Of a stretch of 64,000 bases of DNA, positions 1 to 64,000 are shown piece after piece. The notes under the pieces were generated by a model, which was not told the DNA's origin, made no database searches, and was given only the letters and a program-made list of their open reading frames with translations. Numbering within the stretch: position 1 is the stretch's first letter; each line of letters begins with the position of its first letter. The stretch lies in the NCBI RefSeq assembly GCF_026343185.1, contig NZ_JAPEMA010000001.1, positions 4,340,001 through 4,404,000 on the forward strand, in the 5' to 3' direction. Made by a program: the position numbers and the translations under genes. The stretch comes from Streptomyces sp. NBC_00091 (GTDB lineage: Bacteria; Actinomycetota; Actinomycetes; Streptomycetales; Streptomycetaceae).

Positions 1-1236
1 TTCCGCGATCTCGTGGATCGAGGTGCGGAAGGCGTCGTCGTTGGCCATGATCCCGAAGGTGCGGTCGCCCAGCGCCAGCACCATCGCGCCGGTCAGGGTG
101 GCGACGTCGACGATCGCGTCCGGGTTGTCCTCGGAGGCCTTGGTCAGGGCGTCGCCCAGGACCAGGCGGCCCTCGGCGTCCGTGTTCAGGACCTCGACGG
201 TCTTGCCGCTGTACATGCGCAGCACGTCACCGGGCTTGGTGGCGGAGCCGGACGGCATGTTCTCGGCGAGCGCGAGCCAGCCGGTGACGTTGACCTGGAG
301 GCCCAGCTTGGCGGCGGCGATGACGGCGGCGAAGACGGCGGCGGCGCCGGACATGTCGCACTTCATCGTCTCGTTGTGGCCTGCCGGCTTCAGGGAGATG
401 CCGCCCGAGTCGTAGGTGATGCCCTTGCCGACAAAGGCGAGGGTCTTCTCCGCCTTGGCGTGGGTGTAGGAGAGCTTCACCAGGCGCGGCGGGTTCTCGG
501 AGCCCTTGCCGACGCCCATGATGCCGCCGTAGCCACCCTTGACCAGGGCCTTCTCGTCGAGGATCTGGACCTTGACGCCGTTCTCCTTCGCGGTCGCGGA
601 GGCGACGGCGGCGAAGGCCTCGGGGGTGAGGTCGTTCGGCGGGGTGTTGATCAGGTCGCGGGCGACGTTGACCTCGGTGGCGACGACGATGGCGCGCTCG
701 GCCGCGGCCTTGTGCTCCTTGTCGCGCGGCTTGGCGCCGAGCAGGGCCACCTCGGCCAGCGGCTGCTTGGGGCCGCCGTTCTTGGAGCCCTTCTTCTCGC
801 CGCCCTGGTAGGCGGTGAAGGCGTACGCGCCCAGCAGTGCGCCCTCGGCGACGGCGGTGACGGCGGAGGCGTCGTCCAGGGGGAGGGCGAAGGCGGCCTT
901 CTTGGAGCCGTGCAGGGCGCGGGCGGCGGAGCCGGCGGCGCGGCGCAGGGCCTCCTCGTCGAAGGACTCGTCCTGCTCCGGCGCGGTGCCCAGGCCGACG
1001 GCCAGCACGACCGGGGCCTTGAGGCCGTCCGGGGCGGGCAGCTTGGTGGTCTCGCCTTCGGCGCCGGTGGCGCCGAGCGAGTCGAGCACGGCGGCCAGCT
1101 TTCCGTCGAACGCCTTGTCAACGGCCTCGGCGCCTGCGGCGACGACGAGCCCCTTCGGGCCCTTTGCCACGCCGACCACGAGGGCGTCGGCGCGCAGCGT
1201 CGCCGCGCCGGCAGTGCTGAGAGTCAGAGCAGTCAC
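1..1236 (-). CDS. pepA: Leucyl aminopeptidase, C-terminus cut by window edge
   Basis: Cytosolic M17 dimetal aminopeptidase that releases N-terminal residues from peptides. The first 412 codons are present and translation continues past base 1. The M17 signature NTDAEGRL is visible near the truncated end, preceded by the metal-binding stretches VGKGITYDSGG and MKCDMSGAA. The N-terminal 170 or so residues form the variable non-catalytic domain (GLGTAPEQDE region). I chose the GTG at 1236-1234, giving M-TALTLSTAGAATLRAD, which matches the usual short start of Streptomyces PepA; a purine-rich stretch lies upstream. It is divergent from the polysaccharide cluster and shares its 357-bp intergenic region. 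Identification is firm; only the C-terminus is missing. Confidence 0.95.
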   Translation of the reverse strand, partial: MTALTLSTAGAATLRADALVVGVAKGPKGLVVAAGAEAVDKAFDGKLAAVLDSLGATGAEGETTKLPAPDGLKAPVVLAVGLGTAPEQDESFDEEALRRAAGSAARALHGSKKAAFALPLDDASAVTAVAEGALLGAYAFTAYQGGEKKGSKNGGPKQPLAEVALLGAKPRDKEHKAAAERAIVVATEVNVARDLINTPPNDLTPEAFAAVASATAKENGVKVQILDEKALVKGGYGGIMGVGKGSENPPRLVKLSYTHAKAEKTLAFVGKGITYDSGGISLKPAGHNETMKCDMSGAAAVFAAVIAAAKLGLQVNVTGWLALAENMPSGSATKPGDVLRMYSGKTVEVLNTDAEGRLVLGDALTKASEDNPDAIVDVATLTGAMVLALGDRTFGIMANDDAFRTSIHEIAE

Positions 1237-1593
1237 GGTGGTGAAGTCTCGCTTCCGTTTGTGTTAGTGGGCGCTTGGGTCGCGTCGGGGTCACCGGCCG
1301 CTCCGCAGCGATCGTATTCGGGCCCGGTGGCCGCCGGAAATGAGCCTACGCGCAGGTACTCATCCGTACGTCACTCGAAGGTTTGTCAAGTTGTTCGATC
1401 AACGGGTCATCAGGTTCACCCATCTGTGGACTCTGCTCCAGGTTTGCCCTTTAGACCTGACGAGGTCCGAGAGACTCGAGTCGCTCTCGCAAGGGGACGC
1501 GGGGTCCTTTTGCATGATTTCCACAGAGCCTCCCCGGCCCGGCCGTCCGCCCAGGGCCGTTGCCGAGGGACGCCTGCGGGGGGAAAGGCCGAA
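1237..1593. promoter_or_regulatory. Divergent intergenic region, pepA / Pel-like cluster
   Basis: This 357-bp gap separates divergent genes and must hold both promoters. It is visibly less GC-rich than the coding DNA around 1340-1460. I see no convincing coding frame. A purine-rich ribosome-binding stretch (ggggggaaagg) sits about 6-15 bases before the ATG at 1594. No clear -35/-10 pair or operator can be assigned by eye. Confidence 0.5.
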
Positions 1594-3621
1594 ATGGTCA
1601 ACAAGAACCGGATGAACAGGGTCGCCGCGGCGATGGCCGCAGCAGCCCTGATGTCCGTGGCAGCACCCGCCGCGACCGCCCAGGCGGCGGTCGTGACACC
1701 GCGCATCGACCTGAAGGTGCTGGTCGTCGACGACGGCGGCAGCTCGGTCGGGGCGATCACCGCACAGCTCAAGGACACCGGGGTCCCGTTCACCCGCATC
1801 GACCTGGCCGCCGCCGGGCGCCCCGTCATCAACGCGGCGTTCCTCAGCGACACGGTCGACGGCCGGCCCCGGGCCAAGTTCCAGGGGGTCGTGCTGCCCA
1901 ACGAGAACCCCTTCGGCGCCGGCTCCGCCGAGATGGCGGCGCTCACCGCGTACGAGACGACGTACGGGATCCGCCAGGTCGACGCCTACACCTGGGCCCA
2001 CCCCGGGGTCGGACTCGAGTACACGGACAACGGCGGCTACAGCGGGCAGCTCGACGGCACCCAGGCCGCCGTCACGGCCGCCGGCAAGACGGGCCCCTTC
2101 GCCTACCTCGGAGGTCAGGTCACCTTCGAGGACAACTCCACCCTGGTCCCGGAGAGCTACGGGTTCATGGGCAAGCCGCGCCCCGGCTACACCAGCTACG
2201 TCGACGCGCCCGTCGCCGGCGGACGGGCCTCGCTGGTCGGCGAGTACACCCACGACGGACGCAGCGAACTGGTCGTCACCTTCGGCTACAACCAGCACCA
2301 GCAGCAGTTCCGGCTGCTGGCCCGCGGCATCGTCGAATGGCTCACCCAGGGCGTCCACCTCGGGCAGGAGCGCAACTACTTCGCGGTCCACGTAGACGAC
2401 GTGTTCGCCCCGGACGCCCGCTGGAACAAGGAGCTCAACTGCACGCCCGGCGACTACGCCTGCGCGGGCGGCGAGGGCAAGGAGAGCACCATCCGGATGA
2501 CCGCCGCCGACGCCCAGTACGCGGCGCAGTGGCAGACCTCCAAGAGCTTCAAGCTGGACATGCTCTTCAACGCGGGCGCCGGCGAGGAGTGGAAGGCCGA
2601 GAACGGCAACGCCGACGCGCTGACCGCCCAGCTCGTCGCCGACCGGGCCAAGTACCGCTGGATGAACCACACCTACACGCACCCCTTCCTCGGCTGCGTC
2701 CAGGACACCACCACCGTCCCCTGGACCTGCACGAAGAACGCCCAGGGCGCCATCAACTGGATGAGCCGCGCCGAGATCTCCGCCCAGATCCGCGACAACA
2801 ACAACTGGGCCGCCTCCAAGGGCATCACCACCGACCGCACCGAACTCGTCACCGGCGAGCACTCCGGCCTCAAGACCCTCCCGCAGATGGCCCAGGACAA
2901 CCCCAACCTGGCGGGCGCCCTCGCCGACAACGGGGTCAAGTGGGCGGGCAGCGACAACTCCCGCGAGCCCGCGCAGCGCGCGGTCGGCGCCGCCCTGACC
3001 GTCCCCCGCCACCCGATGAACGTGTACTACAACACGGGCACCAACGCGGAGATGGCCGACGAGTACAACTGGATCTACACCAGCCGCGCCGACGGCGGCA
3101 GCGGCGTCTGCGAGGACAACCCCGCGACCTCCACCTGCCTCCCGGCCCCGCTGAACACCGCCACCGGCTACGTGGACTACATCGTCCCGGCCGAGGCGCG
3201 GACCGCCCTGCGCCACGTACTGGCCAACGACCCGCGCCCGCACTACGTCCACCAGTCCAACCTCGCCGAGGACCGCACCCTGTACCCGGTGCTCAACCAG
3301 GTACTCGACACCTACCGCTCGCTCTACGCGCCCAGCGCGCCGATCGTCAACCCGAGCATGCGGGAGAGCGGCGTCGAGTTCCAGCGCCGGGCCGCCTGGG
3401 ACAAGGCCATCGCCGCCGGCCAGGTCACCGCCTACAAGATCGGCAAGGACGTCGTCGTCAAGGCGCCCTCCGGCGTCGTAGCCCCCGTCACCGCGCCCAA
3501 CGGGACGAAGAAGCAGATGCTGCTCGGCACCACCGACTTCGGCACCGCCTACGCCGGAGCCCGCAGTGCCTGGACGGCTCCCGAGCTGCTCCAGTCGGCG
3601 GTCACCCTCAAGCTCCTCTGA
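1594..3621 (+). CDS. Secreted PelA-like polysaccharide deacetylase
   Basis: Exported 675-aa protein, probably an N-deacetylase of an amino-sugar polymer. Residues 1-31 form a Sec signal peptide (basic MVNKNRMNR, alanine-rich core, cleavage near AQA-AV). A Rossmann-like segment follows (LKVLVVDDGGSSVGA). The NodB-like metal-binding residues are visible: HVDD at 266-269 (the Asp pair of motif 1) and NHTYTH with His359 and His363 (motif 2). TGEH at 420-423 may be a further active-site segment. This arrangement resembles the deacetylase part of PelA. The GH114 hydrolase half of PelA is not fused here but is encoded separately at 7595. The ATG at 1594 follows a good purine-rich site; the open frame extends far upstream only because of GC bias. 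Enzyme class is likely; substrate (GalNAc or GlcNAc polymer) is inference. Confidence 0.75.
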   Translation: MVNKNRMNRVAAAMAAAALMSVAAPAATAQAAVVTPRIDLKVLVVDDGGSSVGAITAQLKDTGVPFTRIDLAAAGRPVINAAFLSDTVDGRPRAKFQGVVLPNENPFGAGSAEMAALTAYETTYGIRQVDAYTWAHPGVGLEYTDNGGYSGQLDGTQAAVTAAGKTGPFAYLGGQVTFEDNSTLVPESYGFMGKPRPGYTSYVDAPVAGGRASLVGEYTHDGRSELVVTFGYNQHQQQFRLLARGIVEWLTQGVHLGQERNYFAVHVDDVFAPDARWNKELNCTPGDYACAGGEGKESTIRMTAADAQYAAQWQTSKSFKLDMLFNAGAGEEWKAENGNADALTAQLVADRAKYRWMNHTYTHPFLGCVQDTTTVPWTCTKNAQGAINWMSRAEISAQIRDNNNWAASKGITTDRTELVTGEHSGLKTLPQMAQDNPNLAGALADNGVKWAGSDNSREPAQRAVGAALTVPRHPMNVYYNTGTNAEMADEYNWIYTSRADGGSGVCEDNPATSTCLPAPLNTATGYVDYIVPAEARTALRHVLANDPRPHYVHQSNLAEDRTLYPVLNQVLDTYRSLYAPSAPIVNPSMRESGVEFQRRAAWDKAIAAGQVTAYKIGKDVVVKAPSGVVAPVTAPNGTKKQMLLGTTDFGTAYAGARSAWTAPELLQSAVTLKLL

Positions 3622-3685
3622 CCCGCTCCCACCCGTCGTACGCCCCGAACAGCCCGTACGACCCGCAGCACTCGTAACACCCAGA

Positions 3686-3718
3686 GCCGGCGCTCCGCCA
3701 ACGACCACGGGCGCCGGC
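3686..3718 (+). terminator. Hairpin between deacetylase and pelF-like gene
   Basis: An 8-bp perfect stem (GCCGGCGC at 3686-3693 with GCGCCGGC at 3711-3718) and a 17-nt loop is followed by a short cccctttt run. It could be a partial terminator or attenuator that lowers expression of the downstream genes relative to the deacetylase. The T-run is weak. Confidence 0.4.
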
Positions 3719-3747
3719 CCCTTTTCCGTCCTGGGGGGACACACCGC

Positions 3748-5292
3748 ATGAGCCGTGGGCGTCATGTCACCATGCTCACCGAAGGCACCTATCCGCACGT
3801 CCACGGGGGAGTCAGCACCTGGTGCGACCAACTGGTGCGCGGTATGCCGGAGGTCGACTTCAACGTCATAGCCCTGACCGGCTCCGGACGCGAGCCGGTC
3901 ACCTGGGAACTGCCCCGCAACGTCTACCGGCACACCTCCGTCCCGCTCTGGGGCCCGACACCGCCCCGCACCCGCCGCCGGGCCCTGCGGGGCAAGGCCC
4001 ACCGCCGCTTCACCGACACCTACGAAACCTTCCTGCTCTCCCTGATCGACGCCGAGCGCGGGGGATTCTCCGAGGCCCTGGGCGAACTCGCCGGCCTCGC
4101 CCGGGCCGGCCGGCTCGCCCCGGCCCTGCGCTCCGAATCGGTACTGCGCCTGCTGATGGACGTATGGACCCGCCCCGGCCTGCTCACCGCCGCCGCCCGG
4201 CCCACCATCCACGACGCGCTCACCGCCACCGACCTGCTGGAACACGCCCTGCGCCCGCTGTCGGTACGGATCCCGCCCGACTGCGTCGCCCACGCCGTCA
4301 GCAGCGGCCTCGCCACCCTCCCCGCCCTCGCCGCCAAACGCCTCGACGGAGTGCCCTTCCTCCTCACCGAGCACGGCATCTACCTGCGCGAGCGCTACCT
4401 CGGCTACCGCAGCGCCGCCCAGCGCTGGCCCGTCAAGGCCCTGATGCTGGGCTTCTACCGCGAGCTGAACTCCGAGGGCTACCGGCAGGCCGACCTGATC
4501 ACCCCGTGCAACCAGTACAACCGCCGCTGGGAGGAACGCGGAGGCGCCGACTCCGAACGGATCCGCACCGTCTACAACGGCGTCGACCCGCACGCCTTCC
4601 CCGAAGCCGGCCCCGAACCCGAGGTCCCCACCCTCAGCTGGTGCGGCCGCATCGACCCGATCAAGGACCTCGAAACCCTGATCCGCGCCTACGCCTTCAT
4701 GCGCGAGGAGCTGCCCGCCCTGCGCCTGCGCCTCTTCGGCCCCGTCCCGGCCGGCTGCGAGGAGTACAAGCTGCGCCTGGAGAAACTCGCCGCCGAGCTC
4801 GGCGTGGGCGACGGCATCTCGTACGAGGGCCGCATCGACCAGGTCGCCAAGGCCTACGCGGCGGGCTCCGTCGTCATGCTCTCCAGCATCAGCGAGGGCT
4901 TCCCCTTCAGCATCATCGAGGCCATGTCCTGCGGCCGCACCACCGTCTCCACCGACGTCGGAGGCGTCCGCGAGGCCGTCGGCGACACCGGCCTCGTCGT
5001 CCCGCCCCGCGAACCGGAAACCATGGCCCGCGCCACCCTCGCCCTGCTCCGCGACGACGAACGCCGCGCCGAACTCGGCCGGATGTCCCGCAAACGGGTC
5101 GTCGAGAAGTTCACCCTCCACCAGTCCGTCGACGGCTTCCGGCACATCTACCGGGGCCTCGCCGATGAGAAGCGTGCCGGCCAGCCCGCCGTGCCCCTCC
5201 ACACCGGCGACGACTGGTCCCAGCGCCTCGCCGACCCCTGGCACAAGGACCCCTGGAACAAAGAACTCGCAGCCGACGGGAGCCTGTGGTGA
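3748..5292 (+). CDS. pelF: PelF-type GT4 glycosyltransferase
   Basis: Cytosolic retaining glycosyltransferase of 514 aa. In Pel systems PelF uses UDP-sugars to polymerise the chain. The N-terminus MSRGRHVTMLTEGTYPHVHGG is typical of PelF: the TEGTYP-x-GGVS-x-W stretch is the acceptor-side loop. The C-terminal Rossmann domain has CGRIDPIKDLETLIRAY (about residue 297 on) and the GT4 nucleotide-sugar motif E383-x7-E391 in SEGFPFSIIEAM. Length agrees with PelF (about 500 aa). It starts 126 bp after the deacetylase gene; its stop overlaps the next start (GTGA), suggesting translational coupling to the membrane protein. Family assignment is strong; donor sugar cannot be read from sequence. The symbol marks family membership, not proven Pel synthesis. 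Confidence 0.85.
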   Translation: MSRGRHVTMLTEGTYPHVHGGVSTWCDQLVRGMPEVDFNVIALTGSGREPVTWELPRNVYRHTSVPLWGPTPPRTRRRALRGKAHRRFTDTYETFLLSLIDAERGGFSEALGELAGLARAGRLAPALRSESVLRLLMDVWTRPGLLTAAARPTIHDALTATDLLEHALRPLSVRIPPDCVAHAVSSGLATLPALAAKRLDGVPFLLTEHGIYLRERYLGYRSAAQRWPVKALMLGFYRELNSEGYRQADLITPCNQYNRRWEERGGADSERIRTVYNGVDPHAFPEAGPEPEVPTLSWCGRIDPIKDLETLIRAYAFMREELPALRLRLFGPVPAGCEEYKLRLEKLAAELGVGDGISYEGRIDQVAKAYAAGSVVMLSSISEGFPFSIIEAMSCGRTTVSTDVGGVREAVGDTGLVVPPREPETMARATLALLRDDERRAELGRMSRKRVVEKFTLHQSVDGFRHIYRGLADEKRAGQPAVPLHTGDDWSQRLADPWHKDPWNKELAADGSLW

Positions 5293-6881
5293 GCGGATCC
5301 CTCTGGCTCAAGCCCCCCGGCCCGGAAGGCTCCTGGGTCCACATCGGCCACCCGGCCCCCACCGGCCGCACCGACACCCTGCCCGCCCTGCCCCGGCCCC
5401 GCGCCGCCGGGGCGGGCGCCCCGGCCGCCCCGGCCGCCGACCCCATGGACGAACTCGCCGAACGCCTCGACGTGTTCGTCGCGGCGGCCGTCCACCCCGA
5501 CGAGATCGCCGCCATCCTCGAATCCGACGGGATGACCGACGAGTACATCCGGCTCACCTACGGCCGCCACGACTCCTTCGCCCTCGCCGAGGAGCTCTAC
5601 ACCCGCGTGCCCCGCTCCTTCCCGGAGCCCGACCGGCTCCCCGACCCCTGGAAGGTCTCCCTCACCGCCTGCCTGCTGCGCGGGCTGATCTTCGCCCTGC
5701 CCGGCCTCGCCTACGTCCTCGGCGCGCCCCTGCTGGAAGGCCCGCCGGACCGGCTCGGACTGCCCGCCGGCACCCTCACCCTGCTCGCCGGCGCCCTCAT
5801 CGGCTGGGTCTGGGACCAGAGCCTGTCCCACCGCGCCTACTCCTGGCTCGGCCTCGGCGACCGGGCCGCCGCCGGGCGGACCCTGCTCGCCGGAGCCCCC
5901 GCCGGGGCACTGCTCGGCACCGCCGCCGCCTTCGCCGTCCCCGGCGGGCCGCCCTTCTCGTACGCCTTCGCCGCCGGCCAGGCCCTGTACGTCGGGGCCG
6001 CCACCGTACTGCTGGTGCTCGGCCGCGAGCGGGTGCTGCTCGCAGCCCTCGGCCCCATGGCCGTCGGGGCGGTCCTCGCGCTCTCCACCGGCCTGCCCGT
6101 ACCGGTACGGGTCGCCCTGCTCGTGGTGTCCCTGGTCGCCGCCTGCGCCCTCGCCCTGCGGGAGCTGCCGCTGGCCGAAGGCGTACGGGCCGCGGTGCGC
6201 AGGATCCACCGCTGGGCGGAGCGCCACCCGGGCGAAGGCGGTCCGGTGCGCTGGCGGATGCTGCGCGGCGCCGAGGAGGAGCACACCCGGCGCGGGCCCC
6301 GGATCGGGGACTCGGTGCCCTACGGGGTGTTCGGCCTCGGCACCGGCCTGCTGGTGCTGTACGCCGCGCTGGGGGAGGTCCTCAGCGGAGGCCCCGCCGA
6401 GGCGGTCGCCGCCCCCTCCGCGGTGGCCCTCACCCTCAGCATGGGCCCCGCCGAATGGCTGCTCCACCGCTTCCGCAGCGGCAGCCTCGCCGGGCTCCGC
6501 GCGGCCCGCTCGCCCCGCGCGTTCCGGCGCCGGATGCTCCTCACCCTGGCCCGCTGCCTCGCCGTCTACCTGCTGGTGCTGCTCGCCCTGGGCGTCACCG
6601 GGACCGTGCTGTGGCCGCAGGCCCCGAGCCTGACCGGACTGCGCGTCGCCACCCTGCTGCTGCTCGGCGCCGTGATGTGGACCGGGCTGCTCCTGCAGTC
6701 CTTCGGCTCGGTCCGGCCCGCCGCGGTGGTCTGCGCCGGCGCGGCCTTCGCCCAGAGCCTGGCCCTGCTGGCCGGGATCGGGCAGCCGCGCCTGGTCCAG
6801 CTGGCGGTCGCCGCCACCGCCGCCACGGCCCTGACCGTGCTGGTCTGCCTGCTCCTCGGCCGGGCGACCGCACACCGCTGA
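5289..6881 (+). CDS. Polytopic membrane protein of the Pel-like cluster
   Basis: Not recognised by name. It encodes about 530 aa. A soluble N-terminal region of about 120 residues (PMDELAERLDVFVAAAVHPD, then DEYIRLTYGRHDSFALAEEL) precedes about ten or more hydrophobic segments, for example LRGLIFALPGLAYVLGAPLL, GTLTLLAGALIGWVW, VALLVVSLVAACALAL and LAVYLLVLLALGVTGTVLW. A cytosolic arginine-rich loop (AVRRIHRWAERHPGEGGPVR) lies in the middle. Two in-frame GTG codons (5286, 5289) are possible; the second gives a GTGA overlap with the glycosyltransferase stop. By position and topology it could play the PelG part (polymer export across the membrane), but I see no sequence motif proving this. PelG is usually about 450-500 aa with about 12 helices, so size is compatible. 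Confidence 0.75.
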   Translation: MSGSLWLKPPGPEGSWVHIGHPAPTGRTDTLPALPRPRAAGAGAPAAPAADPMDELAERLDVFVAAAVHPDEIAAILESDGMTDEYIRLTYGRHDSFALAEELYTRVPRSFPEPDRLPDPWKVSLTACLLRGLIFALPGLAYVLGAPLLEGPPDRLGLPAGTLTLLAGALIGWVWDQSLSHRAYSWLGLGDRAAAGRTLLAGAPAGALLGTAAAFAVPGGPPFSYAFAAGQALYVGAATVLLVLGRERVLLAALGPMAVGAVLALSTGLPVPVRVALLVVSLVAACALALRELPLAEGVRAAVRRIHRWAERHPGEGGPVRWRMLRGAEEEHTRRGPRIGDSVPYGVFGLGTGLLVLYAALGEVLSGGPAEAVAAPSAVALTLSMGPAEWLLHRFRSGSLAGLRAARSPRAFRRRMLLTLARCLAVYLLVLLALGVTGTVLWPQAPSLTGLRVATLLLLGAVMWTGLLLQSFGSVRPAAVVCAGAAFAQSLALLAGIGQPRLVQLAVAATAATALTVLVCLLLGRATAHR

Positions 6882-6944
6882 CCCGCCGCCGGCCCGCCCG
6901 CGCCCCGACCACCCGTGACCCCGTACGAGAAGACGAAGGACCCC

Positions 6945-7598
6945 ATGCTGCTGGTGCCGCTCTACGAGCACCCCGCCGACCGGCCCGAGGAGTGGGAGCG
7001 GCTCATCCGCTCCGCCGGGCAGCTGCACTCGGTGGTGCTCAACCCCGACAGCGGGCCCGGCCAGGCCCCCGACGAGCGGTTCGCCGCCGTCTCCGCGCGA
7101 CTGCGGGACGCCGGCGTGCCCGTCCTCGGGTACACCGACACCGACTACGGGCGGCGCCCGCACGCCGCCGTCGTCCAGGACCTGCTGCGCCACCGCGACT
7201 GGTACGGGGCCGACGGGTCCTTCCTCGACCAGGCCTCCGCCGACCCGGCCCTACTGCCCCACTACGGCCGGCTCGCCGTCGCCGCCCGGGCCGCGGGGGC
7301 CCGTACGCTCGTCCTGAACCACGGCGTCCACCCGCACCCCGGGTACGCCCGGCTCGCCGACCTGCTCGTCACCTTCGAGGGCCCCTGGGACGCCTACCGC
7401 GACGCCGCCTCCACACCGCCGCCGTGGACCGCCGACCATCCCGCGCAGCTGTTCTGCCACCTCGTCTACGCCGTCCCGCCGGACGCGCCCGCCGCCGAAC
7501 TCGCGGCCCAGCGCCACGCCGGGGTGCACTGCGCGGTCCCCGGCACCGGAGCACACCCGTGGGGAACCCTCCCGTACGCGTTGGAGGCGTCCGGATGA
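6945..7598 (+). CDS. Spherulin-4 / GH135-like protein
   Basis: Predicted TIM-barrel protein of 217 aa related to spherulation-specific family 4; fungal Sph3 is an endo-alpha-1,4-N-acetylgalactosaminidase of GH135. Family-like stretches are MLLVPLYEHP at the start, HSVVLNPDSGPG, the strand VPVLGYTDTDYGRR, GSFLDQ and LLVTFEGPWDAY. The expected acidic pair is D95-Q96 here rather than Asp-Glu; E145 in VTFEG matches the other conserved acid. No signal peptide is visible, so it would act in the cytosol unless exported by another route. I chose ATG 6945 because GAAGGA lies 4-5 bases upstream; GTG 6915 is an alternative without a ribosome site. Its stop overlaps the next ATG (ATGA). Family call is good; activity uncertain given the Gln. 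Confidence 0.75.
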   Translation: MLLVPLYEHPADRPEEWERLIRSAGQLHSVVLNPDSGPGQAPDERFAAVSARLRDAGVPVLGYTDTDYGRRPHAAVVQDLLRHRDWYGADGSFLDQASADPALLPHYGRLAVAARAAGARTLVLNHGVHPHPGYARLADLLVTFEGPWDAYRDAASTPPPWTADHPAQLFCHLVYAVPPDAPAAELAAQRHAGVHCAVPGTGAHPWGTLPYALEASG

Positions 7599-8416
7599 AG
7601 CGTTTCACCACCGCCCTCGCCGGGGCCTGCGCCACCGCACTGCTGCTACTCACCGCCTGCACCGCCGAACCGGACGACGACGAGGCCCCCGGCCTCTGGC
7701 CCGCCCCGGTGCCGGGGGAGCGCTGGCAGCCCCGCCCCGGTACGGCCTGGCAGTGGCAGCTCACCGGAAGGCTGGACACCTCCGTCGACGTACCGGTGTA
7801 CGACGTCGACGGGTTCACCACCGCCAAGGAGGAGGTCGCCGCGCTGAAGAAGGCCGGCCGCCGGACCATCTGCTACCTGTCCACCGGCGCCTGGGAGGAC
7901 TTCCGGCCGGACGCGGACGCCTTCCCGAAGGCGCTGCTCGGCGAGGGCAACGGCTGGGAGGGGGAACGCTGGCTGGACATCCGGCAGACCGCCACCCTGG
8001 AGCCGCTGATCGCCAAACGCTTCGACATGTGCCGGGACAAGGGCTTCGACGCGGTCGAGCCCGACAACATGGACGCCTACCGCAACAAGTCCGGCTTCCC
8101 GCTGACCGCCGGGGACCAGCTGACGTACAACCGGCTCATCGCCCGCCTCGCCCACGAGCGGGGACTGGCCGTCGGACTCAAGAACGACCTCGACCAGATC
8201 CCGCAGCTGGTCGGCGAGTTCGACTTCGCGGTCAACGAGCAGTGCGCCCAGTACGACGAGTGCGAGGAGCTGACCCCCTTCATCAAGGCGGGCAAGGCCG
8301 TCTTCCACGTCGAGTACGAACTCCCCGCCTCCCGCTTCTGCAAGCAGTCCCGCCGCCTGAAGCTCAGCTCCCTGGAGAAGAAGCTCGAACTGGGCCCGTG
8401 GCGCAAGGCGTGCTGA
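7595..8416 (+). CDS. GH114 endo-alpha-1,4-polygalactosaminidase-like lipoprotein
   Basis: Predicted secreted or membrane-anchored glycoside hydrolase of 273 aa. GH114 enzymes cut alpha-1,4-linked galactosamine polymers, and the same fold is the hydrolase half of PelA. Residues 1-24 are a lipoprotein signal ending in LLLTAC. The barrel begins WQWQLTGRLD, with VPVYDVDGF, TICYLSTGAWEDFRPD, GFDAVEPDNMDAY (E155, D157, D160), GLKNDL, FDFAVNEQC and FHVEYE, all typical of GH114. Length matches a single-domain family member. It ends the cluster, overlapping the spherulin-4-like gene by 4 bp. The next DNA, 15 bp downstream of the stop, is an IS630-family end, so any further cluster genes could have been displaced. 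Confidence 0.9.
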   Translation: MKRFTTALAGACATALLLLTACTAEPDDDEAPGLWPAPVPGERWQPRPGTAWQWQLTGRLDTSVDVPVYDVDGFTTAKEEVAALKKAGRRTICYLSTGAWEDFRPDADAFPKALLGEGNGWEGERWLDIRQTATLEPLIAKRFDMCRDKGFDAVEPDNMDAYRNKSGFPLTAGDQLTYNRLIARLAHERGLAVGLKNDLDQIPQLVGEFDFAVNEQCAQYDECEELTPFIKAGKAVFHVEYELPASRFCKQSRRLKLSSLEKKLELGPWRKAC

Positions 8417-8431
8417 AGGATCCGGGGGAGC

Positions 8432-8457
8432 TACTGAACTTGATTGGGTGATGTCGG
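8432..8457 (+). repeat. Left copy of 26-bp inverted repeat (IS630 5' end)
   Basis: Begins TACTGAACTTGATTGGG and is the exact reverse complement of 10042-10067. The outer TA fits the IS630 target-site duplication. It lies 15 bp after the GH114 stop. Confidence 0.85.
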
Positions 8458-8485
8458 GCCGTTGCACCTGACGGCCCGTAGGTCT

Positions 8486-8600
8486 AGTTCTGTGGCTGCG
8501 AGATACGCGCAGGGCGGCGGCTTGACTGAGCCCGAGAGGCTGGCCGAGTCAGCTGGGGTCACTGGGGTGGGCTGGGGTCGTGGTGGTTCCGTATCTCCCC
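8486..8600 (+). pseudogene. IS630-family transposase, N-terminal fragment
   Basis: Short + strand coding relic reading about VAARYAQGGGLTEPERLAE, clearly homologous to the start of the opposite-strand transposase relic (VRYAQDGGLTDVGRAAR). The resemblance fades after about 40 codons, where the sequence becomes unrelated. The 3' boundary is approximate. It cannot make transposase. Confidence 0.6.
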
Positions 8601-8670
8601 CGCAGGGGGGAGGAACACCTTGTGCCCTGGGTGGATGCGCGGAGCACTTGTCCCTCGGCAGGGTAATGAC

Positions 8671-9234
8671 ATGCGTCGACGCACCGAATCCAGCATGTCG
8701 TACATCGGCCCGCCGCTGACCATCAGGCGGGCAGCGATTGCGGGCGCCATCGGCTGCCTTCCCTATGTGGCGATGAAGCTCTACTGGTCATGGGGCGGAA
8801 CGGCGGGCAAGCCGGTGGGCATGAGTATCGCCGAGGAATTCACCAAGAACGGGGCTCCCCAGGTTCTTGTATGGCTGGAGGAACACGGGATCGACTTCAC
8901 GGCCGTGGGTATCCTTCTGGGCATCACGCTCCTCGGAGCTCTCACCCGACCATGGGGTCAGATCTTCCCGCGCTGGGTACCCGGGCTGCGGGGACGGCGG
9001 GTCCCGCGATGGCTTCCCCTTGCACCCGGATGGGCCTCGGCGGTGGCCCTCACTCCCTACGGAGGCCTCGGCCTGGTGGTGATTGCGACCGGTGGGCTCT
9101 CCACGGCAAACTTGGCCGGTATGTCCCCGTGGGTCTTCATTATCGGCTTCGTTAACTTTTTCTCTATGGGATTGTCCCTCGGCGTATGCGCGTTGTCCTA
9201 CCAGCGTCGGACCAAGTCGATAGTGCAGCACTGA
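8671..9234 (+). CDS. Small integral membrane protein, function unknown
   Basis: Not recognised. Encodes 187 aa with about four hydrophobic segments: RRAAIAGAIGCLPYVAMKLYW, FTAVGILLGITLLGALT, a middle segment around GLGLVVIATGGLSTANLAG, and PWVFIIGFVNFFSMGLSLGVC. A basic stretch GLRGRRVPRWLP lies between helices. ATG 8671 is preceded by a weak GGCAGGG site. Codon use is less G/C-biased than in the flanking operons (for example cttcgttaactttttctctatgg), suggesting acquired DNA. It sits between the two IS630 remnants and may be cargo or a bystander. Confidence 0.65.
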   Translation: MRRRTESSMSYIGPPLTIRRAAIAGAIGCLPYVAMKLYWSWGGTAGKPVGMSIAEEFTKNGAPQVLVWLEEHGIDFTAVGILLGITLLGALTRPWGQIFPRWVPGLRGRRVPRWLPLAPGWASAVALTPYGGLGLVVIATGGLSTANLAGMSPWVFIIGFVNFFSMGLSLGVCALSYQRRTKSIVQH

Positions 9235-9269
9235 ATCGCCACCACACATTGCCGACGGCCAACCGGTGG

Positions 9270-9998
9270 TCAGATATCCATGGTCAGACCGGTTCCGGCG
9301 AGGCAGCCATCGACCAAGTGCGGCCGGTACTGGATCTGCTTGAGGCTTCGCTTCAACGGCCTTGGCCATCTGGTCGAGGTTTGCGGCAGCGAGGTTGCCG
9401 ATGGTCCGTTTGACCAGGGCCCAGATGCCCTCCTGTGGGTTGAGGTCGGGTGCGTAGGAGGGCAGCTGGAAGACGGTCAGCCTGCGGCATCAGGTGCGCG
9501 CGGAGGTCGTCCCAGACCAGCACGAGCGGACCGGCGAGATGGATGTGCGCGCGGACGATCAGGTCACGGTAGTCCCGCCAGGTGAAGCCCTTCTTCTCGC
9601 CCTTGCGGCCCCGGTAGAGGCCCCACGGGCCGCCGCGGCGCTTTTACCTGCGGCCAGACCTCCTGCTTCCACAGCTCGACAGCCGCATCGTCACGCTCGA
9701 TCGCCCGGCTGCTGCCACGACCACCCGTGCCGCTTCAGCAGCCGCCACGTGCCCTCCACCGTGTACGAGACGTGGAACAGCCGGCCGATCAGCGTCTTCA
9801 CCCGAGCCAGAGTTCACCGCTGGTCCGGCCATCCGTGGGAGAGCGGCCCGCGCTCCAACTCCCGCTCCAGCCTCACCACTTGCTGTTTGCTTCCCGGTTC
9901 TTCTCCCCGCCTCCGAAGCGTTCCACGGCCTGCAGCCGGATCCGCTCCCGCGCGGCCCTCCCGACGTCGGTCAACCCGCCGTCCTGCGCGTATCTCAC
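9270..9998 (-). pseudogene. IS630-family transposase, degenerate
   Basis: Reverse-strand DDE transposase relic. Reading across frames gives an N-terminal VRYAQDGGLTDVGRAARERI, then RLERELERGPLSHGW, LIGRLFHVSYTVEGTWRLLK with HGWSWQQP, and a C-terminal part with PLVLVWDDLRAHLMPQ, TVFQLPSYAPDLNPQEGIWA and TIGNLAAANLDQMAKAV, the classic IS630 C-terminal signature. An in-frame stop (W to TGA near 9817), at least two frameshifts and loss of the segment carrying the first catalytic Asp make it non-functional. The stop is at 9270-9272 (..GLTMDI). Family identity is firm. Confidence 0.8.
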
Positions 9999-10041
9999 GG
10001 TCCAGGGCTACCGGAACCGGCCAGGAGCTGTCAGGCGAGCT

Positions 10042-10067
10042 CCGACATCACCCAATCAAGTTCAGTA
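10042..10067 (-). repeat. Right copy of 26-bp inverted repeat (IS630 5' end)
   Basis: Exact reverse complement of 8432-8457. It supplies the stop codon (10062-10064) of the reverse-strand membrane-protein gene that reads into it. Confidence 0.85.
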
Positions 10068-10751
10068 TCTCAACTCACGCGCTTGCCGGTGATCGCGCCA
10101 CCAACTCCAGATAACCTGCACGACCAGAGTGAACGCAACCACGGCCGCGATGAACCGAACGGTGTGCCAGGTATTCAAGACAACTGCACTCTGCCCACGA
10201 GCCTCCCCGTCCAGCCGCATGGAAGTCTCGTAAAATGCGATGACCGGAATGAGAAGCCGAAAGAAGAGGCCGCCAAGTCCCGGAATCCGCGCCACGTTGC
10301 CGAGGAATCCGACAGGCGCCCCGAATGTAAACGCCAGCGTTCCCCACACCATGATTTTAGAGAGTGATCCTCCACTCGAGGTGTCGACCTCCATCCCGGC
10401 CGGAGTGGCGAGGCTGAGATCCTTGAACAGGTAGTAAGTGGTCACTCCGATGGCCAGTCCGAAAGGCGCAAGCAGAGCCGACTCGATTTTGGACCGGCGG
10501 AAATAACCCACCAGGAACGCATAACAGGCCCATGACCACCCGCCGTAGAGGACGGCGTTCACGACCACGCTTACAGGATTGTCCGACTTCTCGGAAATGG
10601 GGCCCAGCAGGCCGAGCACCAAGCCGACGCCGAGTGGCCCTGCCAGCGACGCGGTGCGAGCGAGCGCAAAGCTTGCGATTTCTCTTCTCCGTTCATTCCG
10701 AACCCAAGCCGGCACGCTACGCCCAGTCGCCGTCAGGGCTGGGGCGGGCAT
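10062..10751 (-). CDS. Membrane protein, C-terminus altered by IS end
   Basis: Not recognised. 229 aa with about five hydrophobic segments: AGPLGVGLVLGLLGPI, VVNAVLYGGWSWACYAFLVGY, ALLAPFGLAIGVTTYYLF, MVWGTLAFTFGAPVGFLGNV and FIAAVVAFTLVVQVIWSWW. The N-terminus is basic. ATG 10751 is chosen over an upstream TTG; no good ribosome site is visible. The stop codon falls inside the IS630 terminal repeat and the last residues (..ELRY) are at the junction, so the natural C-terminus may have been lost on insertion. Base composition is less extreme than the backbone. Confidence 0.65.
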   Translation of the reverse strand: MPAPALTATGRSVPAWVRNERRREIASFALARTASLAGPLGVGLVLGLLGPISEKSDNPVSVVVNAVLYGGWSWACYAFLVGYFRRSKIESALLAPFGLAIGVTTYYLFKDLSLATPAGMEVDTSSGGSLSKIMVWGTLAFTFGAPVGFLGNVARIPGLGGLFFRLLIPVIAFYETSMRLDGEARGQSAVVLNTWHTVRFIAAVVAFTLVVQVIWSWWRDHRQARELRY

Positions 10752-10810
10752 CAATGAGTGGCTGCGACCGGCCGTCGTACGAAACCGGCCAGGACGACGG
10801 TGCCTCAGCG

Positions 10811-11194
10811 TCAGGAACTCATGGCAGCTCGGTCGGACTCACTGCGCAGAACGCAGAATTCGTTACCTTCGGGATCGGCAAGGATTGCCCAGCCTGAACC
10901 ATCGGGATTCCGGTGATCAGTGACAAAGGTGGCACCGAGGCCCAGTAGCCGGTCCACCTCCTGATCGCGCGAGGTCTCAGGGCGCAAACACAGATGGATC
11001 CGATTCTTGATCGTCTTGGCCTCGGGCACCTGGTTGAAGTACAGCACCGGGCCCTCCGCCAGCAGCACCTGAGTCTCCCGGTCGCCCGGTCTGACATCCG
11101 GATGCATCGGACGGTCCGTCACACTGCTCCAGAACCGGGCCAGCTCATAGGCATCCGCACAGTCAATCGCCACGTTCTGCAATACCGAAACCAT
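10811..11194 (-). CDS. VOC (glyoxalase/bleomycin-resistance fold) protein
   Basis: Cytosolic 127-aa protein with the VOC beta-alpha-beta-beta-beta architecture. Recognisable pieces are VLQNVAIDCADAYELARFWSS, PVLYFNQVPEAKTIKNRIHL and GWAILADPEGNEFCVL, the usual closing motif of this superfamily. Length fits a single two-module domain. These proteins may bind metals and small molecules, and some give drug resistance; no substrate can be inferred. ATG 11194 is chosen because GGAAGG lies upstream and the VOC fold starts there; the frame stays open further 5'. It stands alone in the accessory island. Confidence 0.85.
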   Translation of the reverse strand: MVSVLQNVAIDCADAYELARFWSSVTDRPMHPDVRPGDRETQVLLAEGPVLYFNQVPEAKTIKNRIHLCLRPETSRDQEVDRLLGLGATFVTDHRNPDGSGWAILADPEGNEFCVLRSESDRAAMSS

Positions 11195-11241
11195 GCGCCC
11201 CAGCCTTCCCGACTTCCACTCCAGACGCCACCGAGCTGCAC

Positions 11242-11439
11242 TCATCGCTCGCGCACAGCGCCGGTCACGGCGCCGGGTCTCTCAGGACCTACATCTTCTG
11301 GCAGGTCACCTTTGCTCGGTGGTACGGGAAAGTGACGGTGTTGCCCTTCCAGCCAACGCTCCCCGGCGCAGGCCACCACCGCGAGCACCACCGGAACCCC
11401 CGCCACCGCGACGGATGCCCACTTCATCCAACGCTTCAT
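11242..11439 (-). CDS. Small membrane-anchored peptide, hypothetical
   Basis: Encodes 65 aa: basic start MKRWMKW, one hydrophobic segment ASVAVAGVPVVLAVVACAGE that could be a signal anchor or a weak lipoprotein signal, then a polar proline-rich tail. A good GGGGGAG ribosome site precedes ATG 11439. It lies upstream of, and on the same strand as, the VOC gene. No family is recognised. It could be a genuine small gene or chance coding. Confidence 0.5.
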   Translation of the reverse strand: MKRWMKWASVAVAGVPVVLAVVACAGERWLEGQHRHFPVPPSKGDLPEDVGPERPGAVTGAVRER

Positions 11440-11554
11440 CGCGGAGCTCCCCCAAGGTCTCCGACTTCCTGTAGCGAGCTGGACCCTACCTGAAGTTGAT
11501 CAAGGACATGAGCCCAGCCAGATCACCTCGGCACGGACCAACCGGAAGACGTCC

Positions 11555-12355
11555 TCAGCGGCCGGCGGCCGTCTTGGGCTGGTCGAACGCGTACGGCGTG
11601 CCTCGTTCCCACAGTTCCTCGGCGTGGCCGGAGAAGCGGTCGAACATGCCCTCCTTGTTCTGTCGGCGCAGGTGGAACATGGGCGAGTCGTGTCCGATGA
11701 CGCGAGCGAGGTGGGGCGTGACGAGGGCGTCGGAGTCGAAGAGGAACACGCTGAGGCCGACGTGGTTGGTGGCGTCTTCCGGGGCGCTGACGCGGACTTC
11801 CAGGCCGTCCAAGGGTCCGATCCGGTCCAGTTGTTCGAGGGTCATGCGGATGCGTGTGGAGACGGTCAGGGCCGCGTCCTCGATCGCCTCGCGCTGTCGA
11901 GTGGTCTCGCCGTTCGGGTCGCCCAGGAGGAAGCGGACGCGGCATCCGTTCCCGGCCTTCTTCCGAATGATCCCGGTGAAGTCGGGGATCATGGTCCAGA
12001 AGAAGTAGTTCGTGTACCCGGACAGCAGCATGTCGGTGGTCGTCTCCGCGACCAGCTTCGCCCACGTCGTGGAAGGGCACGCGGAGCGGTAAGGGTACGA
12101 GTGGACCAGCTCCTTGTCCTGCCCGACCTTCACGCGGCTGGTCACTGCTTCGGGCCAGATCATGCGCTCTTCAACTCCCAACACCCGAGCCACATCTGCA
12201 CGGTTTCGAGCATGCGGCACCAGCGCGGGATCCGCTAACCAACGAGTGACCGTCTTCCCTGATACCCCCACCCGATCAGCCAGCTGATGTGGTCTCACAC
12301 CGGCGTCGGCCATAGCTGAACTCAAAGCCGTGTTCAAGAGTCCTCCACTGGACAT
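11555..12355 (-). CDS. XRE-type HTH regulator with PLD-like C-terminal domain
   Basis: DNA-binding regulator of 266 aa. An N-terminal HTH is visible at about residues 12-65 (ALSSAMADAGVRPHQLADRV, GVSGKTVTRWLADPALVP, then an AARVLG-type end). The remaining 190 residues resemble the C-terminal domain attached to such HTHs in Streptomyces (DUF5919-like): ELVHSYPYRSACPSTTW, GCRVRFLLGDPNGETTRQRE, IGHDSPMFHLRRQNKEGMFD. I chose ATG 12355, preceded by GGAG; a longer start at 12406 would overlap the divergent gene. It is divergent from two overlapping small genes, a layout seen repeatedly in Streptomyces accessory regions. Ligand and targets are unknown. Confidence 0.8.
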   Translation of the reverse strand: MSSGGLLNTALSSAMADAGVRPHQLADRVGVSGKTVTRWLADPALVPHARNRADVARVLGVEERMIWPEAVTSRVKVGQDKELVHSYPYRSACPSTTWAKLVAETTTDMLLSGYTNYFFWTMIPDFTGIIRKKAGNGCRVRFLLGDPNGETTRQREAIEDAALTVSTRIRMTLEQLDRIGPLDGLEVRVSAPEDATNHVGLSVFLFDSDALVTPHLARVIGHDSPMFHLRRQNKEGMFDRFSGHAEELWERGTPYAFDQPKTAAGR

Positions 12356-12380
12356 TTGGGCGTTCTCCAGGGGTGGGGTC

Positions 12381-12653
12381 GTGCTGACTCCGCCTGACCG
12401 ATTCACCTCACTGGAACAGCTGGTGGCTGCTTTGGCCGTCGTGTGTTCGGACGAGCACGACCGGGCCCGCCGGGTATTCGGCGAGGGCTACGAACGGAGG
12501 TTGCCGATTCTCGGTGGTGGGGCCGCGATGCGAGCACGACGGCCTCTGGCCACGCCCGAGGCCGTGACTGGACCCAGTCAGGAACTAATCGACCGTGCTC
12601 GTGCTGGTTGGGAACGCTTCCTCGACACCTTCGAGGAGGCATCCGATGAGTGA
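12381..12653 (+). CDS. Small hypothetical protein paired with XRE regulator
   Basis: Encodes 90 aa, acidic and soluble, with no signal or membrane segment. It includes RFTSLEQLVAALAVVCSDEH and ELIDRARAGWERFLDTFEEA. GTG 12381 follows a G-rich stretch; the ATG at 12330 is upstream but overlaps the divergent regulator. It overlaps the following gene by 8 bp, implying coupled translation. Function unknown. Confidence 0.6.
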   Translation: MLTPPDRFTSLEQLVAALAVVCSDEHDRARRVFGEGYERRLPILGGGAAMRARRPLATPEAVTGPSQELIDRARAGWERFLDTFEEASDE

Positions 12654-12903
12654 GCAGTACGAGTACGTCCCGCACCGTCTCCTCAGCCGCCGGGTCCGCG
12701 ACATCGCATCCGGCGCCGAAGGCGAGCTGATGGCCGTGATCAACGAAAACGTGTCGGACTCCGTCGCCTACGAGCGCTGGATGGAACTGGCCTACATCCG
12801 GGGTGCGTCCGGCCGAGAGTTCACCACCGCCGTCGCAAACGTCGAACCCGCCAATGACCAGCCCAAGATGGCCGTCGGACGCCAAACCATCGGCAGCGCG
12901 TAG
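12646..12903 (+). CDS. Small hypothetical protein, overlaps preceding gene
   Basis: Encodes 85 aa, soluble, beginning MSEQYEYVPHRLLSRRVRDI. AGGAGG lies 6-7 bases before ATG 12646, an unusually good ribosome site. It contains VSDSVAYERWMELAYIRGAS and ends ..GRQTIGSA. It shares 8 bp with the upstream gene. No family is recognised; with the regulator it forms a three-gene module. Confidence 0.65.
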   Translation: MSEQYEYVPHRLLSRRVRDIASGAEGELMAVINENVSDSVAYERWMELAYIRGASGREFTTAVANVEPANDQPKMAVGRQTIGSA

Positions 12904-13272
12904 CGATCTGACGCGCCTGGGCGCTCCGCAGGGGGCTCTGGTCAACATTTGGTGCGGGTGGCCGGGCCCCCGGTCCTGGGCCAGCCCATCAAGGTGCCCG
13001 GATGCCCGGCGGGCCGGTGCCCGGCTCCTCGACTGGACTGTGACGGGCCCGTCCCTTGCCCTTGGACCGGGCCGTTCTTTTGGGGGTTTCCCGGCAGTCT
13101 TCGTTTTTCCGGGGCGGGACGGTCTGTCAAGGGTGGCCGAAGGCCATCGCGAAGCGACGCGAACGAAGTGAGCGCCCTTGACCGGCCGGCCCGACACGGA
13201 AGGACGATGAGACTGACGGGAAACCCCCAAACCCTCCCTGAGACCGCCCAGGGGAGGCCGCCCCCCGCCCCC
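12904..13272. other. Non-coding gap ending the accessory island
   Basis: 369 bp between two convergent genes. It holds several short G+C-rich inverted segments around 12995-13030 (repeated GTGCCCGG/GCCCGGC units) and 13060-13085, where gggccgttcttttggggg could act as a terminator. No coding frame, attachment site or tRNA end is evident. Confidence 0.5.
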
Positions 13273-14490
13273 TCAAACCGGCAGGATCGCGTGTACCCGG
13301 AAGCCGCCCCCGTAACGCGGTCCCGCGAAGCAGGAGCCGCCCAGGGCGCCGGTGCGCTCGCGCATGCCGAGCAGTCCGTGGCCCCCGCCCGGATCGCCCT
13401 GCCCCGGCGCGGAGTCCGCCGAGTCGCCCCCGTCGTCCAGTACGGTCACCTCCACCGAGGCCCCCACCCGCACCACGCTGACCTCGGCCTGCGCGCCCGG
13501 GCCCGCGTGCTTGCGCACGTTGGTCAGTGCCTCCTGGATCACCCGGTACGCCGCCAGGTCCACGGCCGCGGGCAGCGCCGCCCCCTCCGGCCCCACCTGC
13601 ACCGTCGCCCGCACCGGCAGCCCCGCGTGCCGGAAGGTGTCCAGCAGCTCGTCCAGTACGGCCAGCCCCGGCGCGGGCTCCGTCGGCGCCTCCGGGTCGC
13701 CGGACTGCCGCAGCAGCCCGACCGTGGCGCGCAGCTCGTTCAGCGCCGAACGGCTGGCGTCGCGTACGTGGGCCAGCGCCTCCTTCGCCTGGTCGGGCCG
13801 CTTGTCCATGACGTGCGCGGCCACCCCCGCCTGCACGTTGACCAGGGCGATGTGGTGCGCCACCACGTCGTGCAGGTCCCGGGCGATCCGCAGCCGCTCC
13901 TCGGCGACCCGCCGCCGGGCCTCCTCCTCACGGGTCCGCTCGGCCCGCTCGGCCCGTTCCCGTATGGCGTCGACGAAGGCCCGCCGGCTGCGCACCGCGT
14001 CCCCGGCCGCCGCGGCCATCCCGGTCCAGGCGAAGATCCCGATGTTCTCCTGCGCGTACCAGGGCATCGGACCGGCCAGCATGGCCACCCCGGTCAGCCC
14101 CGCCATCGTCAGCAGCCCGATCCGCCAGGTGGTCGGCCGGTCGGTGAGCGCGGCCACCGTGTACAGGGCGATCACCGCGCTCATGGCGACGGGCGCCCGC
14201 GGCTCCCCGGTGGTCAGCTCCAGCAGTGACAGCCCGCAGGTGACGGCGAGCACCGCGCGGGGCCGCCGGCGCCGCAGCACCAGGGCGGCCGCGCCGAGCA
14301 GCATCAGCAGCAGGGAGAACGGGTCGGGCGTGCGGGTCCCGAAGGTGGGCCCGTGCGGCCCGTGCGGGTCGGCGAAGGACCCGACGACCATGGAGACCAG
14401 CGCCCCGAAGGCGAGCACGGCGTCGGTGGCGAGCGGATGGGCCCGCATCCACTGCCGGGTGGGTGCGAAGGGCCCGAGGTCTGTCGTCAC
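13273..14490 (-). CDS. Sensor histidine kinase, NarL/DesK type, orphan
   Basis: Membrane sensor kinase of 405 aa. About four to six hydrophobic segments occupy residues 20-165 (TDAVLAFGALVSMVVGSF, PFSLLLMLLGAAALVL, VAMSAVIALYTVAAL, FAWTGMAAAAGD). The HisKA_3 dimerisation segment has phospho-acceptor His207 in RIARDLHDVVAHHIALVNVQ. The ATPase domain follows (YRVIQEALTNVRKHA, VTVLDDGGD, GGGHGLLGMRERTGALGG). It should phosphorylate a NarL-family response regulator, but none is adjacent; the nearest is at 24710. The GTG start lies 16 bp after the rhomboid-like gene on the same strand, so the two are probably co-transcribed. Confidence 0.9.
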   Translation of the reverse strand: MTTDLGPFAPTRQWMRAHPLATDAVLAFGALVSMVVGSFADPHGPHGPTFGTRTPDPFSLLLMLLGAAALVLRRRRPRAVLAVTCGLSLLELTTGEPRAPVAMSAVIALYTVAALTDRPTTWRIGLLTMAGLTGVAMLAGPMPWYAQENIGIFAWTGMAAAAGDAVRSRRAFVDAIRERAERAERTREEEARRRVAEERLRIARDLHDVVAHHIALVNVQAGVAAHVMDKRPDQAKEALAHVRDASRSALNELRATVGLLRQSGDPEAPTEPAPGLAVLDELLDTFRHAGLPVRATVQVGPEGAALPAAVDLAAYRVIQEALTNVRKHAGPGAQAEVSVVRVGASVEVTVLDDGGDSADSAPGQGDPGGGHGLLGMRERTGALGGSCFAGPRYGGGFRVHAILPV

Positions 14491-14506
14491 CCCGATACGG
14501 TACGGC

Positions 14507-15298
14507 CTACGTCCGGGCGGGCCCCGGCGGAGACGGCGGGGACGAGGACGGGGACGAGGACGGGGACGACGGCGGGGATGAGGACGGGGGAGCCGTCGGG
14601 GGAGCCGGCGGCCGGGGGCCCAGCGGGGCCCGGGAGCGGGCCGGCCCCCACCGGGCGCGGACCACGCACACCGCCATGACGGCGGCGATGGCCGCCAGGT
14701 GCTCCTTGCCGGCCAGGTTGTTCTTGACCAGCACCTCCCCGATCATCACCAGGATCACCACGGCCCCCGTGAGGTACGCCCGGTAGCGCCAGCAGACGTA
14801 GATCGCGAGGCCCACCACCGCGGCCGAGGGGCCGGTGTCGTTGACGATCCGGTCGGACACCGGCAGGCCGAAGGGGTGGTCGGGGCCCAGCGAGAGCCCG
14901 ATCCGGGCGTAGGTGGTCCCGGCGAGCGTGGCCACGTAGCCGATCAGCAGGGTGCGCCACCAGCCGATGCAGATCTCCGCGATCCCGAAGACCAGCAGGA
15001 TCTGCGCGAGCGCCCCCCACACGGGCAGGTCGAGGGCCGGTACGAACAGGGACAGCGGGGTCCGCAGCAGCGCGAGCCACAGGGGGTCGACGGCCTTGAC
15101 GGAGCCCAGGTTCTGGACCGGCTGGAAACCCCAGGACGTGTTCTGGACGATCTGGAAGACGGAGGTCAGGCAGACCGCGCCGATGGTCATCGGTGCGGCC
15201 CGCCACTTGTCACGGACGAGCGCGTCGCGCACGGTCCGCAGCAGGGGACCCCACTCGCGGCGGGCGAACTGCCGGACCTCCGTCTTCCACGACGTCAA
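14507..15298 (-). CDS. Rhomboid-like membrane protein with Pro/Ser-rich tail
   Basis: 263-aa polytopic protein, probably of the actinobacterial rhomboid-like family found beside DUF2156 proteins. Hydrophobic segments include APMTIGAVCLTSVFQIV, LPVWGALAQILLVFGIAEIC and YLTGAVVILVMIGEVLV. The region NDTGPSAAVVGLAIYVC sits where rhomboids have GxSG, but reads GPSA, so proteolysis is doubtful. The last 35 residues are almost only Pro, Ser and Ala, a low-complexity cytosolic tail. I chose TTG 15298, which overlaps the upstream stop as TTGA; upstream in-frame codons lie inside the DUF2156 gene. Function is unknown. Confidence 0.7.
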   Translation of the reverse strand: MTSWKTEVRQFARREWGPLLRTVRDALVRDKWRAAPMTIGAVCLTSVFQIVQNTSWGFQPVQNLGSVKAVDPLWLALLRTPLSLFVPALDLPVWGALAQILLVFGIAEICIGWWRTLLIGYVATLAGTTYARIGLSLGPDHPFGLPVSDRIVNDTGPSAAVVGLAIYVCWRYRAYLTGAVVILVMIGEVLVKNNLAGKEHLAAIAAVMAVCVVRARWGPARSRAPLGPRPPAPPTAPPSSSPPSSPSSSPSSSPPSPPGPART

Positions 15299-17178
15299 CG
15301 AATCGTCTCCAGGTGTTTGCGGTGCAGCCACTTGGGCAGGCCGGGCGCCTCCAGGAAGCCCTCGGCCCTGCCCGCCGCGATACCGATCCGCAGCAGGTCG
15401 GAACTCTTCTCGAAGAGCATGAACCGCGGCTCCCAGATAGGGCGGTATTTGGCGTTGGCCCGGTAGAGGGACTCGATCTGCCACCAGCGGGAGAAGAAGC
15501 TCAGCAGCGAGCGCCACATGCGCAGCACCGGACCCGCGCCGAGCTTGGACCCCCGCTCGAAGACGGAACGGAACATCGCGAAGTTGAGCGAGACCTGTGT
15601 GACGCCGATCTCCTTGGAACGCTCCAGCAGTTCGATGACCATGAACTCCATCAGGCCGTTCTCGGAATCCCGGTCACGGCGCATCAGGTCCAGGGACAGG
15701 CCCTTGGGGCCCCACGGCACGAAGGACAGCACGGCGCGCAGGTCGCCCTTGCCGTCGGTGCACTCCAGCATCACGCACTGGCCGTCGTCCGGGTCGCCCA
15801 GACGGCCCAGCGCCATGGAGAAGCCGCGCTCGGTCGCGCCGTCGCGCCAGTCGTCGGCCCGCTCCAGGAGTACGGCCATCTCCTCGGCCGGGATGTCGGC
15901 GTGGCGGCGGATGCGGACCGTGTAGCCGGCCCGCTTGACCCGGTTGTAGGCCTGCCGGACGGTGCGCATGGCGCGGCCCTCCAGCGTGAACTCGTCGGTC
16001 TCCACGATGGCCTCGTCGCCCAGCTCCAGGGCGTCCAGGCCGTGCCGGGCGTAGATCTGCCCGGCCTCCTCGCTCGCGCCCATCACGGCCGGCACCCAGC
16101 CGTGCTCGCGGGCCTCGGCCAGCCACGGCTCGATCGCGCCCGGCCAGGCCTCGGGGTCGCCGATGGGGTCGCCGGAGGCCAGCGAGACCCCGCCGACGAC
16201 GCGGTAGGTCACGGCGGCCTTGCCGGTCGGGGACCAGATCACGGACTTCTCGCGGCGCAGCGCGAAGTAGCCGAGCGAGTCGCGGTCGCCCTGCTTGGCG
16301 AGCAGCGCCCGCAGCCGCTCCTCGTCCTCGGGGGTGAGCGGGTCGACGGCGCGCCGCGAGCGGAACGCCGCGAACAGCACGGCGAGCAGCAGCAGCATCG
16401 ACATCACGTTGATGAACACGTCCACCCAGGCGGGCGTGGTGATCGCGTTGTACACCTTGTCGTCGGGCGCCAGCGTGATCAGCCGCATCACGCCGTACCG
16501 CCAGCGCGTCAGGAAGGTGGCGTCGGCGCGGTCCGCGTCGGTGTTCGTGGCGCCGACCAGCAGGGCGGCGATCAGCGAGGTGAGGAGCAGGCCGACGGCG
16601 GCCACGGCGGTGGCGAGCTTCGGGTTGGAGCGGTCGCCCTTGGCGTAGAACTCGTGGCGGCCCAGCAGCAGGGCGCCGACGAAGGCGGCCGTCAGGCCGA
16701 GCGAGACCCAGTTCTGCGCGTGGTCGCGGAACTCCGGGTAGCACAGGCTCAGTTCGCCGCCCGTGCAGGGCGCGAAGGCGGCGACCGCGAAGGCCAGCAG
16801 CAGCATGCCGCCGACCACCAGGTTCAGGATCCAGGCGGCCCGCTTGCGGCGGCCCATCGTGACCGCGAGCAGCAGCGAGAACAGCCCGGAGGCGAACCCG
16901 GCCGTCAGCAGGTACGGGGTGTAGAAGTCGGCGGTGTTGTGCCGGCGCAGGTCCTGCCCGAGCGAGAGCCACACCGCGCTCAGGAAGTTCACGAAGGTGA
17001 CGGACCGCAGGTACCAGACCGCGAAGGCGGCACCGCGCCGCGACCGGGGAGTGCCCCTGCGGGTCTCCGGTTTCGCGGCGGGTTCCCCTCCTTGCTCCTT
17101 CTTGCTGTTGGACCCCTTGCCGGAAGCCTGAGCGAGGCTCCGGTCGGTTTCTACGCTGGTCAAGCGGACCTCTCCCAT
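15295..17178 (-). CDS. DUF2156 / phosphatidylglycerol lysyltransferase-domain membrane protein
   Basis: 627 aa. The N-terminal half carries about six hydrophobic segments (VWYLRSVTFVNFLSAVWLSL, LTAGFASGLFSLLLAVTMG, ILNLVVGGMLLLAFAVAAFA, VAAVGLLLTSLIAALLVG and others). The C-terminal half (about 290-600) is the GNAT-like DUF2156 domain: VTYRVVGGVSLASGDPIGD, VMGASEEAGQIYARHGLDAL, LIRRHADIP-like, and RRDRDSENGLMEFMVIELL. Relatives of MprF/LysX move aminoacyl groups from tRNA to membrane lipids; this one has no aminoacyl-tRNA synthetase domain. ATG 17178 is listed; TTG 17163, after GGGAGAGG, is an equally good start. It overlaps the rhomboid-like gene by 4 bp. Lipid substrate is inferred from family only. 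Confidence 0.8.
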   Translation of the reverse strand: MGEVRLTSVETDRSLAQASGKGSNSKKEQGGEPAAKPETRRGTPRSRRGAAFAVWYLRSVTFVNFLSAVWLSLGQDLRRHNTADFYTPYLLTAGFASGLFSLLLAVTMGRRKRAAWILNLVVGGMLLLAFAVAAFAPCTGGELSLCYPEFRDHAQNWVSLGLTAAFVGALLLGRHEFYAKGDRSNPKLATAVAAVGLLLTSLIAALLVGATNTDADRADATFLTRWRYGVMRLITLAPDDKVYNAITTPAWVDVFINVMSMLLLLAVLFAAFRSRRAVDPLTPEDEERLRALLAKQGDRDSLGYFALRREKSVIWSPTGKAAVTYRVVGGVSLASGDPIGDPEAWPGAIEPWLAEAREHGWVPAVMGASEEAGQIYARHGLDALELGDEAIVETDEFTLEGRAMRTVRQAYNRVKRAGYTVRIRRHADIPAEEMAVLLERADDWRDGATERGFSMALGRLGDPDDGQCVMLECTDGKGDLRAVLSFVPWGPKGLSLDLMRRDRDSENGLMEFMVIELLERSKEIGVTQVSLNFAMFRSVFERGSKLGAGPVLRMWRSLLSFFSRWWQIESLYRANAKYRPIWEPRFMLFEKSSDLLRIGIAAGRAEGFLEAPGLPKWLHRKHLETIR

Positions 17179-17259
17179 GAAAAGCGATGATATGGGGCGT
17201 CACCGTCCGCAGCGCAGTGCGAGCACTGCGGACTGGTCAGGCCCGTAGTGCCCGGTGTT

Positions 17260-18354
17260 TCAGTCCGTCGGCTGTTCCGCAGCCGCCTTCTCTGCGTTCT
17301 CCGCCTTCTCCGCCTTCTCCGGCAGTTCCGCAGCGAGTGCGGCGGCCGCCTGGACCAGGGGGAGCGCCAGCAGGGCCCCGGTTCCTTCCCCTACTGTGAC
17401 GCCGTGGTCGAGCACCGGGTTGAGTGCCATCCGGTCCAGGGCCTTGGCCTGCCCCGGTTCCCCGCTGGACTGCCCGGCCAGCCACCAGTCGGGGGCGCGG
17501 AAGGCGGCCCGCTGGGCCACCAGCCCGCAGGCCGCCGAGACGACCCCGTCGAGGATGACCGGCGTACGGCGTACCGCGCACTGGAGCAGGAAACCGGTGA
17601 TCGCGGCGACGTCCGCGCCGCCCACCGCCGCCAGCAGCGCCATCTGGTCGCCCAGCACCGGGCGGGCCCGGCGCAGGGAGTCGCGGATGGCGGCGCACTT
17701 GCGCATCCAGGCCAGGTCGTCGATCGGCAGCCCGCCGCGGCCGGTGACCACGGAGGCGTCCGTCCCGCAGAGCGCGGCCACCAGCGTGGCCGCCACCGTG
17801 GTGCCGCCCACGCTCAGATCACCGAGGACGACCAGGTCCGTACCAGAGTCGGCCTCCTCGTCGGCGATCCGGATGCCGAGGCGCAGCGCGGCCTCGGCCT
17901 CCTCGGCCGTCAGCGCGTCCTCCACGTCGATCCGCCCGCTGCCGCGGCGTACGCGGTGGCGGACCACGTCCTCGGGCAGCAGCTCCGGGTCGCAGTCCAG
18001 GCCCGCGTCCACGACGCGCACGCCCGCGCCGAACCGCCCGGCCAGGATCGACACCGGGCTGGTCCCGTCCAGCACCGCGCGCACCAGCTCGTGGGCGCTG
18101 CCGGCGGGCCGGGCGGAGACCCCCTCGGCGGCGATCCCGTGGTCGGCGGCGAACAGGACGACGCGCGGCCGCTCGATCGGCCTGACCGGCACCCGGCCCT
18201 GCGCGGCGGCCAGCCATTCGGCGAGCTCGTCGAGCCGGCCCAGGGCGCCGGGCGGCACGGCCAGCCGCTCACGACGCTCCTCGGCGTCACGTCGGACACC
18301 CCCGTCGGGGCGTTCGATCAGATCGGAGAAGTCGTCGAGATTCAGCGTGGTCAT
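17260..18354 (-). CDS. cobT: Nicotinate-nucleotide-dimethylbenzimidazole phosphoribosyltransferase
   Basis: Cytosolic CobT, 364 aa, making alpha-ribazole phosphate from NaMN and DMB for the cobalamin lower ligand. Typical stretches are RRERLAVPPGALGRLDELAE, VVLFAADHGIAAEGVSA, DLVVLGDLSVGGTTVAATLV, GGADVAAITGFLLQCA and ALNPVLDHGVTVGEGTGAL; the catalytic Glu is in VGEGTGALLAL. The C-terminus has an odd short repeat, EKAEKAENAEKAAAE, encoded by repeated ctccgcctt units on the + strand, probably a slippage expansion outside the fold. It lies downstream of cobU on the same strand (55 bp gap), likely one operon. Confidence 0.95.
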   Translation of the reverse strand: MTTLNLDDFSDLIERPDGGVRRDAEERRERLAVPPGALGRLDELAEWLAAAQGRVPVRPIERPRVVLFAADHGIAAEGVSARPAGSAHELVRAVLDGTSPVSILAGRFGAGVRVVDAGLDCDPELLPEDVVRHRVRRGSGRIDVEDALTAEEAEAALRLGIRIADEEADSGTDLVVLGDLSVGGTTVAATLVAALCGTDASVVTGRGGLPIDDLAWMRKCAAIRDSLRRARPVLGDQMALLAAVGGADVAAITGFLLQCAVRRTPVILDGVVSAACGLVAQRAAFRAPDWWLAGQSSGEPGQAKALDRMALNPVLDHGVTVGEGTGALLALPLVQAAAALAAELPEKAEKAENAEKAAAEQPTD

Positions 18355-18409
18355 CTGGCAGAGATTACAGCCGTTCAGACCCTCCCTCAGGGGGTGTCCC
18401 GGCTCCGCT

Positions 18410-19624
18410 TCACCGAGGTTGTTCCTTGAGGACGAGCGCCTGTCCCGCGACCACCAGGAGTACGTGCTCGCACTCGCCCGCCACCCTGCTGTTCAGGCGG
18501 CCCAGTTCGTCGCGGAACCGCCGGCCCGACGCGGTCGCGGGGACCACGCCGGCCCCCACCTCGTTGCTCACCAGCACCACCGGGCGGCGGCACGCGCGGA
18601 CGGCCGCCACCAGGTCCTCCATCCGTTCGCGCAGCTCCTTGCGACCCCCGGCCGCCCACACCGCGTCGTCCCACGCCCCGGCCCGGTCCATGGCGTCGGT
18701 GAGCCACAGCGCCAGGCAGTCGATCAGCAGGGGCGGGCCGGCCTGCTCCAGCAGCGGCACCAGTTCGCAGGTCTCCAACGTCCGCCAGGTCGCCGGGCGC
18801 CGCTCGCGGTGGAGGCCGACGCGCTGGGCCCACTCCGCGTCGCCCTCGCGGGTGCCGCCGGTGGCGACGTAGATCACCTCGGGGAAGGCCGCCAGGCGCC
18901 GCTCGGCCTCGAAGGACTTGCCGGAGCGGGCCCCGCCGAGCACCAGGGTGCGGCGCGGCACGTCCGGTACCGCGTGGTACTCGCCGGCCACCACCGTGGT
19001 CCCGTCCGGTACCGCCCGCGCCCCGGCGGCCGCGCACTGGCGCTCCAGCTCCGGGCCCGGCGGGGTGTCGTGGTCCAGGTGCACGGCGATCACGTCGGTG
19101 GCCGGGCCGACGGCGCCGCTCGCCCGCAGCCGGGCCAGGGCCTCCGGCCGGCCGAGCACGTCCGCGAGGACCAGGTCGTACGGGCGCTGCGCGGGCCCGT
19201 TGTGAGTGCCGCCCGGCGCCCCGCCAGGCGGCAGGTACAGCAGCCGGCTCCCGTCCGGGCCCGTGACCTCGTACCCGGTGCCCGGCGCGTCCATCGGCAC
19301 CGCCCGCACCCGGTGCCCGCTGATCACCGCCAGCTCCCGCCCGTCGGGCACCCGCCCGGCGGCCGGCAGCCCGGGCGGCAGCTCGACGGCCGGCCCGTCG
19401 TGCGGGTGCGTCAGCAGCACCTGCCGCACACCGGCCAGCGAATGCCCCGCGCGGGCCCCGGCCAGCACCGCCCCGGGGGTCAGGTCGAGCAGCAGCGCCC
19501 CGTCCACGAGGACGGAGGTCGCGCCGCGGGACCGGGTGCCCACGGAGACCGCGCAGGCGGCGCAGGGACAGCCGGGGCGGGGCAGTCCTTCAGGGGTACC
19601 GGTGCCGAGCAGAGTGAGTTCCAC
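18410..19624 (-). CDS. cobU: Adenosylcobinamide kinase/guanylyltransferase fused to MBL-like domain
   Basis: 404 aa, two domains. Residues 220-404 are CobU: P-loop GGARSGKS (230-237), EVIYVATGGTREGDAEW, HRERRPATWRTLET, LIDCLALWLTD, VLVSNEVGAGVVP, RFRDELGRLN. It phosphorylates adenosylcobinamide and transfers GMP. Residues 1-215 resemble a metallo-beta-lactamase/PqqB-like fold (MELTLLGTGTPEGLPRPGCP, then LLTHPHDG at 71-77, AVHLDHD), but the HxHxDH motif is degenerate (HPHDGPAVE), so zinc catalysis is doubtful. GTG 19624 is preceded by GGGAGG and gives the natural ELTLLGTG start. It is upstream of cobT and divergent from the small gene at 19728. Confidence 0.9.
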   Translation of the reverse strand: MELTLLGTGTPEGLPRPGCPCAACAVSVGTRSRGATSVLVDGALLLDLTPGAVLAGARAGHSLAGVRQVLLTHPHDGPAVELPPGLPAAGRVPDGRELAVISGHRVRAVPMDAPGTGYEVTGPDGSRLLYLPPGGAPGGTHNGPAQRPYDLVLADVLGRPEALARLRASGAVGPATDVIAVHLDHDTPPGPELERQCAAAGARAVPDGTTVVAGEYHAVPDVPRRTLVLGGARSGKSFEAERRLAAFPEVIYVATGGTREGDAEWAQRVGLHRERRPATWRTLETCELVPLLEQAGPPLLIDCLALWLTDAMDRAGAWDDAVWAAGGRKELRERMEDLVAAVRACRRPVVLVSNEVGAGVVPATASGRRFRDELGRLNSRVAGECEHVLLVVAGQALVLKEQPR

Positions 19625-19727
19625 ACAGAGATCCTCCCGCGTCGCCGGTAGTGCTGCGCGCCCGGCTACTCTGCGGGCACACTCAAGGCGAGAAGCGTGA
19701 GATCGCGGACGAGCAACGGAGGCGGAC

Positions 19728-19937
19728 ATGGTGTGGACGTGGCGGTTCGAGAAGGCCGACGGCACCGAGACGAGCCCGGCGGTGGAACCGGAGGAGTTCA
19801 CCACCCAGGGGGACGCCGAGTCCTGGATCGGCGAGGTCTGGAAGGAGCTCCTGGACGGCGGCGCGGAGAAGGTGACCCTCTTCGAGGACGACACCCAGAT
19901 CTACGTGATGAGCCTGCGCGCGGCCGCCGAGGCCTGA
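19728..19937 (+). CDS. Small conserved hypothetical protein
   Basis: 69 aa, acidic and soluble, with two beta-rich stretches: MVWTWRFEKADGTE and AEKVTLFEDDTQIYVMSL. ACGGAGGCGGAC gives a strong ribosome site immediately before the ATG, and codon use is typical of the chromosome, so this is a real gene. I recall similar short proteins next to cobU in Streptomyces but know no function. Confidence 0.8.
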   Translation: MVWTWRFEKADGTETSPAVEPEEFTTQGDAESWIGEVWKELLDGGAEKVTLFEDDTQIYVMSLRAAAEA

Positions 19938-19984
19938 TCCCTGGCCGGGGGATGAGGGTGTGCCCGCCCTTGGGCCGGGCTCCA

Positions 19985-20115
19985 GCCCGGCTCGGGCCTC
20001 CCTCGGCGCCGGCTCAGGCCCCGCCTGCCTGGCGAGCTGGAATTGCCCGGAGGGCAATTCCAGCCCCGCCGGCGTTTGAGGCGCGGGGTGCGGGGCGGAG
20101 CCCCGGCGCGTAGCC
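19985..20115. repeat. Streptomyces intergenic palindromic repeat, copy 1
   Basis: Holds a perfect 13-bp hairpin (GCTGGAATTGCCC, 20036-20048, with its complement 20052-20064, loop gga) followed by gccggcgtttgaggcgcgg and a cggggcggagccccg hairpin. The same gccggcgtttgaggcg block recurs at 33.8-33.9 kb and, with one change, at 56.9-57.0 kb. It lies between the convergent genes at 19728 and 20148 and may serve as their terminator. Confidence 0.8.
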
Positions 20116-20147
20116 GCAGGCGCCCACGGCGGGACGCCCGGCCGGCT

Positions 20148-20972
20148 TCAGCCCCGGACCCCGCACAGGTGCAGCAGCGCGGCGACCCCGCGGTACGGGT
20201 CGGTCCGCCCGGCGCGCTCTTCGGCGGCCAGCAGGCGTTCCAGCTCCTCGTCCGGGGGGAGTTCCGCCCCGGCCTCGGTGCCGTCGGTGAAGACGCGGAC
20301 CCCGTACCAGGTGTGCAGGGGCGCGCCGATGCCCGACAGCGTGGCCGTCAGATCGGCCAGCCGGTCGGCCCGTACGTCCAGGCCCAGCCGGTTCGTGTAG
20401 TCGACGGTGTCGAAGGCGGCCAGCGCCCCCGGCCAGTCCCCGGACAGCCCGGGCCGCAGCGCGAGCGCGTCGCCGTTGCGCACCAGCAGCGACAGCAGTC
20501 CGCCGGGCGCCAGCATCCGGGCCAGCCCGGCGAGCATCGCGTCGGGTTCCGACACGTACATCAGCACCCCGTGGCACAGCACCACGTCGAAGCTGCCCGG
20601 TCCGAAGTGCGCGCCCGTCTCACGGCCGTCGCCCTCCACCAGCTCGACCCGGTCGCGGATCCCGGCGGGCTCGGCGGCCAGCGCCGCGTGCGCGACCGCC
20701 AGCATGGCGGCGTCCTGCTCCAGGCCGGTGACCCGGTGTCCGGCCCGGGCCAGACGCAGCGCCTGGGTGCCCTGGCCCATGCCGACGTCGAGGACGCGCA
20801 GCCGCTGCCCGACCGGGAAGCGGTGCGTGATCTGTTCCTCGACCTGCCGGCCCACGAGTTCCTGGCGGACGGCGTTGCGCAGTCCGCCCAGGCCCTCCAG
20901 CCACAGCCGGGCTCCCCCCGAGAAGCCCTCCCCCGGCGATGCCCCTGATGCTCCGGGCGTCGCTCCGGTCAG
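20148..20972 (-). CDS. SAM-dependent methyltransferase
   Basis: Class I methyltransferase of about 260-275 aa. Motif I is LRVLDVGMGQGTQALRLARA, motif II GLEQDAAML, then DRVELVEGDG, FDVVLCHGVLMYV and LAPGGLLSLLVRN (motifs IV-VI). The C-terminal part (DTVDYTNRLGLDVRADRLAD, HTWYGVRVFTDG) suggests a small-molecule or tRNA-type substrate; none can be named. The start is unresolved: no ATG or GTG lies between the upstream stop and the fold, and the given limit is a CTG overlapping the upstream TGA. Translation is probably coupled to the DUF3043 gene. Confidence 0.8.
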   Translation of the reverse strand: MTGATPGASGASPGEGFSGGARLWLEGLGGLRNAVRQELVGRQVEEQITHRFPVGQRLRVLDVGMGQGTQALRLARAGHRVTGLEQDAAMLAVAHAALAAEPAGIRDRVELVEGDGRETGAHFGPGSFDVVLCHGVLMYVSEPDAMLAGLARMLAPGGLLSLLVRNGDALALRPGLSGDWPGALAAFDTVDYTNRLGLDVRADRLADLTATLSGIGAPLHTWYGVRVFTDGTEAGAELPPDEELERLLAAEERAGRTDPYRGVAALLHLCGVRG

Positions 20973-21568
20973 GGCCGTTCCCCGCGCTTGACCTGCGGCT
21001 TGGGCAGGCGCAGGCGGCGCATCTGGAGGGTGCGCATCAGGCCGTACGCGACGGCGCCGCGGCGGGGCTCGTCCTTGAAGCGCTCGTTCAGCGCCTTGCG
21101 GAGCCGGAACCACAGGCCGATGGAGTCGAGGATGATCAGGACGATCACGCCGAGCCACAGCATCAGGGCGATGTTCTGGATCGACGGGACCCGGATCATG
21201 CTCAGCACCAGGATGATCACGGCCAGCGGCAGGAACATCTCGGCGATCGAGAAACGGGAGTCCACGAAGTCGCGGACGAAGCGGCGCACGGGCCCCTTGT
21301 CACGGGCGGGCAGATAGCGCTCGTCACCGTTGGCCAGCGCTTCGCGCTGCCTGGCCATCTCTTCACGGCGACGCTCGCGGGCTCGCTTGGCGTCCTCCTT
21401 GCGGTTGCCGGTCGAGGCCACCACGGCCTTGCGCTGCGACTGGGCCACAGCACGCTTCGGCGTCGGGCGGCCCTTCGGGGCCTGCGGGTCACGGGGCTGC
21501 GAGAGGTCGGCGCTCACCTTGTCGGTGGCGGCGGCCTTCTCTTCCTTGGAGGAGCGGCTACCAAACAC
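20969..21568 (-). CDS. DUF3043 membrane protein
   Basis: 199 aa. The N-terminal 100 residues are charged and soluble (FGSRSSKEEKAAATDKVSAD, KRARERRREEMARQREALA), followed by the conserved GDERYLPARDKGPVRRFVRD and two transmembrane helices (FLPLAVIILVLSMIRV, IALMLWLGVIVLIILDSIGLW), then a basic tail. This is the DUF3043 pattern common in actinobacteria; function unknown. GTG 21568 gives the family's (V/M)FGSRS start. It is divergent from pspA. Confidence 0.88.
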   Translation of the reverse strand: MFGSRSSKEEKAAATDKVSADLSQPRDPQAPKGRPTPKRAVAQSQRKAVVASTGNRKEDAKRARERRREEMARQREALANGDERYLPARDKGPVRRFVRDFVDSRFSIAEMFLPLAVIILVLSMIRVPSIQNIALMLWLGVIVLIILDSIGLWFRLRKALNERFKDEPRRGAVAYGLMRTLQMRRLRLPKPQVKRGERP

Positions 21569-21818
21569 AAACCCAACCCTACGTGGTCGGGGCCACGGGC
21601 CCCACCTCGGCGGGGAACGATCCGGCAACGGCGGGCGTCTTCCCTGTGCGGGCCTCGGGGATCACCTACTCCTCACGCCTGATACGGCACTGGGGTAGTC
21701 GTCCTCGAGGAGGAGCGCATCCGTACTCGAACAGTGCGGTAATAGAGACAGGGCCCGTACTGTGGGTCCTGTCGGTGACCTGGAGCACAGTCCGTCTAGA
21801 AGGGGGCGCGCGAAGCCC
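21569..21818. promoter_or_regulatory. Divergent intergenic region DUF3043 / pspA
   Basis: 250 bp holding both start regions. The stretch cggtaatagagacagg (about 21738-21753) is less G+C-rich and could contain the pspA promoter. No PspF-type sigma-54 motif (GG-N10-GC spaced by TTGC) is apparent, as expected for Streptomyces. No coding frame seen. Confidence 0.4.
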
Positions 21819-22613
21819 ATGAGCGGTGTCATGAAGCGTATGGGGATGATCTTCCGCGCGAAGGCGAACAAGGCCCTTGACCGGGCCGAGGACCCGCGCG
21901 AGACCCTCGACTACTCGTACCAGAAGCAGCTGGAGCTGCTTCAGAAGGTGCGCCGCGGCGTCGCCGACGTGGCGACCTCCCGCAAGCGCCTGGAACTGCA
22001 GCTGAACCAGCTCCAGGGCCAGTCCGCCAAGCTGGAGGAGCAGGGCCGCAAGGCCCTCGCCCTGGGCCGTGAGGACCTGGCCCGCGAGGCCCTGTCCCGC
22101 CGTGCCTCCCTCCAGCAGCAGGTCAGCGACCTGGAGGTGCAGCACCAGACCCTCCAGGGCGAGGAGGAGAAGCTGACGCTGGCCTCGCAGCGCCTCCAGG
22201 CCAAGGTGGACGCCTTCCGTACGAAGAAGGAGACCATCAAGGCCACCTACACCGCGGCCCAGGCGCAGACCCGCATCGCGGAGTCCTTCTCCGGCATCTC
22301 GGAGGAGATGAGCGACGTCGGCCTGGCCATCCAGCGGGCCGAGGACAAGACCGCCCAGCTCCAGGCCCGGGCCGGCGCGATCGACGAGCTGCTGGCCTCC
22401 GGCGCCCTGGACGACCAGAGCGGCCTCGGCTCCAAGGACGACATCCAGGCCGAGCTGGACCGCCTCTCCGGCGGCACCGACGTCGAGCTGGAGCTCCAGC
22501 GGATGAAGGCCGAGCTGGCGGGCGGCCCGTCCGCCCAGCAGCAGGCCATCGAGGGCGGCGCCCCGGGCACCGCCCAGCCGTCGCAGACCCAGCACCGGTT
22601 CGACAAGCAGTAG
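21819..22613 (+). CDS. pspA: Phage shock protein A, envelope-stress coiled coil
   Basis: Membrane-associated PspA/Vipp1-family protein of 264 aa that stabilises the cell membrane under stress. The amphipathic N-terminal helix (MKRMGMIFRAKANKALDRAE) and the signature DPRETLDYSYQKQLELLQKVRRG are present. A nearly continuous coiled coil runs from about residue 30 to 190 (LQLNQLQGQSAKLEEQGRKA, QQQVSDLEVQHQTLQGEEEK). The C-terminus is a Gly/Pro/Gln-rich flexible tail. ATG 21819 is chosen; ATG 21831 is possible. It is followed 14 bp later by pspAA, a common actinobacterial pair. Confidence 0.95.
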   Translation: MSGVMKRMGMIFRAKANKALDRAEDPRETLDYSYQKQLELLQKVRRGVADVATSRKRLELQLNQLQGQSAKLEEQGRKALALGREDLAREALSRRASLQQQVSDLEVQHQTLQGEEEKLTLASQRLQAKVDAFRTKKETIKATYTAAQAQTRIAESFSGISEEMSDVGLAIQRAEDKTAQLQARAGAIDELLASGALDDQSGLGSKDDIQAELDRLSGGTDVELELQRMKAELAGGPSAQQQAIEGGAPGTAQPSQTQHRFDKQ

Positions 22614-22627
22614 GACAGGGGCCCGTC

Positions 22628-22906
22628 ATGATTGTCCGCATCATGGGGGAAGGGCAGGTCGAGCTCGGTGACGAGCACCTCACCGAGCTCAACAAGCTGG
22701 ACGACGAACTCCTCGAGGAGATGGAGAGCGGCGACCAGGAGGGCTTCAGGCGCACGCTGGGCGCACTGCTCGAAGCCGTCCGGCGTCTGGGCAGCCCGCT
22801 GCCCGACGAGGCGCTGGAGCCGTCCGAGCTGATCCTGCCCGCACCCGACGCCACCCTCGACGAGGTGCGGCAGATGCTCAGTGACGACGGCCTCATCCCG
22901 GGCTGA
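22628..22906 (+). CDS. pspAA: PspA-associated protein PspAA
   Basis: 92-aa soluble protein. The fold starts MIVRIMGEGQVELGDEHLTE, continues ELNKLDDELLEEMESGDQEG and ends LDEVRQMLSDDGLIPG, the standard PspAA ending. Its partner PspA is immediately upstream in the same transcript. It ends just before a strong terminator. Exact role is not settled; it is thought to act with PspA. Confidence 0.9.
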   Translation: MIVRIMGEGQVELGDEHLTELNKLDDELLEEMESGDQEGFRRTLGALLEAVRRLGSPLPDEALEPSELILPAPDATLDEVRQMLSDDGLIPG

Positions 22907-22930
22907 GACGGGCCCGGGCACACCGACGAC

Positions 22931-22969
22931 GAAGGGCCCGCCCCCGTACCGCACGGGGGCGGGCCCTTC
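22931..22969. terminator. Bidirectional terminator after pspAA
   Basis: Perfect 17-bp stem (GAAGGGCCCGCCCCCGT with its complement) and a 5-nt loop between the convergent pspAA and membrane-protein genes. The outer GAA/TTC pairs give a T-run equivalent in both directions. Confidence 0.92.
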
Positions 22970-22981
22970 GCGTCACTCGCG

Positions 22982-23755
22982 TCACTCGCGCCGCTCCGCC
23001 TGGTCTGCGGCGCCTTTGTCCGGGTCGGAGAGCCCGCTGATGAAGTTCTCGAACTTGCGCCTGGGCCGCGCCCAGCGCCGGTCGTGGTGGAAGGCCCGCA
23101 GCCCCGCCCTGGCCCGCGCGCGCGGGCGTGCGGCGTAGAAGCGCTTGGCGTACGGGGAACCGGGCCGGGCCAGGCGCACCGCCCCGATCAGCGCCACGAA
23201 GGGGATCACCGTCCCGAAGATCGCGGTGCGCGGCTTCCCCTTCCACAGGGCGATCAGGGCCAGGAAGAAGTTCGTGGCGGTGTTCATGACGACGAGGCCG
23301 CGGCTGTGCCGCTCCTTCGGGGACAGCTCGTTGACCCCGAAGGGCAGGAAGCCGCCCAGCACCAGCGCCACCACCGCGGCCGTCAGCACCACGATCTCCA
23401 CGCTCTTGCGGCCCTGCTCGCTCCAGTAGACGTCGTCCAGGTGCAGGAGCAGCGCGAACTCGTCCAGCACCAGGCCCGCGCCCAGCCCGAAGAGCACCGC
23501 CGACAGGCCCGCGCCGAAGGTGTGCGTCCCGCTGCCGACCGCGCCGAACCCGCCGATGATCACGAGGATCACCCCCGGCACCACGTGGTGGACGTGCAGA
23601 CCGCCCGGGGTGATGTTCTTGAAGGGGCCCTTCCCGGCCCGGATCAGCCGCGTGATCACGCGTGTGACCAGGAACGACAGCACGAAGGAGAGCAGGGCCA
23701 GCAGCAGGGGGAGCTTGCCCGGCTCGATGATGTTGCGTTCCCACCAGTGACCCAC
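22982..23755 (-). CDS. Actinobacterial integral membrane protein, function unknown
   Basis: 257 aa with about six hydrophobic segments: LPLLLALLSFVLSFLVTRVI, VVPGVILVIIGGFGAVG, GLSAVLFGLGAGLVLDEFAL, IVVLTAAVVALVLGGFLPF, VVMNTATNFFLALIALW and AIFGTVIPFVALIGAVRL. A histidine-rich motif GGLHVHHVVPG and the acidic HLDDVYWSEQGRKSV suggest a metal- or lipid-related membrane site. A basic cytosolic tail of about 60 residues follows. GTG 23755 follows GGGAG. Codon use is chromosomal. No named family is recalled. Confidence 0.8.
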   Translation of the reverse strand: MGHWWERNIIEPGKLPLLLALLSFVLSFLVTRVITRLIRAGKGPFKNITPGGLHVHHVVPGVILVIIGGFGAVGSGTHTFGAGLSAVLFGLGAGLVLDEFALLLHLDDVYWSEQGRKSVEIVVLTAAVVALVLGGFLPFGVNELSPKERHSRGLVVMNTATNFFLALIALWKGKPRTAIFGTVIPFVALIGAVRLARPGSPYAKRFYAARPRARARAGLRAFHHDRRWARPRRKFENFISGLSDPDKGAADQAERRE

Positions 23756-23825
23756 GACACCAGCTCCCGATATGGCATGTAATGAGCAATTTACCGCCCA
23801 CCGTAAGCGGGTAGCGTTCGCGCCG

Positions 23826-24647
23826 ATGACAGATTCGACCGATGATCCACTGCCGCTGCCGCCCCCCGAACGCGCTTCCCTCTCCGACGGGATCCGCTTC
23901 GCCTTCGGCACGCTGACCGTGCTGCCCGCGCGCATCACCCGCTGGGACCGGCCCGCCGCCCGCACCGGCATGGCCTGCGCCCCGCTCGCCGGCCTGGTCG
24001 TCGGACTGCTCGCGGCCGTACCCGGCACGCTCCTGCTGCTCCTCGGCGGCGGCCCGCTGCTCGCCGCGGCCGTCACCGTAGCCGTCCCCGCGGCGCTGAC
24101 CCGCGGGCTCCACCTCGACGGCCTGGCCGATACGGCCGACGGACTGGGCAGCGCCAAGCCCGCCGAGGACGCCCTGCGGATCATGAAGCAGTCCGACATC
24201 GGCCCCTTCGGGGTCATCGCCCTGCTCGTCGTCTTCCTGGTGCAGGTGGCCGCCCTGTCGAACGCGTACGCCGACAGCTGGATCCGGGGGGCGCTCGCCG
24301 CCGTACTGGCCGCCGTCGCCGCCCGCCTCGCCATGACCCTGGCCTCCCGGCAGGGAGTGCCCGCCGCCCGGCCCGAGGGGCTCGGCGCGGCCGTCGCCGG
24401 CGTGGTCCCGCTCCGGGCGGCGGCCCTGGTGAGCGCCCTCGTCGTGGCGGCCGCGGCCCTGGCCGCGCTCCCGGCGGGCCCGCTCGCCGCCGCCCAGCAC
24501 GCGGTGGCGGTCCTCGCGGCCCTGCTCACCGCCGAACTCCTGCTGCGCCGCTGCGTCCGCCGCTTCGGCGGGGTCACCGGCGATGTCTTCGGCGCCCTGT
24601 GCGAGGTCTGCGCGACCACCGTCCTGCTGGTCCTCGCCCTCGGCTGA
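23826..24647 (+). CDS. cobS: Adenosylcobinamide-GDP ribazoletransferase (cobalamin synthase)
   Basis: Membrane enzyme of 273 aa that joins adenosylcobinamide-GDP with alpha-ribazole to finish cobalamin. Visible family features are DGIRFAFGTLTVLPAR, the acidic TRGLHLDGLADTADGLGS, RIMKQSDIGPFGVIALL and RRFGGVTGDVFGA, with many hydrophobic helices between. Length fits CobS. It lies 6 kb from cobT/cobU and is divergent from the membrane-protein gene, with only 70 bp shared promoter space. Confidence 0.95.
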   Translation: MTDSTDDPLPLPPPERASLSDGIRFAFGTLTVLPARITRWDRPAARTGMACAPLAGLVVGLLAAVPGTLLLLLGGGPLLAAAVTVAVPAALTRGLHLDGLADTADGLGSAKPAEDALRIMKQSDIGPFGVIALLVVFLVQVAALSNAYADSWIRGALAAVLAAVAARLAMTLASRQGVPAARPEGLGAAVAGVVPLRAAALVSALVVAAAALAALPAGPLAAAQHAVAVLAALLTAELLLRRCVRRFGGVTGDVFGALCEVCATTVLLVLALG

Positions 24648-24709
24648 GCTCCGGTCTCCGGCCGGAGCGGGGGCTCGGACGCGCGTACGGTCCGCCTACT
24701 CTGGGCCGT

Positions 24710-25423
24710 ATGACTGAGCCCGCCGACGCCGGCCCCGCCTGCATCCGAGTCCTGCTCGCCGACGACCAGGCGCTGCTGCGCAGCGCGTTCAAGGTGCTCG
24801 TCGACTCCGAGGCCGACATGGAGGTCGTCGGCGAGGCCTCCGACGGCGCCCAGGCCTACGCCCTCGCCCGCGAACGGCGGGCCGACGTCGTCCTCATGGA
24901 CATCCGGATGCCCGGCACCGACGGGCTCGCCGCCACCCGCATGATCAGCGCCGACCCGGAGCTGTCGGACGTCCGCGTGGTCATGCTGACCACCTTCGAG
25001 GTGGACGAGTACGTGGCCTCGGCCCTGCGCGCCGGAGCCTCCGGCTTCCTCGGCAAGGGCGCCGAGCCCGAGGAACTCCTCAACGCCATCCGCGTCGCCG
25101 CCGCCGGCGAGGCGCTGCTCTCCCCGGCCGCCACCAAAGGGCTCATCGCCAGCTTCCTCGCCCAGGGCGGCCACGCCGACGCCCCCGCCACCGGCTCGGC
25201 CCACGCCGAACGGCTCGCCACCCTGACCGGCCGAGAGCGCGAGGTCCTCGTACAGGTGGCCGGCGGCCTCTCCAACGACGGCATCGCCACCCGGCTGGAG
25301 GTCAGCCCGCTCACCGTGAAGACCCACGTCAACCGGGCCATGGCCAAGCTCGGGGCCCGCGACCGGGCGCAACTGGTGGTCATCGCGTACGAATCGGGAC
25401 TGGTCCGGCCGCGCGCCGACTGA
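24710..25423 (+). CDS. NarL/LuxR-type response regulator, orphan
   Basis: 237-aa DNA-binding response regulator. The receiver has the acidic pocket LLADDQALLR, phosphorylation site Asp64 in VVLMDIRMPG, Thr in VVMLTTFEVDEYV and Lys in GFLGKGAEPEELL. The C-terminal LuxR HTH is LTGREREVLVQVAGGLSNDG, then IATRLEVSPLTVKTHVNRAM and AKLGARDRAQ. No kinase is adjacent; the DesK-type kinase at 13273-14490 is a candidate partner. It lies 206 bp upstream of an RND pump gene with an operator-like palindrome between them, so it may control that pump. Confidence 0.93.
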   Translation: MTEPADAGPACIRVLLADDQALLRSAFKVLVDSEADMEVVGEASDGAQAYALARERRADVVLMDIRMPGTDGLAATRMISADPELSDVRVVMLTTFEVDEYVASALRAGASGFLGKGAEPEELLNAIRVAAAGEALLSPAATKGLIASFLAQGGHADAPATGSAHAERLATLTGREREVLVQVAGGLSNDGIATRLEVSPLTVKTHVNRAMAKLGARDRAQLVVIAYESGLVRPRAD

Positions 25424-25428
25424 CCTGC

Positions 25429-25478
25429 GGCGGACCCGGCGGCGGACCCGGCAGTGCACCCCGGCGGTGCACCCCGGC
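25429..25478 (+). repeat. Two short tandem duplications
   Basis: GGCGGACCCGGC occurs twice in a row (25429-25440, 25441-25452), followed by two copies of GTGCACCCCGGC (25454-25465, 25467-25478) separated by one base. They lie in the leader between the response regulator and the RND pump and look like replication-slippage products. Confidence 0.8.
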
Positions 25479-25496
25479 AGCGAAACACGGCCGGAT

Positions 25497-25520
25497 CCGC
25501 AGTAGCACGGACTACTGCGG
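25497..25520. promoter_or_regulatory. Operator-like inverted repeat upstream of RND pump
   Basis: Perfect 9-bp inverted repeat CCGCAGTAG-N6-CTACTGCGG, with an overlapping second repeat immediately downstream (CTGCGG..CCGCAG, 25515-25536). It is 110-133 bp before the pump ATG. A NarL-type or TetR-type regulator site is plausible. Confidence 0.6.
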
Positions 25521-25629
25521 ACGCGGTATGCCGCAGATAAGGACGGCACCTGGGAGCGACGCAGCGGGGCCCGGGCGTACGAAAGGCTGATGGGACCTCG
25601 CGAACGACCAGCAGAGAGATCCCACACCC

Positions 25630-28600
25630 ATGTCCTGGCTGTCCCGCTTCAGCCTTGCCCAGAGAGCGCTGGTCGGCCTCGTGTCGATCGTCGCGCTCCT
25701 CTTCGGCGCCATAGCCATCCCGCAGCTCAAGCAGCAGCTGCTGCCCTCCATCGAATTGCCGATGGTCTCCGTGCTCGCGCCGTACCAGGGCGCCTCGCCC
25801 GACGTGGTCGAGAAGCAGGTCGTCGAGCCGATCGAGAACACCCTCAAGGGCGTCGACGGCATCACCGGCATCACCTCGACCGCCAGCGAGGGCAACGCCC
25901 TCATCCGGGCCACCTTCGACTACGGCGACAGCGGCACCAAGCAGCTCGTCGCCGACGTCCAGCAGGCCGTCAACCGGGCCCGCGTCCGGCTGCCCGCCGA
26001 GGTGGACCCGCAGGTCGTGGCCGGCTCCACCGACGACATCCCCACCGTCGTCCTCGCCGTCACCTCGGACAAGGACCAGCAGGCGCTCGCCGAACAGCTG
26101 AACCGTTCCGTCGTCCCCGTCCTGGAGGACATCGAGGGCGTCGGCCAGGTCAGCGTGGACGGCGTACGGGACCTCCAGGTCACCATCACACCCGACCGCG
26201 CGAAGCTCGCCGCGGCCGGCCTCGACGGCGCCGCGCTCGCCGAAGGCCTCAAGGCGGGCGGTACCACCGTCCCCGCCGGCTCCTTCGACGAGGAGGGCAA
26301 GAACCGCACCGTCCGCGTCGGTTCCGGCTACACCTCCCTCGCCCAGCTGGAGGACCTCCGGCTGACCGCCGGCCCGGGCAAGCCCGCCGTCCGCCTCGGC
26401 GACGTGGCCACCGTCAAGCAGGAGCCGGCCCGCGCCGACTCCATCACCCGCACCAACGGCAAGCCCAGCCTCGCCCTCGTCCTCACCATGGACAAGGACG
26501 GCAGCGCCGTCGCCATCTCCGACGCCGTCAAGGACAAGCTCCCCGAGCTGCGCTCCACGCTCGGCTCCGGCGCCGAGCTGACCGTGGTCAGCGACCAGGG
26601 CCCGGCCGTCGCCCGCTCCATCTCGGGCCTGACCACCGAAGGCCTGCTCGGCCTGGCCTTCGCCGTCATCGTGATCCTGGTCTTCCTGGCCTCGATCCGC
26701 TCGACGCTGGTCACCGCGGTCTCCATCCCGCTGTCCGTGGTCCTCGCCCTGATCGTGCTGTGGACCCGCGACCTGTCCCTCAACATGCTGACGCTGGGCG
26801 CCCTCACCATCGCCATCGGCCGGGTCGTCGACGACTCGATCGTGGTCCTGGAGAACATCAAGCGCCACCTCGGCTACGGCGAGGAGCGCGAGGCCGCGAT
26901 CACCACCGCGGTCAAGGAGGTGGCCGGCGCGGTCACCTCGTCCACGCTCACCACCGTCGCCGTCTTCCTGCCGATCGGCCTCGTCGGCGGCATGATCGGC
27001 GAGCTCTTCGGCTCCTTCTCGCTCACCGTGACCGCCGCCCTGCTGGCCTCGCTGCTGGTGTCGCTCACGGTCGTCCCGGTGCTGTCGTACTGGTTCCTGC
27101 GGGCCCCCAAGGGCACTTCCCCCGACCCGGACAAGGCCCGCCGCGAGGCCGAGGAGAAGGAGGCGAACAGCCGCCTCCAGCGCCTCTACGTACGGGTCCT
27201 GGGCTTCGCCACCCGGCGCCGCCTGACCAGCGTGGCGATCGCGGTCGTGGTCCTCGTCGCCACCTTCGGGATGACCCCGCTGCTGAAGACGAACTTCTTC
27301 GACCAGGGCGACCAGGACGTCCTGACGGTGAAGCAGGAACTGCCCGCCGGCACCTCGCTGGCCGCCTCCGACGAGGCGAGCCGCAAGGTGGAGAAGGCCC
27401 TGGCCTCCGTCGAGGGCGTCAAGGACCACCAGGTCACCGTCGGCTCCTCCGGCTTCCTCGCGGCCTTCGGCGGCGGTACCGGCTCCAACCAGGCCTCCTT
27501 CCAGGTCACGCTGAAGGACGCCGGCGAGTCCGACGCCGTCAAGAAGCGGATCCAGGACGCCCTCGCCGGGCTCGACGGCATCGGCGACACCTCCATCTCG
27601 GCGGGAGGCGGCTTCGGCGGCCAGAACCTGAGCGTGGTCGTCAAGGCCGGTGACGGCGGCGTGCTCGCCAAGGCCGCCGAGCAGGTGCGCGCCGAGGTGG
27701 CCACCCTGAAGGACGTCACCGACGTCCAGAGCGACCTGGCCCAGTCGGTGCCCCGGATCTCGGTCACCGCCACCCCGAAGACCGCCGAGGCGGGCCTGAA
27801 CCAGGCCGCCCTGGGCGCGCTCGTCGCACAGGCCGTCCGGGGCAACCCGGTGGGCAAGGCCGTACTGGACAACACCGAGCGGGACATCGTCGTCCGCTCC
27901 GACCGGCCCGCCACCACCGTGGCCGAGCTCCAGGCCCTGCCGGTCGGCCCGGCCAGGCTCGGGGACATCGCCGAGGTGAAGGTGGTCCCCGGCCCGGTCG
28001 CCATGACCCGGATCGACGGCGCCCGCGCCGCCACCATCACCGCCAAGCCCGTCGGCGACAACACGGGCGCGGTCAGCTCCGCGCTCCAGACCAAGCTCAA
28101 GGCCCTGGACCTGCCCGAGGGGGCCACCGCCTCCATCGGCGGGGTCTCCTCCGACCAGGACGAGGCCTTCGGCTCCCTGGGCCTGGCCATGCTGGCGGCC
28201 ATCGCGATCGTGTTCATGCTGCTGGTGGCGACCTTCCGCTCGCTGGTCCAGCCGCTGATCCTGCTGGTCTCCATCCCCTTCGCCGCCACCGGCGCGCTGG
28301 GCCTGCTCATCGTCACGGGCACCCCGATGGGCGTCCCGGCGATGATCGGCATGCTGATGCTCATCGGCATCGTGGTGACCAACGCGATCGTCCTGATCGA
28401 CCTGGTCAACCAGTACCGGGCGCAGGGCCTGGGCGTCGTCGAGGCGGTCGTCGAGGGCGGCCGCCACCGGCTCCGCCCGATCCTGATGACGGCCCTGGCG
28501 ACGATCTTCGCCCTGCTCCCGATGGCGCTGGGCGTCACCGGCGAGGGCGGCTTCATCTCGCAGCCGCTCGCGGTGGTGGTGATCGGCGGCCTGGTCAGCT

Positions 28601-28752
28601 CGACCCTGCTGACCCTGCTGCTGGTGCCGACCCTCTACGCGATGATCGAGCTCCGCAAGGAGCGCCGCCGGGCGAAGCGGACGGCCCGCCTCACGGTGGT
28701 CCCGCCCCCGGCCCCGTCGTCGCGGGACGAGGACGACCCGGTCACGGTCTGA
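25630..28752 (+). CDS. RND-family multidrug efflux permease
   Basis: 1040-aa AcrB/SwrC-like inner-membrane transporter using proton motive force. It has an N-terminal helix (ALVGLVSIVALLFGAIAI), a porter domain with the family starts LLPSIELPMVSVLAPYQGAS and EKQVVEPIENTLKGVDG, a helix block containing the proton-relay Asp401-Asp402 in IGRVVDDSIVVLEN, a second porter half and a C-terminal helix block (MLMLIGIVVTNAIVLIDLVN, EGGRHRLRPILMTALAT). It is a complete RND protomer, though Streptomyces lacks an outer membrane; no membrane-fusion or TolC-like partner is adjacent. The ATG follows GGGATC-like and GAGAGATCCCAC sequence; ribosome site AGAGAG. Confidence 0.93.
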   Translation: MSWLSRFSLAQRALVGLVSIVALLFGAIAIPQLKQQLLPSIELPMVSVLAPYQGASPDVVEKQVVEPIENTLKGVDGITGITSTASEGNALIRATFDYGDSGTKQLVADVQQAVNRARVRLPAEVDPQVVAGSTDDIPTVVLAVTSDKDQQALAEQLNRSVVPVLEDIEGVGQVSVDGVRDLQVTITPDRAKLAAAGLDGAALAEGLKAGGTTVPAGSFDEEGKNRTVRVGSGYTSLAQLEDLRLTAGPGKPAVRLGDVATVKQEPARADSITRTNGKPSLALVLTMDKDGSAVAISDAVKDKLPELRSTLGSGAELTVVSDQGPAVARSISGLTTEGLLGLAFAVIVILVFLASIRSTLVTAVSIPLSVVLALIVLWTRDLSLNMLTLGALTIAIGRVVDDSIVVLENIKRHLGYGEEREAAITTAVKEVAGAVTSSTLTTVAVFLPIGLVGGMIGELFGSFSLTVTAALLASLLVSLTVVPVLSYWFLRAPKGTSPDPDKARREAEEKEANSRLQRLYVRVLGFATRRRLTSVAIAVVVLVATFGMTPLLKTNFFDQGDQDVLTVKQELPAGTSLAASDEASRKVEKALASVEGVKDHQVTVGSSGFLAAFGGGTGSNQASFQVTLKDAGESDAVKKRIQDALAGLDGIGDTSISAGGGFGGQNLSVVVKAGDGGVLAKAAEQVRAEVATLKDVTDVQSDLAQSVPRISVTATPKTAEAGLNQAALGALVAQAVRGNPVGKAVLDNTERDIVVRSDRPATTVAELQALPVGPARLGDIAEVKVVPGPVAMTRIDGARAATITAKPVGDNTGAVSSALQTKLKALDLPEGATASIGGVSSDQDEAFGSLGLAMLAAIAIVFMLLVATFRSLVQPLILLVSIPFAATGALGLLIVTGTPMGVPAMIGMLMLIGIVVTNAIVLIDLVNQYRAQGLGVVEAVVEGGRHRLRPILMTALATIFALLPMALGVTGEGGFISQPLAVVVIGGLVSSTLLTLLLVPTLYAMIELRKERRRAKRTARLTVVPPPAPSSRDEDDPVTV

Positions 28753-28764
28753 TCCGGTGAACGC

Positions 28765-28800
28765 CGAAGGGGCGCCCCCCGGCCGGGGGGCGCCCCTTCG
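28765..28800. terminator. Terminator between RND pump and nadA
   Basis: Perfect 18-bp inverted repeat with no spacer (CGAAGGGGCGCCCCCCGG and its complement) between convergent genes. The few central bases must form the loop. Confidence 0.9.
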
Positions 28801-28824
28801 TGCGTACGACGCTGACGGCAGCCG

Positions 28825-30003
28825 CTACGGCAGCGCCAGCATCCGCTCCAGCGCGAGCTTCGCGAAGCTCTCCGTCTCCTTGTCGACCTGGATCTGGTTG
28901 ACGAGGTTGCCCTCGGCCAGGGACTCCAGGGTCCACACCAGGTGGGGGAGGTCGATGCGGTTCATCGTCGAGCAGAAGCAGACCGTCTTGTCGAGGAAGA
29001 CGACCTCCTTGTCCTCCGCGGCGAATCGATTCGCCAGACGGCGGACCAGGTTCAGCTCGGTGCCGATGGCCCACTTGGAGCCGGCCGGGGCCGCCTCCAG
29101 CGCCTTGATGATGTACTCCGTCGAGCCGACGTAGTCCGCGGCCGCCACGACCTCGTGCTTGCACTCGGGGTGGACCAGGACGTTCACACCGGGGATGCGG
29201 GCGCGGACGTCGTTGACCGAGTCGACCGAGAAGCGGCCGTGGACCGAGCAGTGACCGCGCCACAGGATCATCTTGGCGCCCTGGAGCTGCTCGACCGTCA
29301 GCCCGCCGTTCGGCTTGTGCGGGTTGTACAGGACGCAGTCGTCCAGGGACATGCCCATGTCGCGGACGGCGGTGTTGCGGCCCAGGTGCTGGTCCGGGAG
29401 GAAGAGCACCTTCTCCCCCTGCTCGAAGGCCCACTCCAGGGCCTTCTTCGCGTTGGACGAGGTGCAGATCGTGCCGCCGTGCTTGCCGGTGAAGGCCTTG
29501 ATGTCGGCGGAGGAGTTCATGTACGAGACGGGGACCGTCGAGCCGGCGATCCCGGCCTCGGTCAGCACGTCCCAGCACTCCGCGACCTGCTCGGCGGTGG
29601 CCATGTCGGCCATCGAGCAGCCGGCCGCGAGGTCGGGCAGCACGACCTTCTGGTCGTCCGAGGTCAGGATGTCCGCGGACTCGGCCATGAAGTGCACGCC
29701 GCAGAAGACGATGTACTCGGCCTCCGGCTTGGCGGCCGCGTCCTTGGCCAGCTTGAAGGAGTCGCCGGTGACGTCGGCGAACTCGATGACCTCGTCACGC
29801 TGGTAGTGGTGACCGAGGATGAAGACCTTGTCGCCGAGCTTCTCCTTGGCGGCGCGGGCGCGCTCCACCAGGTCCGGGTCGGACGGCGAGGGAAGGTCGC
29901 CGGGGCACTCCACCCCGCGCTCGCTCTTGGGATCGGCCTCACGGCCGAGCAGCAGCAGGGCAAGGGGCGTCGGCTGGACGTCCAAAGGCTGGGCGGTGGT
30001 CAC
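28825..30003 (-). CDS. nadA: Quinolinate synthase
   Basis: Cytosolic [4Fe-4S] enzyme of 392 aa condensing iminoaspartate and DHAP into quinolinate for de novo NAD. Family stretches are KVFILGHHYQRDEVIEFADV, YIVFCGVHFMAESADIL, VVLPDLAAGCSMADMA, YMNSSADIKAF, VLFLPDQHLGRNTA and FLDKTVCFCSTMNRIDLPHL. Likely cluster cysteines are in FCGVHF, HPECKHE and CFCSTMN. I chose GTG 30003, which follows GAAAGGG; GTG 30012 is possible. No nadB or nadC is adjacent here. Upstream palindromes overlap its probable promoter. Confidence 0.96.
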   Translation of the reverse strand: MTTAQPLDVQPTPLALLLLGREADPKSERGVECPGDLPSPSDPDLVERARAAKEKLGDKVFILGHHYQRDEVIEFADVTGDSFKLAKDAAAKPEAEYIVFCGVHFMAESADILTSDDQKVVLPDLAAGCSMADMATAEQVAECWDVLTEAGIAGSTVPVSYMNSSADIKAFTGKHGGTICTSSNAKKALEWAFEQGEKVLFLPDQHLGRNTAVRDMGMSLDDCVLYNPHKPNGGLTVEQLQGAKMILWRGHCSVHGRFSVDSVNDVRARIPGVNVLVHPECKHEVVAAADYVGSTEYIIKALEAAPAGSKWAIGTELNLVRRLANRFAAEDKEVVFLDKTVCFCSTMNRIDLPHLVWTLESLAEGNLVNQIQVDKETESFAKLALERMLALP

Positions 30004-30076
30004 GACACGCACCCTTTCTGTTCTGCGACAAGGATTTCTGGGACTGCGGGGGGCTGATTCGACTTCTCGTCTATTT

Positions 30077-30106
30077 GACGTTATCTATCATAACCGCTTC
30101 ACGTCA
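30077..30106 (-). promoter_or_regulatory. Nested palindromes over the probable nadA promoter
   Basis: GTTAT-ctatc-ATAAC (30080-30094) lies inside a TGACGT..ACGTCA pair (30077-30082, 30101-30106). On the nadA strand it contains TATGAT (30092-30087), a good -10 hexamer about 85 bp before the chosen start. An NAD-responsive repressor site is a reasonable guess. Confidence 0.5.
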
Positions 30107-30339
30107 CTTTGACGATGGCCATAGTGTCGATGTGACGCATTCGCCCCCGTGCGGCACACGCCACTCCACCGGTCCTCGTCGCGGGGTCCACCGCCCCGCC
30201 CGGGTGTGCGAGCATGAATTGAGAAAACAAGGCGCCGGACCGGAATGAAACCGCGGTCCCGCTGGTTGCCATCGACGGCAAGAGTCCGACGTTTCCCCAG
30301 CCTCTGGCGGGGAGCCGCCCACTTCGGGAGTGAATGCAG

Positions 30340-30696
30340 ATGTCCGTACAGGACGACAAGACCACTGTGAGCGACGGCATCCTCCTGTCCGACGCCGCCG
30401 CCGAGAAGGTCAGGACCCTGCTGGAGCAGGAAGGCCGCGATGACCTCGCACTGCGCGTCGCCGTCCAGCCCGGCGGCTGCTCCGGCCTGCGGTACCAGCT
30501 CTTCTTCGACGAGCGTTCCCTCGACGGCGACGTCGTCAAGGACTTCGACGGCGTCAAGGTCGTGACCGACCGGATGAGCTCCCCGTACCTGCACGGCGCC
30601 TCGATCGACTTCGTCGACACCATCGAGAAGCAGGGCTTCACCATCGACAACCCGAACGCCACCGGCTCCTGCGCCTGCGGCGACTCGTTCAGCTAA
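30340..30696 (+). CDS. erpA: A-type iron-sulfur carrier, HesB/IscA/ErpA family
   Basis: 118-aa soluble protein that delivers Fe-S clusters to targets. The three conserved cysteines are present: Cys47 in QPGGCSGLRYQL, and Cys111 and Cys113 in GSCACGDSF. The N-terminus reads ILLSDAAAEKVRTLLEQEG. ATG 30340 gives MSVQDD; the ATG two codons upstream (30334) lies closer to GGGAG. Divergent from nadA, itself a [4Fe-4S] enzyme. The neighbouring adoK and cytochrome genes preserve the actinobacterial order. Whether it is best called ErpA or IscA cannot be settled here. Confidence 0.92.
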   Translation: MSVQDDKTTVSDGILLSDAAAEKVRTLLEQEGRDDLALRVAVQPGGCSGLRYQLFFDERSLDGDVVKDFDGVKVVTDRMSSPYLHGASIDFVDTIEKQGFTIDNPNATGSCACGDSFS

Positions 30697-30724
30697 GCCT
30701 GTACGACAGCTAAGCCTGTACGAC
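30691..30724 (+). repeat. 17-bp tandem duplication across the erpA stop
   Basis: AGCTAAGCCTGTACGAC occurs twice without a gap. The first copy contains the TAA stop, so the second repeats the stop downstream. Confidence 0.9.
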
Positions 30725-30726
30725 GA

Positions 30727-30766
30727 GGGCCCGGGTGCCGGTCGGAAACGACCGGCACCCGGGCCC
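30727..30766. terminator. Terminator after erpA
   Basis: Perfect 18-bp stem starting GGGCCCGGGTGCCGGTCG with a GAAA tetraloop, between the convergent erpA and membrane-anchored protein genes. Confidence 0.92.
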
Positions 30767-30786
30767 TTGTGCGTCCTGCCGCCCTC

Positions 30787-32262
30787 CTACTGGCGGGGGA
30801 GCGGCTTGCCCGACGTCGCGTCGACCACCTTCCGGTCGCCGAGCGGCTGCTGGAGCGTCGCCGTCAGGGCCATCTCCTGCGCGAGCATGATGCAGGCCTG
30901 GCCCGGCTTGTTCGGGGTCTCCGTGATCTTCACCAGGACCGAAGCGGCCTCCTCCCGCGCCTCCAGGGCGTAGGTGCTGCACACCCCGCCCCAGAAGTTC
31001 ACGGTCAGCGTCCGGTCCGCCTGCGCGTACGAGAACCCGGGCACCGTGTGCGCCTGCGGCGGCACCGGAGTGCCTGCGTCACCGGCCGCGGCGGGCGACG
31101 TCACCGTGCGGCCCGGCTTGCCCTGCGACCCCGCGACCTCGAACAGCCAGGCCGGTACGAGACCCCGCCCGCCGTCGACCGTCCCCGGGACCAGCCCCAG
31201 TACGGCCCCCCGTACGCTCTCGGTCCGCGGCGGCTTGATCGGGCGCGGCTCCGGGTTGCAGGGCAGCGTGTCCGTCGCACCCGTCGGGGTGTCCGGGGTC
31301 AGGGGCACCGAGGTCGCGCAGCCGCTGGGGCCCGGGCCGGTACCGTCGCCGCCGCCCTTGCTCGCGGCGTTGAGGCGCTCCAGGGCCTCGGCGGCCTTGA
31401 CCACCGGCTGCTCGCCCACGCGGACCGGGGCCTTCAGCTCGCCGCTGCCCGCGACCACCGTCACGTCCGTCCCCACGCTGAGCCTGGTGGACCAGCCCTG
31501 GGTGGGGAGCCCGCCCACCACCGGGTCGGCGCTCACCACCCGGACCGCGCCCTGGGTGAGGTGGGCGTCCACCTTGGCGTCGCCCTGCCCGACGGCCGCG
31601 AGCACCGGGGCCGCAGCGGTCTTGGCGTCCTGCTCGGAGACCGGCTTCGCGGCGTCGGTGCCGGTGGCCGTGCCCGCGCCGGCGCCCGTGCCCTCCTGGG
31701 GGAGGGTGGCCGGGCCGCAGGTGTCCTTGCCGCGCACGCAGTCGTCCCCGGACCCGCCGGGTCCGCCCGTCCCGCCCGCCTGGAAGCGGGAGAAGCTCCA
31801 CGTGCCGGGGGCCTTACGGGTCACCGTGAGCCGGGGCCCCGAACCGTCGGCGGCCTCGCCGGCCTGCCAGCTGTCGCCGACCAGCCGGGGCGCGCCGGAG
31901 ATCCCGAGGGCCTTCGCGAGCCGGGCCACCTCGTCGGAGGTGACCTCCCCGGTCGCGGCGAAGGAGGGCGCGCTGGCCGGCCCCTCGGGCAGCTTCACGT
32001 CGGCCCGGTAGGTCACCGGCCCGCCGGACGGATCCGGCTCCCCGGGGGCGATGCCGGGGCCGGAGGGGGAGCCCGCCGCGCGCGGCGCGACGGCCGCGCT
32101 GTCACTCGTACGGGTGCCGCCGCCCGAGGCGTCGCCGTACGCCGTCGACGCCCAGTACGCCGTACCGCCGCCGGCCAGCAGGACGGCGGCCGCGATCGAG
32201 CCGACGGCCCAGGAGGGCCGCCGTCGTGTGGCGCGTGATGTGTCGGGTTGTTCGCTGGTCAC
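30787..32262 (-). CDS. Large membrane-anchored extracytoplasmic protein, unknown
   Basis: 491 aa. A short basic cytosolic N-terminus (TSRATRRRPSW) and one transmembrane anchor (AVGSIAAAVLLAGGGTAYWAS) precede a long Gly/Ala/Pro/Ser-rich exterior. Low-complexity linkers are obvious (GTGAGAGTATGTDAA, GGTGGPGGSG). Possible disulfide cysteines occur in DDCVRGKDTCG, SGCATSVPL, TLPCNPEP and FWGGVCSTY. The C-terminal region (QAHTVPGFSYAQADRTLTVN) looks more ordered. I do not recognise a catalytic motif. It is conserved beside the erpA-adoK region of Streptomyces as I recall, so probably an envelope component. Confidence 0.75.
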   Translation of the reverse strand: MTSEQPDTSRATRRRPSWAVGSIAAAVLLAGGGTAYWASTAYGDASGGGTRTSDSAAVAPRAAGSPSGPGIAPGEPDPSGGPVTYRADVKLPEGPASAPSFAATGEVTSDEVARLAKALGISGAPRLVGDSWQAGEAADGSGPRLTVTRKAPGTWSFSRFQAGGTGGPGGSGDDCVRGKDTCGPATLPQEGTGAGAGTATGTDAAKPVSEQDAKTAAAPVLAAVGQGDAKVDAHLTQGAVRVVSADPVVGGLPTQGWSTRLSVGTDVTVVAGSGELKAPVRVGEQPVVKAAEALERLNAASKGGGDGTGPGPSGCATSVPLTPDTPTGATDTLPCNPEPRPIKPPRTESVRGAVLGLVPGTVDGGRGLVPAWLFEVAGSQGKPGRTVTSPAAAGDAGTPVPPQAHTVPGFSYAQADRTLTVNFWGGVCSTYALEAREEAASVLVKITETPNKPGQACIMLAQEMALTATLQQPLGDRKVVDATSGKPLPRQ

Positions 32263-32345
32263 CGCATCGCTCCTTAGCGTGTCCCGCCGTTACGTGATGC
32301 GGGTGTGACGCAGCGGCCGCGAAACCGGTTCCCTGGGGGTGCCCC

Positions 32346-32561
32346 CTAGTCCCCGTACGCGGCGGTGGAGGCGATCAGCCGGGCCGATGCGGGCGGGACG
32401 CGCACGCCGTGGATCTGCGAGGGCGCCACCCGGACCGGACGGGGCTCCTGCTCGACCGCCCAGTGCGGGGCCATGCGGGCGCAGTCACCGAGCAGCCGTG
32501 CGAAGCCGGGCCGCGGGTCCGCGGCGTGGTCCGTGTGCCCGAAGCCATCGGTATAGGTCAT
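32346..32561 (-). CDS. Small hypothetical protein
   Basis: 71 aa, soluble, beginning MTYTDGFGHTDHAADPRPGF, with PPASARLIASTAAYGD at the end. No strong ribosome site is visible (a cccc run precedes ATG). Codon bias is consistent with coding. It lies between the envelope protein and adoK, on the reverse strand. No family recognised. Confidence 0.6.
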   Translation of the reverse strand: MTYTDGFGHTDHAADPRPGFARLLGDCARMAPHWAVEQEPRPVRVAPSQIHGVRVPPASARLIASTAAYGD

Positions 32562-32693
32562 GGGGGCACCGTAGGCACGCCATCCTGGGCGAAGGAAGTC
32601 CTACTACGGGGTAGTTTCGCCGGGTCGGACGAGGGCCGCGGACCGGGTAGCTTTGAATGTCCCCTCGCCGTCCTCCGCAGGAGCGTCCACGCC

Positions 32694-33671
32694 GTGCGCA
32701 TCGCAGTCACCGGCTCCATCGCCACCGACCACCTCATGACCTTCCCGGGCCGCTTCGCCGACCAGTTCGTCGCCGACCAGCTCCACACGGTCTCCCTCTC
32801 CTTCCTCGTCGACAACCTCGACGTCCGACGGGGCGGGGTCGGCCCGAACATCTGCTTCGGCATGGGGCAGCTCGGCAGCCGCCCGATCCTCGTCGGCGCG
32901 GCCGGCTCGGACTTCGACGAGTACCGCGCGTGGCTCGACCGGCACGGCGTCGACACCGAGTCCGTGCGGATCTCCGAGGTGCTGCACACCGCGCGCTTCG
33001 TCTGCACCACGGACGCCGACCACAACCAGATCGGCTCCTTCTACACGGGCGCGATGAGCGAGGCCCGGCAGATCGAGCTCAAGGCCGTCGCCGACCGCGT
33101 GGGCGGGCTGGACCTCGTCCTCATCGGCGCCGACGACCCCGAGGCGATGCTCCGCCACACGGAGGAGTGCCGTACGCGGGGGATCCCCTTCGCCGCCGAC
33201 TTCTCGCAGCAGATCGCCCGGATGGACGGCGAGAACATCCGCACCCTGATGGAGGGTGCGACGTACCTCTTCTCGAACGAGTACGAGAAGGGCCTCATCG
33301 AGTCGAAGTCCGGCTGGACGGACGGGGAGATCCTCGCCAAGGTCGGCACCCGCGTCACCACGCTCGGCGCGCAGGGCGTGCGCATCGAGCGGGTCGGGCA
33401 GGAGCCGATCCTGGTCGGCTGCCCGGAGGAGACGGCCAAGGTCGACCCGACGGGCGTCGGCGACGCGTTCCGCGCGGGCTTCCTGACCGGGCTGGGCTGG
33501 GGCGTCGGCCTGGAGCGGGCCGCGCAGATCGGCTGCATGCTCGCCACCCTCGTGATCGAGACCCTGGGCACCCAGGAGTACACGCTGGCGCGGGCGCACT
33601 TCATGGAGCGCTTCACCAAGGCCTACGGCGAGTCCGCCGCCGCCGAAGTCCGCGCGCACCTGCCTTCTTAA
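32694..33671 (+). CDS. adoK: Adenosine kinase (PfkB family)
   Basis: Cytosolic 325-aa ribokinase-fold kinase. The start RIAVTGSIATDHLMTFPGRF and the segments LSFLVDNLDVRRGGVGPNIC, HTARFVCTTDADHNQIGSFY and IPFAADFSQQIARMDGE match the M. tuberculosis AdoK (Rv2202c) as I remember it. The PfkB signature 2 with catalytic Asp is DPTGVGDAFRAGFLTG. It phosphorylates adenosine (salvage); sugar-kinase activity is a weaker alternative. GTG 32694 gives the family start. As in mycobacteria it lies near ctaC, here separated by a desulfurase fusion. Confidence 0.88.
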   Translation: MRIAVTGSIATDHLMTFPGRFADQFVADQLHTVSLSFLVDNLDVRRGGVGPNICFGMGQLGSRPILVGAAGSDFDEYRAWLDRHGVDTESVRISEVLHTARFVCTTDADHNQIGSFYTGAMSEARQIELKAVADRVGGLDLVLIGADDPEAMLRHTEECRTRGIPFAADFSQQIARMDGENIRTLMEGATYLFSNEYEKGLIESKSGWTDGEILAKVGTRVTTLGAQGVRIERVGQEPILVGCPEETAKVDPTGVGDAFRAGFLTGLGWGVGLERAAQIGCMLATLVIETLGTQEYTLARAHFMERFTKAYGESAAAEVRAHLPS

Positions 33672-33709
33672 CGCGCCGCTCGCGCGGTTGTCCGTCTGCG
33701 GGTGGTGGG

Positions 33710-34024
33710 CCGCTGCGCGGAGCTGTCCCCTACCCGCCCTTCCACCGTTTCCCGGGGCGCTGCCCCGGACCCCGTTTCCTGGGGCTCCGCCCCCAGACCC
33801 TCCCGCAGACTCCGTCCGGGGGACCCCCAGCGCCTCAAACGCCGGCGAGGCTGGATGTTGCCCGGCGGGGCCTGGAGTGCGCGCAGCGCACTTCCAGGCC
33901 CGCCGGCGTTTGAGGCGCGGGCGCGGAGCGCCGTGTCGTGACCCGCACCAGCGGGTCGGGGTCCGGGGCGGAGCCCCGGGGAACGGTGGAAGGGCGGGTA
34001 GGGGACCCAGCCCCTACGCAGCGG
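33710..34024. repeat. Nested palindromic intergenic repeat, copy 2
   Basis: Fills most of the 422-bp gap between convergent adoK and the desulfurase gene. Outer arms of about 65 bp (33710-33774 and 33958-34024, including ccttccaccgtttcccggggc) are imperfect reverse complements. Inner arms cgcctcaaacgccggcg (33831-33847) and cgccggcgtttgaggcg (33901-33917) pair exactly. A central hairpin CTGGAGTGCGC..GCGCACTTCCAG lies between. No coding is evident. The DNA could form a long cruciform or transcript hairpin acting as a two-way terminator. Confidence 0.85.
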
Positions 34025-34093
34025 GCCGAAGCCCGAGAGGCGCCCCGGCGCCGCGCGGTGCGAGGCCCGCGTGAAGAGGGCGACGCATCCACG

Positions 34094-35473
34094 TCATACG
34101 TCGCGGCGGACCGCGTAGGCGACGCCCTCTCCGCGGGGGCTTTCGCCCAGGTACGTGTGGCCGCGCATCGCGCACCACGCCGGGATGTCCAGCCGGGCCA
34201 CCTCGTCGTCGGAGACGACGGTGACGGTCCCGCCGACCGGGACGGTCACGATGGCCCGGGCCAGCTCGATCACGGGCTGCGGGCAGCGCAGCCCGAGGGC
34301 GTCGACCTCCACGGCGTCGGCCACCGGCGCCACCGCGGCCGGCTCCGAGACGCCGAGCTTCTCCCGCACCCCCGCCACCGCGCCCGGCAGCACCTCCAGG
34401 AAGCCGTTGACCTCGTCCGCGGAGGTGCCCCGCGGCAGGGAGACCCGTACGTTCCCCTCCGACAGCACCCCCATCGCCCGCAGCACGTGACTCGGGGTCA
34501 GCGTGGAGCTGGTGCACGAGGAGCCGGAGGAGACGGAGTAACCCGCACGGTCCAACTCGTGCAGCAGGGTCTCGCCGTCGACGTACAGGCAGGAGAAGGT
34601 GACCAGGTGCGGCAGGCGCCGGTCGGCGTCCCCGACCACCTCCACGTCCGGGACCAGCCGGACCACCCGCCGCCGCAGCCGGTCCACCAGGATCCGCAGC
34701 CGCGCCGCCTCCGCGTCCGCCTCGGCCCGTACGGCCCGCAGCGAGGCCGCCGCCGCGACGACGGCGGGCAGGTTGGCGAAGCCGGGGGAGCGGCCCGACT
34801 CCCGTTCGTCGGCGGGGCCTTGGGGGGAGAAGCGGACCCCCTTGCGGACGGCGAGCAGCCCCACCCCGGGCGGGCCGCCCCACTTGTGGGCGCTCGCCGC
34901 GAGGACGGACCACGCGCCCTCCACCCGGCCCCAGCCCAGCGACTGGGCCGCGTCCACCAGCAGCGGGACCCCGGCCGCCCCGCAGACCTCGGCCACCTCG
35001 GCCACCGGCTGGACCGTGCCCACCTCGTGGTTGGCCGACTGGAGGCAGGCCAGAGCGGTGGCCGGGCCCAGCGCGTCCGCGTAGCCGGCGGGGCTCACCG
35101 CGCCGAGCCGGTCCACCGGAACCTCCGTCACCGTGCCCCCGGCCGCCGCGTGGGCGTCCGCCGCATGGAGTACGGAGCTGTGTTCCACCGCTGATACGAC
35201 CAGATGGCCGCCGACGCGCCGGCGCCCCGCGAGTACCCCCGCCATGCCCGTGTGAACCGCGTGCGTCCCCGAAGGAGTGAACACGAGCTCGTCGGCGCGG
35301 CATCCCACCGCCTCGGCCGCCGCCTCGCGCGCCGCGTCCAGCAGCAGCCGGGCCCGCCGCCCCTCCCGGTACAGCCGGGCGGGGTCCGCCCAGCCCTCGT
35401 CCAGGGCGGCCTGCAACGCCTGTCGGGCCACGGGGTGCAGGGGAGCGGCGGACGCGGTGTCGAAGTAGGGCAT
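34094..35473 (-). CDS. Cysteine desulfurase-TusA fusion
   Basis: 459-aa PLP enzyme. Residues 1-375 are an aminotransferase class V desulfurase: FDTASAAPLHPVARQAL, HEVGTVQPVAEVAEV, PLLVDAAQSLG, PLP Lys197 in SAHKWGGPPG and sulfur-carrying Cys320 in SSGSSCTSST. Residues 385-459 form a TusA/SirA sulfurtransferase domain with Cys397 in LRCPQPVIELA (CPxP) and a conserved VSDDE..DIPAWC. Sulfur can thus pass from Cys320 to Cys397 within one chain, presumably for thio-modification or Fe-S supply. ATG 35473 is the natural start. It is divergent from ctaC, sharing a 283-bp promoter region. Confidence 0.92.
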   Translation of the reverse strand: MPYFDTASAAPLHPVARQALQAALDEGWADPARLYREGRRARLLLDAAREAAAEAVGCRADELVFTPSGTHAVHTGMAGVLAGRRRVGGHLVVSAVEHSSVLHAADAHAAAGGTVTEVPVDRLGAVSPAGYADALGPATALACLQSANHEVGTVQPVAEVAEVCGAAGVPLLVDAAQSLGWGRVEGAWSVLAASAHKWGGPPGVGLLAVRKGVRFSPQGPADERESGRSPGFANLPAVVAAAASLRAVRAEADAEAARLRILVDRLRRRVVRLVPDVEVVGDADRRLPHLVTFSCLYVDGETLLHELDRAGYSVSSGSSCTSSTLTPSHVLRAMGVLSEGNVRVSLPRGTSADEVNGFLEVLPGAVAGVREKLGVSEPAAVAPVADAVEVDALGLRCPQPVIELARAIVTVPVGGTVTVVSDDEVARLDIPAWCAMRGHTYLGESPRGEGVAYAVRRDV

Positions 35474-35756
35474 CCGGCCACGCTAACCCCCGCCCCGCGC
35501 GGGCCGGGTTCAGGGGCCGTCAGATGTCGTCCGGAGCCCGCCATTCAGGGCCGTACGGGCTGTCCCCCGGACGGCGGATCCATCCCTTCGGGGGCAGTAG
35601 CGGCGCGTTGGGCACCCTCCCCGCGCGACCCCAAATAGCGTCCAGTAGGGTTTGGTCCGCATAAACATCCAAACCCCTGCCTGCGTCAGGGCCGGCGACC
35701 GACCCGAACACGGCCGCGGCCGGCCGCGCGGGCCGAGACTCTCGGGAAGGCGCTAC

Positions 35757-36731
35757 GTGAGTCCCTACGGCTCCGACCGCTCGCCGCGGCGCCCGATGCG
35801 GCGGAAGCTGCTGCAGGCGCTGACTGCGGGCGTGGTCCTGGCGACCGCCACTGGTTGCTCGTACACCTGGAAAGACTTCCCCCGCCTCGGAATGCCCACC
35901 CCGGTCACGGAGGAGGCGCCTCGCATCCTCTCCCTGTGGCAGGGATCCTGGGCGGCCGCTCTCATCACGGGCATCCTGGTGTGGGGCCTGATCATGTGGA
36001 GCGTCATCTTCCACCGGCGTAGCCGGACGAAGATCGAGGTCCCCGCGCAGACCCGGTACAACATGCCCATCGAGGCGCTGTACACCGTGGTCCCGCTCAT
36101 CATCGTTTCGGTGCTCTTCTACTTCACCGCGCGTGACGAGTCGAAGCTGCTCTCCCTCTCCGCCAAGCCGGCGCACACGATCAACGTGATCGGCTACCAG
36201 TGGAGCTGGGGCTTCAACTACGTCGAGAACGTCGACGGCGATGCCGCCACGCCGAAGGCGGGCGAGGTTCCGAAGGAGCTCGCCTCCCTCCCGGACCGCT
36301 TCACGAAGGCCTTCCCCGCGGGCGCCGAAGGCGTCTACCAGAAGGGCGTTCCCGGCGACCGGAACCCGGACACCAACAACCCGGGGCCGACCCTCTACCT
36401 GCCCAAGGGCGAGAAGGTCCGCTTCATCCTGTCGTCGAACGACGTCATCCACTCCTTCTGGGTGGTGCCCTTCCTGTTCAAGCAGGACGTCATCCCCGGT
36501 CACACCAACGTCTTCGAGGTCACGCCGACCCAGGAAGGCACCTTCATGGGCAAGTGTGCCGAGCTCTGCGGTGTCGACCACTCCCGGATGCTCTTCAACG
36601 TGAAGGTCGTCTCCCCGGCGGAGTACAAGAAGCACCTGAAGGACCTGGCGGAGAAGGGGCAGACCGGCTTCCTTCCGGCCGGCATCAAGCAGACTGACCC
36701 GGCCCGGAATGCGGAAGTGAACAAACTGTGA
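35757..36731 (+). CDS. ctaC: Cytochrome c oxidase subunit II
   Basis: Membrane subunit of the aa3 oxidase, 324 aa, carrying the CuA site. A lipoprotein-type N-terminus ends in VLATATGCS (lipid-modified Cys). Two helices follow ([19 protein letters not shown] and [19 protein letters not shown]). The C-terminal cupredoxin domain has [38 protein letters not shown] and the CuA loop [20 protein letters not shown] 35757 follows GGGAAGG. The stop overlaps ctaD (GTGA). First gene of ctaCDF. Confidence 0.97.
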
Positions 36732-38458
36732 GCATCCTCAACGAATCCCAGGGTGCCGCCGCAGCTGACTCGTACGAGAACGAGCTGCCGGTGCGGCGCA
36801 AGCAGCCGGGCAACGTGGTCGTGAAGTGGCTCACCACCACCGACCACAAGACCATCGGCACGATGTACCTGGTCACGTCGTTCGTGTTCTTCATCATCGG
36901 CGGGATCATGGCGCTCTTCATGCGCGCCGAGCTGGCCCGTCCGGGCACGCAGATCATGTCGAACGAACAGTTCAACCAGGCGTTCACCATGCATGGCACG
37001 ATCATGCTGCTGATGTTCGCGACCCCGCTGTTCGCCGGCTTCGCCAACTGGATCATGCCGCTGCAGATCGGCGCGCCCGACGTGGCGTTCCCGCGGCTGA
37101 ACATGTTCGCGTACTGGCTGTACCTCTTCGGCTCGACCATCGCGGTGGCCGGCTTCGTCACCCCCTCGGGTGCCGCCGACTTCGGCTGGTTCGCCTACTC
37201 CCCGCTGTCGGACGCCGTCCGCTCGCCGGGCATCGGCGCCGACATGTGGATCATGGGTCTGGCCTTCTCGGGCTTCGGCACGATCCTCGGCTCGGTCAAC
37301 TTCATCACCACGATCATCTGCATGCGCGCCCCTGGCATGACGATGTTCCGCATGCCGATCTTCACCTGGAACGTGCTGCTGACCGGTGTCCTGGTCCTGC
37401 TCGCCTTCCCGGTCCTCGCCGCCGCGCTCTTCGCGCTGGAGGCCGACCGGAAGTTCGGCTCGCACATCTTCGACGCGGCCAATGGCGGCGCACTGCTGTG
37501 GCAGCACCTCTTCTGGTTCTTCGGACACCCAGAGGTGTACATCATCGCGCTGCCGTTCTTCGGCATCATCTCCGAGGTCATTCCGGTCTTCTCGCGCAAG
37601 CCGATGTTCGGTTACATCGGTCTGATCGCCGCGACGATCGCGATCGCCGGCCTCTCGGTGACGGTGTGGGCGCACCACATGTACGTCACCGGCGGTGTGC
37701 TGCTGCCGTTCTTCTCCTTCATGACCTTCCTGATCGCGGTACCGACCGGTGTGAAGTTCTTCAACTGGATCGGCACCATGTGGAAGGGCTCACTGTCCTT
37801 CGAGACCCCGATGCTCTGGGCCGTCGGCTTCCTGATCACCTTCACCTTCGGTGGTCTGACCGGCGTCATCCTGGCCTCGCCCCCGATGGACTTCCACGTC
37901 TCCGACTCGTACTTCGTCGTCGCGCACTTCCACTACGTCATCTTCGGCACCGTGGTCTTCGCGATGTTCTCCGGCTTCCACTTCTGGTGGCCGAAGTTCA
38001 CGGGCAAGATGCTGGACGAGCGTCTCGGCAAGATCACCTTCTGGACGCTGTTCATCGGCTTCCACGGCACCTTCCTGGTGCAGCACTGGCTGGGCGCCGA
38101 GGGCATGCCGCGTCGTTACGCGGACTACCTCGCCGCCGACGGCTTCACCGCGCTGAACACGATCTCCACGATCAGCTCGTTCCTGCTCGGCCTGTCGATG
38201 CTGCCCTTCATGTACAACGTCTGGAAGACGGCGAAGTACGGCAAGAAGATCGAGGTCGACGACCCGTGGGGCTACGGCCGTTCGCTCGAGTGGGCGACGT
38301 CCTGCCCGCCGCCGCGGCACAACTTCCTCACCCTGCCGCGCATCCGCAGTGAATCGCCGGCGTTCGACCTGCACCACCCGGAGATCGCGGCCCTCGAGCA
38401 CCTCGAGGACCACACCCCGGCCAAGGCCGTCACCGGTGGCAAGGAGGCCGGCAAGTGA
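36728..38458 (+). CDS. ctaD: Cytochrome c oxidase subunit I
   Basis: 576-aa catalytic subunit with 12 helices, heme a, heme a3 and CuB. Heme a ligand regions are [13 protein letters not shown] and [17 protein letters not shown]; the CuB-Tyr motif is [17 protein letters not shown], with HHMYVTGG. Proton-channel and structural segments include [11 protein letters not shown] and [12 protein letters not shown]. Length is normal. It is translationally coupled on both sides (GTGA overlaps with ctaC and ctaF). Confidence 0.98.
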
Positions 38459-38853
38459 AGATCCAGGGCAAGCTCTTCCTCTGGCTCGCTGTCTTCATCC
38501 TGATCATGACCGTCGTGTACGGCGTGTGGTCGAAGGAGCCGGTCGGCACCACCGCTCTCGCACTGGCCTTCGGCCTGAGTGCCATGATCGGCTACTACCT
38601 GGCCTTCACGGCCAAGCGCGTGGACGAGATGGCCCAGGACAACCTGGAGGCCGACGTCGCCGACGAGGCGGGCGAGCTGGGGTTCTTCGCCCCGCACAGC
38701 TGGCAGCCGCTCTCGCTGGCGATCGGTGGCGCGTTCGCGTTCATGGGCGTCATCTTCGGCTGGTGGCTCATGTACTTCTCGGCCCCGATCATCCTGATCG
38801 GCCTGTGGGGCTGGGTGTACGAGTACTACCGCGGTGAGAACCAGAACCAGTAG
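38455..38853 (+). CDS. ctaF: Cytochrome c oxidase subunit IV, actinobacterial
   Basis: 132-aa membrane subunit with four helices: [60 protein letters not shown] and [16 protein letters not shown]. The [20 protein letters not shown] linker and [10 protein letters not shown] are typical of actinobacterial CtaF. GTG start overlaps ctaD by 4 bp. It ends the operon, before a terminator. Confidence 0.95.
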
Positions 38854-38888
38854 CAGCAAGCTGTACGCCGCGGCCCGCCGCGGTGCCT

Positions 38889-38928
38889 GAGGGGCCCGGA
38901 CACCTTTTCGGAGGAGTCCGGGCCCCTC
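38889..38928 (+). terminator. Terminator after ctaCDF
   Basis: 13-bp perfect stem GAGGGGCCCGGAC with its complement, 14-nt loop, followed by cgttt. It lies 35 bp after the ctaF stop and 54 bp before the next gene. Confidence 0.88.
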
Positions 38929-38981
38929 GTTTGCAGTCACCCCGCGCGCTGGATTTGTCATATCTTCATAGCGTTGGGCTC

Positions 38982-40229
38982 ATGAGCCACTCACCGCGTC
39001 TTTGGACGGTACTCAGCTGCTCCCTGCTGGTCGCGTCCCTCGGGGCCGGCGCCACCGCATGCGGGTCCGGCGACAACAACCCGCTGTCCGCCCGCCCGTA
39101 CGACGCGGGCGATCAAGTCGCCTTCAACCAGGCCTCGGGCGGCCGCCCCGCCGACCCCGACAAGCCGCTCGAGGTCACCGCCAAGGGAGCCGAGGCGCGG
39201 ATCACCGACGTGATGGCCGTGGACACCCACGGGCGCCGCCTGGCGGGCGAACTCTCCGCCAAGGGCGACCGCTGGCACAGCATCGTCCCGATGGCCGCAG
39301 GCGTGCGTTACACGGTCACCGTGAGCACGGAGGACCAGCGCGGGGCCCCGGGGCAGCGCACGCTGGTCTTCGGCACCACCCCGGCCAAGAAGGTCCTGGA
39401 CGTCGAATTCGGCCCGGAGGAGGGCAAATACGGGGTCGGACAGCCCCTCACGGCCGAACTCAACGAACCCGTCAAGGACAAGGCCGCCCGCGCCCTCGTC
39501 GAACGGGCCCTCGTCGTCGACGCGCCGCCCGGGGTCGAGGGCGCCTGGCACTGGGTGGACGACAAGCACCTGCACTTCCGCCCGAAGGACTACTGGCCCG
39601 CCCACTCCACCGTCTCCGTACGGAGCAACCTGGAGGGCATCAAGGTCTCCGACGAGCTCCACGGGGCCGCGTCCAAGCCGCTGACGCTGGAGATCGGGGA
39701 CCGGGTGGAGGTCACCACCGACGCCTCCTCGCACTACCTCACCTTCGAGCGCAACGGAGAAGTGATCAACACCATCCCGGTGACCACCGGGAAGCCCGGC
39801 TTCTCCACCCGCAACGGGGTCAAGGTGGTGCTCGGCAAGCAGTACTTCGTCCAGATGCGCGGCGACACCGTCGGCATCGGCGGCAGCGAGTACTACAACT
39901 TGCCCGTCTACTACGCCACCCGGGTGACATGGAGCGGCGAATACGTGCACGCCGCGCCGTGGTCGGTCGGCTCCCAGGGCTACGAGAACGTCAGCCACGG
40001 CTGCACCGGCATGAGCACCGGCAACGCCGCCTGGTTCTACGAGAACATCACCGAGGGCGACATCGTCAGGGTGATCAACAGCATCGGCGACGACATGGAC
40101 ACCTTCGGCAACGGCTACGGCGACTGGAACATGGAGTGGAAGGAATGGCGTGAGGGCAGCGCCCTCCTGAAGGGCACCCAGGAAGGCCGCAGCCCCATCG
40201 ACCAGGCGCGCCTGCGTCCCACCGTCTGA
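38982..40229 (+). CDS. L,D-transpeptidase (YkuD) lipoprotein
   Basis: 415-aa envelope enzyme that forms 3-3 peptidoglycan crosslinks. A lipoprotein signal ends in SLGAGATACGSG. Two Ig-like domains occupy about residues 45-270 (Actinobacterial LdtMt2-like layout; EVTAKGAEARITDVMAVD, KVLDVEFGPEEGKYGVGQPL, HLHFRPKDYWPAHSTVSVRS). The YkuD domain has the catalytic SHGCTGM motif with His339 and Cys341, and NLPVYYATRVTWSGEYVHAAPW. A C-terminal extension (DWNMEWKEWREG) follows. It sits between the two respiratory operons, unrelated in function. Confidence 0.93.
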   Translation: MSHSPRLWTVLSCSLLVASLGAGATACGSGDNNPLSARPYDAGDQVAFNQASGGRPADPDKPLEVTAKGAEARITDVMAVDTHGRRLAGELSAKGDRWHSIVPMAAGVRYTVTVSTEDQRGAPGQRTLVFGTTPAKKVLDVEFGPEEGKYGVGQPLTAELNEPVKDKAARALVERALVVDAPPGVEGAWHWVDDKHLHFRPKDYWPAHSTVSVRSNLEGIKVSDELHGAASKPLTLEIGDRVEVTTDASSHYLTFERNGEVINTIPVTTGKPGFSTRNGVKVVLGKQYFVQMRGDTVGIGGSEYYNLPVYYATRVTWSGEYVHAAPWSVGSQGYENVSHGCTGMSTGNAAWFYENITEGDIVRVINSIGDDMDTFGNGYGDWNMEWKEWREGSALLKGTQEGRSPIDQARLRPTV

Positions 40230-40250
40230 GAGCCCCGCAGAAGGCCGTAC

Positions 40251-40286
40251 GGGCCCGCGGACGGCCACAGGGCCGCCCGCGGGCCC
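40251..40286. terminator. Terminator after L,D-transpeptidase gene
   Basis: Outer stem GGGCCCGCGG (40251-40260) pairs with CCGCGGGCCC (40277-40286), and an inner CGGCC/GGCCG extends it. It lies between convergent genes. Confidence 0.8.
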
Positions 40287-40314
40287 GCCTCATGTCCCGG
40301 GCGTCTCCCGCGCC

Positions 40315-40716
40315 TCAGGCGTCCAGGGACAGCCGCGACCGCAGCAGCCCCGCCAGGGCCTCGGGGAACTCCACCGGGTCCACCGGAAGGGTGACCGCCG
40401 CGTCCGCGCGGCTCCAGGTGGCCAGCCAGGCGTCCTGGGGCCGCCCCATCAGCAGCAGCACCGGGGGACACCGGAAGATCTCGTCCTTGATCTGCCGGCA
40501 CACGCCCATGCCCCCGGCCGGAACCGCCTCGCCGTCCAGCACGCACACGTCGATGCCGCCCGCGTCCAGCTCCTTGAGGACCGCTGGAAGCGTGGCGCAC
40601 TCCAGGAACTCCACCGGCGGCAGGTCCGGAGCCGGCCTGCGGCCGGCCGCCAGCCGCACCTGCTCCCGGGTGCCCGCGTCGTCGCTGTAGACCAGAACCC
40701 GCGCAGTCGCCCGCAT
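40315..40716 (-). CDS. Stand-alone pseudo-receiver protein
   Basis: 133-aa soluble protein with a response-regulator-like fold and no output domain: VLVYSDDAGTREQVRLA at the acidic pocket, Asp61 in VCVLDGEAVPAGGMGVCRQI, then PPVLLLMGRPQDAWLATWSR. The conserved Lys near the last strand is replaced (TLPVDP at 109-114), so phosphotransfer may be lost. The ATG start follows GGAGG-like cggagg region weakly. It is divergent from ctaE with 187 bp between starts and is conserved beside ctaE in Streptomyces as I recall. Function unknown. Confidence 0.75.
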   Translation of the reverse strand: MRATARVLVYSDDAGTREQVRLAAGRRPAPDLPPVEFLECATLPAVLKELDAGGIDVCVLDGEAVPAGGMGVCRQIKDEIFRCPPVLLLMGRPQDAWLATWSRADAAVTLPVDPVEFPEALAGLLRSRLSLDA

Positions 40717-40892
40717 TTCGTTCCTCCACGTGTCCGTGAATCACGCTGATGATGCGCGGGATGCTACTCCGTCCGACCGGCTGTCAACATCGGTTCCGAC
40801 AGCCTCGCGATCGGCGATCTGATGGGCCGTTCGGGCCTTGCACACCCCCCTGACACTCCGAACGGCACCCCCCGGGGTGAGGGCGGGATAAG

Positions 40893-40913
40893 CGACCGAC
40901 ATAATGTCGGTCG
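40893..40913 (+). promoter_or_regulatory. Palindrome spanning the ctaE start codon
   Basis: CGACCGACA-TAA-TGTCGGTCG, a perfect 9-bp inverted repeat with the ATG at its apex (40904-40906). As DNA it is operator-like; as RNA it would place the start codon in a stem-loop. Confidence 0.6.
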
Positions 40914-41524
40914 TGGCGACAGCAACGACAGTAGATACCGGGCACGCGCACCCGACGGTCAACCGGCCGAACCTCGTCAGCGTCGGAACCATCATCTGGT
41001 TGAGTTCCGAGCTGATGTTCTTCGCGGCCCTCTTTGCGATGTACTTCACCCTGCGATCCGTGACGGGCGCCGAGTACTGGACAGAACAGGCTTCGGCCTT
41101 GAATCTGCCCTTCTCGGCGACGAACACGACGATCCTGGTGCTCTCCTCCCTCACCTGCCAGCTCGGCGTATTCGCCGCGGAGCGCGGTGACGTGAAGAAG
41201 CTCCGGACGTGGTTCATCATCACGTTCGTCATGGGTGCGATCTTCATTGGCGGCCAGGTGTTCGAGTACACCGAGCTGGTCAAGCACGAGGGCATGTCTC
41301 TCTCGTCCGGCCCGTACGGCTCGGTCTTCTACCTGACCACCGGCTTCCACGGTCTGCACGTGACGGGCGGTCTCATCGCCTTCCTGCTGGTCCTCGGCCG
41401 GACGTACGCGGCCAAGAGGTTCACCCACGAACAGGCCACGTCGGCCATCGTCGTGTCCTACTACTGGCACTTCGTCGATGTCGTCTGGATCGGCCTCTTC
41501 GCCACGATCTACCTGATCAAGTAG
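40904..41524 (+). CDS. ctaE: Cytochrome c oxidase subunit III
   Basis: 206-aa membrane subunit with five helices, for example [60 protein letters not shown] and [37 protein letters not shown] is the family signature. ATG 40904 gives [16 protein letters not shown] 40913 is a possible shorter start. It leads the ctaE-qcrCAB operon, 76 bp before qcrC. Confidence 0.96.
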
Positions 41525-41600
41525 CGAACACGTCGCCGGGCCCCGCTCGGCACTCCATCCAGAAACACCGACGCAGAAGATCCTGACACCGGGGTAATCC

Positions 41601-42410
41601 GTGAAAAAGCTCTCCGCACGACGACGCCATCCGCTGGCGGCGGTCGTCGTTCTACTCTTCGCGCTGGCGGTCACTGGGGGGCTGTACGCCGCCTTCGCGC
41701 CCGCGGGCAAGGCGCAGGCCGACGAAACCGCCCAGTCCCTCGCCATCGAGGAGGGCAAGAAGCTCTACGCCGTGGGCTGCGCAAGCTGCCACGGAACCGG
41801 CGGTCAGGGTTCCACTGACGGCCCCAGCCTGGTCGGCGTCGGCTCCGCGGCCGTCGACTTCCAGGTGAGCACGGGCCGCATGCCCGCCCAGCAGCCCGGC
41901 GCCCAGGTGCCGAAGAAGCCGAACATCTACTCCCAGGCCCAGATCGACCAGCTCGCGGCGTACATCGCTTCGCTCGGTGCCGGCCCGATCACGCCGACCG
42001 AGAAGCAGTACGACCCGGCTGGTGCCGACATCGCCGCTGGTGGTGAGCTCTTCCGCAACAACTGCGCGCAGTGCCACAACTTCACCGGCGAGGGCGGCGC
42101 GCTGACGAACGGCAAGTACGCCCCGAACCTCGAGGACGTCTCGCCGAAGCACATCTACGAGGCCATGCTCACCGGCCCGCAGAACATGCCCTCCTTCCCC
42201 GACGCCACCATGCCGGAGAAGCAGAAGAAGGACATCATCGCGTACCTCCAGAACGTGAACGGCGAGAAGTCGGTCAGCCCTGGCGGCCTGAAGCTCGGTG
42301 GCCTCGGCCCCGTCTCCGAGGGTCTGTTCGGCTGGATCTTCGGTCTGGGTGCGCTGATCGCTGTCGCCGTCTGGGTCGCGGCCCACACCGCTAAGGCCAA
42401 GAAGTCATGA
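41601..42410 (+). CDS. qcrC: Diheme cytochrome c subunit of bcc complex
   Basis: 269-aa membrane-anchored cytochrome c of the actinobacterial bc complex. An N-terminal anchor (PLAAVVVLLFALAVTGGLYA) precedes two heme c sites, CASCH (C60, C63, H64) and CAQCH (C155, C158, H159). Axial Met candidates lie in RMPAQQPG and NMPSFPD. A C-terminal helix (LFGWIFGLGALIAVAVWVAA) follows. This diheme subunit replaces soluble cytochrome c in passing electrons to the aa3 oxidase. Its stop overlaps qcrA (ATGA). Confidence 0.97.
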   Translation: MKKLSARRRHPLAAVVVLLFALAVTGGLYAAFAPAGKAQADETAQSLAIEEGKKLYAVGCASCHGTGGQGSTDGPSLVGVGSAAVDFQVSTGRMPAQQPGAQVPKKPNIYSQAQIDQLAAYIASLGAGPITPTEKQYDPAGADIAAGGELFRNNCAQCHNFTGEGGALTNGKYAPNLEDVSPKHIYEAMLTGPQNMPSFPDATMPEKQKKDIIAYLQNVNGEKSVSPGGLKLGGLGPVSEGLFGWIFGLGALIAVAVWVAAHTAKAKKS

Positions 42411-43465
42411 GTAGCCAAGACATTCCCGAAGACAAGCACCTGCCGAGCGAGCAGGGCGACGCGCACCACGGTGCCGTAGCGGTCGCGGACGACCCGTTCG
42501 CCGACCCGGGCCTCCCGGTCCACAAGCCGCGCATCCAGGACATCGACGAGCAGGCCGCCAAGCGGTCCGAGCGTACGGTCGCGATGCTGTTCACGCTGTC
42601 GATGCTGGCCACCGTCGGCTTCATCGCCTCGTTCGTGAGCATCCCGGTCGAGAAGATCGTCTACATCTTCCCCATCGGGAAGGTGAGCGCGCTGAACTTC
42701 GCGCTCGGCCTGACCCTGGGCACGGCCCTCTTCTGCATCGGCGCCGGCGCGGTCCACTGGGCCCGCACCCTGATGTCCGATGTCGAGGTCGCCGACGAGC
42801 GCCACGAGATCGCCGCCTCCCCGGAGGTCAAGGCGAAGGTCATGCAGGACTTCGCGGACGGCGCGAACGAGTCCGGCATCGGCCGCCGCCCCCTGATCCG
42901 CAACACGATGCTCGGTGCGCTGGCCCTGCTGCCGCTCTCCGCCGTCGTGATCCTGCGCGACCTGGGCCCCCTGCCCGAGGACAAGCTGCGCAAGACCCTG
43001 TGGTCCAAGGGCAAGCTGCTCATCAACCAGAACACGATGGAGCCGCTGCGTCCCGAGGACGTCCTGGTCGGTTCGCTGACCTTCGCCATGCCGGAAGGCC
43101 TGGAGGAGGAGCAGCACGACTTCCAGGTCCAGATCGCCAAGGCCGCCCTGATGATCGTCCGGATCCAGCCGGAGGACATCAAGGACAAGCAGGAACTGGA
43201 GTGGTCCCACGAGGGAATCGTGGCCTTCTCCAAGATCTGCACCCACGTCGGCTGCCCGATCAGCCTGTACGAGCAGCAGACGCACCACGTGCTCTGCCCG
43301 TGCCACCAGTCCACCTTCGACCTCTCCGACGGCGCCCGTGTCATCTTCGGCCCGGCCGGTCACGCGCTTCCGCAGCTGCGGATCGGCGTGAATGACGAAG
43401 GCTTCCTCGAGGCGCACGGCGACTTCGAAGAGCCCGTCGGTCCTGCATTCTGGGAGCGCGGATGA
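42407..43465 (+). CDS. qcrA: Rieske iron-sulfur subunit of bcc complex
   Basis: 352 aa, with the long actinobacterial N-terminus and three helices (VAMLFTLSMLATVGFIASFV, ALNFALGLTLGTALFCIGAG, MLGALALLPLSAVVILRDL). The [2Fe-2S] ligands are Cys278-Thr-His280 and Cys297-x-x-His300 in CTHVGCP and LCPCHQS; Cys283 and Cys299 form the disulfide. It takes electrons from menaquinol and gives them to QcrC. Four-base overlaps tie it to qcrC and qcrB. Confidence 0.97.
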   Translation: MSSQDIPEDKHLPSEQGDAHHGAVAVADDPFADPGLPVHKPRIQDIDEQAAKRSERTVAMLFTLSMLATVGFIASFVSIPVEKIVYIFPIGKVSALNFALGLTLGTALFCIGAGAVHWARTLMSDVEVADERHEIAASPEVKAKVMQDFADGANESGIGRRPLIRNTMLGALALLPLSAVVILRDLGPLPEDKLRKTLWSKGKLLINQNTMEPLRPEDVLVGSLTFAMPEGLEEEQHDFQVQIAKAALMIVRIQPEDIKDKQELEWSHEGIVAFSKICTHVGCPISLYEQQTHHVLCPCHQSTFDLSDGARVIFGPAGHALPQLRIGVNDEGFLEAHGDFEEPVGPAFWERG

Positions 43466-45093
43466 GCACCTCAGACAACAACGCCAACGCGCGCAATGCG
43501 TCGCGCGGCGAGCGCGTAGCCGACTGGGCGGATGGCCGCCTGGGGATCTACGGTCTCGCCAAGGCGAACATGCGCAAGATCTTCCCGGACCACTGGTCCT
43601 TCATGCTGGGCGAGATCTGCCTCTACAGCTTCATCATCATCATCCTCACGGGTGTGTACCTGACGCTGTTCTTCCACCCGAGCATGAACGAGGTCGTGTA
43701 CCACGGCTCGTACGTGCCCATGCAGGGCGTCATGATGTCCGAGGCCTTCGCCTCGACCCTGGACATCAGCTTCGACGTCCGCGGTGGTCTGCTGATCCGC
43801 CAGATCCACCACTGGGCGGCGCTGATCTTCGTCGCGGCCATGGTCGTGCACATGATGCGCGTCTTCTTCACCGGCGCGTTCCGCAAGCCGCGTGAGGTCA
43901 ACTGGATCTTCGGCTTCCTGCTGCTGGTCCTCGGCATGTTCACCGGTTTCACCGGTTACTCGCTGCCGGACGACCTGCTCTCGGGTACCGGTGTCCGCTT
44001 CATGCAGGGCGCCATCCTCTCCGTCCCGATCGTCGGCACCTACCTGTCGATGTTCCTCTTCGGCGGCGAGTTCCCGGGCGGCGACTTCGTCGCGCGCTTC
44101 TACTCGGTGCACATCCTGCTGCTGCCCGGCATCATGATGGGCCTGCTGGTCGCGCACCTGATCCTGGTGTTCTTCCACAAGCACACCCAGTTCGCCGGCC
44201 CCGGCAAGACGAACAACAACGTCGTCGGCATGCCGCTGCTGCCGGTCTACATGGCCAAGGCCGGAGGCTTCTTCTTCCTGGTCTTCGGTGTCATCGCGGC
44301 CATCGCGGCGATCGCCTCGATCAACCCGATCTGGGCGCTCGGCCCGTACCGCCCGGACCACGTGTCCACCGGTGCGCAGCCCGACTGGTACATGGGTATG
44401 CCGGAAGGCCTCATCCGAGCCATGCCGGGCTGGGAGATCAACCTGTGGGGCCACACGCTCGTCCTGGGCGTGTTCATCCCGCTGCTGCTCTTCCCGCTGG
44501 TCCTGGGCGCGATCGCCGTCTGGCCGTTCATCGAGTCCTGGGTCACCGGCGACAAGCGCGAGCACCACATCCTGGACCGCCCGCGCAACGTCCCGACCCG
44601 TACGGCCTTCGGTGTCGCCTGGATCGCGGAGTACATCGTGCTCCTCATCGGCGGCGGCAACGACATGTTCGCCCAGTACTTCCACCTGTCGATCAACTCG
44701 ATCACCTGGTTCGTCCGGATCGGCTTCTTCCTCGTCCCGGTCCTGGCCTTCATCGCCACCAAGCGGATCTGCCTGGGCCTCCAGCGCCGGGACCACGACA
44801 AGGTGCTGCACGGTCGCGAGACCGGCATCATCAAGCGCCTGCCGCACGGTGAGTTCGTCGAGATCCACGAGCCGCTCTCGCAGGGCAAGCTGCACACGCT
44901 CACCGCGCACGAGCAGTACAAGCCGGTCGAGATCGGCCCGACGGTCGACGAGAACGGTGTCGAGCGCAAGGTGACCCGCGGCGAGAAGCTGCGCGCGAAG
45001 CTCAGCAAGGGCTTCTACGCGGAGAACCACCAGATTCCGAAGCCCACGGTGGAGGAGTACAAGGAGATCCAGGCCGGACACGGCCACCACTGA
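43462..45093 (+). CDS. qcrB: Cytochrome b subunit of bcc complex
   Basis: 543-aa menaquinol-oxidising cytochrome b. Heme b ligands lie in LLIRQIHHWAALIFVAAMVVH and ARFYSVHILLLPGIMMGLLVAH. The Qo-site PDWYMG motif (TGAQPDWYMGMPEG) follows. The long C-terminal cytosolic extension (about 100 residues after KRICLGLQRRDHDKV) is typical of actinobacteria. It ends the operon, before a strong terminator. This is the subunit inhibited by Q203-type drugs in mycobacteria. Confidence 0.98.
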   Translation: MSTSDNNANARNASRGERVADWADGRLGIYGLAKANMRKIFPDHWSFMLGEICLYSFIIIILTGVYLTLFFHPSMNEVVYHGSYVPMQGVMMSEAFASTLDISFDVRGGLLIRQIHHWAALIFVAAMVVHMMRVFFTGAFRKPREVNWIFGFLLLVLGMFTGFTGYSLPDDLLSGTGVRFMQGAILSVPIVGTYLSMFLFGGEFPGGDFVARFYSVHILLLPGIMMGLLVAHLILVFFHKHTQFAGPGKTNNNVVGMPLLPVYMAKAGGFFFLVFGVIAAIAAIASINPIWALGPYRPDHVSTGAQPDWYMGMPEGLIRAMPGWEINLWGHTLVLGVFIPLLLFPLVLGAIAVWPFIESWVTGDKREHHILDRPRNVPTRTAFGVAWIAEYIVLLIGGGNDMFAQYFHLSINSITWFVRIGFFLVPVLAFIATKRICLGLQRRDHDKVLHGRETGIIKRLPHGEFVEIHEPLSQGKLHTLTAHEQYKPVEIGPTVDENGVERKVTRGEKLRAKLSKGFYAENHQIPKPTVEEYKEIQAGHGHH

Positions 45094-45143
45094 TCTCCGG
45101 CACGACCGCTTGAGGGATCGGTTCCGGCCGATCCTGGTGTCGC

Positions 45144-45189
45144 CACAGCGAGAGCCCCGTCCAGTCATTGGACGGGGCTCTTCGCTGTG
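45144..45189 (+). terminator. Terminator after ctaE-qcrCAB
   Basis: About 20-bp stem (AGAGCCCCGTCCA with complement, extended by CACAGCG/CGCTGTG, one bulged base), loop gtcat. It lies 50 bp after the qcrB stop. Confidence 0.92.
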
Positions 45190-45272
45190 ATAGGAGCTGG
45201 ATAGGCTGAGATCACTACCATTCGACGTGGGCGGTGCATACGGGCGCGGCCCACGAGCAGCAGGAGCGGACC

Positions 45273-46337
45273 ATGAACGTTGTGACCCCGGCAGGCGGCG
45301 ACAGCGTGGCGGGCCGCGGCTGGCCGGGCGTCCTGGATGCCCTGCTCAGCGGCCGTGACCTCGGCGCGGACGACACCGCCTGGGCCATGGACAGGATCAT
45401 GCGGGGCGAGGCCACGGACGCGCAGATCGCCGGTTTCGCGGTCGCGCTGCGGGCCAAGGGAGAGACGGTCGCGGAGATCGGCGGCATGGTGCGCGCCATG
45501 TACGCCCACGCCAACCTGATCGAGGTGCCGGGCCGGACGGTGGACATCGTCGGCACCGGCGGCGACGGGGCGAAGACGGTCAACATCTCGACGATGTCCT
45601 CGATCGTGGTCGCCGGCACCGGCGCGAAGGTGGTCAAGCACGGCAACCGGGCCGCGTCCTCCGCGAGCGGTTCCTCGGACGTCCTGGAGAAGCTCGGCGT
45701 CAACCTCGACCTGACCCCGGCGCGGGTGGCCGAGGTCGCCGAGGAGGCCGGCATCACCTTCTGCTTCGCCGTGAAGTTCCACCCGGCGCTGCGGTACGTG
45801 GCCGCGGCGCGCAAGGAGCTGGGGATCCGGACCACCTTCAACTTCCTCGGCCCGCTGACCAATCCGGCCCGGGTCCGCGCCCAGGCGACGGGCGTAGCCG
45901 ACCCCCGGGTGGCCCCCATCGTGGCCGGCGTCCTCGCGGAGCGCGGCTCCTCGGCGCTGGTCTTCCGGGGTGACGACGGCATGGACGAGCTGACCACGAC
46001 GGCCACCTCCCGGGTGTGGTGGGTCCGCGAGGGCACGGTGACGGAGCTGCCCTTCGACCCGCGCGACGTCGGCATCCCGATCGTCGACGTGGCGCAGCTG
46101 CGGGGCGAGGACGCCTCGTTCAACGCGGACGTGGCCCGCCGCGTCCTCGCGGGCGAGCCCGGCCCGGTCCGCGACGCGGTCCTGCTGAACGCGGCGGCGG
46201 CCCTGGTCGCCCTGGACCCGGGTACGGGCACCCTGGAGGAGCAGATCGCGGCGGGGATCGCCCGGGCGGCGCAGTCCATCGACTCGGGCGCGGCGCGGGC
46301 GGCGCTGGAGCGCTGGGTGGCCGCGAGCAACGCGTAG
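45273..46337 (+). CDS. trpD: Anthranilate phosphoribosyltransferase
   Basis: Cytosolic 354-aa enzyme of tryptophan synthesis, joining anthranilate to PRPP. PRPP-binding [34 protein letters not shown] and [15 protein letters not shown] are all present, plus the N-terminal helical segment [23 protein letters not shown] 45273 follows GGAGCGGACC. No other trp gene is adjacent; its placement beside the cytochrome operon is typical for Streptomyces. Its last 57 bp are duplicated downstream. Confidence 0.96.
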
Positions 46338-46516
46338 CGCGTCGGGTGTCCGGGGCCTGCGGTCCGGCGGTCTCGTCGGCCGGAGGCCGGCGCAGCCGGG
46401 CGAAGCCCGTGAGGCCGCTCGCGGCCGAGCGGCGCGAGCACGGCGTCCAGGATTGGGCCTCGGGCGCGGCACGGGCGGCGCTGGAGCGCTGGGTGGCCGC
46501 GAGCAACGCGTAGCGG
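46283..46516 (+). repeat. Partial duplication of the trpD 3' end
   Basis: The last bases of trpD with the stop (46283-46339, coding [17 protein letters not shown]) recur at 46460-46516 with about one mismatch, including the TAG. About 120 bp of unrelated sequence lies between the copies. The second copy has no start and is not a gene. Confidence 0.88.
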
Positions 46517-46529
46517 ACTGTTCTTTCCG

Positions 46530-46567
46530 GCCAGACCTCGGTCCCAGCATGCGGACCGGGGTCTGGC
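46530..46567 (+). terminator. Terminator-like hairpin after duplicated trpD end
   Basis: GCCAGACC (46530-46537) pairs with GGTCTGGC (46560-46567), with inner GGTCC/GGACC. It would end trpD transcription before the riboswitch. Confidence 0.7.
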
Positions 46568-46599
46568 GCCGGGGGGATCTTGTGGCAGGATGCTTCCCA

Positions 46600-46716
46600 A
46601 GGTCACGAGTGACAGCGTTTTGGCCCCGGCTTGCTGTCCGGCAACCCTCCTTCCGTGGCGGGGTGCCCCGGGTGATGACCAGGTCGTAGACACAAAGGTC
46701 TACGGCAAGCGCGGAT
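46600..46716 (+). ncRNA. SAM-IV riboswitch
   Basis: The sequence has the actinobacterial SAM-IV core: GGTCACGAGTGACAGCG, CCCCGGCTTGCTG-TCCGGCAACCC, GTGGCGGGGTGCCCCGGGTG and TGACCAGG, then the last stem TCGTAGAC..GTCTACGG ending AAGCGCGG. It lies 220 bp before a cysteine-desulfurase-like gene. Binding of S-adenosylmethionine should reduce expression. Identification is by recalled consensus; a covariance-model search would confirm it. Confidence 0.88.
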
Positions 46717-46717
46717 C

Positions 46718-46748
46718 CCTCGACACCAGGGGTCCTGGTCTCTCGAGG
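46718..46748 (+). promoter_or_regulatory. Expression-platform hairpin after riboswitch
   Basis: CCTCGA-c-ACCAGG (46718-46730) pairs with CCTGGT-ctc-TCGAGG (46734-46748) immediately 3' of the aptamer. It may be the switching or terminator stem. A minimal ATG-CGA-TAG frame follows shortly downstream. Confidence 0.5.
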
Positions 46749-46936
46749 AGCGTTTTCCGTGAGCAAGCGAATGCGATAGGGCGACTCCGCCCCTTCTTCA
46801 CCCCTCGGACCAGGGTCACTTCCGTGTACCCCCTTTCGGTCCGGGGCTTTCCCGTACCCCTCCGGTCGGCCGCCGAGCCGTACCCGCGTACGGGCACACC
46901 GAAGCCATTCAGCCCTGCCTGCCGGGAGATACCGCC

Positions 46937-48328
46937 ATGTCCGCATCCCTTAACACCGCCACCCCCGCCGTTGCCGCCGTCGCCACTGAGGGCCCCGCCT
47001 GTGCCGAGCCGCTGCCGGTGCTCGGCCGGGACGTCACCGTCCCGCTCGTCACCGGCGGCGAGGTCACCTACGCCGCCCTCGACTACGCGGCCAGCGCCCC
47101 CGCGCTCCAGCGGGTCTGGGACGACGTCGCCGCGTACGCCCCGTACTACGGCAGCGTCCACCGCGGCGCCGGCTACCTCTCGCAGCTGTCCACCGACCTC
47201 TTCGAGCAGAGCCGGGTCACGGTCGCCGAGTTCCTCGACTGCCGCCCCGCCGACCAGGTGGTCTTCACCCGGTCCACCACCGACTCCCTCAACCTGCTCG
47301 CCGCCGTGCTCCCCGGCGGCTGCCAGGTCTTCGTCTTCGAGACCGAGCACCACGCCTCGCTGCTGCCGTGGACGGACGCGCAGGTCACCTACCTCAACGC
47401 CCCCCGCACCCCGGGCGAGGCCGTCGCCACCCTGGAGCGGGCCCTGGCCGACCGGGACCCTTACGGCCCGGCGCTGGTCTGCGTCACCGGCGCCTCCAAC
47501 GTCACCGGTGAGCTGTGGCCGGTCAAGGAACTCGCCGCCGCCGCGCACGCCCACGGCGCGCGGATCGTCCTGGACGCCGCCCAGCTCGCCCCCCACCACC
47601 CCGTCTCCGTACGGGAGCTGGACGTGGACTGGGTCGCCTTCTCCGGGCACAAGCTGTACGCCCCCTTCGGCTCGGGCGTGCTCGCCGGCCGCGCCGACTG
47701 GCTCCAGGAGGCCGAGCCCTACCTCGCCGGTGGCGGTGCCTCCCGCAAGGTCGCCCGCCGCGAGGACGGCGGAGTGGACGTGGAGTGGCACACCACCGCC
47801 GCCCGCCACGAGGCCGGCTCCCCGAACGTCATCGGCGTCTACTCCATCGCCTCCGCGTGCCGCGCGCTGGCGGAGGCCGGCTTCGAGGGCCTGGTCGCCC
47901 GGGAGCGCCACCTCATCGCCAAGGTCCGCGAGGGCCTGGCCGAGGTCCCGGCCGTCAGGGTGCTGTCCCTCTTCGGGGACGACGCCCCGCGCGTCGGCGT
48001 CATCTCGTTCGTGGTCGACGGCTGGAACAGCTCGCACTTCGCGGCGGCGCTGTCCGCCGAGTACGGGATCGGCGTGCGCGACGGCCTCTTCTGCGCCCAC
48101 CCGCTCGTACGGACCCTGCTGGGCAGCGAGCCGCAGGCCCAGGGCGAATGCGGAGCCCCCGAGGCGGCCCCGGGGGAGCGGTCGCTGAACGCGATCCGCG
48201 TCAGCTTCGGGGCGGGGACGCCGGACGAGCACGTGGAGCGCTTCGTCCGCGCGGTGAAGGAACTCGTCGCGGACGGCGCGAAGTGGCAGTACCGCACCGA
48301 GGAAGGGCGCTGCGTACCGGCGGTGTAG
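46937..48328 (+). CDS. Cysteine desulfurase-like PLP enzyme under SAM riboswitch
   Basis: 463-aa aminotransferase class V protein of the SufS/CsdA type. LDYAASAPALQRVWDDVAAY is the family start; then YGSVHRGAGYLSQLSTDLFE, FETEHHASLLPW, LDAAQLAPHHPV, PLP Lys239 in FSGHKLYAPFGSGVL and possible nucleophile Cys386 in RDGLFCAHPLV. The N-terminal 40 residues are extra and low-complexity. Control by a SAM-IV riboswitch ties it to sulfur amino-acid balance rather than Fe-S assembly alone. ATG 46937 follows GGGAG. Convergent with the small Lrp-type gene, 4 bp between stops. Confidence 0.88.
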   Translation: MSASLNTATPAVAAVATEGPACAEPLPVLGRDVTVPLVTGGEVTYAALDYAASAPALQRVWDDVAAYAPYYGSVHRGAGYLSQLSTDLFEQSRVTVAEFLDCRPADQVVFTRSTTDSLNLLAAVLPGGCQVFVFETEHHASLLPWTDAQVTYLNAPRTPGEAVATLERALADRDPYGPALVCVTGASNVTGELWPVKELAAAAHAHGARIVLDAAQLAPHHPVSVRELDVDWVAFSGHKLYAPFGSGVLAGRADWLQEAEPYLAGGGASRKVARREDGGVDVEWHTTAARHEAGSPNVIGVYSIASACRALAEAGFEGLVARERHLIAKVREGLAEVPAVRVLSLFGDDAPRVGVISFVVDGWNSSHFAAALSAEYGIGVRDGLFCAHPLVRTLLGSEPQAQGECGAPEAAPGERSLNAIRVSFGAGTPDEHVERFVRAVKELVADGAKWQYRTEEGRCVPAV

Positions 48329-48332
48329 CGGC

Positions 48333-48614
48333 TCAGGCGTCGAGGCCGATGGCGAAGGCCGCTTCCAGGTCGTGCTGGGAGTACGTACGGAACGCCACGT
48401 GGGTGTCCGTCGCCTCGACGCCCGGGATCTTGCTGATGCGGCCCGGGATGATGTCCGCGAGGTTCTCGTGGCGGGCCACGCGCACCAGGGCGATCAGGTC
48501 GTACGTGCCGGTGACGGAGTAGACCTCGCTGACGCTGTCCAGCTGCGCGATGGCCTCGGCGATCTCGGGGATGCGGTCCACGCTGGTCTTGATGAGCACG
48601 ATCGCGGTGATCAC
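48333..48614 (-). CDS. Stand-alone Lrp/AsnC ligand-binding (RAM) domain
   Basis: 93-aa soluble protein consisting only of the RAM domain: MITAIVLIKTSVDRIPEIAE, SVSEVYSVTGTYDLIALVRV, HVAFRTYSQHDLEAAF. No HTH is present, so it cannot bind DNA itself; such proteins oligomerise and bind amino acids, and may modulate full Lrp regulators. ATG 48614 follows GGGAGACAACC. A CAGT microsatellite lies 27-48 bp upstream. Confidence 0.9.
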   Translation of the reverse strand: MITAIVLIKTSVDRIPEIAEAIAQLDSVSEVYSVTGTYDLIALVRVARHENLADIIPGRISKIPGVEATDTHVAFRTYSQHDLEAAFAIGLDA

Positions 48615-48640
48615 GGTTGGTTGTCTCCCTCGCCGGCAGG

Positions 48641-48662
48641 CAGTCAGTCAGTCAGTCAGTCA
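48641..48662. repeat. CAGT tetranucleotide microsatellite
   Basis: Five and a half perfect CAGT units (48641-48662) in the leader of the RAM-domain gene. Confidence 0.95.
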
Positions 48663-48676
48663 CTGGTCTCCTCACT

Positions 48677-49202
48677 CTAAGACTTGATCCGCAATTCACC
48701 AGAGGGTGAGTTGTGGGTTGCGGCCGGGGCGGTGTCCGGGCTTTCCGGCGTGGTCACGCACGTGGCGTGGCTCATCCGGGGTTGCTCGGGACCGCCGTCC
48801 GGCGGTTCGGGGAGCAGAGGTTCCACGGCGTTGCCGTGGGACTGCCGCATGACCAGCACCGCGAACGGTGGTCTGGCTCGGTGCGGTTGACTCCCGCAGG
48901 GCTTCTTCCAGCCCTTGTGTGAAGGTGATCTGGGCGTGCCGGGACGCGGTGGTGTCCAGGTACGCGCTTTTGGGGTCGTCCACGTACGCATCGATCTTGG
49001 CGCGGGCATCACGCTGGACGGCCCGCTTGATGCTCCACATTGCTCCGAACAGCTTCTCCAGCTGGGCCAGGTCGGCGGGGTCTGTGACGGCCAGCGGCAA
49101 CACCATCACCGACACCCGCCCGTCCTCAGGCTTCTTCCACTTCGGGGCCTTGTTCTTCCCCCGTAGCTTCCGCTGCGTCTGGGCAGCCTGCACGTCCATC
49201 AC
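48677..49202 (-). pseudogene. TnpB-like transposase relic with internal deletion
   Basis: The 5' part (from 49202) reads MMDVQAAQTQRKLRGKNKAP, KWKKPEDGRVSVMVLPLAVT and GAMWSIKRAVQRDARAKIDA, which matches the N-terminus of Streptomyces OrfB/TnpB-type proteins from memory. The 3' part, in another frame, reads AVLVMRQSHGNAVEPLLPEP and ends NSPSGELRIKS, like the usual C-terminal tail. The catalytic middle (about 300 codons) is missing. A TTCACC/GGTGA hairpin overlaps its 3' end (48693-48713) and may be the remnant element end. Confidence 0.65.
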
Positions 49203-49283
49203 CCCCCGTCACCGACCAGTCGCCCTACGGCACACTAGGCGAGCAGTTCGCCCAATGGATGGTGTTTATAGCCATCACCTCGA

Positions 49284-49979
49284 CTATCCCTGAATTGCGG
49301 AACACCTCCTACGGCGGTAGCGCACCCAGGCGTAGAGGAAGCCGAGCGAGAAGCCCACCACGTGGGCCAGGTAGGCGACTCCGGGCCCGCTCCCCGCGCG
49401 GTGCGCGGCCAGCCACTGGAGGCCGAACCAGAACATCAGCACGATCCACGCCGGGAAGCGCAGCGGCAGGAAGAGCAGGAACGGGAACAGGCTCGTCACC
49501 CGGGCCCGCGGGAAGAGGCACAGGAAGGCCCCGAGGGCCGCCGAGATCGCCCCCGACGCCCCGACCAGGGTCTGGTCCGAGGCCGCGTTGGCCGCCGCGT
49601 AGGCCGCCAGCGCGAGGTATCCCGTACAGACGTAGAAGACGAGGAACGGCGCCCGGCCCATCCGCTCCTCCGTCATCGCGCCGAAGACGTAGAGGAACAG
49701 CAGGTTCCCGAGCAGGTGCAGCCAGCTGCCGTGGACGAACAGCGCCGTGAGCGGGGTCAGCAGCGGGCGCACCGCACCCGAGAACAGTTCGTCCGGGACC
49801 ACGCCCCAGTGCCGGAAGTACGCCGTCCCCGTCCGCGTCAGCCGGTCGCCCGTCCCGAAGGCCGGGTTCAGGCCAGATGCCGGGCCCAGGAAGAACACCA
49901 CGCAGCAGGCGGCGATCAGCGCGTACGTGACCACGGGGCCCCGGGCGGCCTCGCACAGGGTCCGCCACTTTACGATCAT
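49284..49979 (-). CDS. Rhomboid family intramembrane serine protease
   Basis: 231-aa six- or seven-helix membrane protease. The serine motif is VGASGAISAALGAFLCL, and the catalytic His lies in YLAHVVGFSLGFLYAW. The conserved N-terminal HxxGN-type segment reads LFVHGSWLHLLGNLLFLYVF, followed by the Rhomboid GAMTEERMGR loop. ATG 49979 gives MIVKWRTLCEA; an earlier in-frame start exists 4 codons up. Unlike the rhomboid-like protein at 14507, all active-site residues are present. Substrates unknown. Confidence 0.92.
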   Translation of the reverse strand: MIVKWRTLCEAARGPVVTYALIAACCVVFFLGPASGLNPAFGTGDRLTRTGTAYFRHWGVVPDELFSGAVRPLLTPLTALFVHGSWLHLLGNLLFLYVFGAMTEERMGRAPFLVFYVCTGYLALAAYAAANAASDQTLVGASGAISAALGAFLCLFPRARVTSLFPFLLFLPLRFPAWIVLMFWFGLQWLAAHRAGSGPGVAYLAHVVGFSLGFLYAWVRYRRRRCSAIQG

Positions 49980-50104
49980 GCGACAGAGCATGACGCAGGC
50001 GGACCCCCCTGAGGGTGGTGCCAGGCCGTAGGGTTACGTGCTGCGGTCCGCCGACCGCCGCGTAGGGCTTTAATTGAATGAGCTACGAAGGAGAGAGCGG
50101 CCTG

Positions 50105-50344
50105 ATGACGGTTCCCCTGCCGACCGACACCACCCGGTGGCGCTGCACCCTGTGCGGCAACCTCACGCGGTTCGATGTCACCCGATCGTCGAAGGTCGTG
50201 GAGTACGTCCACCTCGATCTCGCCGGGGAGCCCAAGGTCGAGGAGCGCGAGGTGGTCAGTGAGACCATCGAGTCGGTCCGCTGTCGGTGGTGCAACGCGG
50301 TGGACCAGATCGAGCTCGTGGACAGGCCGGGCGCGGACTCCTGA
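50105..50344 (+). CDS. Small zinc-ribbon-like protein
   Basis: 79-aa soluble protein with two Cys pairs: WRCTLCGN near the start and VRCRWCNA near the end, enough to bind one zinc. Between them lies VEYVHLDLAGEPKVEEREVV. I chose ATG 50105, about 9 bases after AGGAGAG; ATG 50078 is possible. It is an actinobacterial conserved hypothetical in my memory, with no known function. It is followed 42 bp later by the NYN-domain gene. Confidence 0.8.
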   Translation: MTVPLPTDTTRWRCTLCGNLTRFDVTRSSKVVEYVHLDLAGEPKVEEREVVSETIESVRCRWCNAVDQIELVDRPGADS

Positions 50345-50386
50345 GGGAGCCGGGCCCACAGTAGATCACGGTAGGGGTGACGGATT

Positions 50387-51748
50387 GTGGAGCCAGCAAG
50401 CGGCGCGAGGCCGGCCGACGCGGCCGGCGACGCCGCGGAGGTCCTCGACCGCCCGCTGCCGGAAGGCGTGCGGCGCCGGGTCGTCGCGATCGTCTCGGAC
50501 GCCTTCGGCGGTCTGACGGTCGCGGACCTACCGGCGCAGCTGCGCCAGTACGCCCGTTTCACCCCGACCCGGCGCGCCAAGTTCGCCGGCAACGCCATGG
50601 CCGCCGCCGTGGAGACCGACGGGGTCTTCCGCAGCCGCATCGCGGAGAAGCTGCGCGAGGCGCAGCCGGAGCTGACCGGAGCCCTGGAGTCCGGGGCCCC
50701 GCCCGCCGCCGCGGACCCGCTGGACGTGGCGGCCGCCGCGTACGTGCTGCGCCCGGCCGGCTGGGTCAAGCTGGTGGCGGCGGCGGGCGAGGAGGCGCAG
50801 CGCGCCGACGCCGAGCGGGTCGGCGACGAGACCCGCCGAGAGCTGGAACGGCTGCGCGAGGAGCTGGCCCAGCTCAAGGACGCCCAGCGCACCGGCGGTG
50901 AGCAGGTACGGGCCGAACTGGACGCGGCGCGCAAGGAAGCGGAATCGCTTCAGCGCAAGCTGCGCAGCGCCCTGAGCGACGTCAAGCGGGGCGAGGCGGC
51001 CCTGCGCAAGCTGGGCGCCGAGATCGACGGGATCCGCGGTGAGGCGGCCGCGCAGGTGGCCGCCGCCGAGAGCGAGTCCCGGCGGCTGAAGTCCCGCCTC
51101 GCGGAGGTGGAGTCGGCGCTGGAGACCTCGCGCCGGGCCACCCGCGAGGGGCGCAGCATCGAGGACATGCGGCTGCGGCTGCTGCTGGACACCGTGCTGG
51201 ACGCGGCGGCGGGGCTGCGCCGCGAGCTGGCGCTGCCGCCCGTCTCCACGCGGCCGGCCGACACCGTGGACGCGGTGGAGCCGGGCCGGATGACCCCCAA
51301 GGACATCGCGGCGCGGGCGCTGTCGGAGACCGATCCGGCGCTGCTGGACCAGCTGTTGGCGCTTCCCCAGGCCCATCTGGTGGTCGACGGCTACAACGTG
51401 ACGAAGACCGGCTATCCGACGATGCCGCTGGAGAAGCAGCGGCTGCGGCTGCTGGGCGGGCTGTCGATGCTGGCCGCGCAGACGGGTGCGGAGATGACCT
51501 GTGTCTTCGACGGGGCGGAGCTGGCGGCGCCCGTGCTGCTCGCGCCGCCGCGCGGGGTGCGGGTGCTGTTCTCCAAGGCCGGGGTGACGGCGGACGAGTT
51601 GATCCGCCAGCTGGTGCGGGCCGAGCCGCCCGGCCGGCCGGTGGTCGTGGTCTCCACCGACCGTGAGGTGGCCGACGGGGTGGCGAAGGCGGGAGCCCGG
51701 CCGGTGACGTCCGCTTTGCTGCTGAAGCGGCTTTCGCGCGTTTCGTAA
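50387..51748 (+). CDS. NYN (YacP-like) ribonuclease-domain protein
   Basis: 453 aa. Residues 1-130 form an unknown globular start (LPEGVRRRVVAIVSDAFGGL); 150-270 is a long charged coiled coil (RRELERLREELAQLKDAQRT, EVESALETSRRATREG); 325-450 is the NYN/PIN-like nuclease domain with catalytic Asp334 in LVVDGYNVTKTGYPTM, MTCVFDGAE and VVVVSTDREVADGVAKAGA. Members cut RNA (Rae1/YacP). The coiled coil suggests partner binding, perhaps with ribosomes or RNA. GTG 50387 is chosen. Confidence 0.88.
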   Translation: MEPASGARPADAAGDAAEVLDRPLPEGVRRRVVAIVSDAFGGLTVADLPAQLRQYARFTPTRRAKFAGNAMAAAVETDGVFRSRIAEKLREAQPELTGALESGAPPAAADPLDVAAAAYVLRPAGWVKLVAAAGEEAQRADAERVGDETRRELERLREELAQLKDAQRTGGEQVRAELDAARKEAESLQRKLRSALSDVKRGEAALRKLGAEIDGIRGEAAAQVAAAESESRRLKSRLAEVESALETSRRATREGRSIEDMRLRLLLDTVLDAAAGLRRELALPPVSTRPADTVDAVEPGRMTPKDIAARALSETDPALLDQLLALPQAHLVVDGYNVTKTGYPTMPLEKQRLRLLGGLSMLAAQTGAEMTCVFDGAELAAPVLLAPPRGVRVLFSKAGVTADELIRQLVRAEPPGRPVVVVSTDREVADGVAKAGARPVTSALLLKRLSRVS

Positions 51749-52009
51749 CTGCTGGGCGTGATGCCGGGATTGACGGTGCAAGCGGAAGACGTACCGTCAG
51801 TCCCTCGGTACGCAGCGTGGGCCCTGGGTAAAGGAAGCGGAATGCCCGCGGGTTTTTGCCGCCGGGGGTTTGAAGTGATCAGCGGCGTGTCACTAAGGTC
51901 TGCTCAAACCTTCGTGCGGTAGTTCACCCATTCGGGTGCGGGCGGAGGTGCCGCCGAGTGTGTGCCCCTGTCCGTTTTCGGCGGCTCTAGGAAGAAGGAG
52001 CTCGCCCCC
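51749..52009 (+). promoter_or_regulatory. Leader of first NlpC/P60 gene
   Basis: 261 bp before the hydrolase start, containing gggtaaaggaagcgg and a G-rich block around 51845-51870. Streptomyces cell-wall hydrolase leaders sometimes carry ydaO/c-di-AMP riboswitches, but I do not find the full consensus here. AAGGAG lies 10 bases before the start. Otherwise nothing identifiable. Confidence 0.35.
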
Positions 52010-53041
52010 GTGGCGTCCCACCGTCGACCCAAGCAGCCGACCCGCACGCGCGTGACCGTGCTCACCGCCACCGCCGCCGCGGCGGTCGCCCTCTCCTCCC
52101 AGTCGGCCATGGCCGCCCCGGACAAGCCCACCAAGGACGAGGTCAAGACCAAGGTCGACGCCCTCTACGAGGAGGCCGAGCAGGCCACCGAGAAGTTCAA
52201 CGGGGCCCGGGAGCACCAGGAGAAGCTCGAGAAGGAGATCGCGCAGCTCCAGGACCAGGTCGCCCGCGGCCAGGGCGAGCTCAACGACCTGCGCAACACC
52301 CTCGGTTCGATGGCCGCAGCCCAGTACCGCGGCGGCGGAGTCGACCCCTCCGTGGCGCTCCTCCTCTCCGGCGACCCGGAGACCTACCTCGACAAGGCCG
52401 CCACGCTCCAGCAGTTGAGCGGAAAGCAGCTCGAGGCGATATCGAAGATCCAGGCCAAGCGGCGCGCCCTCGCGCAGCAGCGCCAGGAGGCCACCGGCAA
52501 GCTCGCCGACCTCGACGCCACCCGCAAGGAACTCGGCGAGAAGAAGAAGGCCGCCCAGGACAAGCTCGCCGAGGCCCAGGCCCTCCTCAACACGCTGACC
52601 GCGCAGGAGCGCAGCCAGCTCAAGGACGAGGAGGCGAAGGAGAGCAAGGCCGGCCGCGCCGCGAGCGAGAGCGCCGCCCCCGCCGCGAGCGCCTCCGGCC
52701 GCGCCGGGGCCGCACTGGCCGCCGCGAAGACCAAGCTCGGCAGCGCGTACATCATGGGCGCCACCGGCCCCAGCGCCTACGACTGCTCCGGGCTGACCCA
52801 GTGGGCCTACGGGCAGGCCGGCGTCAGCATCACCCGTACCACCTACACCCAGGCCAACGACGGCACGCGCATCGGACGCAGCCAGCTCCAGCCCGGCGAC
52901 CTGGTCTTCTTCTACGACGACCTGCACCACGTCGGCCTGTACGCCGGCAACAACATGACCCTGCACGCCTCCAACCCGCGCGGTGGGGTCAAGTACGAGT
53001 CGATGGACAACATGCCCTTCCAGTTCGGCGTCCGCGTCTGA
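52010..53041 (+). CDS. Secreted NlpC/P60 peptidoglycan hydrolase 1
   Basis: 343 aa. A long signal peptide (ASHRRPKQPTRTRVTVLTAT through SAMAAP) is followed by a coiled coil (about 45-210, QEKLEKEIAQLQDQVARGQG; QQRQEATGKLADLDATRKEL), then an NlpC/P60 domain: LGSAYIMGATGPSAYDCSGL (catalytic Cys), His in DDLHHVGLYAGNNMTLHA. It cleaves D-Glu-mDAP type bonds. GTG 52010 follows AAGGAG. The coiled coil probably holds the catalytic domain inactive until placed, as in RipA-type enzymes. It is followed by a paralogue. Confidence 0.95.
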   Translation: MASHRRPKQPTRTRVTVLTATAAAAVALSSQSAMAAPDKPTKDEVKTKVDALYEEAEQATEKFNGAREHQEKLEKEIAQLQDQVARGQGELNDLRNTLGSMAAAQYRGGGVDPSVALLLSGDPETYLDKAATLQQLSGKQLEAISKIQAKRRALAQQRQEATGKLADLDATRKELGEKKKAAQDKLAEAQALLNTLTAQERSQLKDEEAKESKAGRAASESAAPAASASGRAGAALAAAKTKLGSAYIMGATGPSAYDCSGLTQWAYGQAGVSITRTTYTQANDGTRIGRSQLQPGDLVFFYDDLHHVGLYAGNNMTLHASNPRGGVKYESMDNMPFQFGVRV

Positions 53042-53280
53042 TCCCCGCGTCCGCCCGGCACGCCGTACACCGCCCATCCGGGCGAATTGCGCGGACCCCC
53101 CGCGCCCTCGCGCCCCGCCCATGACCTGCGTCTGAGGCGGGGCGCCCCCCTGTGTGCCCTCCGGCGGCCGTTGGTCGGGGTGTGTCCGCGCGGCTACTGT
53201 CTGCCAGCGCGGAACCCCGGTACACGGCCGCCCACGGGGGGCGGACCCGGGCCCCGCGCAGCGGAAGGGAGCGGTTCCAC

Positions 53281-54324
53281 GTGGCGTCCCATCGCCGGAC
53301 CGGGCTCAGCGGCCTCGACCGGAACACCAAGGTCACCGTTTTCACCGCCGCCGCGGCCAGCGCCGCCGTGGCGATGACCGGCGCACCCGCGCTCGCGTCG
53401 CCGGGGCTCCCCCAGGAACCCTCCGGCTCCCGCGCCCAGGTCGACCGGCTCTTCGAAGAGGCCGAACAGGCCACCGAACGGTTCAACGAGGCGGGCGAGA
53501 AGGCCGACGCGCTGCGGGCCGAGATCGGCCGGGCCCAGGACGCGGTGGCCCGCGGCCAGGACCGCATCAACACCATGCGCGGGGTCCTCGGCACCTTCGC
53601 CGGGGCCCAGTACCGCTCCGGCGGCCTCGACCCCACCGTCGAGCTGATGCTGTCCGACGACCCCGGCGCCTACCTCGACAAGGCCGCCGTCCTGAACCGG
53701 CTCAGCGGCCGCCGGACCCAGCAGCTGGGCGAACTCCGCGAGGAGCAGCGGCGCATCGGCCAGCAGCGCCAGGAGGCCTCCCGCAAGCTCGCCGAACTCG
53801 AAGCCCTGCGCACGGAGGTCGCCACCCAGAAGCGCTCCGTCACGGCGAAGCTCGCCGCCGCGCGCCGGCTGCTCAACGCCATGCCCACCGAGGAGCGGGC
53901 CGACTTCGAGCGGGCCTCCCGCTCCGGCGGCCGCTCCGAGGTGCTGCCCGAGCCGCCCTCCGGCTCCGGCCGGGCCTCGGGCCGCGCCATGGCCGCCGTG
54001 ATGGCCGCCAGGGCGGCGGTCGGACGGCCGTACGTGTGGGGCTCCACCGGCCCCTCCGGCTTCGACTGCTCCGGGCTGATGGTGTGGTCGTACCGCCAGG
54101 CCGGCGTCGCCCTGCCGCGCACCTCGCAGGCCCAGCGGTACGCGGGCCGGCAGGTGCCGCTCTCGCAGGCCCAGCCCGGGGACCTGGTGACGTACCGCTC
54201 GGACGCCAGTCACGTCGGCATGTACGTCGGCAACGGCCAGGTGGTGCACGCCCCGTACCCGGGCGCGCGGGTGCGGTACGACCCCGTCGGGATGATGCCG
54301 GTGTCCTCGGTGACACGGCCCTGA
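53281..54324 (+). CDS. Secreted NlpC/P60 peptidoglycan hydrolase 2
   Basis: 347 aa, clear paralogue of the preceding gene with the same order: signal peptide (ASHRRTGLSGLDRNTKVTVF to APALASP), coiled coil (EEAEQATERFNEAGEKADAL; QQRQEASRKLAELEALRTEV) and NlpC/P60 domain with YVWGSTGPSGFDCSGLMVWS (catalytic Cys) and SHVGMYVGNGQVVHAPYPGA (His). GTG 53281 follows GGAAGGGAG. Its own 239-bp upstream region suggests separate promoter control. Same biochemical role, perhaps at a different growth stage. Confidence 0.95.
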   Translation: MASHRRTGLSGLDRNTKVTVFTAAAASAAVAMTGAPALASPGLPQEPSGSRAQVDRLFEEAEQATERFNEAGEKADALRAEIGRAQDAVARGQDRINTMRGVLGTFAGAQYRSGGLDPTVELMLSDDPGAYLDKAAVLNRLSGRRTQQLGELREEQRRIGQQRQEASRKLAELEALRTEVATQKRSVTAKLAAARRLLNAMPTEERADFERASRSGGRSEVLPEPPSGSGRASGRAMAAVMAARAAVGRPYVWGSTGPSGFDCSGLMVWSYRQAGVALPRTSQAQRYAGRQVPLSQAQPGDLVTYRSDASHVGMYVGNGQVVHAPYPGARVRYDPVGMMPVSSVTRP

Positions 54325-54349
54325 GGCGGGCCGTGCGTACGATCGGCGG

Positions 54350-55471
54350 ATGATCCCGGTCCGCCGCCGTACCGTCGTACGCCTGCTCGCGCTCGCCCTG
54401 TGCCCGCCGGCGGCGGCCGGCTGCGCGGACCCGGCGCCGGGCGGCTCCGCGGACGGGGCGGTCCGGCGGGCCGTGGCCGACTGGTCGGTGGCTCCGCCCG
54501 TACGGCTCGCCGGGATCCCCCTGGAAGGCTGGTCCTACGAGGTCACCTCGGTCCGGCGGGACGGAGTACGGGCCCTCGCGCGCGCGGAGCTGCGCTACCG
54601 GCTGGCCGGCTACGACAGCGCCCCCGCCGGTTCGGCCCGCGAGGTGGAGCTGGCCCGGGACGGCGCGGGCTGGCGGGTCACCGCCGACCGGCCCGCCCCG
54701 GGGGCGGTGGCCCAGCTGTGGGACCAGGGCGAGGTGGCCGTCGTACGGGGCGCCCGCTCCCTCGTCCTCGGCGTCGGCCGTGACCCGCGGGCGCTGTCCG
54801 CCCTCGCCGCCGAGGCCGACCGGGCGGTGCCTGCGGTGAGCGCCGCCTGGCCGGGTCCGTGGGCGGGCCGGGTGGTGGTCCTGGCCCCCGGCACGCTGGA
54901 GGCGATGGCCGCGCTGCTGGGGCGGCCGGCCGACACCTACCGGGGCCTGGGAGCCGTCACCACCGGCGCCACCGGGGGCGGGCCGGCCCCGGCCGACCGG
55001 GTCGTGGTCAACCCGGAGGGGTACCAGGAGCTTTCGGAGGCCGGGCGGCGGATCGTCCTGACCCACGAGGTCACCCACGTCGCGACCCGGGCCGCCACCT
55101 CGGCCGGGACCCCGCAGTGGCTGTCCGAGGGCTTCGCGGACTGGGCGGCGTACCGGGGGACCCCCACCACCCCGGCCGAGGGCGCGCCCGAACTGGCGCG
55201 CGCCGTGCGGCGGGGCGAAGTGCCGGGCGCGCTCCCGGCCGACGAGGCCTTCGCCTTCGGCGGCGACCCGCAGGCGGTGGCCCGGGCGTACGGGGGCGCC
55301 TGGCTGGCCTGCCGCCTCATCGCCGGCCGCTGGGGCGAGCCGGCCCTGGCCCGCCTCTACGAGCTGGCGGCCCGCGAACCCCTCCCGGCCGCACTGGACG
55401 AGGCCCTGGGCACGAACCTGCCCGACCTGACGCACGCCTGGCAGCAGGCGCTGCGGGAAGAGCTCCGGTAG
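54350..55471 (+). CDS. Zinc-metalloprotease-like lipoprotein
   Basis: 373 aa. Lipoprotein signal ends PPAAAGC at Cys24. The middle region (WSVAPPVRLAGIPLEGWSYE, LAGYDSAPAGSAREVELARD) looks like a beta domain. The C-terminal half has HEVTH in IVLTHEVTHVATRAAT, followed by the glutamate WLSEGFADWAAYRG, the gluzincin (peptidase MA-like) pattern. It could be an active protease acting outside the cell. Its TAG stop uses the first base of the following palindromic element. Substrate unknown. Confidence 0.82.
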   Translation: MIPVRRRTVVRLLALALCPPAAAGCADPAPGGSADGAVRRAVADWSVAPPVRLAGIPLEGWSYEVTSVRRDGVRALARAELRYRLAGYDSAPAGSAREVELARDGAGWRVTADRPAPGAVAQLWDQGEVAVVRGARSLVLGVGRDPRALSALAAEADRAVPAVSAAWPGPWAGRVVVLAPGTLEAMAALLGRPADTYRGLGAVTTGATGGGPAPADRVVVNPEGYQELSEAGRRIVLTHEVTHVATRAATSAGTPQWLSEGFADWAAYRGTPTTPAEGAPELARAVRRGEVPGALPADEAFAFGGDPQAVARAYGGAWLACRLIAGRWGEPALARLYELAAREPLPAALDEALGTNLPDLTHAWQQALREELR

Positions 55472-55684
55472 GGGGTGTCTTGTGGGTCAGGCCGGATCAG
55501 GGAGCGGCTCCCCCAGCTACCGCTGGGAGGTGCCCCCAGGTGCCGTGCATCGCAAGGCCGAGGAGGGAGGCAATGCGGTGGGGGCACCTCCCAGCGGTAG
55601 CTGGGGGACATTGTCGACCGACGAGAACGCGGCGAGGTGCGGTGCCAGGCGTCGCGAGCCCGGCCTGACCCACAAGACACCCCC
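55471..55684. mobile_element. MITE-like palindromic element
   Basis: 214 bp bounded by perfect 25-bp inverted repeats (beginning GGGGGTGTCTTGTGGGTCAG). Inside, a second inverted pair of about 30 bp (CTCCCCCAGCTACCGCTGGG..) leaves a short unpaired centre. No coding. The short internal unit recurs, with changes, at 61769. It lies 25 bp upstream of the PimB-like gene, so it must carry or lie near that promoter. Likely a non-autonomous transposon moved by an IS with related ends. Confidence 0.75.
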
Positions 55685-55708
55685 CTGGTGTCGGGTACGT
55701 TGGCGGGG

Positions 55709-56851
55709 ATGCACAAGACGCTGATCGTGACCAACGACTTCCCGCCGCGCCCGGGCGGCATCCAGGCCTTCCTGCACAACATGGCGCTGCGGCTGGACCC
55801 CGAGCGGGTCGTCGTCTACGCCTCCACCTGGAAGCACGGCGCGGAGGGCCGCGAGGCCACCGCGGCCTTCGACGCGGAGCAGCCGTTCCCGGTGGTGCGC
55901 GACCGCACGACGATGCTGCTGCCGACACCCCGGGTGACGCGGCGGGCGGTGTCCCTGCTGCGCGAACACGGCTGCGAGTCGGTGTGGTTCGGGGCGGCGG
56001 CCCCGCTCGGGCTGATGGGCCCGGCGCTGCGGCGGGCGGGGGCGCGGCGGATCGTCGCGACCACGCACGGGCACGAGGCCGGCTGGGCGCAACTGCCCGC
56101 CGCGCGGCAGCTGCTGCGTCGGATCGGCGAGGGCACGGACACGCTGACCTACCTCGGGGAGTACACGCGCTCGCGGATCGCCTCGGCGGTGACGCCGGCG
56201 GCGGCGGCGCGGATGGTCCAGCTCCCGCCGGGGGTGGACGAGAAGACCTTCCACCCCGGGTCGGGGGGCGCCGAGGTCCGGGCCCGCCTCGGCCTGACCG
56301 GGCGGCCGGTGGTGGTCTGCGTCTCGCGGCTGGTGCCGCGCAAGGGGCAGGACACCCTGATCGAGGCGATGCCGCGGATCCTGGCGGCGGTGCCGGACGC
56401 GGTGCTGCTGATCGTGGGCGGCGGGCCGTACGAGGCGGACCTGCGCGCGCTGGCCGCCTCGGCCGGGGTCGCGGACTCCGTGGTCTTCACGGGCGCGGTC
56501 CCGTGGGAGGAACTCCCGGCCCACTACGGCGCGGGCGACGTCTTCGCGATGCCGTGCCGGACCCGGCGGGGCGGGCTGGACGTCGAGGGGCTCGGGATCG
56601 TGTACCTGGAGGCCTCGGCGACGGGCCTGCCGGTGGTCGCGGGCGACTCGGGCGGGGCGCCGGACGCGGTGCTGGACGGGGAGACCGGCTGGGTGGTCCG
56701 GGGCGGCGCCCCCGAGGACGCGGCCGACCGCGTCGTGGCGCTGCTCCAGGACCCGGAACTGCGCGACCGCATGGGCGCCGCCGGGCGCGCCTGGGTCGAG
56801 GAGAAGTGGCGCTGGGACCTCCTGGCCGCCCGCCTGCGCGCGCTGCTGTAG
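55709..56851 (+). CDS. GT4 mannosyltransferase, PimB-like
   Basis: 380-aa GT-B glycosyltransferase. The glycine-rich acceptor loop is NDFPPRPGGIQAFLHNMALR; the donor domain has VVVCVSRLVPRKGQDTLIEA and the motif GLDVEGLGIVYLEASATGLP. In mycobacteria and corynebacteria the homologue at this place (Rv2188c) adds the second mannose to phosphatidylinositol mannoside. Streptomyces makes PIM-like lipids, so the same role is plausible. ATG 55709 gives MHKTLIVTND. The gene order with NlpC/P60 upstream and acyl-CoA ligase downstream matches M. tuberculosis. Confidence 0.85.
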   Translation: MHKTLIVTNDFPPRPGGIQAFLHNMALRLDPERVVVYASTWKHGAEGREATAAFDAEQPFPVVRDRTTMLLPTPRVTRRAVSLLREHGCESVWFGAAAPLGLMGPALRRAGARRIVATTHGHEAGWAQLPAARQLLRRIGEGTDTLTYLGEYTRSRIASAVTPAAAARMVQLPPGVDEKTFHPGSGGAEVRARLGLTGRPVVVCVSRLVPRKGQDTLIEAMPRILAAVPDAVLLIVGGGPYEADLRALAASAGVADSVVFTGAVPWEELPAHYGAGDVFAMPCRTRRGGLDVEGLGIVYLEASATGLPVVAGDSGGAPDAVLDGETGWVVRGGAPEDAADRVVALLQDPELRDRMGAAGRAWVEEKWRWDLLAARLRALL

Positions 56852-57066
56852 CCGCTGCGCGGGCCACTCCCCGCCCCGCCCTTCGCCCGTTCCCCGGGGC
56901 GCTGCCCCGGACCCCGCGCCTCAAACGCCGGCGAGGCTGGATTTCCGCCTGGCGTGGTCTGGAGTGCGCGCAGCGCACTTCCAGCCCCGCCGGCGCTTGA
57001 GGCGCGGGTCCGGGCAGAGCCCGGGGAACGGTGGAAGGGCGGGGAGGGGCCAGCCCCGCGCAGCGG
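56852..57066. repeat. Nested palindromic intergenic repeat, copy 3
   Basis: Outer arms CCGCTGCGCGGG..CCCGCGCAGCGG; inner arms cgcctcaaacgccggcg (56917-56933) and cgccggcgcttgaggcg (56989-57005, one change). A TGGAGTGCGC..GCGCACTTCCA hairpin lies at the centre. Together with the following 190 bp it fills the 403-bp gap before choD. No coding seen. Confidence 0.85.
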
Positions 57067-57230
57067 CAGCCACGCAAGCGGCACGTGAAGGGGTGGGGGA
57101 TTATCGTTCACCGCCGGTGATCGCGGGCGTACTCACGTACAACCGGGCGCCCATCGGCACGGAGTGACTACGGTCGAGACATGTCTGACTGTTACTCACA
57201 TGCATGGCAGTGCGAGTTATGGCCGGTTGA

Positions 57231-58865
<1,635 letters not shown>

Positions 58866-58874
58866 GGAGGGCTG

Positions 58875-60671
58875 TCAGCCCCGGTACAGGGCGTCGATCT
58901 CGTCCGCGAAGTCCTTCGCCACCACATTGCGCTTGAGCTTCAGCGACGGCGTGATGTGGCCGGACTCCTCCGTGAACTGGGAGCCCAGGATCCGGAACTT
59001 CCGCACCGATTCCGCCTTGGACACCGCCGCGTTGCCGTCGTCGACGGCCTTCTGGACGGCGGCGATCAGCTCCGCGTCCTCGCGCAGCTCCGCCGCCGTC
59101 ACCCCGGCCGGCTTGCCGTTCTCCGCGGCCCACCGGCCGAGGAACTCCTCGTCGACGGTGACCAGCGCGGCCACGAACGGCCGCCCGTCGCCGACCACCA
59201 TGCACTCCGCGACCAGCGCGTGCGCCCGGATCCGGTCCTCGATCACCGCGGGGGCGACGTTCTTGCCGCCCGCCGTGACGATGAGTTCCTTCTTGCGGCC
59301 GGTGATCTTGAGGTAGCCGTCCTCGTCGAGGGTGCCGACGTCGCCGGTGTGGAACCAGCCGTCGGTCATGGCCTCGGCCGTCGCGGCCTCGTTCTTCCAG
59401 TACTCCTTGAAGACGTGCTCGCCGTGCACCAGCACCTCGCCGTCGTCCGCGATGCGCACCACGGAGCCGGGCAGCGGCTGGCCGACCGTACCGATCTTCT
59501 GCTTGTCCCAGGGGAGGAAGGCGGTGGCCGCGCAGGTCTCCGTCAGGCCGTAGCCCTCCAGCACCGTGAAGCCGATGCCGCGGAAGAAGTGGCCGAGCCG
59601 CTCGCCCAGCGGGGCGCCGCCGGAGATCGCGTACTCGCCGCGCCCGCCGAGGACCGCGTGCAGCTTGGAGTAGACCAGCTTGGTGAACAGCTTGTGCTTG
59701 AGCTTCAGGCCGAAGGACGGGCCCGAGGGCGTGTCCAGCGCGCGGCTGTACGCGATCGCCGTCTCGGCGGCCGCGTCGAAGATCTTGCCCTTGCCGTCGG
59801 CCTGGGCCTTGGCCCGGGCCGAGTTGTAGACCTTCTCGAAGACGCGCGGCACGCCGAGGATCAGCGTGGGCTTGAAGGACTGCAGCTCGTCGGTGAGGTT
59901 CTTGATGTCCGGTACGCAGCCCAGCCGGATCGGCGCCAGCACGGCGGCCACCTCCACCAGGCGGCCGAAGACGTGCGCGGCCGGGAGGAAGAGCAGGACG
60001 GAGCACTCGCCGGTGCGGAAGAGCGGGCTGAGGCGCTCCACGACGTTGCCGCACTCGGCGAAGAAGTTGCGGTGGGTCAGCACACAGCCCTTGGGGCGGC
60101 CGGTGGTGCCCGAGGTGTAGACGATCGTGGCCGGGTCGTCGGCGACGGCGAGGGCGCTGCGCGCGTCCACCTCGGCGTCGGTGACCTCGGCGCCGGCCGC
60201 CTTCAGGGTGGCCAGGGCGTCCTGGTCGATCTCCCAGACCTCGCGCAGCTCCGGCAGCCGGTCGCGCAGGGAGGCCACGGTCGCGCTGTGCGCGGGGCTC
60301 TCCGCGATGACCGCGACGGCGCCGGAGTCCCCGAGGATCCACTGGACCTGCTCCGGGGAGCTGGTCTCGTACACGGGGACGGTGACCGCGCCCGCGGTCC
60401 AGATCGCGAAGTCGAACAGCACCCACTCGTAGCGGGTACGGGAGATCAGGGCGACCCGGTCGCCGGGCTCGATGCCCGCCGCCATCAGGCCCTTGGCGGC
60501 GGCCCGCACCTCGGCGAGGAACTGCGTCGCGGTCACGTCCTGCCACCGGCCGTCGACCTTGCGGCTGATGACGGCGGTGTCGGGATGCTGGGCGGCATTG
60601 CGGCGGATGAGATCCGTCAGGTTCCCGTCCGACGGGACCTCGTACAGGGCCGGAAGGCTGAACTCGCGCAA
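58875..60671 (-). CDS. Long-chain acyl-CoA ligase, FadD15-like
   Basis: 598-aa ANL-family enzyme that activates fatty acids to acyl-CoA via acyl-AMP. Visible motifs are the AMP-binding TIVYTSGTTGRPKGCVLTHRN, VLEGYGLTETCAAT, GWFHTGDVGTLDEDGYLKIT and the hinge GRKKELIVTAGGKNVAPAVI. TTG 60671, about 8 bases after GAGGAG, gives REFSLPALYEVPSDG, the usual start; the long upstream opening is GC-biased non-coding frame. Mycobacterial Rv2187 (FadD15) occupies the same place. A palindrome lies 52-68 bp upstream. Confidence 0.95.
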   Translation of the reverse strand: MREFSLPALYEVPSDGNLTDLIRRNAAQHPDTAVISRKVDGRWQDVTATQFLAEVRAAAKGLMAAGIEPGDRVALISRTRYEWVLFDFAIWTAGAVTVPVYETSSPEQVQWILGDSGAVAVIAESPAHSATVASLRDRLPELREVWEIDQDALATLKAAGAEVTDAEVDARSALAVADDPATIVYTSGTTGRPKGCVLTHRNFFAECGNVVERLSPLFRTGECSVLLFLPAAHVFGRLVEVAAVLAPIRLGCVPDIKNLTDELQSFKPTLILGVPRVFEKVYNSARAKAQADGKGKIFDAAAETAIAYSRALDTPSGPSFGLKLKHKLFTKLVYSKLHAVLGGRGEYAISGGAPLGERLGHFFRGIGFTVLEGYGLTETCAATAFLPWDKQKIGTVGQPLPGSVVRIADDGEVLVHGEHVFKEYWKNEAATAEAMTDGWFHTGDVGTLDEDGYLKITGRKKELIVTAGGKNVAPAVIEDRIRAHALVAECMVVGDGRPFVAALVTVDEEFLGRWAAENGKPAGVTAAELREDAELIAAVQKAVDDGNAAVSKAESVRKFRILGSQFTEESGHITPSLKLKRNVVAKDFADEIDALYRG

Positions 60672-60722
60672 GACTGCTGCTCCTCTGGGCGCCATCGCCA
60701 CCGTGTGGACCGACCGGACGTT

Positions 60723-60739
60723 ACCCACCGGTAGTGGGT
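60723..60739. promoter_or_regulatory. Operator-like palindrome upstream of acyl-CoA ligase
   Basis: ACCCAC-cggta-GTGGGT between the divergent acyl-CoA ligase and metallophosphoesterase genes. A TetR-type fatty-acid regulator site is possible. Confidence 0.45.
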
Positions 60740-60926
60740 TCCGGATAGAGGGAACCGGCCAGATGTTCCGTGCGTCACATTCTGTACATCGTGATGCGCC
60801 GCAAGACCTGCCAATACGCTGCCGACAGTAGTCGACCGTGTTCGCGACTCGGAAGTAACCGCAGGTCCGGCCGCCTACGACCCTCCCTCTACCCTGCCGG
60901 ACCCGGGCCCCCCTAGGGTGAGCGTC

Positions 60927-61709
60927 ATGGGTGGCAGGAAGAGTCGTACGCGGGTCCACGTCGTCAGCGACGTACACGGCAACACCGAGGCGCTCGCGCG
61001 GGCCGGCGACGGCGCCGACGCGCTCGTCTGCCTCGGTGACCTGGTGCTCTTCCTCGACTACGCCGACCACTCGCGCGGCATCTTCCCCGACCTCTTCGGC
61101 GTCGAGAACGCCGACCACATCGTCGAACTGCGAACGGCCCGGCGCTTCGCCGAAGCACGCGAATTCGGCCGCAGGCTGTGGGACGGGCTCGACAGGGAGC
61201 GGCTGATCGAGGACGCGGTGCGCCGCCAGTACGCGCAGATGTTCGCCGCCTTCCCCAGCCCGACGTACGCGACGTACGGCAACGTCGACATCCCCGGACT
61301 GTGGCAGGAGTACGCCGGACCCGGCACCACCGTGCTCGACGGGCAGCGCGTGGAGATCGGCGGCCGGGTCTTCGGCTTCGTCGGCGGCGGCCTGCCGTCG
61401 CCGATGCGCACGCCGTACGAGGTCGACGAGGACGAGTACGCCGCGAAGGTGGAGGCCCTGGGCGAGGTGGACGTGCTGTGCTCGCACATCCCGCCGGAGG
61501 TCCCCGAGCTCTGCTACGACACGGTCGCGCGCCGCTTCGAGCGGGGGAGCGAGGCCCTGCTGGCCGCGATCCGCCGGACCCGGCCGCGGTACGCGCTCTT
61601 CGGGCACGTCCACCAGCCGCTGGCGCGACGGGCCCGGATCGGCGGCACCGAGTGCGTGAACGTCGGGCACTTCGCCGCCACCGGAAGGCCCTGGGCCCTG
61701 GAGTGGTGA
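60927..61709 (+). CDS. Calcineurin-like metallophosphoesterase
   Basis: 260-aa cytosolic phosphoesterase with the dimetal motifs in order: D15-x-H17 in VHVVSDVHGN, CLGDLVLF, YGNVD, VLCSHIPPE and YALFGHVHQPL. These motifs give a phosphatase or phosphodiesterase; the substrate cannot be told. ATG 60927 (MGGRKSRTR) is chosen over GTG 60918. The DNA upstream is shared with the divergent ligase. Confidence 0.92.
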   Translation: MGGRKSRTRVHVVSDVHGNTEALARAGDGADALVCLGDLVLFLDYADHSRGIFPDLFGVENADHIVELRTARRFAEAREFGRRLWDGLDRERLIEDAVRRQYAQMFAAFPSPTYATYGNVDIPGLWQEYAGPGTTVLDGQRVEIGGRVFGFVGGGLPSPMRTPYEVDEDEYAAKVEALGEVDVLCSHIPPEVPELCYDTVARRFERGSEALLAAIRRTRPRYALFGHVHQPLARRARIGGTECVNVGHFAATGRPWALEW

Positions 61710-61768
61710 CCTCCACACGCACGGTAGCCTGCACGCGGCGGCGCAGGCCGCACACTTCCTCGAAAACT

Positions 61769-61795
61769 CTCCCCCAGCCACCGCTGGGAGGTACC
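61769..61795. repeat. Short palindromic repeat unit
   Basis: Reads CTCCCCCAGCCACCGCTGGG, close to the inner arm of the 55.5-kb MITE-like element. It lies in the leader of the SRPBCC gene, 21-47 bp before its ATG. Confidence 0.7.
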
Positions 61796-61815
61796 CGCAC
61801 GGAGGAGCGACCGCG

Positions 61816-62253
61816 ATGGCGGAACACACCAGCTCGAGCATCACGATCGAGGCGGCGCCGGCCGACGTCATGGCCGTGATCGCCGACTTCGCCCGCTACC
61901 CCGAGTGGACCGGCGAGGTGAAGGAGGCCGAGGTGCTGTCCACCGACGCCGAGGGCCGCGCCGAGAAGGTCCGCCTCCTTCTGGACGCCGGCGCGATCAA
62001 GGACGACCACACCCTGGCGTACACCTGGAAGGGCGCGGACGAGGTCAGCTGGACCCTGGACAAGTCCCAGATGCTGCGGCAGCTGGACGGCTCCTACCGG
62101 CTGGCCCCCCTGGACGGCGGCCGCACGGAGGTCACCTACCAGCTGACCGTGGACGTCAAGATCCCGATGCTGGGCATGATCAAGCGCAAGGCGGAGAAGG
62201 TCATCATCGACCGCGCGCTGGCAGGCCTGAAGAAGCGCGTCGAATCCCGCTAG
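61816..62253 (+). CDS. SRPBCC (START-like) family protein
   Basis: 145-aa soluble protein with the helix-grip fold: SSSITIEAAPADVMAVIADF, ARYPEWTGEVKEAEVLST, the long C-terminal helix KRKAEKVIIDRALAGLKKRV. A hydrophobic pocket is expected. The mycobacterial counterpart is Rv2185c (TB16.3), again next to an ArsA-like gene. A lipid or polyketide ligand is possible. ATG 61816 follows GGAGGAGCGACCGCG. Confidence 0.9.
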   Translation: MAEHTSSSITIEAAPADVMAVIADFARYPEWTGEVKEAEVLSTDAEGRAEKVRLLLDAGAIKDDHTLAYTWKGADEVSWTLDKSQMLRQLDGSYRLAPLDGGRTEVTYQLTVDVKIPMLGMIKRKAEKVIIDRALAGLKKRVESR

Positions 62254-62339
62254 ACGGCCTGGGTCCCATCGGCGCCGGCCCGCGGGCCGGCGCCGAGCGG
62301 TGCGAGGGCCGCGTCGAAGAAGGAACGAAAGGCACAGGC

Positions 62340-63497
62340 ATGCAGACCCTGCTGGTCACCGGTCCCGGAGGGGCGGGGCGCACTACCGTCGCCGCCGCCA
62401 CCGCGCTCGCCGCGGCCCGGGACGGGCAGCGGGTGCTGCTGCTGTCCGCCGACGCCCCCTTCGGGGAGGGCGCCGGCAGCCCCGACCCCCGGCTCCGCCT
62501 CGCCCGCATCGACTCCGGCGAGGAGTTCCGTACCGAACTCGCCGCCCTCCAGGAACGCGGCGCCTCCCTCATCGGGATGCTCGGCGGCCGCCCCCTCGGC
62601 GCCGAGGAACTCACCGAGCTGCCAGGCGCCGAACAGTTCGCCCTGCTCCGAGCCCTGCGCCGGGCCGCCGCCGCACCCGCCACCGACCTCGTCGTCGTGG
62701 ACATGCCCCCGCTGCACCAGGCCGTGGCCACCCTCGCCCTCCCCGCCCAGCTGCGCCGCTACCTGGCCCGGCTGCTGCCCGCGGAGCGCCAGGCGGCCCG
62801 CGCGCTGCGCCCCGTACTGGCCCAGCTCGCCGGGGTCCCGATGCCGGCCCAGTGGCTGTACGAGACCGCCGCGCGCTGGGACGAGGAGCTGGCCGCCGTC
62901 CAGGCCGTCGTCGAGGCCCCCACCACCCGGGTCCGCCTGGTCGCCGAGCCCGGCCCCGCCGCCGGCACCGCCCTGCGCACCGGGGTGCTCGGGCTCGCCC
63001 TGCACGAGCTGCGCGTCGAGGCCCTGGTCGCCAACCGGCTCGTGCCGCCGGGCTCCGCGGCCGCCGACCCCTGGGCGGCGGGGATCGCCGCCCAGCAGGG
63101 GAAGTTCCTGGCCGAGTGGGGCGAGGACCTCCCCGTCCACGGGCTGGTGCACCTCGGCCGGGACCCGCAGGACCCCGACGACCTGGAGGTCCTCGGCTCC
63201 GCCCCCGGCATCGCCCCCGCGCCGCCCACCCGGCCGGGCCCCGGCTGGACCGTCGAGGACCGGCTCGCCGCCGACGGGGTGCTCGTCTGGGCGATCCCGC
63301 TGCCCGGCGCCCGCAAGGCCGAGCTCGACCTGATCCGGCGCGGCGACGAGCTGCTGGTCGCGGTGGGCCCGCACCGCAGGATCGTTCCGCTCCCCTCGGC
63401 CCTGCGCCGCTGCACCGTCTCCGGCGCCGCCCTCGCCGAGGGAGTGCTCCGCGTCCGCTTCACCCCGGACCCGCGACTGTGGCCCCGGGAGCGCTGA
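62340..63497 (+). CDS. ArsA/MinD-like P-loop protein, degenerate Walker A
   Basis: 385 aa, similar in layout to the mycobacterial Rv2184c family. The N-terminal P-loop reads VTGPGGAGRTTVAA: the ArsA signature GKGGVGKTT has Pro for the first Lys and Arg for the second, so ATP hydrolysis is doubtful. Strands that follow resemble ArsA (LLLSADAPFGEG, LVVVDMPPLHQAVA). The C-terminal part is beta-rich (VLVWAIPLPGARKAELDLIR). No transmembrane segment. It follows the SRPBCC gene by 86 bp and may work with it. ATG 62340 follows GAAGGAACGAAAGGC. Confidence 0.85.
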   Translation: MQTLLVTGPGGAGRTTVAAATALAAARDGQRVLLLSADAPFGEGAGSPDPRLRLARIDSGEEFRTELAALQERGASLIGMLGGRPLGAEELTELPGAEQFALLRALRRAAAAPATDLVVVDMPPLHQAVATLALPAQLRRYLARLLPAERQAARALRPVLAQLAGVPMPAQWLYETAARWDEELAAVQAVVEAPTTRVRLVAEPGPAAGTALRTGVLGLALHELRVEALVANRLVPPGSAAADPWAAGIAAQQGKFLAEWGEDLPVHGLVHLGRDPQDPDDLEVLGSAPGIAPAPPTRPGPGWTVEDRLAADGVLVWAIPLPGARKAELDLIRRGDELLVAVGPHRRIVPLPSALRRCTVSGAALAEGVLRVRFTPDPRLWPRER

Positions 63498-63564
63498 GAC
63501 CCGTACCGCCGTTCGGGTAACGTCGGAGGTAGACCTACCGCAGCTGCCGCCAGGAGAGTCCGCC

Positions 63565-64000
63565 ATGAGCGAGGCCACCGACCGCCCCACCGACGACGAC
63601 GCCTGGGCGCAGGCCTGCGCCGAGGACCTCGCCGCCGAGAAGGAACGCCACAGGTCGCAGCAGGGCGGCGGCCCGGGCACGGGAACCGCCGCCGAGGAGC
63701 TGTTCAAGCTCTTCGAAGCCGTCGCCGACAAGGTCTCCTCGCTGAACAACCCGCTCCTCGGCGCCGCGGCCCAGGACGCCGTACGCCAGTTCGTCAACCA
63801 GGCCAAGACCGCCGCGAAGCCCGTCGTCGAGCGCAACCCGGAGGTCTTCGGCCACCTCGCCGCGGCCGGTTCCGAACTCCTCGCCGCCTACCGCTCGGCC
63901 GTCGAGGGCCACGAGCGCCGCTGGACCCGGGACGAGCCCCCCGCGCCCCGCAAGCCCGCCGACGGCGGCGACGAAGGCCCCGGTGAGGGCCCGGCCGAGC
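63565..64000 (+). CDS. DUF5304-like protein, cut by window edge
   Basis: The first 145 codons are present, open to the window end. The sequence is soluble, acidic at the start (EATDRPTDDDAWAQACAEDL), then amphipathic helical (EELFKLFEAVADKVSSLNNP; QFVNQAKTAAKPVVERNP; LAAAGSELLAAYRSAVEGHE) and acidic/Pro-rich at the end. This resembles actinobacterial DUF5304 proteins, and Rv2183c occupies the place in M. tuberculosis. GGAGAG precedes ATG 63565. Function unknown. Confidence 0.85.
   Translation, partial: MSEATDRPTDDDAWAQACAEDLAAEKERHRSQQGGGPGTGTAAEELFKLFEAVADKVSSLNNPLLGAAAQDAVRQFVNQAKTAAKPVVERNPEVFGHLAAAGSELLAAYRSAVEGHERRWTRDEPPAPRKPADGGDEGPGEGPAE

Follow-up and report, generated by a model that had tools for sequence, protein, structure and literature searches.

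A probable galactosaminogalactan/Pel-type synthase operon of Streptomyces with a predicted cytoplasmic GH135 protein

Exopolysaccharide synthases are accompanied by enzymes that cut the polymer being made, and the reason for this is still an open question (PMC5933820). The locus described here raises it in a compact form: what is made by five genes that set two hydrolases, GH135 and GH114, beside a PelF glycosyltransferase, a membrane protein and a deacetylase, and on which side of the membrane does each hydrolase work? The locus occupies positions 1594-8416 of a 64,000-nucleotide stretch of Streptomyces sp. NBC_00091 (hereafter the window). The original prediction, made from the letters alone, read it as a Pel/galactosaminogalactan-like cluster. 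We find that the galactosaminogalactan (GAG) part of this reading stands, the set comprising Agd3, Sph3, Ega3 and glycosyltransferase functions, whereas the PelA label does not. Taken as a whole, the operon probably encodes a GAG/Pel-type synthase.

All five open reading frames are present and co-directional, as predicted. They are closely packed, genes 2 and 3 as well as genes 4 and 5 overlapping by a few bases in the ORF map. Because the five genes fill the stretch, no PelB, PelC, PelD or PelE gene lies inside 1594-8416, as had been claimed; a Uge3-type or UDP-GalNAc epimerase is likewise missing from the cluster. Upstream, an intergenic region (1237-1593), presumed from the ORF map to hold the promoter, separates the operon from a divergent minus-strand gene (1-1236), which by the look of its protein we take to be pepA. 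A promoter scan found no sigma-70-like site, and the three weak terminator-like sites that were seen compare with an expectation of 1.9. The order CE18-PelF-membrane protein-GH135-GH114 is complete in 60 of 80 named loci; these are the best 80 of 562 matches, and hence close relatives (79 titled Streptomyces, one 'Actinobacteria bacterium'). Nine of the remaining 20 stop at a contig end and 11 are real variants. Counting contig-cut loci, PelF is found in 78 of the 80 and the exporter in 74. pepA stands divergently upstream in all 80, so that they represent one chromosomal site, and in 79 it lies no more than 700 nt from the CE18 domain. Given the shared order and the shared site, the arrangement is not due to chance. 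One named locus, L173, carries CE18 and GH135 without PelF or exporter and is not cut by a contig end.

The first gene (1594-3621, plus strand, 675 aa) encodes a predicted secreted protein with an N-terminal signal-like segment. It had been taken for a PelA-type deacetylase; it is instead an Agd3-like polysaccharide deacetylase of the CE18 and CBM87 families. A PelA-type (CE4/CE21) enzyme was rejected, as Pfam CE4 gives no match and fungal Agd3 is best by both profile and fold. The family profile matches Agd3 (6nwz) at E 6.3e-9. Of 13 family members, 11 give a Pfam Agd3_CE hit with E no higher than 0.1 (best 6e-7) and 8 give one to CBM87, the window protein alone falling below both Pfam cut-offs. 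The CE18 protein of Rubrobacter xylanophilus, paired with PelF and a true PelG, lies above both. The deacetylase fold that was foreseen is supported by a model of moderate confidence (pLDDT 65.7), for which Agd3 is the best fold match. D268, D269, H359, H363 and H553 are invariant across the 13 sequences and are candidates for catalytic base (D268), metal ligands (D269, H359, H363) and acid (H553). R472 (VPRHPMN) is the candidate CM3 arginine; it is common to Rubrobacter, but is Asp in one relative (L049). Two positions ahead of the catalytic His, the Met of Agd3 is replaced by Tyr in the window protein. Pel deacetylases belong to CE21 or CE26, from which gene 1 is probably distinct, its best matches being CE18. 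The accompanying view that the hydrolase of Pseudomonas PelA is of GH114 type also falls, the P. aeruginosa domain being GH166 (PMC12054363).

The second gene, pelF (3748-5292, plus strand, 514 aa), encodes a cytoplasmic GT4 glycosyltransferase whose assignment as PelF is upheld by NCBIfam NF038011 (169.9 bits, curated cut-off 100) and DUF3492 (191 bits). Its segment SEGFPFSIIE at residue 382 contains E-x7-E, a motif of known significance in GT4. The GTG start of the third gene (5286 or 5289 to 6881, plus strand, 531 or 530 aa) overlaps the pelF stop. Its product is a predicted 12-helix exporter of the MOP superfamily with a PelG-like role; the model has two six-helix bundles in a MATE/MurJ fold, with a weak Foldseek score, and its fold neighbours include WzxE and MurJ. 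The polytopic membrane protein of the original prediction is thus retained as a predicted MOP-fold exporter, but without a direct PelG profile match: Pfam finds no PelG family (PF16933) in it, and direct hhalign comparison gives a probability of 0.1-0.5%. A plain PelG was rejected on the failure of this comparison.

An indirect path leads further. The N-terminal helical domain of the exporter (residues ~51-112; 5436-5621, plus strand) recurs on distant exporters beside PelF. A profile search detects it in 62 of 63 Streptomyces loci, the exception being the fragmentary L052; in L098 it gives no profile match and is visible by eye only. A profile of four exporters bearing the same domain (A6) finds PelG with a probability of 95.4% (E 2e-8), as compared with 0.2% for the reversed control. 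The A2 and A6 profiles match at 98.5% across the N-terminal domain and at 3% for the membrane part alone. A value of 99.7% was discarded, since L099 stood in both alignments; with L099 removed from the first, at most 41% is reached. PelF and the N-terminal domain share one chain in 17 of 116 matches listed by a length-selected search, which scored the 7988 candidates sharing most words, and 16 of these 17 fusions also match the exporter by profile. Their pooled C-termini match both sides (99.7 and 99.3%), the pool mixing two groups; unpooled, the step between the groups reaches 22.9% at best (E 9e-4). Given these gaps in the chain, homology of the exporter to PelG is likely, short of proof by sequence. 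The fusions resemble the fungal single-protein 'integral membrane glycosyltransferase' Gtb3 (PMC7229062); Gtb3 itself was not recognised among the 116 listed matches to the PelF-exporter pair, which does not imply its absence.

The two hydrolases were correctly named, and their closest PDB structures, Sph3 and Ega3, bear out the suggestion that both enzymes beside PelF point to a GAG-type system. The last gene (7595-8416, plus strand, 273 aa), whose ATG overlaps the GH135 stop, encodes a lipoprotein of endo-alpha-1,4-galactosaminidase type with lipobox LTAC (Pfam PF03537, 285 bits; Ega3, 6oj1, E 6.9e-58). Its catalytic Asp/Glu motifs, here EPDNMD and NEQCAQY, are both kept in 63 of 63 sequences. 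GH114 was not found near 11 of 39 CE18-bearing Streptomyces loci, nor in 9 named loci uncut by a contig end, L173 among them. Ega3 is specific for deacetylated GAG (PMC7229062). The fourth gene (6945-7598, plus strand) encodes a protein like the endo-alpha-1,4-N-acetylgalactosaminidase Sph3 (Pfam PF12138, Spherulin4, 102 bits; 5c5g, E 6e-7) that keeps the Asp (GSFLDQ) and Glu (VTFEG) of Sph3 and the motif Asn (VLNHG). The ATG at 6945, behind AAGGA, is the more likely start; annotators may choose the GTG at 6915 (227 aa). From the ATG, the 217-residue protein begins at its catalytic domain. Across 69 loci, the median distance from exporter stop to GH135 domain is 35 nt (range 5-451), and 55 of the loci have at most 54 nt; the 14 with more room show no hydrophobic stretch before GH135, the best 15-residue mean being 0.41 as compared with 2.1 for real signals in the same operon. 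The window and 68 other loci, L173 excepted, thus have neither a signal peptide nor space for one, and the protein is predicted to be cytoplasmic. Sph3 acts on fully acetylated GAG (PMC12054363). The missing signal would therefore place the family for acetylated polymer inside, and CE18 and the GH114 for deacetylated polymer outside, a predicted compartment split that we have not found described.

How might these parts work together? In the cytoplasm, PelF would polymerise an activated amino sugar, UDP-GalNAc being the most likely donor, and the MOP-fold protein, probably docking PelF through its N-terminal domain, would move the chain across the membrane. Outside, CE18 may strip part of the acetyl groups to give a cationic, adhesive polymer, whose deacetylated stretches the GH114 lipoprotein may cut, tuning length or release. 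GH135 may act inside on the fully acetylated nascent chain, for example by clearing stalled or mis-exported polymer. Families, order, catalytic residues, the lipobox and the lack of a GH135 signal are read from sequence; we infer the donor sugar, polymer structure, PelF docking, transport direction and the role of each hydrolase.

The window cluster is one of three types in Streptomyces. It is type A and has no LegB-like genes; in type B, a LegB-nucleotidyltransferase-SDR module stands between exporter and GH135 (12 loci read). Type C, a sister cluster, lies next to moeZ, and 85 of 101 genomes have its PelF. All 24 loci read lack CE18 and GH114, and in all 24 the catalytic Glu and a conserved Asn have been lost from GH135. 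We have found neither type B, with its LegB-like dehydratase module, nor type C, with its defective GH135, described. Types A and B, whose GH135 looks active, often share a genome with type C. A tentative extension, plausible yet short of probable, is that GH135 works inside with PelF and exporter, GH114 and CE18 work outside, and the GH135 of the very common type C is a catalytically dead chain-holding or assembly subunit of the PelF-exporter complex. If so, the need for a hydrolase in making such polymers would be at least partly structural, and would arise on the side of the membrane where the chain is synthesised. Streptomyces provides a natural test, setting an active-looking inner GH135 with deacetylase (A, B) against an inner GH135 that lacks its catalytic residues and has no deacetylase beside it (C).

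Other readings have to be weighed. PelF might extend a lipid-bound oligosaccharide that the MOP protein flips, as Wzx and MurJ do, the product being wall- or lipid-anchored rather than free. MOP proteins form a flippase superfamily, and WzxE and MurJ are fold neighbours; yet the five genes include no priming transferase, Wzy polymerase or ligase, and the fusions of PelF with the exporter suggest that synthesis and export are coupled. We regard this as unlikely. Somewhat less likely again is a chain of another alpha-linked amino sugar, type B making a 6-deoxy, FucNAc- or QuiNAc-like variant through its LegB-like 4,6-dehydratase. The module in the 12 type B loci fits such a chain, but the window is type A, and the characterised GH114 and GH135 enzymes cut GalN/GalNAc polymers (PMC12054363).

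That the locus is a Pel operon proper lacking only PelD and PelE, its polymer, exporter and deacetylase orthologous to Bacillus pelDE-ADA-FG, seems to us quite improbable. The PelF score and the exporter's predicted fold and remote kin agree with it, and PelADA of B. cereus likewise combines CBM and CE in a protein of three domains (PMC13254593). Against it, the deacetylase matches CE18 where Pel enzymes are CE21 or CE26, no PelG HMM matches the exporter, PelD and PelE are absent from the operon, and GH135 with an Ega3-like GH114 is the GAG set. Least probable of these, in our estimate, is a catabolic or antifungal function, in which CE18 and GH114, once secreted, break down GAG from soil moulds and cytoplasmic GH135 cuts the imported products further. 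It would suit the location of the three enzymes, the composition of L173 and the endo-galactosaminidase secreted by Streptomyces griseus (cited in PMC7229062). Against it, PelF (78/80) and exporter (74/80) persist in the named loci, and the five genes include no importer or sugar kinase.

We thus favour the synthase reading. The CslA polymer is another adhesin of industrial mycelia. The product of this cluster is a further candidate, besides the MatAB polymer (PMC5972031). Fused and unfused bacterial counterparts of the fungal synthase are also relevant to the proposal that a mould virulence polysaccharide originated in bacteria.

Among known systems, Rubrobacter xylanophilus (L094) has PelF and CE18 close together with GH135 adjoining, as in the window. 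Unlike the window, it has a true PelG, an upstream TPR/HEAT protein whose likeness to PelE is one of appearance only, and, on the opposite strand, a GH135 whose N-terminus resembles a signal. The Bacillus cereus Pel operon shares PelF, probably the fold class of the exporter, and an external three-domain deacetylase; that enzyme is CE26, however, and the operon has PelD and PelE, and PelAH in place of GH135 and GH114. The fungal GAG cluster of Aspergillus and Neurospora (Gtb3, Agd3, Sph3, Ega3, Uge3) comes closer, the Agd3, Sph3, Ega3 and membrane glycosyltransferase functions being clustered here too, whereas glycosyltransferase and exporter are two genes, Uge3 is missing and GH135 has neither signal nor membrane anchor. 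The inner GH135 proposed here also departs from the standard fungal model, which has Sph3 working at the outer face (PMC12054363). In the available text of Bamford et al. 2020 (PMC7229062), the family of the membrane protein is not named, GH135 is not placed in the cytoplasm and types A, B and C are not separated. The bacterial agd3 operons of that study comprise CE18, a cytoplasmic glycosyltransferase, a polytopic membrane protein and GH114, with spherulin-4 in some Actinobacteria, and the window is a member. Given its Agd3-type deacetylase, Ega3-like GH114 and MOP exporter with PelF-linked domain, the window holds a GAG-type cluster minus the epimerase, of the bacterial kind already described in that work.

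The ORF map bears out the original prediction of five co-directional genes at 1594-8416, which stand in a head-to-tail row and encode an Agd3-like deacetylase (CE18), PelF, a membrane exporter (TM), a GH135 protein (SPH) and a GH114 protein. The PelF gene overlaps the membrane protein gene and the GH135 gene overlaps that of GH114, a pattern as in translationally coupled operons. The five-gene order, which was to be checked across Streptomyces, is kept: among the best 80 of 562 matches to the deacetylase profile, 79 of them titled Streptomyces, 60 loci carry the complete order CE18-PelF-TM-SPH-GH114. The remaining 20 read CE18-PelF-TM-SPH (8), CE18-PelF-TM (4), CE18-PelF (4), CE18-PelF-TM-GH114 (2), CE18 alone (1) and CE18-SPH (1); nine of them stop no more than 250 nt from a contig end and 11 do not. 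The CE18-SPH type of order is seen at the Streptomyces locus L173, where GH135 directly follows CE18, with PelF and exporter neither between nor beside them, and which is a true exception. Upstream of the cluster, a divergent pepA gene is present in 80/80 loci. Collinearity with the nearest genome compared (G001, 91% identity) extends from base 1 to 8416, ending at the 3' end of the GH114 gene. Directly downstream, at 8417-13000, G+C drops to 0.61-0.66; given the low G+C and the end of collinearity, this is likely an insertion or variable region.

The best PDB match of the window GH114 is Ega3 of A. fumigatus (E 6.9e-58, 201 residues), and the window GH135 matches Sph3 (E 6e-7). A permissive lipobox pattern is matched by all 63 GH114 genes found. 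In the GH135 set (69 of the 80 loci plus the window) the VTFE motif is present in 70/70. The GH135 domain starts 5 to 451 nt after the exporter stop in 69 loci, L173 having no exporter as reference point, and within 54 nt in 55 of them. No hydrophobic segment was found ahead of the domain in the 14 loci with more than 60 nt of room, the best 15-residue mean being 0.41, compared with 2.1 for the CE18 and GH114 signals and 2.15 for a signal-like start of a Rubrobacter GH135. By a loose test, an AAGGA-type site lies just 5' of a start codon at the first domain residues in 45/70 loci, the window included. According to the available text of two papers, Sph3 prefers fully acetylated galactosaminogalactan (GAG) and Ega3 deacetylated GAG (PMC12054363, PMC7229062). 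Given these preferences, each hydrolase is located where its substrate should exist, and we infer that GH135 resides inside with the acetylated chain and GH114 outside with the deacetylated chain. Full-text searches of mainly open-access papers turned up nothing on a GH135 that is internal or catalytically dead.

Three kinds of cluster were distinguished in 63 Streptomyces loci, a non-random set picked by exporter matches, except L105, picked by its deacetylase. Type A, the window's kind, is without insert (25/63). Type B (12/63; L024, L025, L027-L032, L046, L050, L051, L105) has an insert between exporter and GH135 that encodes an SDR, a nucleotidyltransferase and a LegB-like 4,6-dehydratase (450.7 bits, below the cut-off of 475), and is possibly a 6-deoxy amino-sugar variant. 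Type C (24/63; L047, L048, L101, L104, L190-L209), a sister cluster adjoining moeZ, reads PelF-exporter-SDR-GH135, with moeZ within the examined piece in all 24 and neither CE18 nor GH114 found in any of these pieces. L049 is a divergent CE18 cluster outside the three types, and L052, reduced to pieces of CE18, exporter and GH135, is a decaying cluster. In 11/39 CE18 loci GH114 was not found in the examined piece, so CE18 does not always come with GH114. Counted as sequence matches, with gene neighbourhood examined in the 63 loci, and among the matches listed, type C PelF (at least 61% identity to that of L047, E 3e-103 or better) occurs in 85/101 Streptomyces genomes; 50/101 have the A/B exporter, at E 3e-43 or better. 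Because many genomes hold both type C PelF and the A/B exporter, the type A deacetylase could act on the type C product.

The GH135 alignment sets 40 CE18-bearing loci (36 Streptomyces, three others and the window) against 24 of type C. The catalytic Glu column holds E in 39/40 CE18-bearing loci, the exception being L052, whereas in type C it holds E in 0/24 (S 9, A 6, R 5, Q 2, C 2). Likewise, the Asp column holds D in 39/40 and 17/24, and the Asn column N in 40/40 and 0/24. This Asn presumably plays a part in the Sph3-type enzyme. The Sph3 acid/base is Glu222 in the available text of PMC12054363, from which it follows that the Glu column is its probable counterpart. Types A, B and C form separate clades in the PelF tree (support 0.98, 0.62 and 1.0) and in the GH135 tree (0.89, 0.82 and 1.0). 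From these trees, loss of Glu and Asn in type C would most simply be a single old event, not 24.

Beyond Streptomyces, at the search sensitivity used, CE18 was detected in 13/396 actinobacterial genomes (7/236 genera). PelF is close by in six of the seven such loci examined, and L093 holds CE18 alone. At L097 the CE18 gene, adjoining two PelF copies, is in pieces with in-frame stops, either a decayed gene or an assembly error. PelF, an N-terminal domain and an exporter form a single chain in P0240, P0241, P0249, P0333 and 13 other proteins, some partial. PelF, a true PelG and an Agd3-type deacetylase stand in a row at two Rubrobacter loci (L094, L095); L094, the Rubrobacter xylanophilus locus, also shows an upstream HEAT/TPR protein, PelE-like by look. 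Its PelG scores 459 bits, its GH135 lies on the opposite strand and begins with a signal-like segment, and this cluster links the Pel and GAG kinds.

Functional work on the cluster in Streptomyces, which the original prediction did not know of, was not found in the full-text searches either, which covered mainly open-access papers. In the available text of Bamford et al. 2020 (PMC7229062), Agd3 homologues are reported in 45 bacterial species, and agd3 sits inside or close to operons that hold carbohydrate-active genes in 30 of the 35 species placed in a tree. These operons pair a polytopic membrane protein with a cytoplasmic glycosyltransferase; GH114 is a frequent further member, and spherulin-4 occurs in some Actinobacteria. 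Transfer from bacteria to fungi was suggested. The window operon is a member of this bacterial kind, whose gene content, as described there, is the same: deacetylase, glycosyltransferase, membrane protein, GH114 and spherulin-4.
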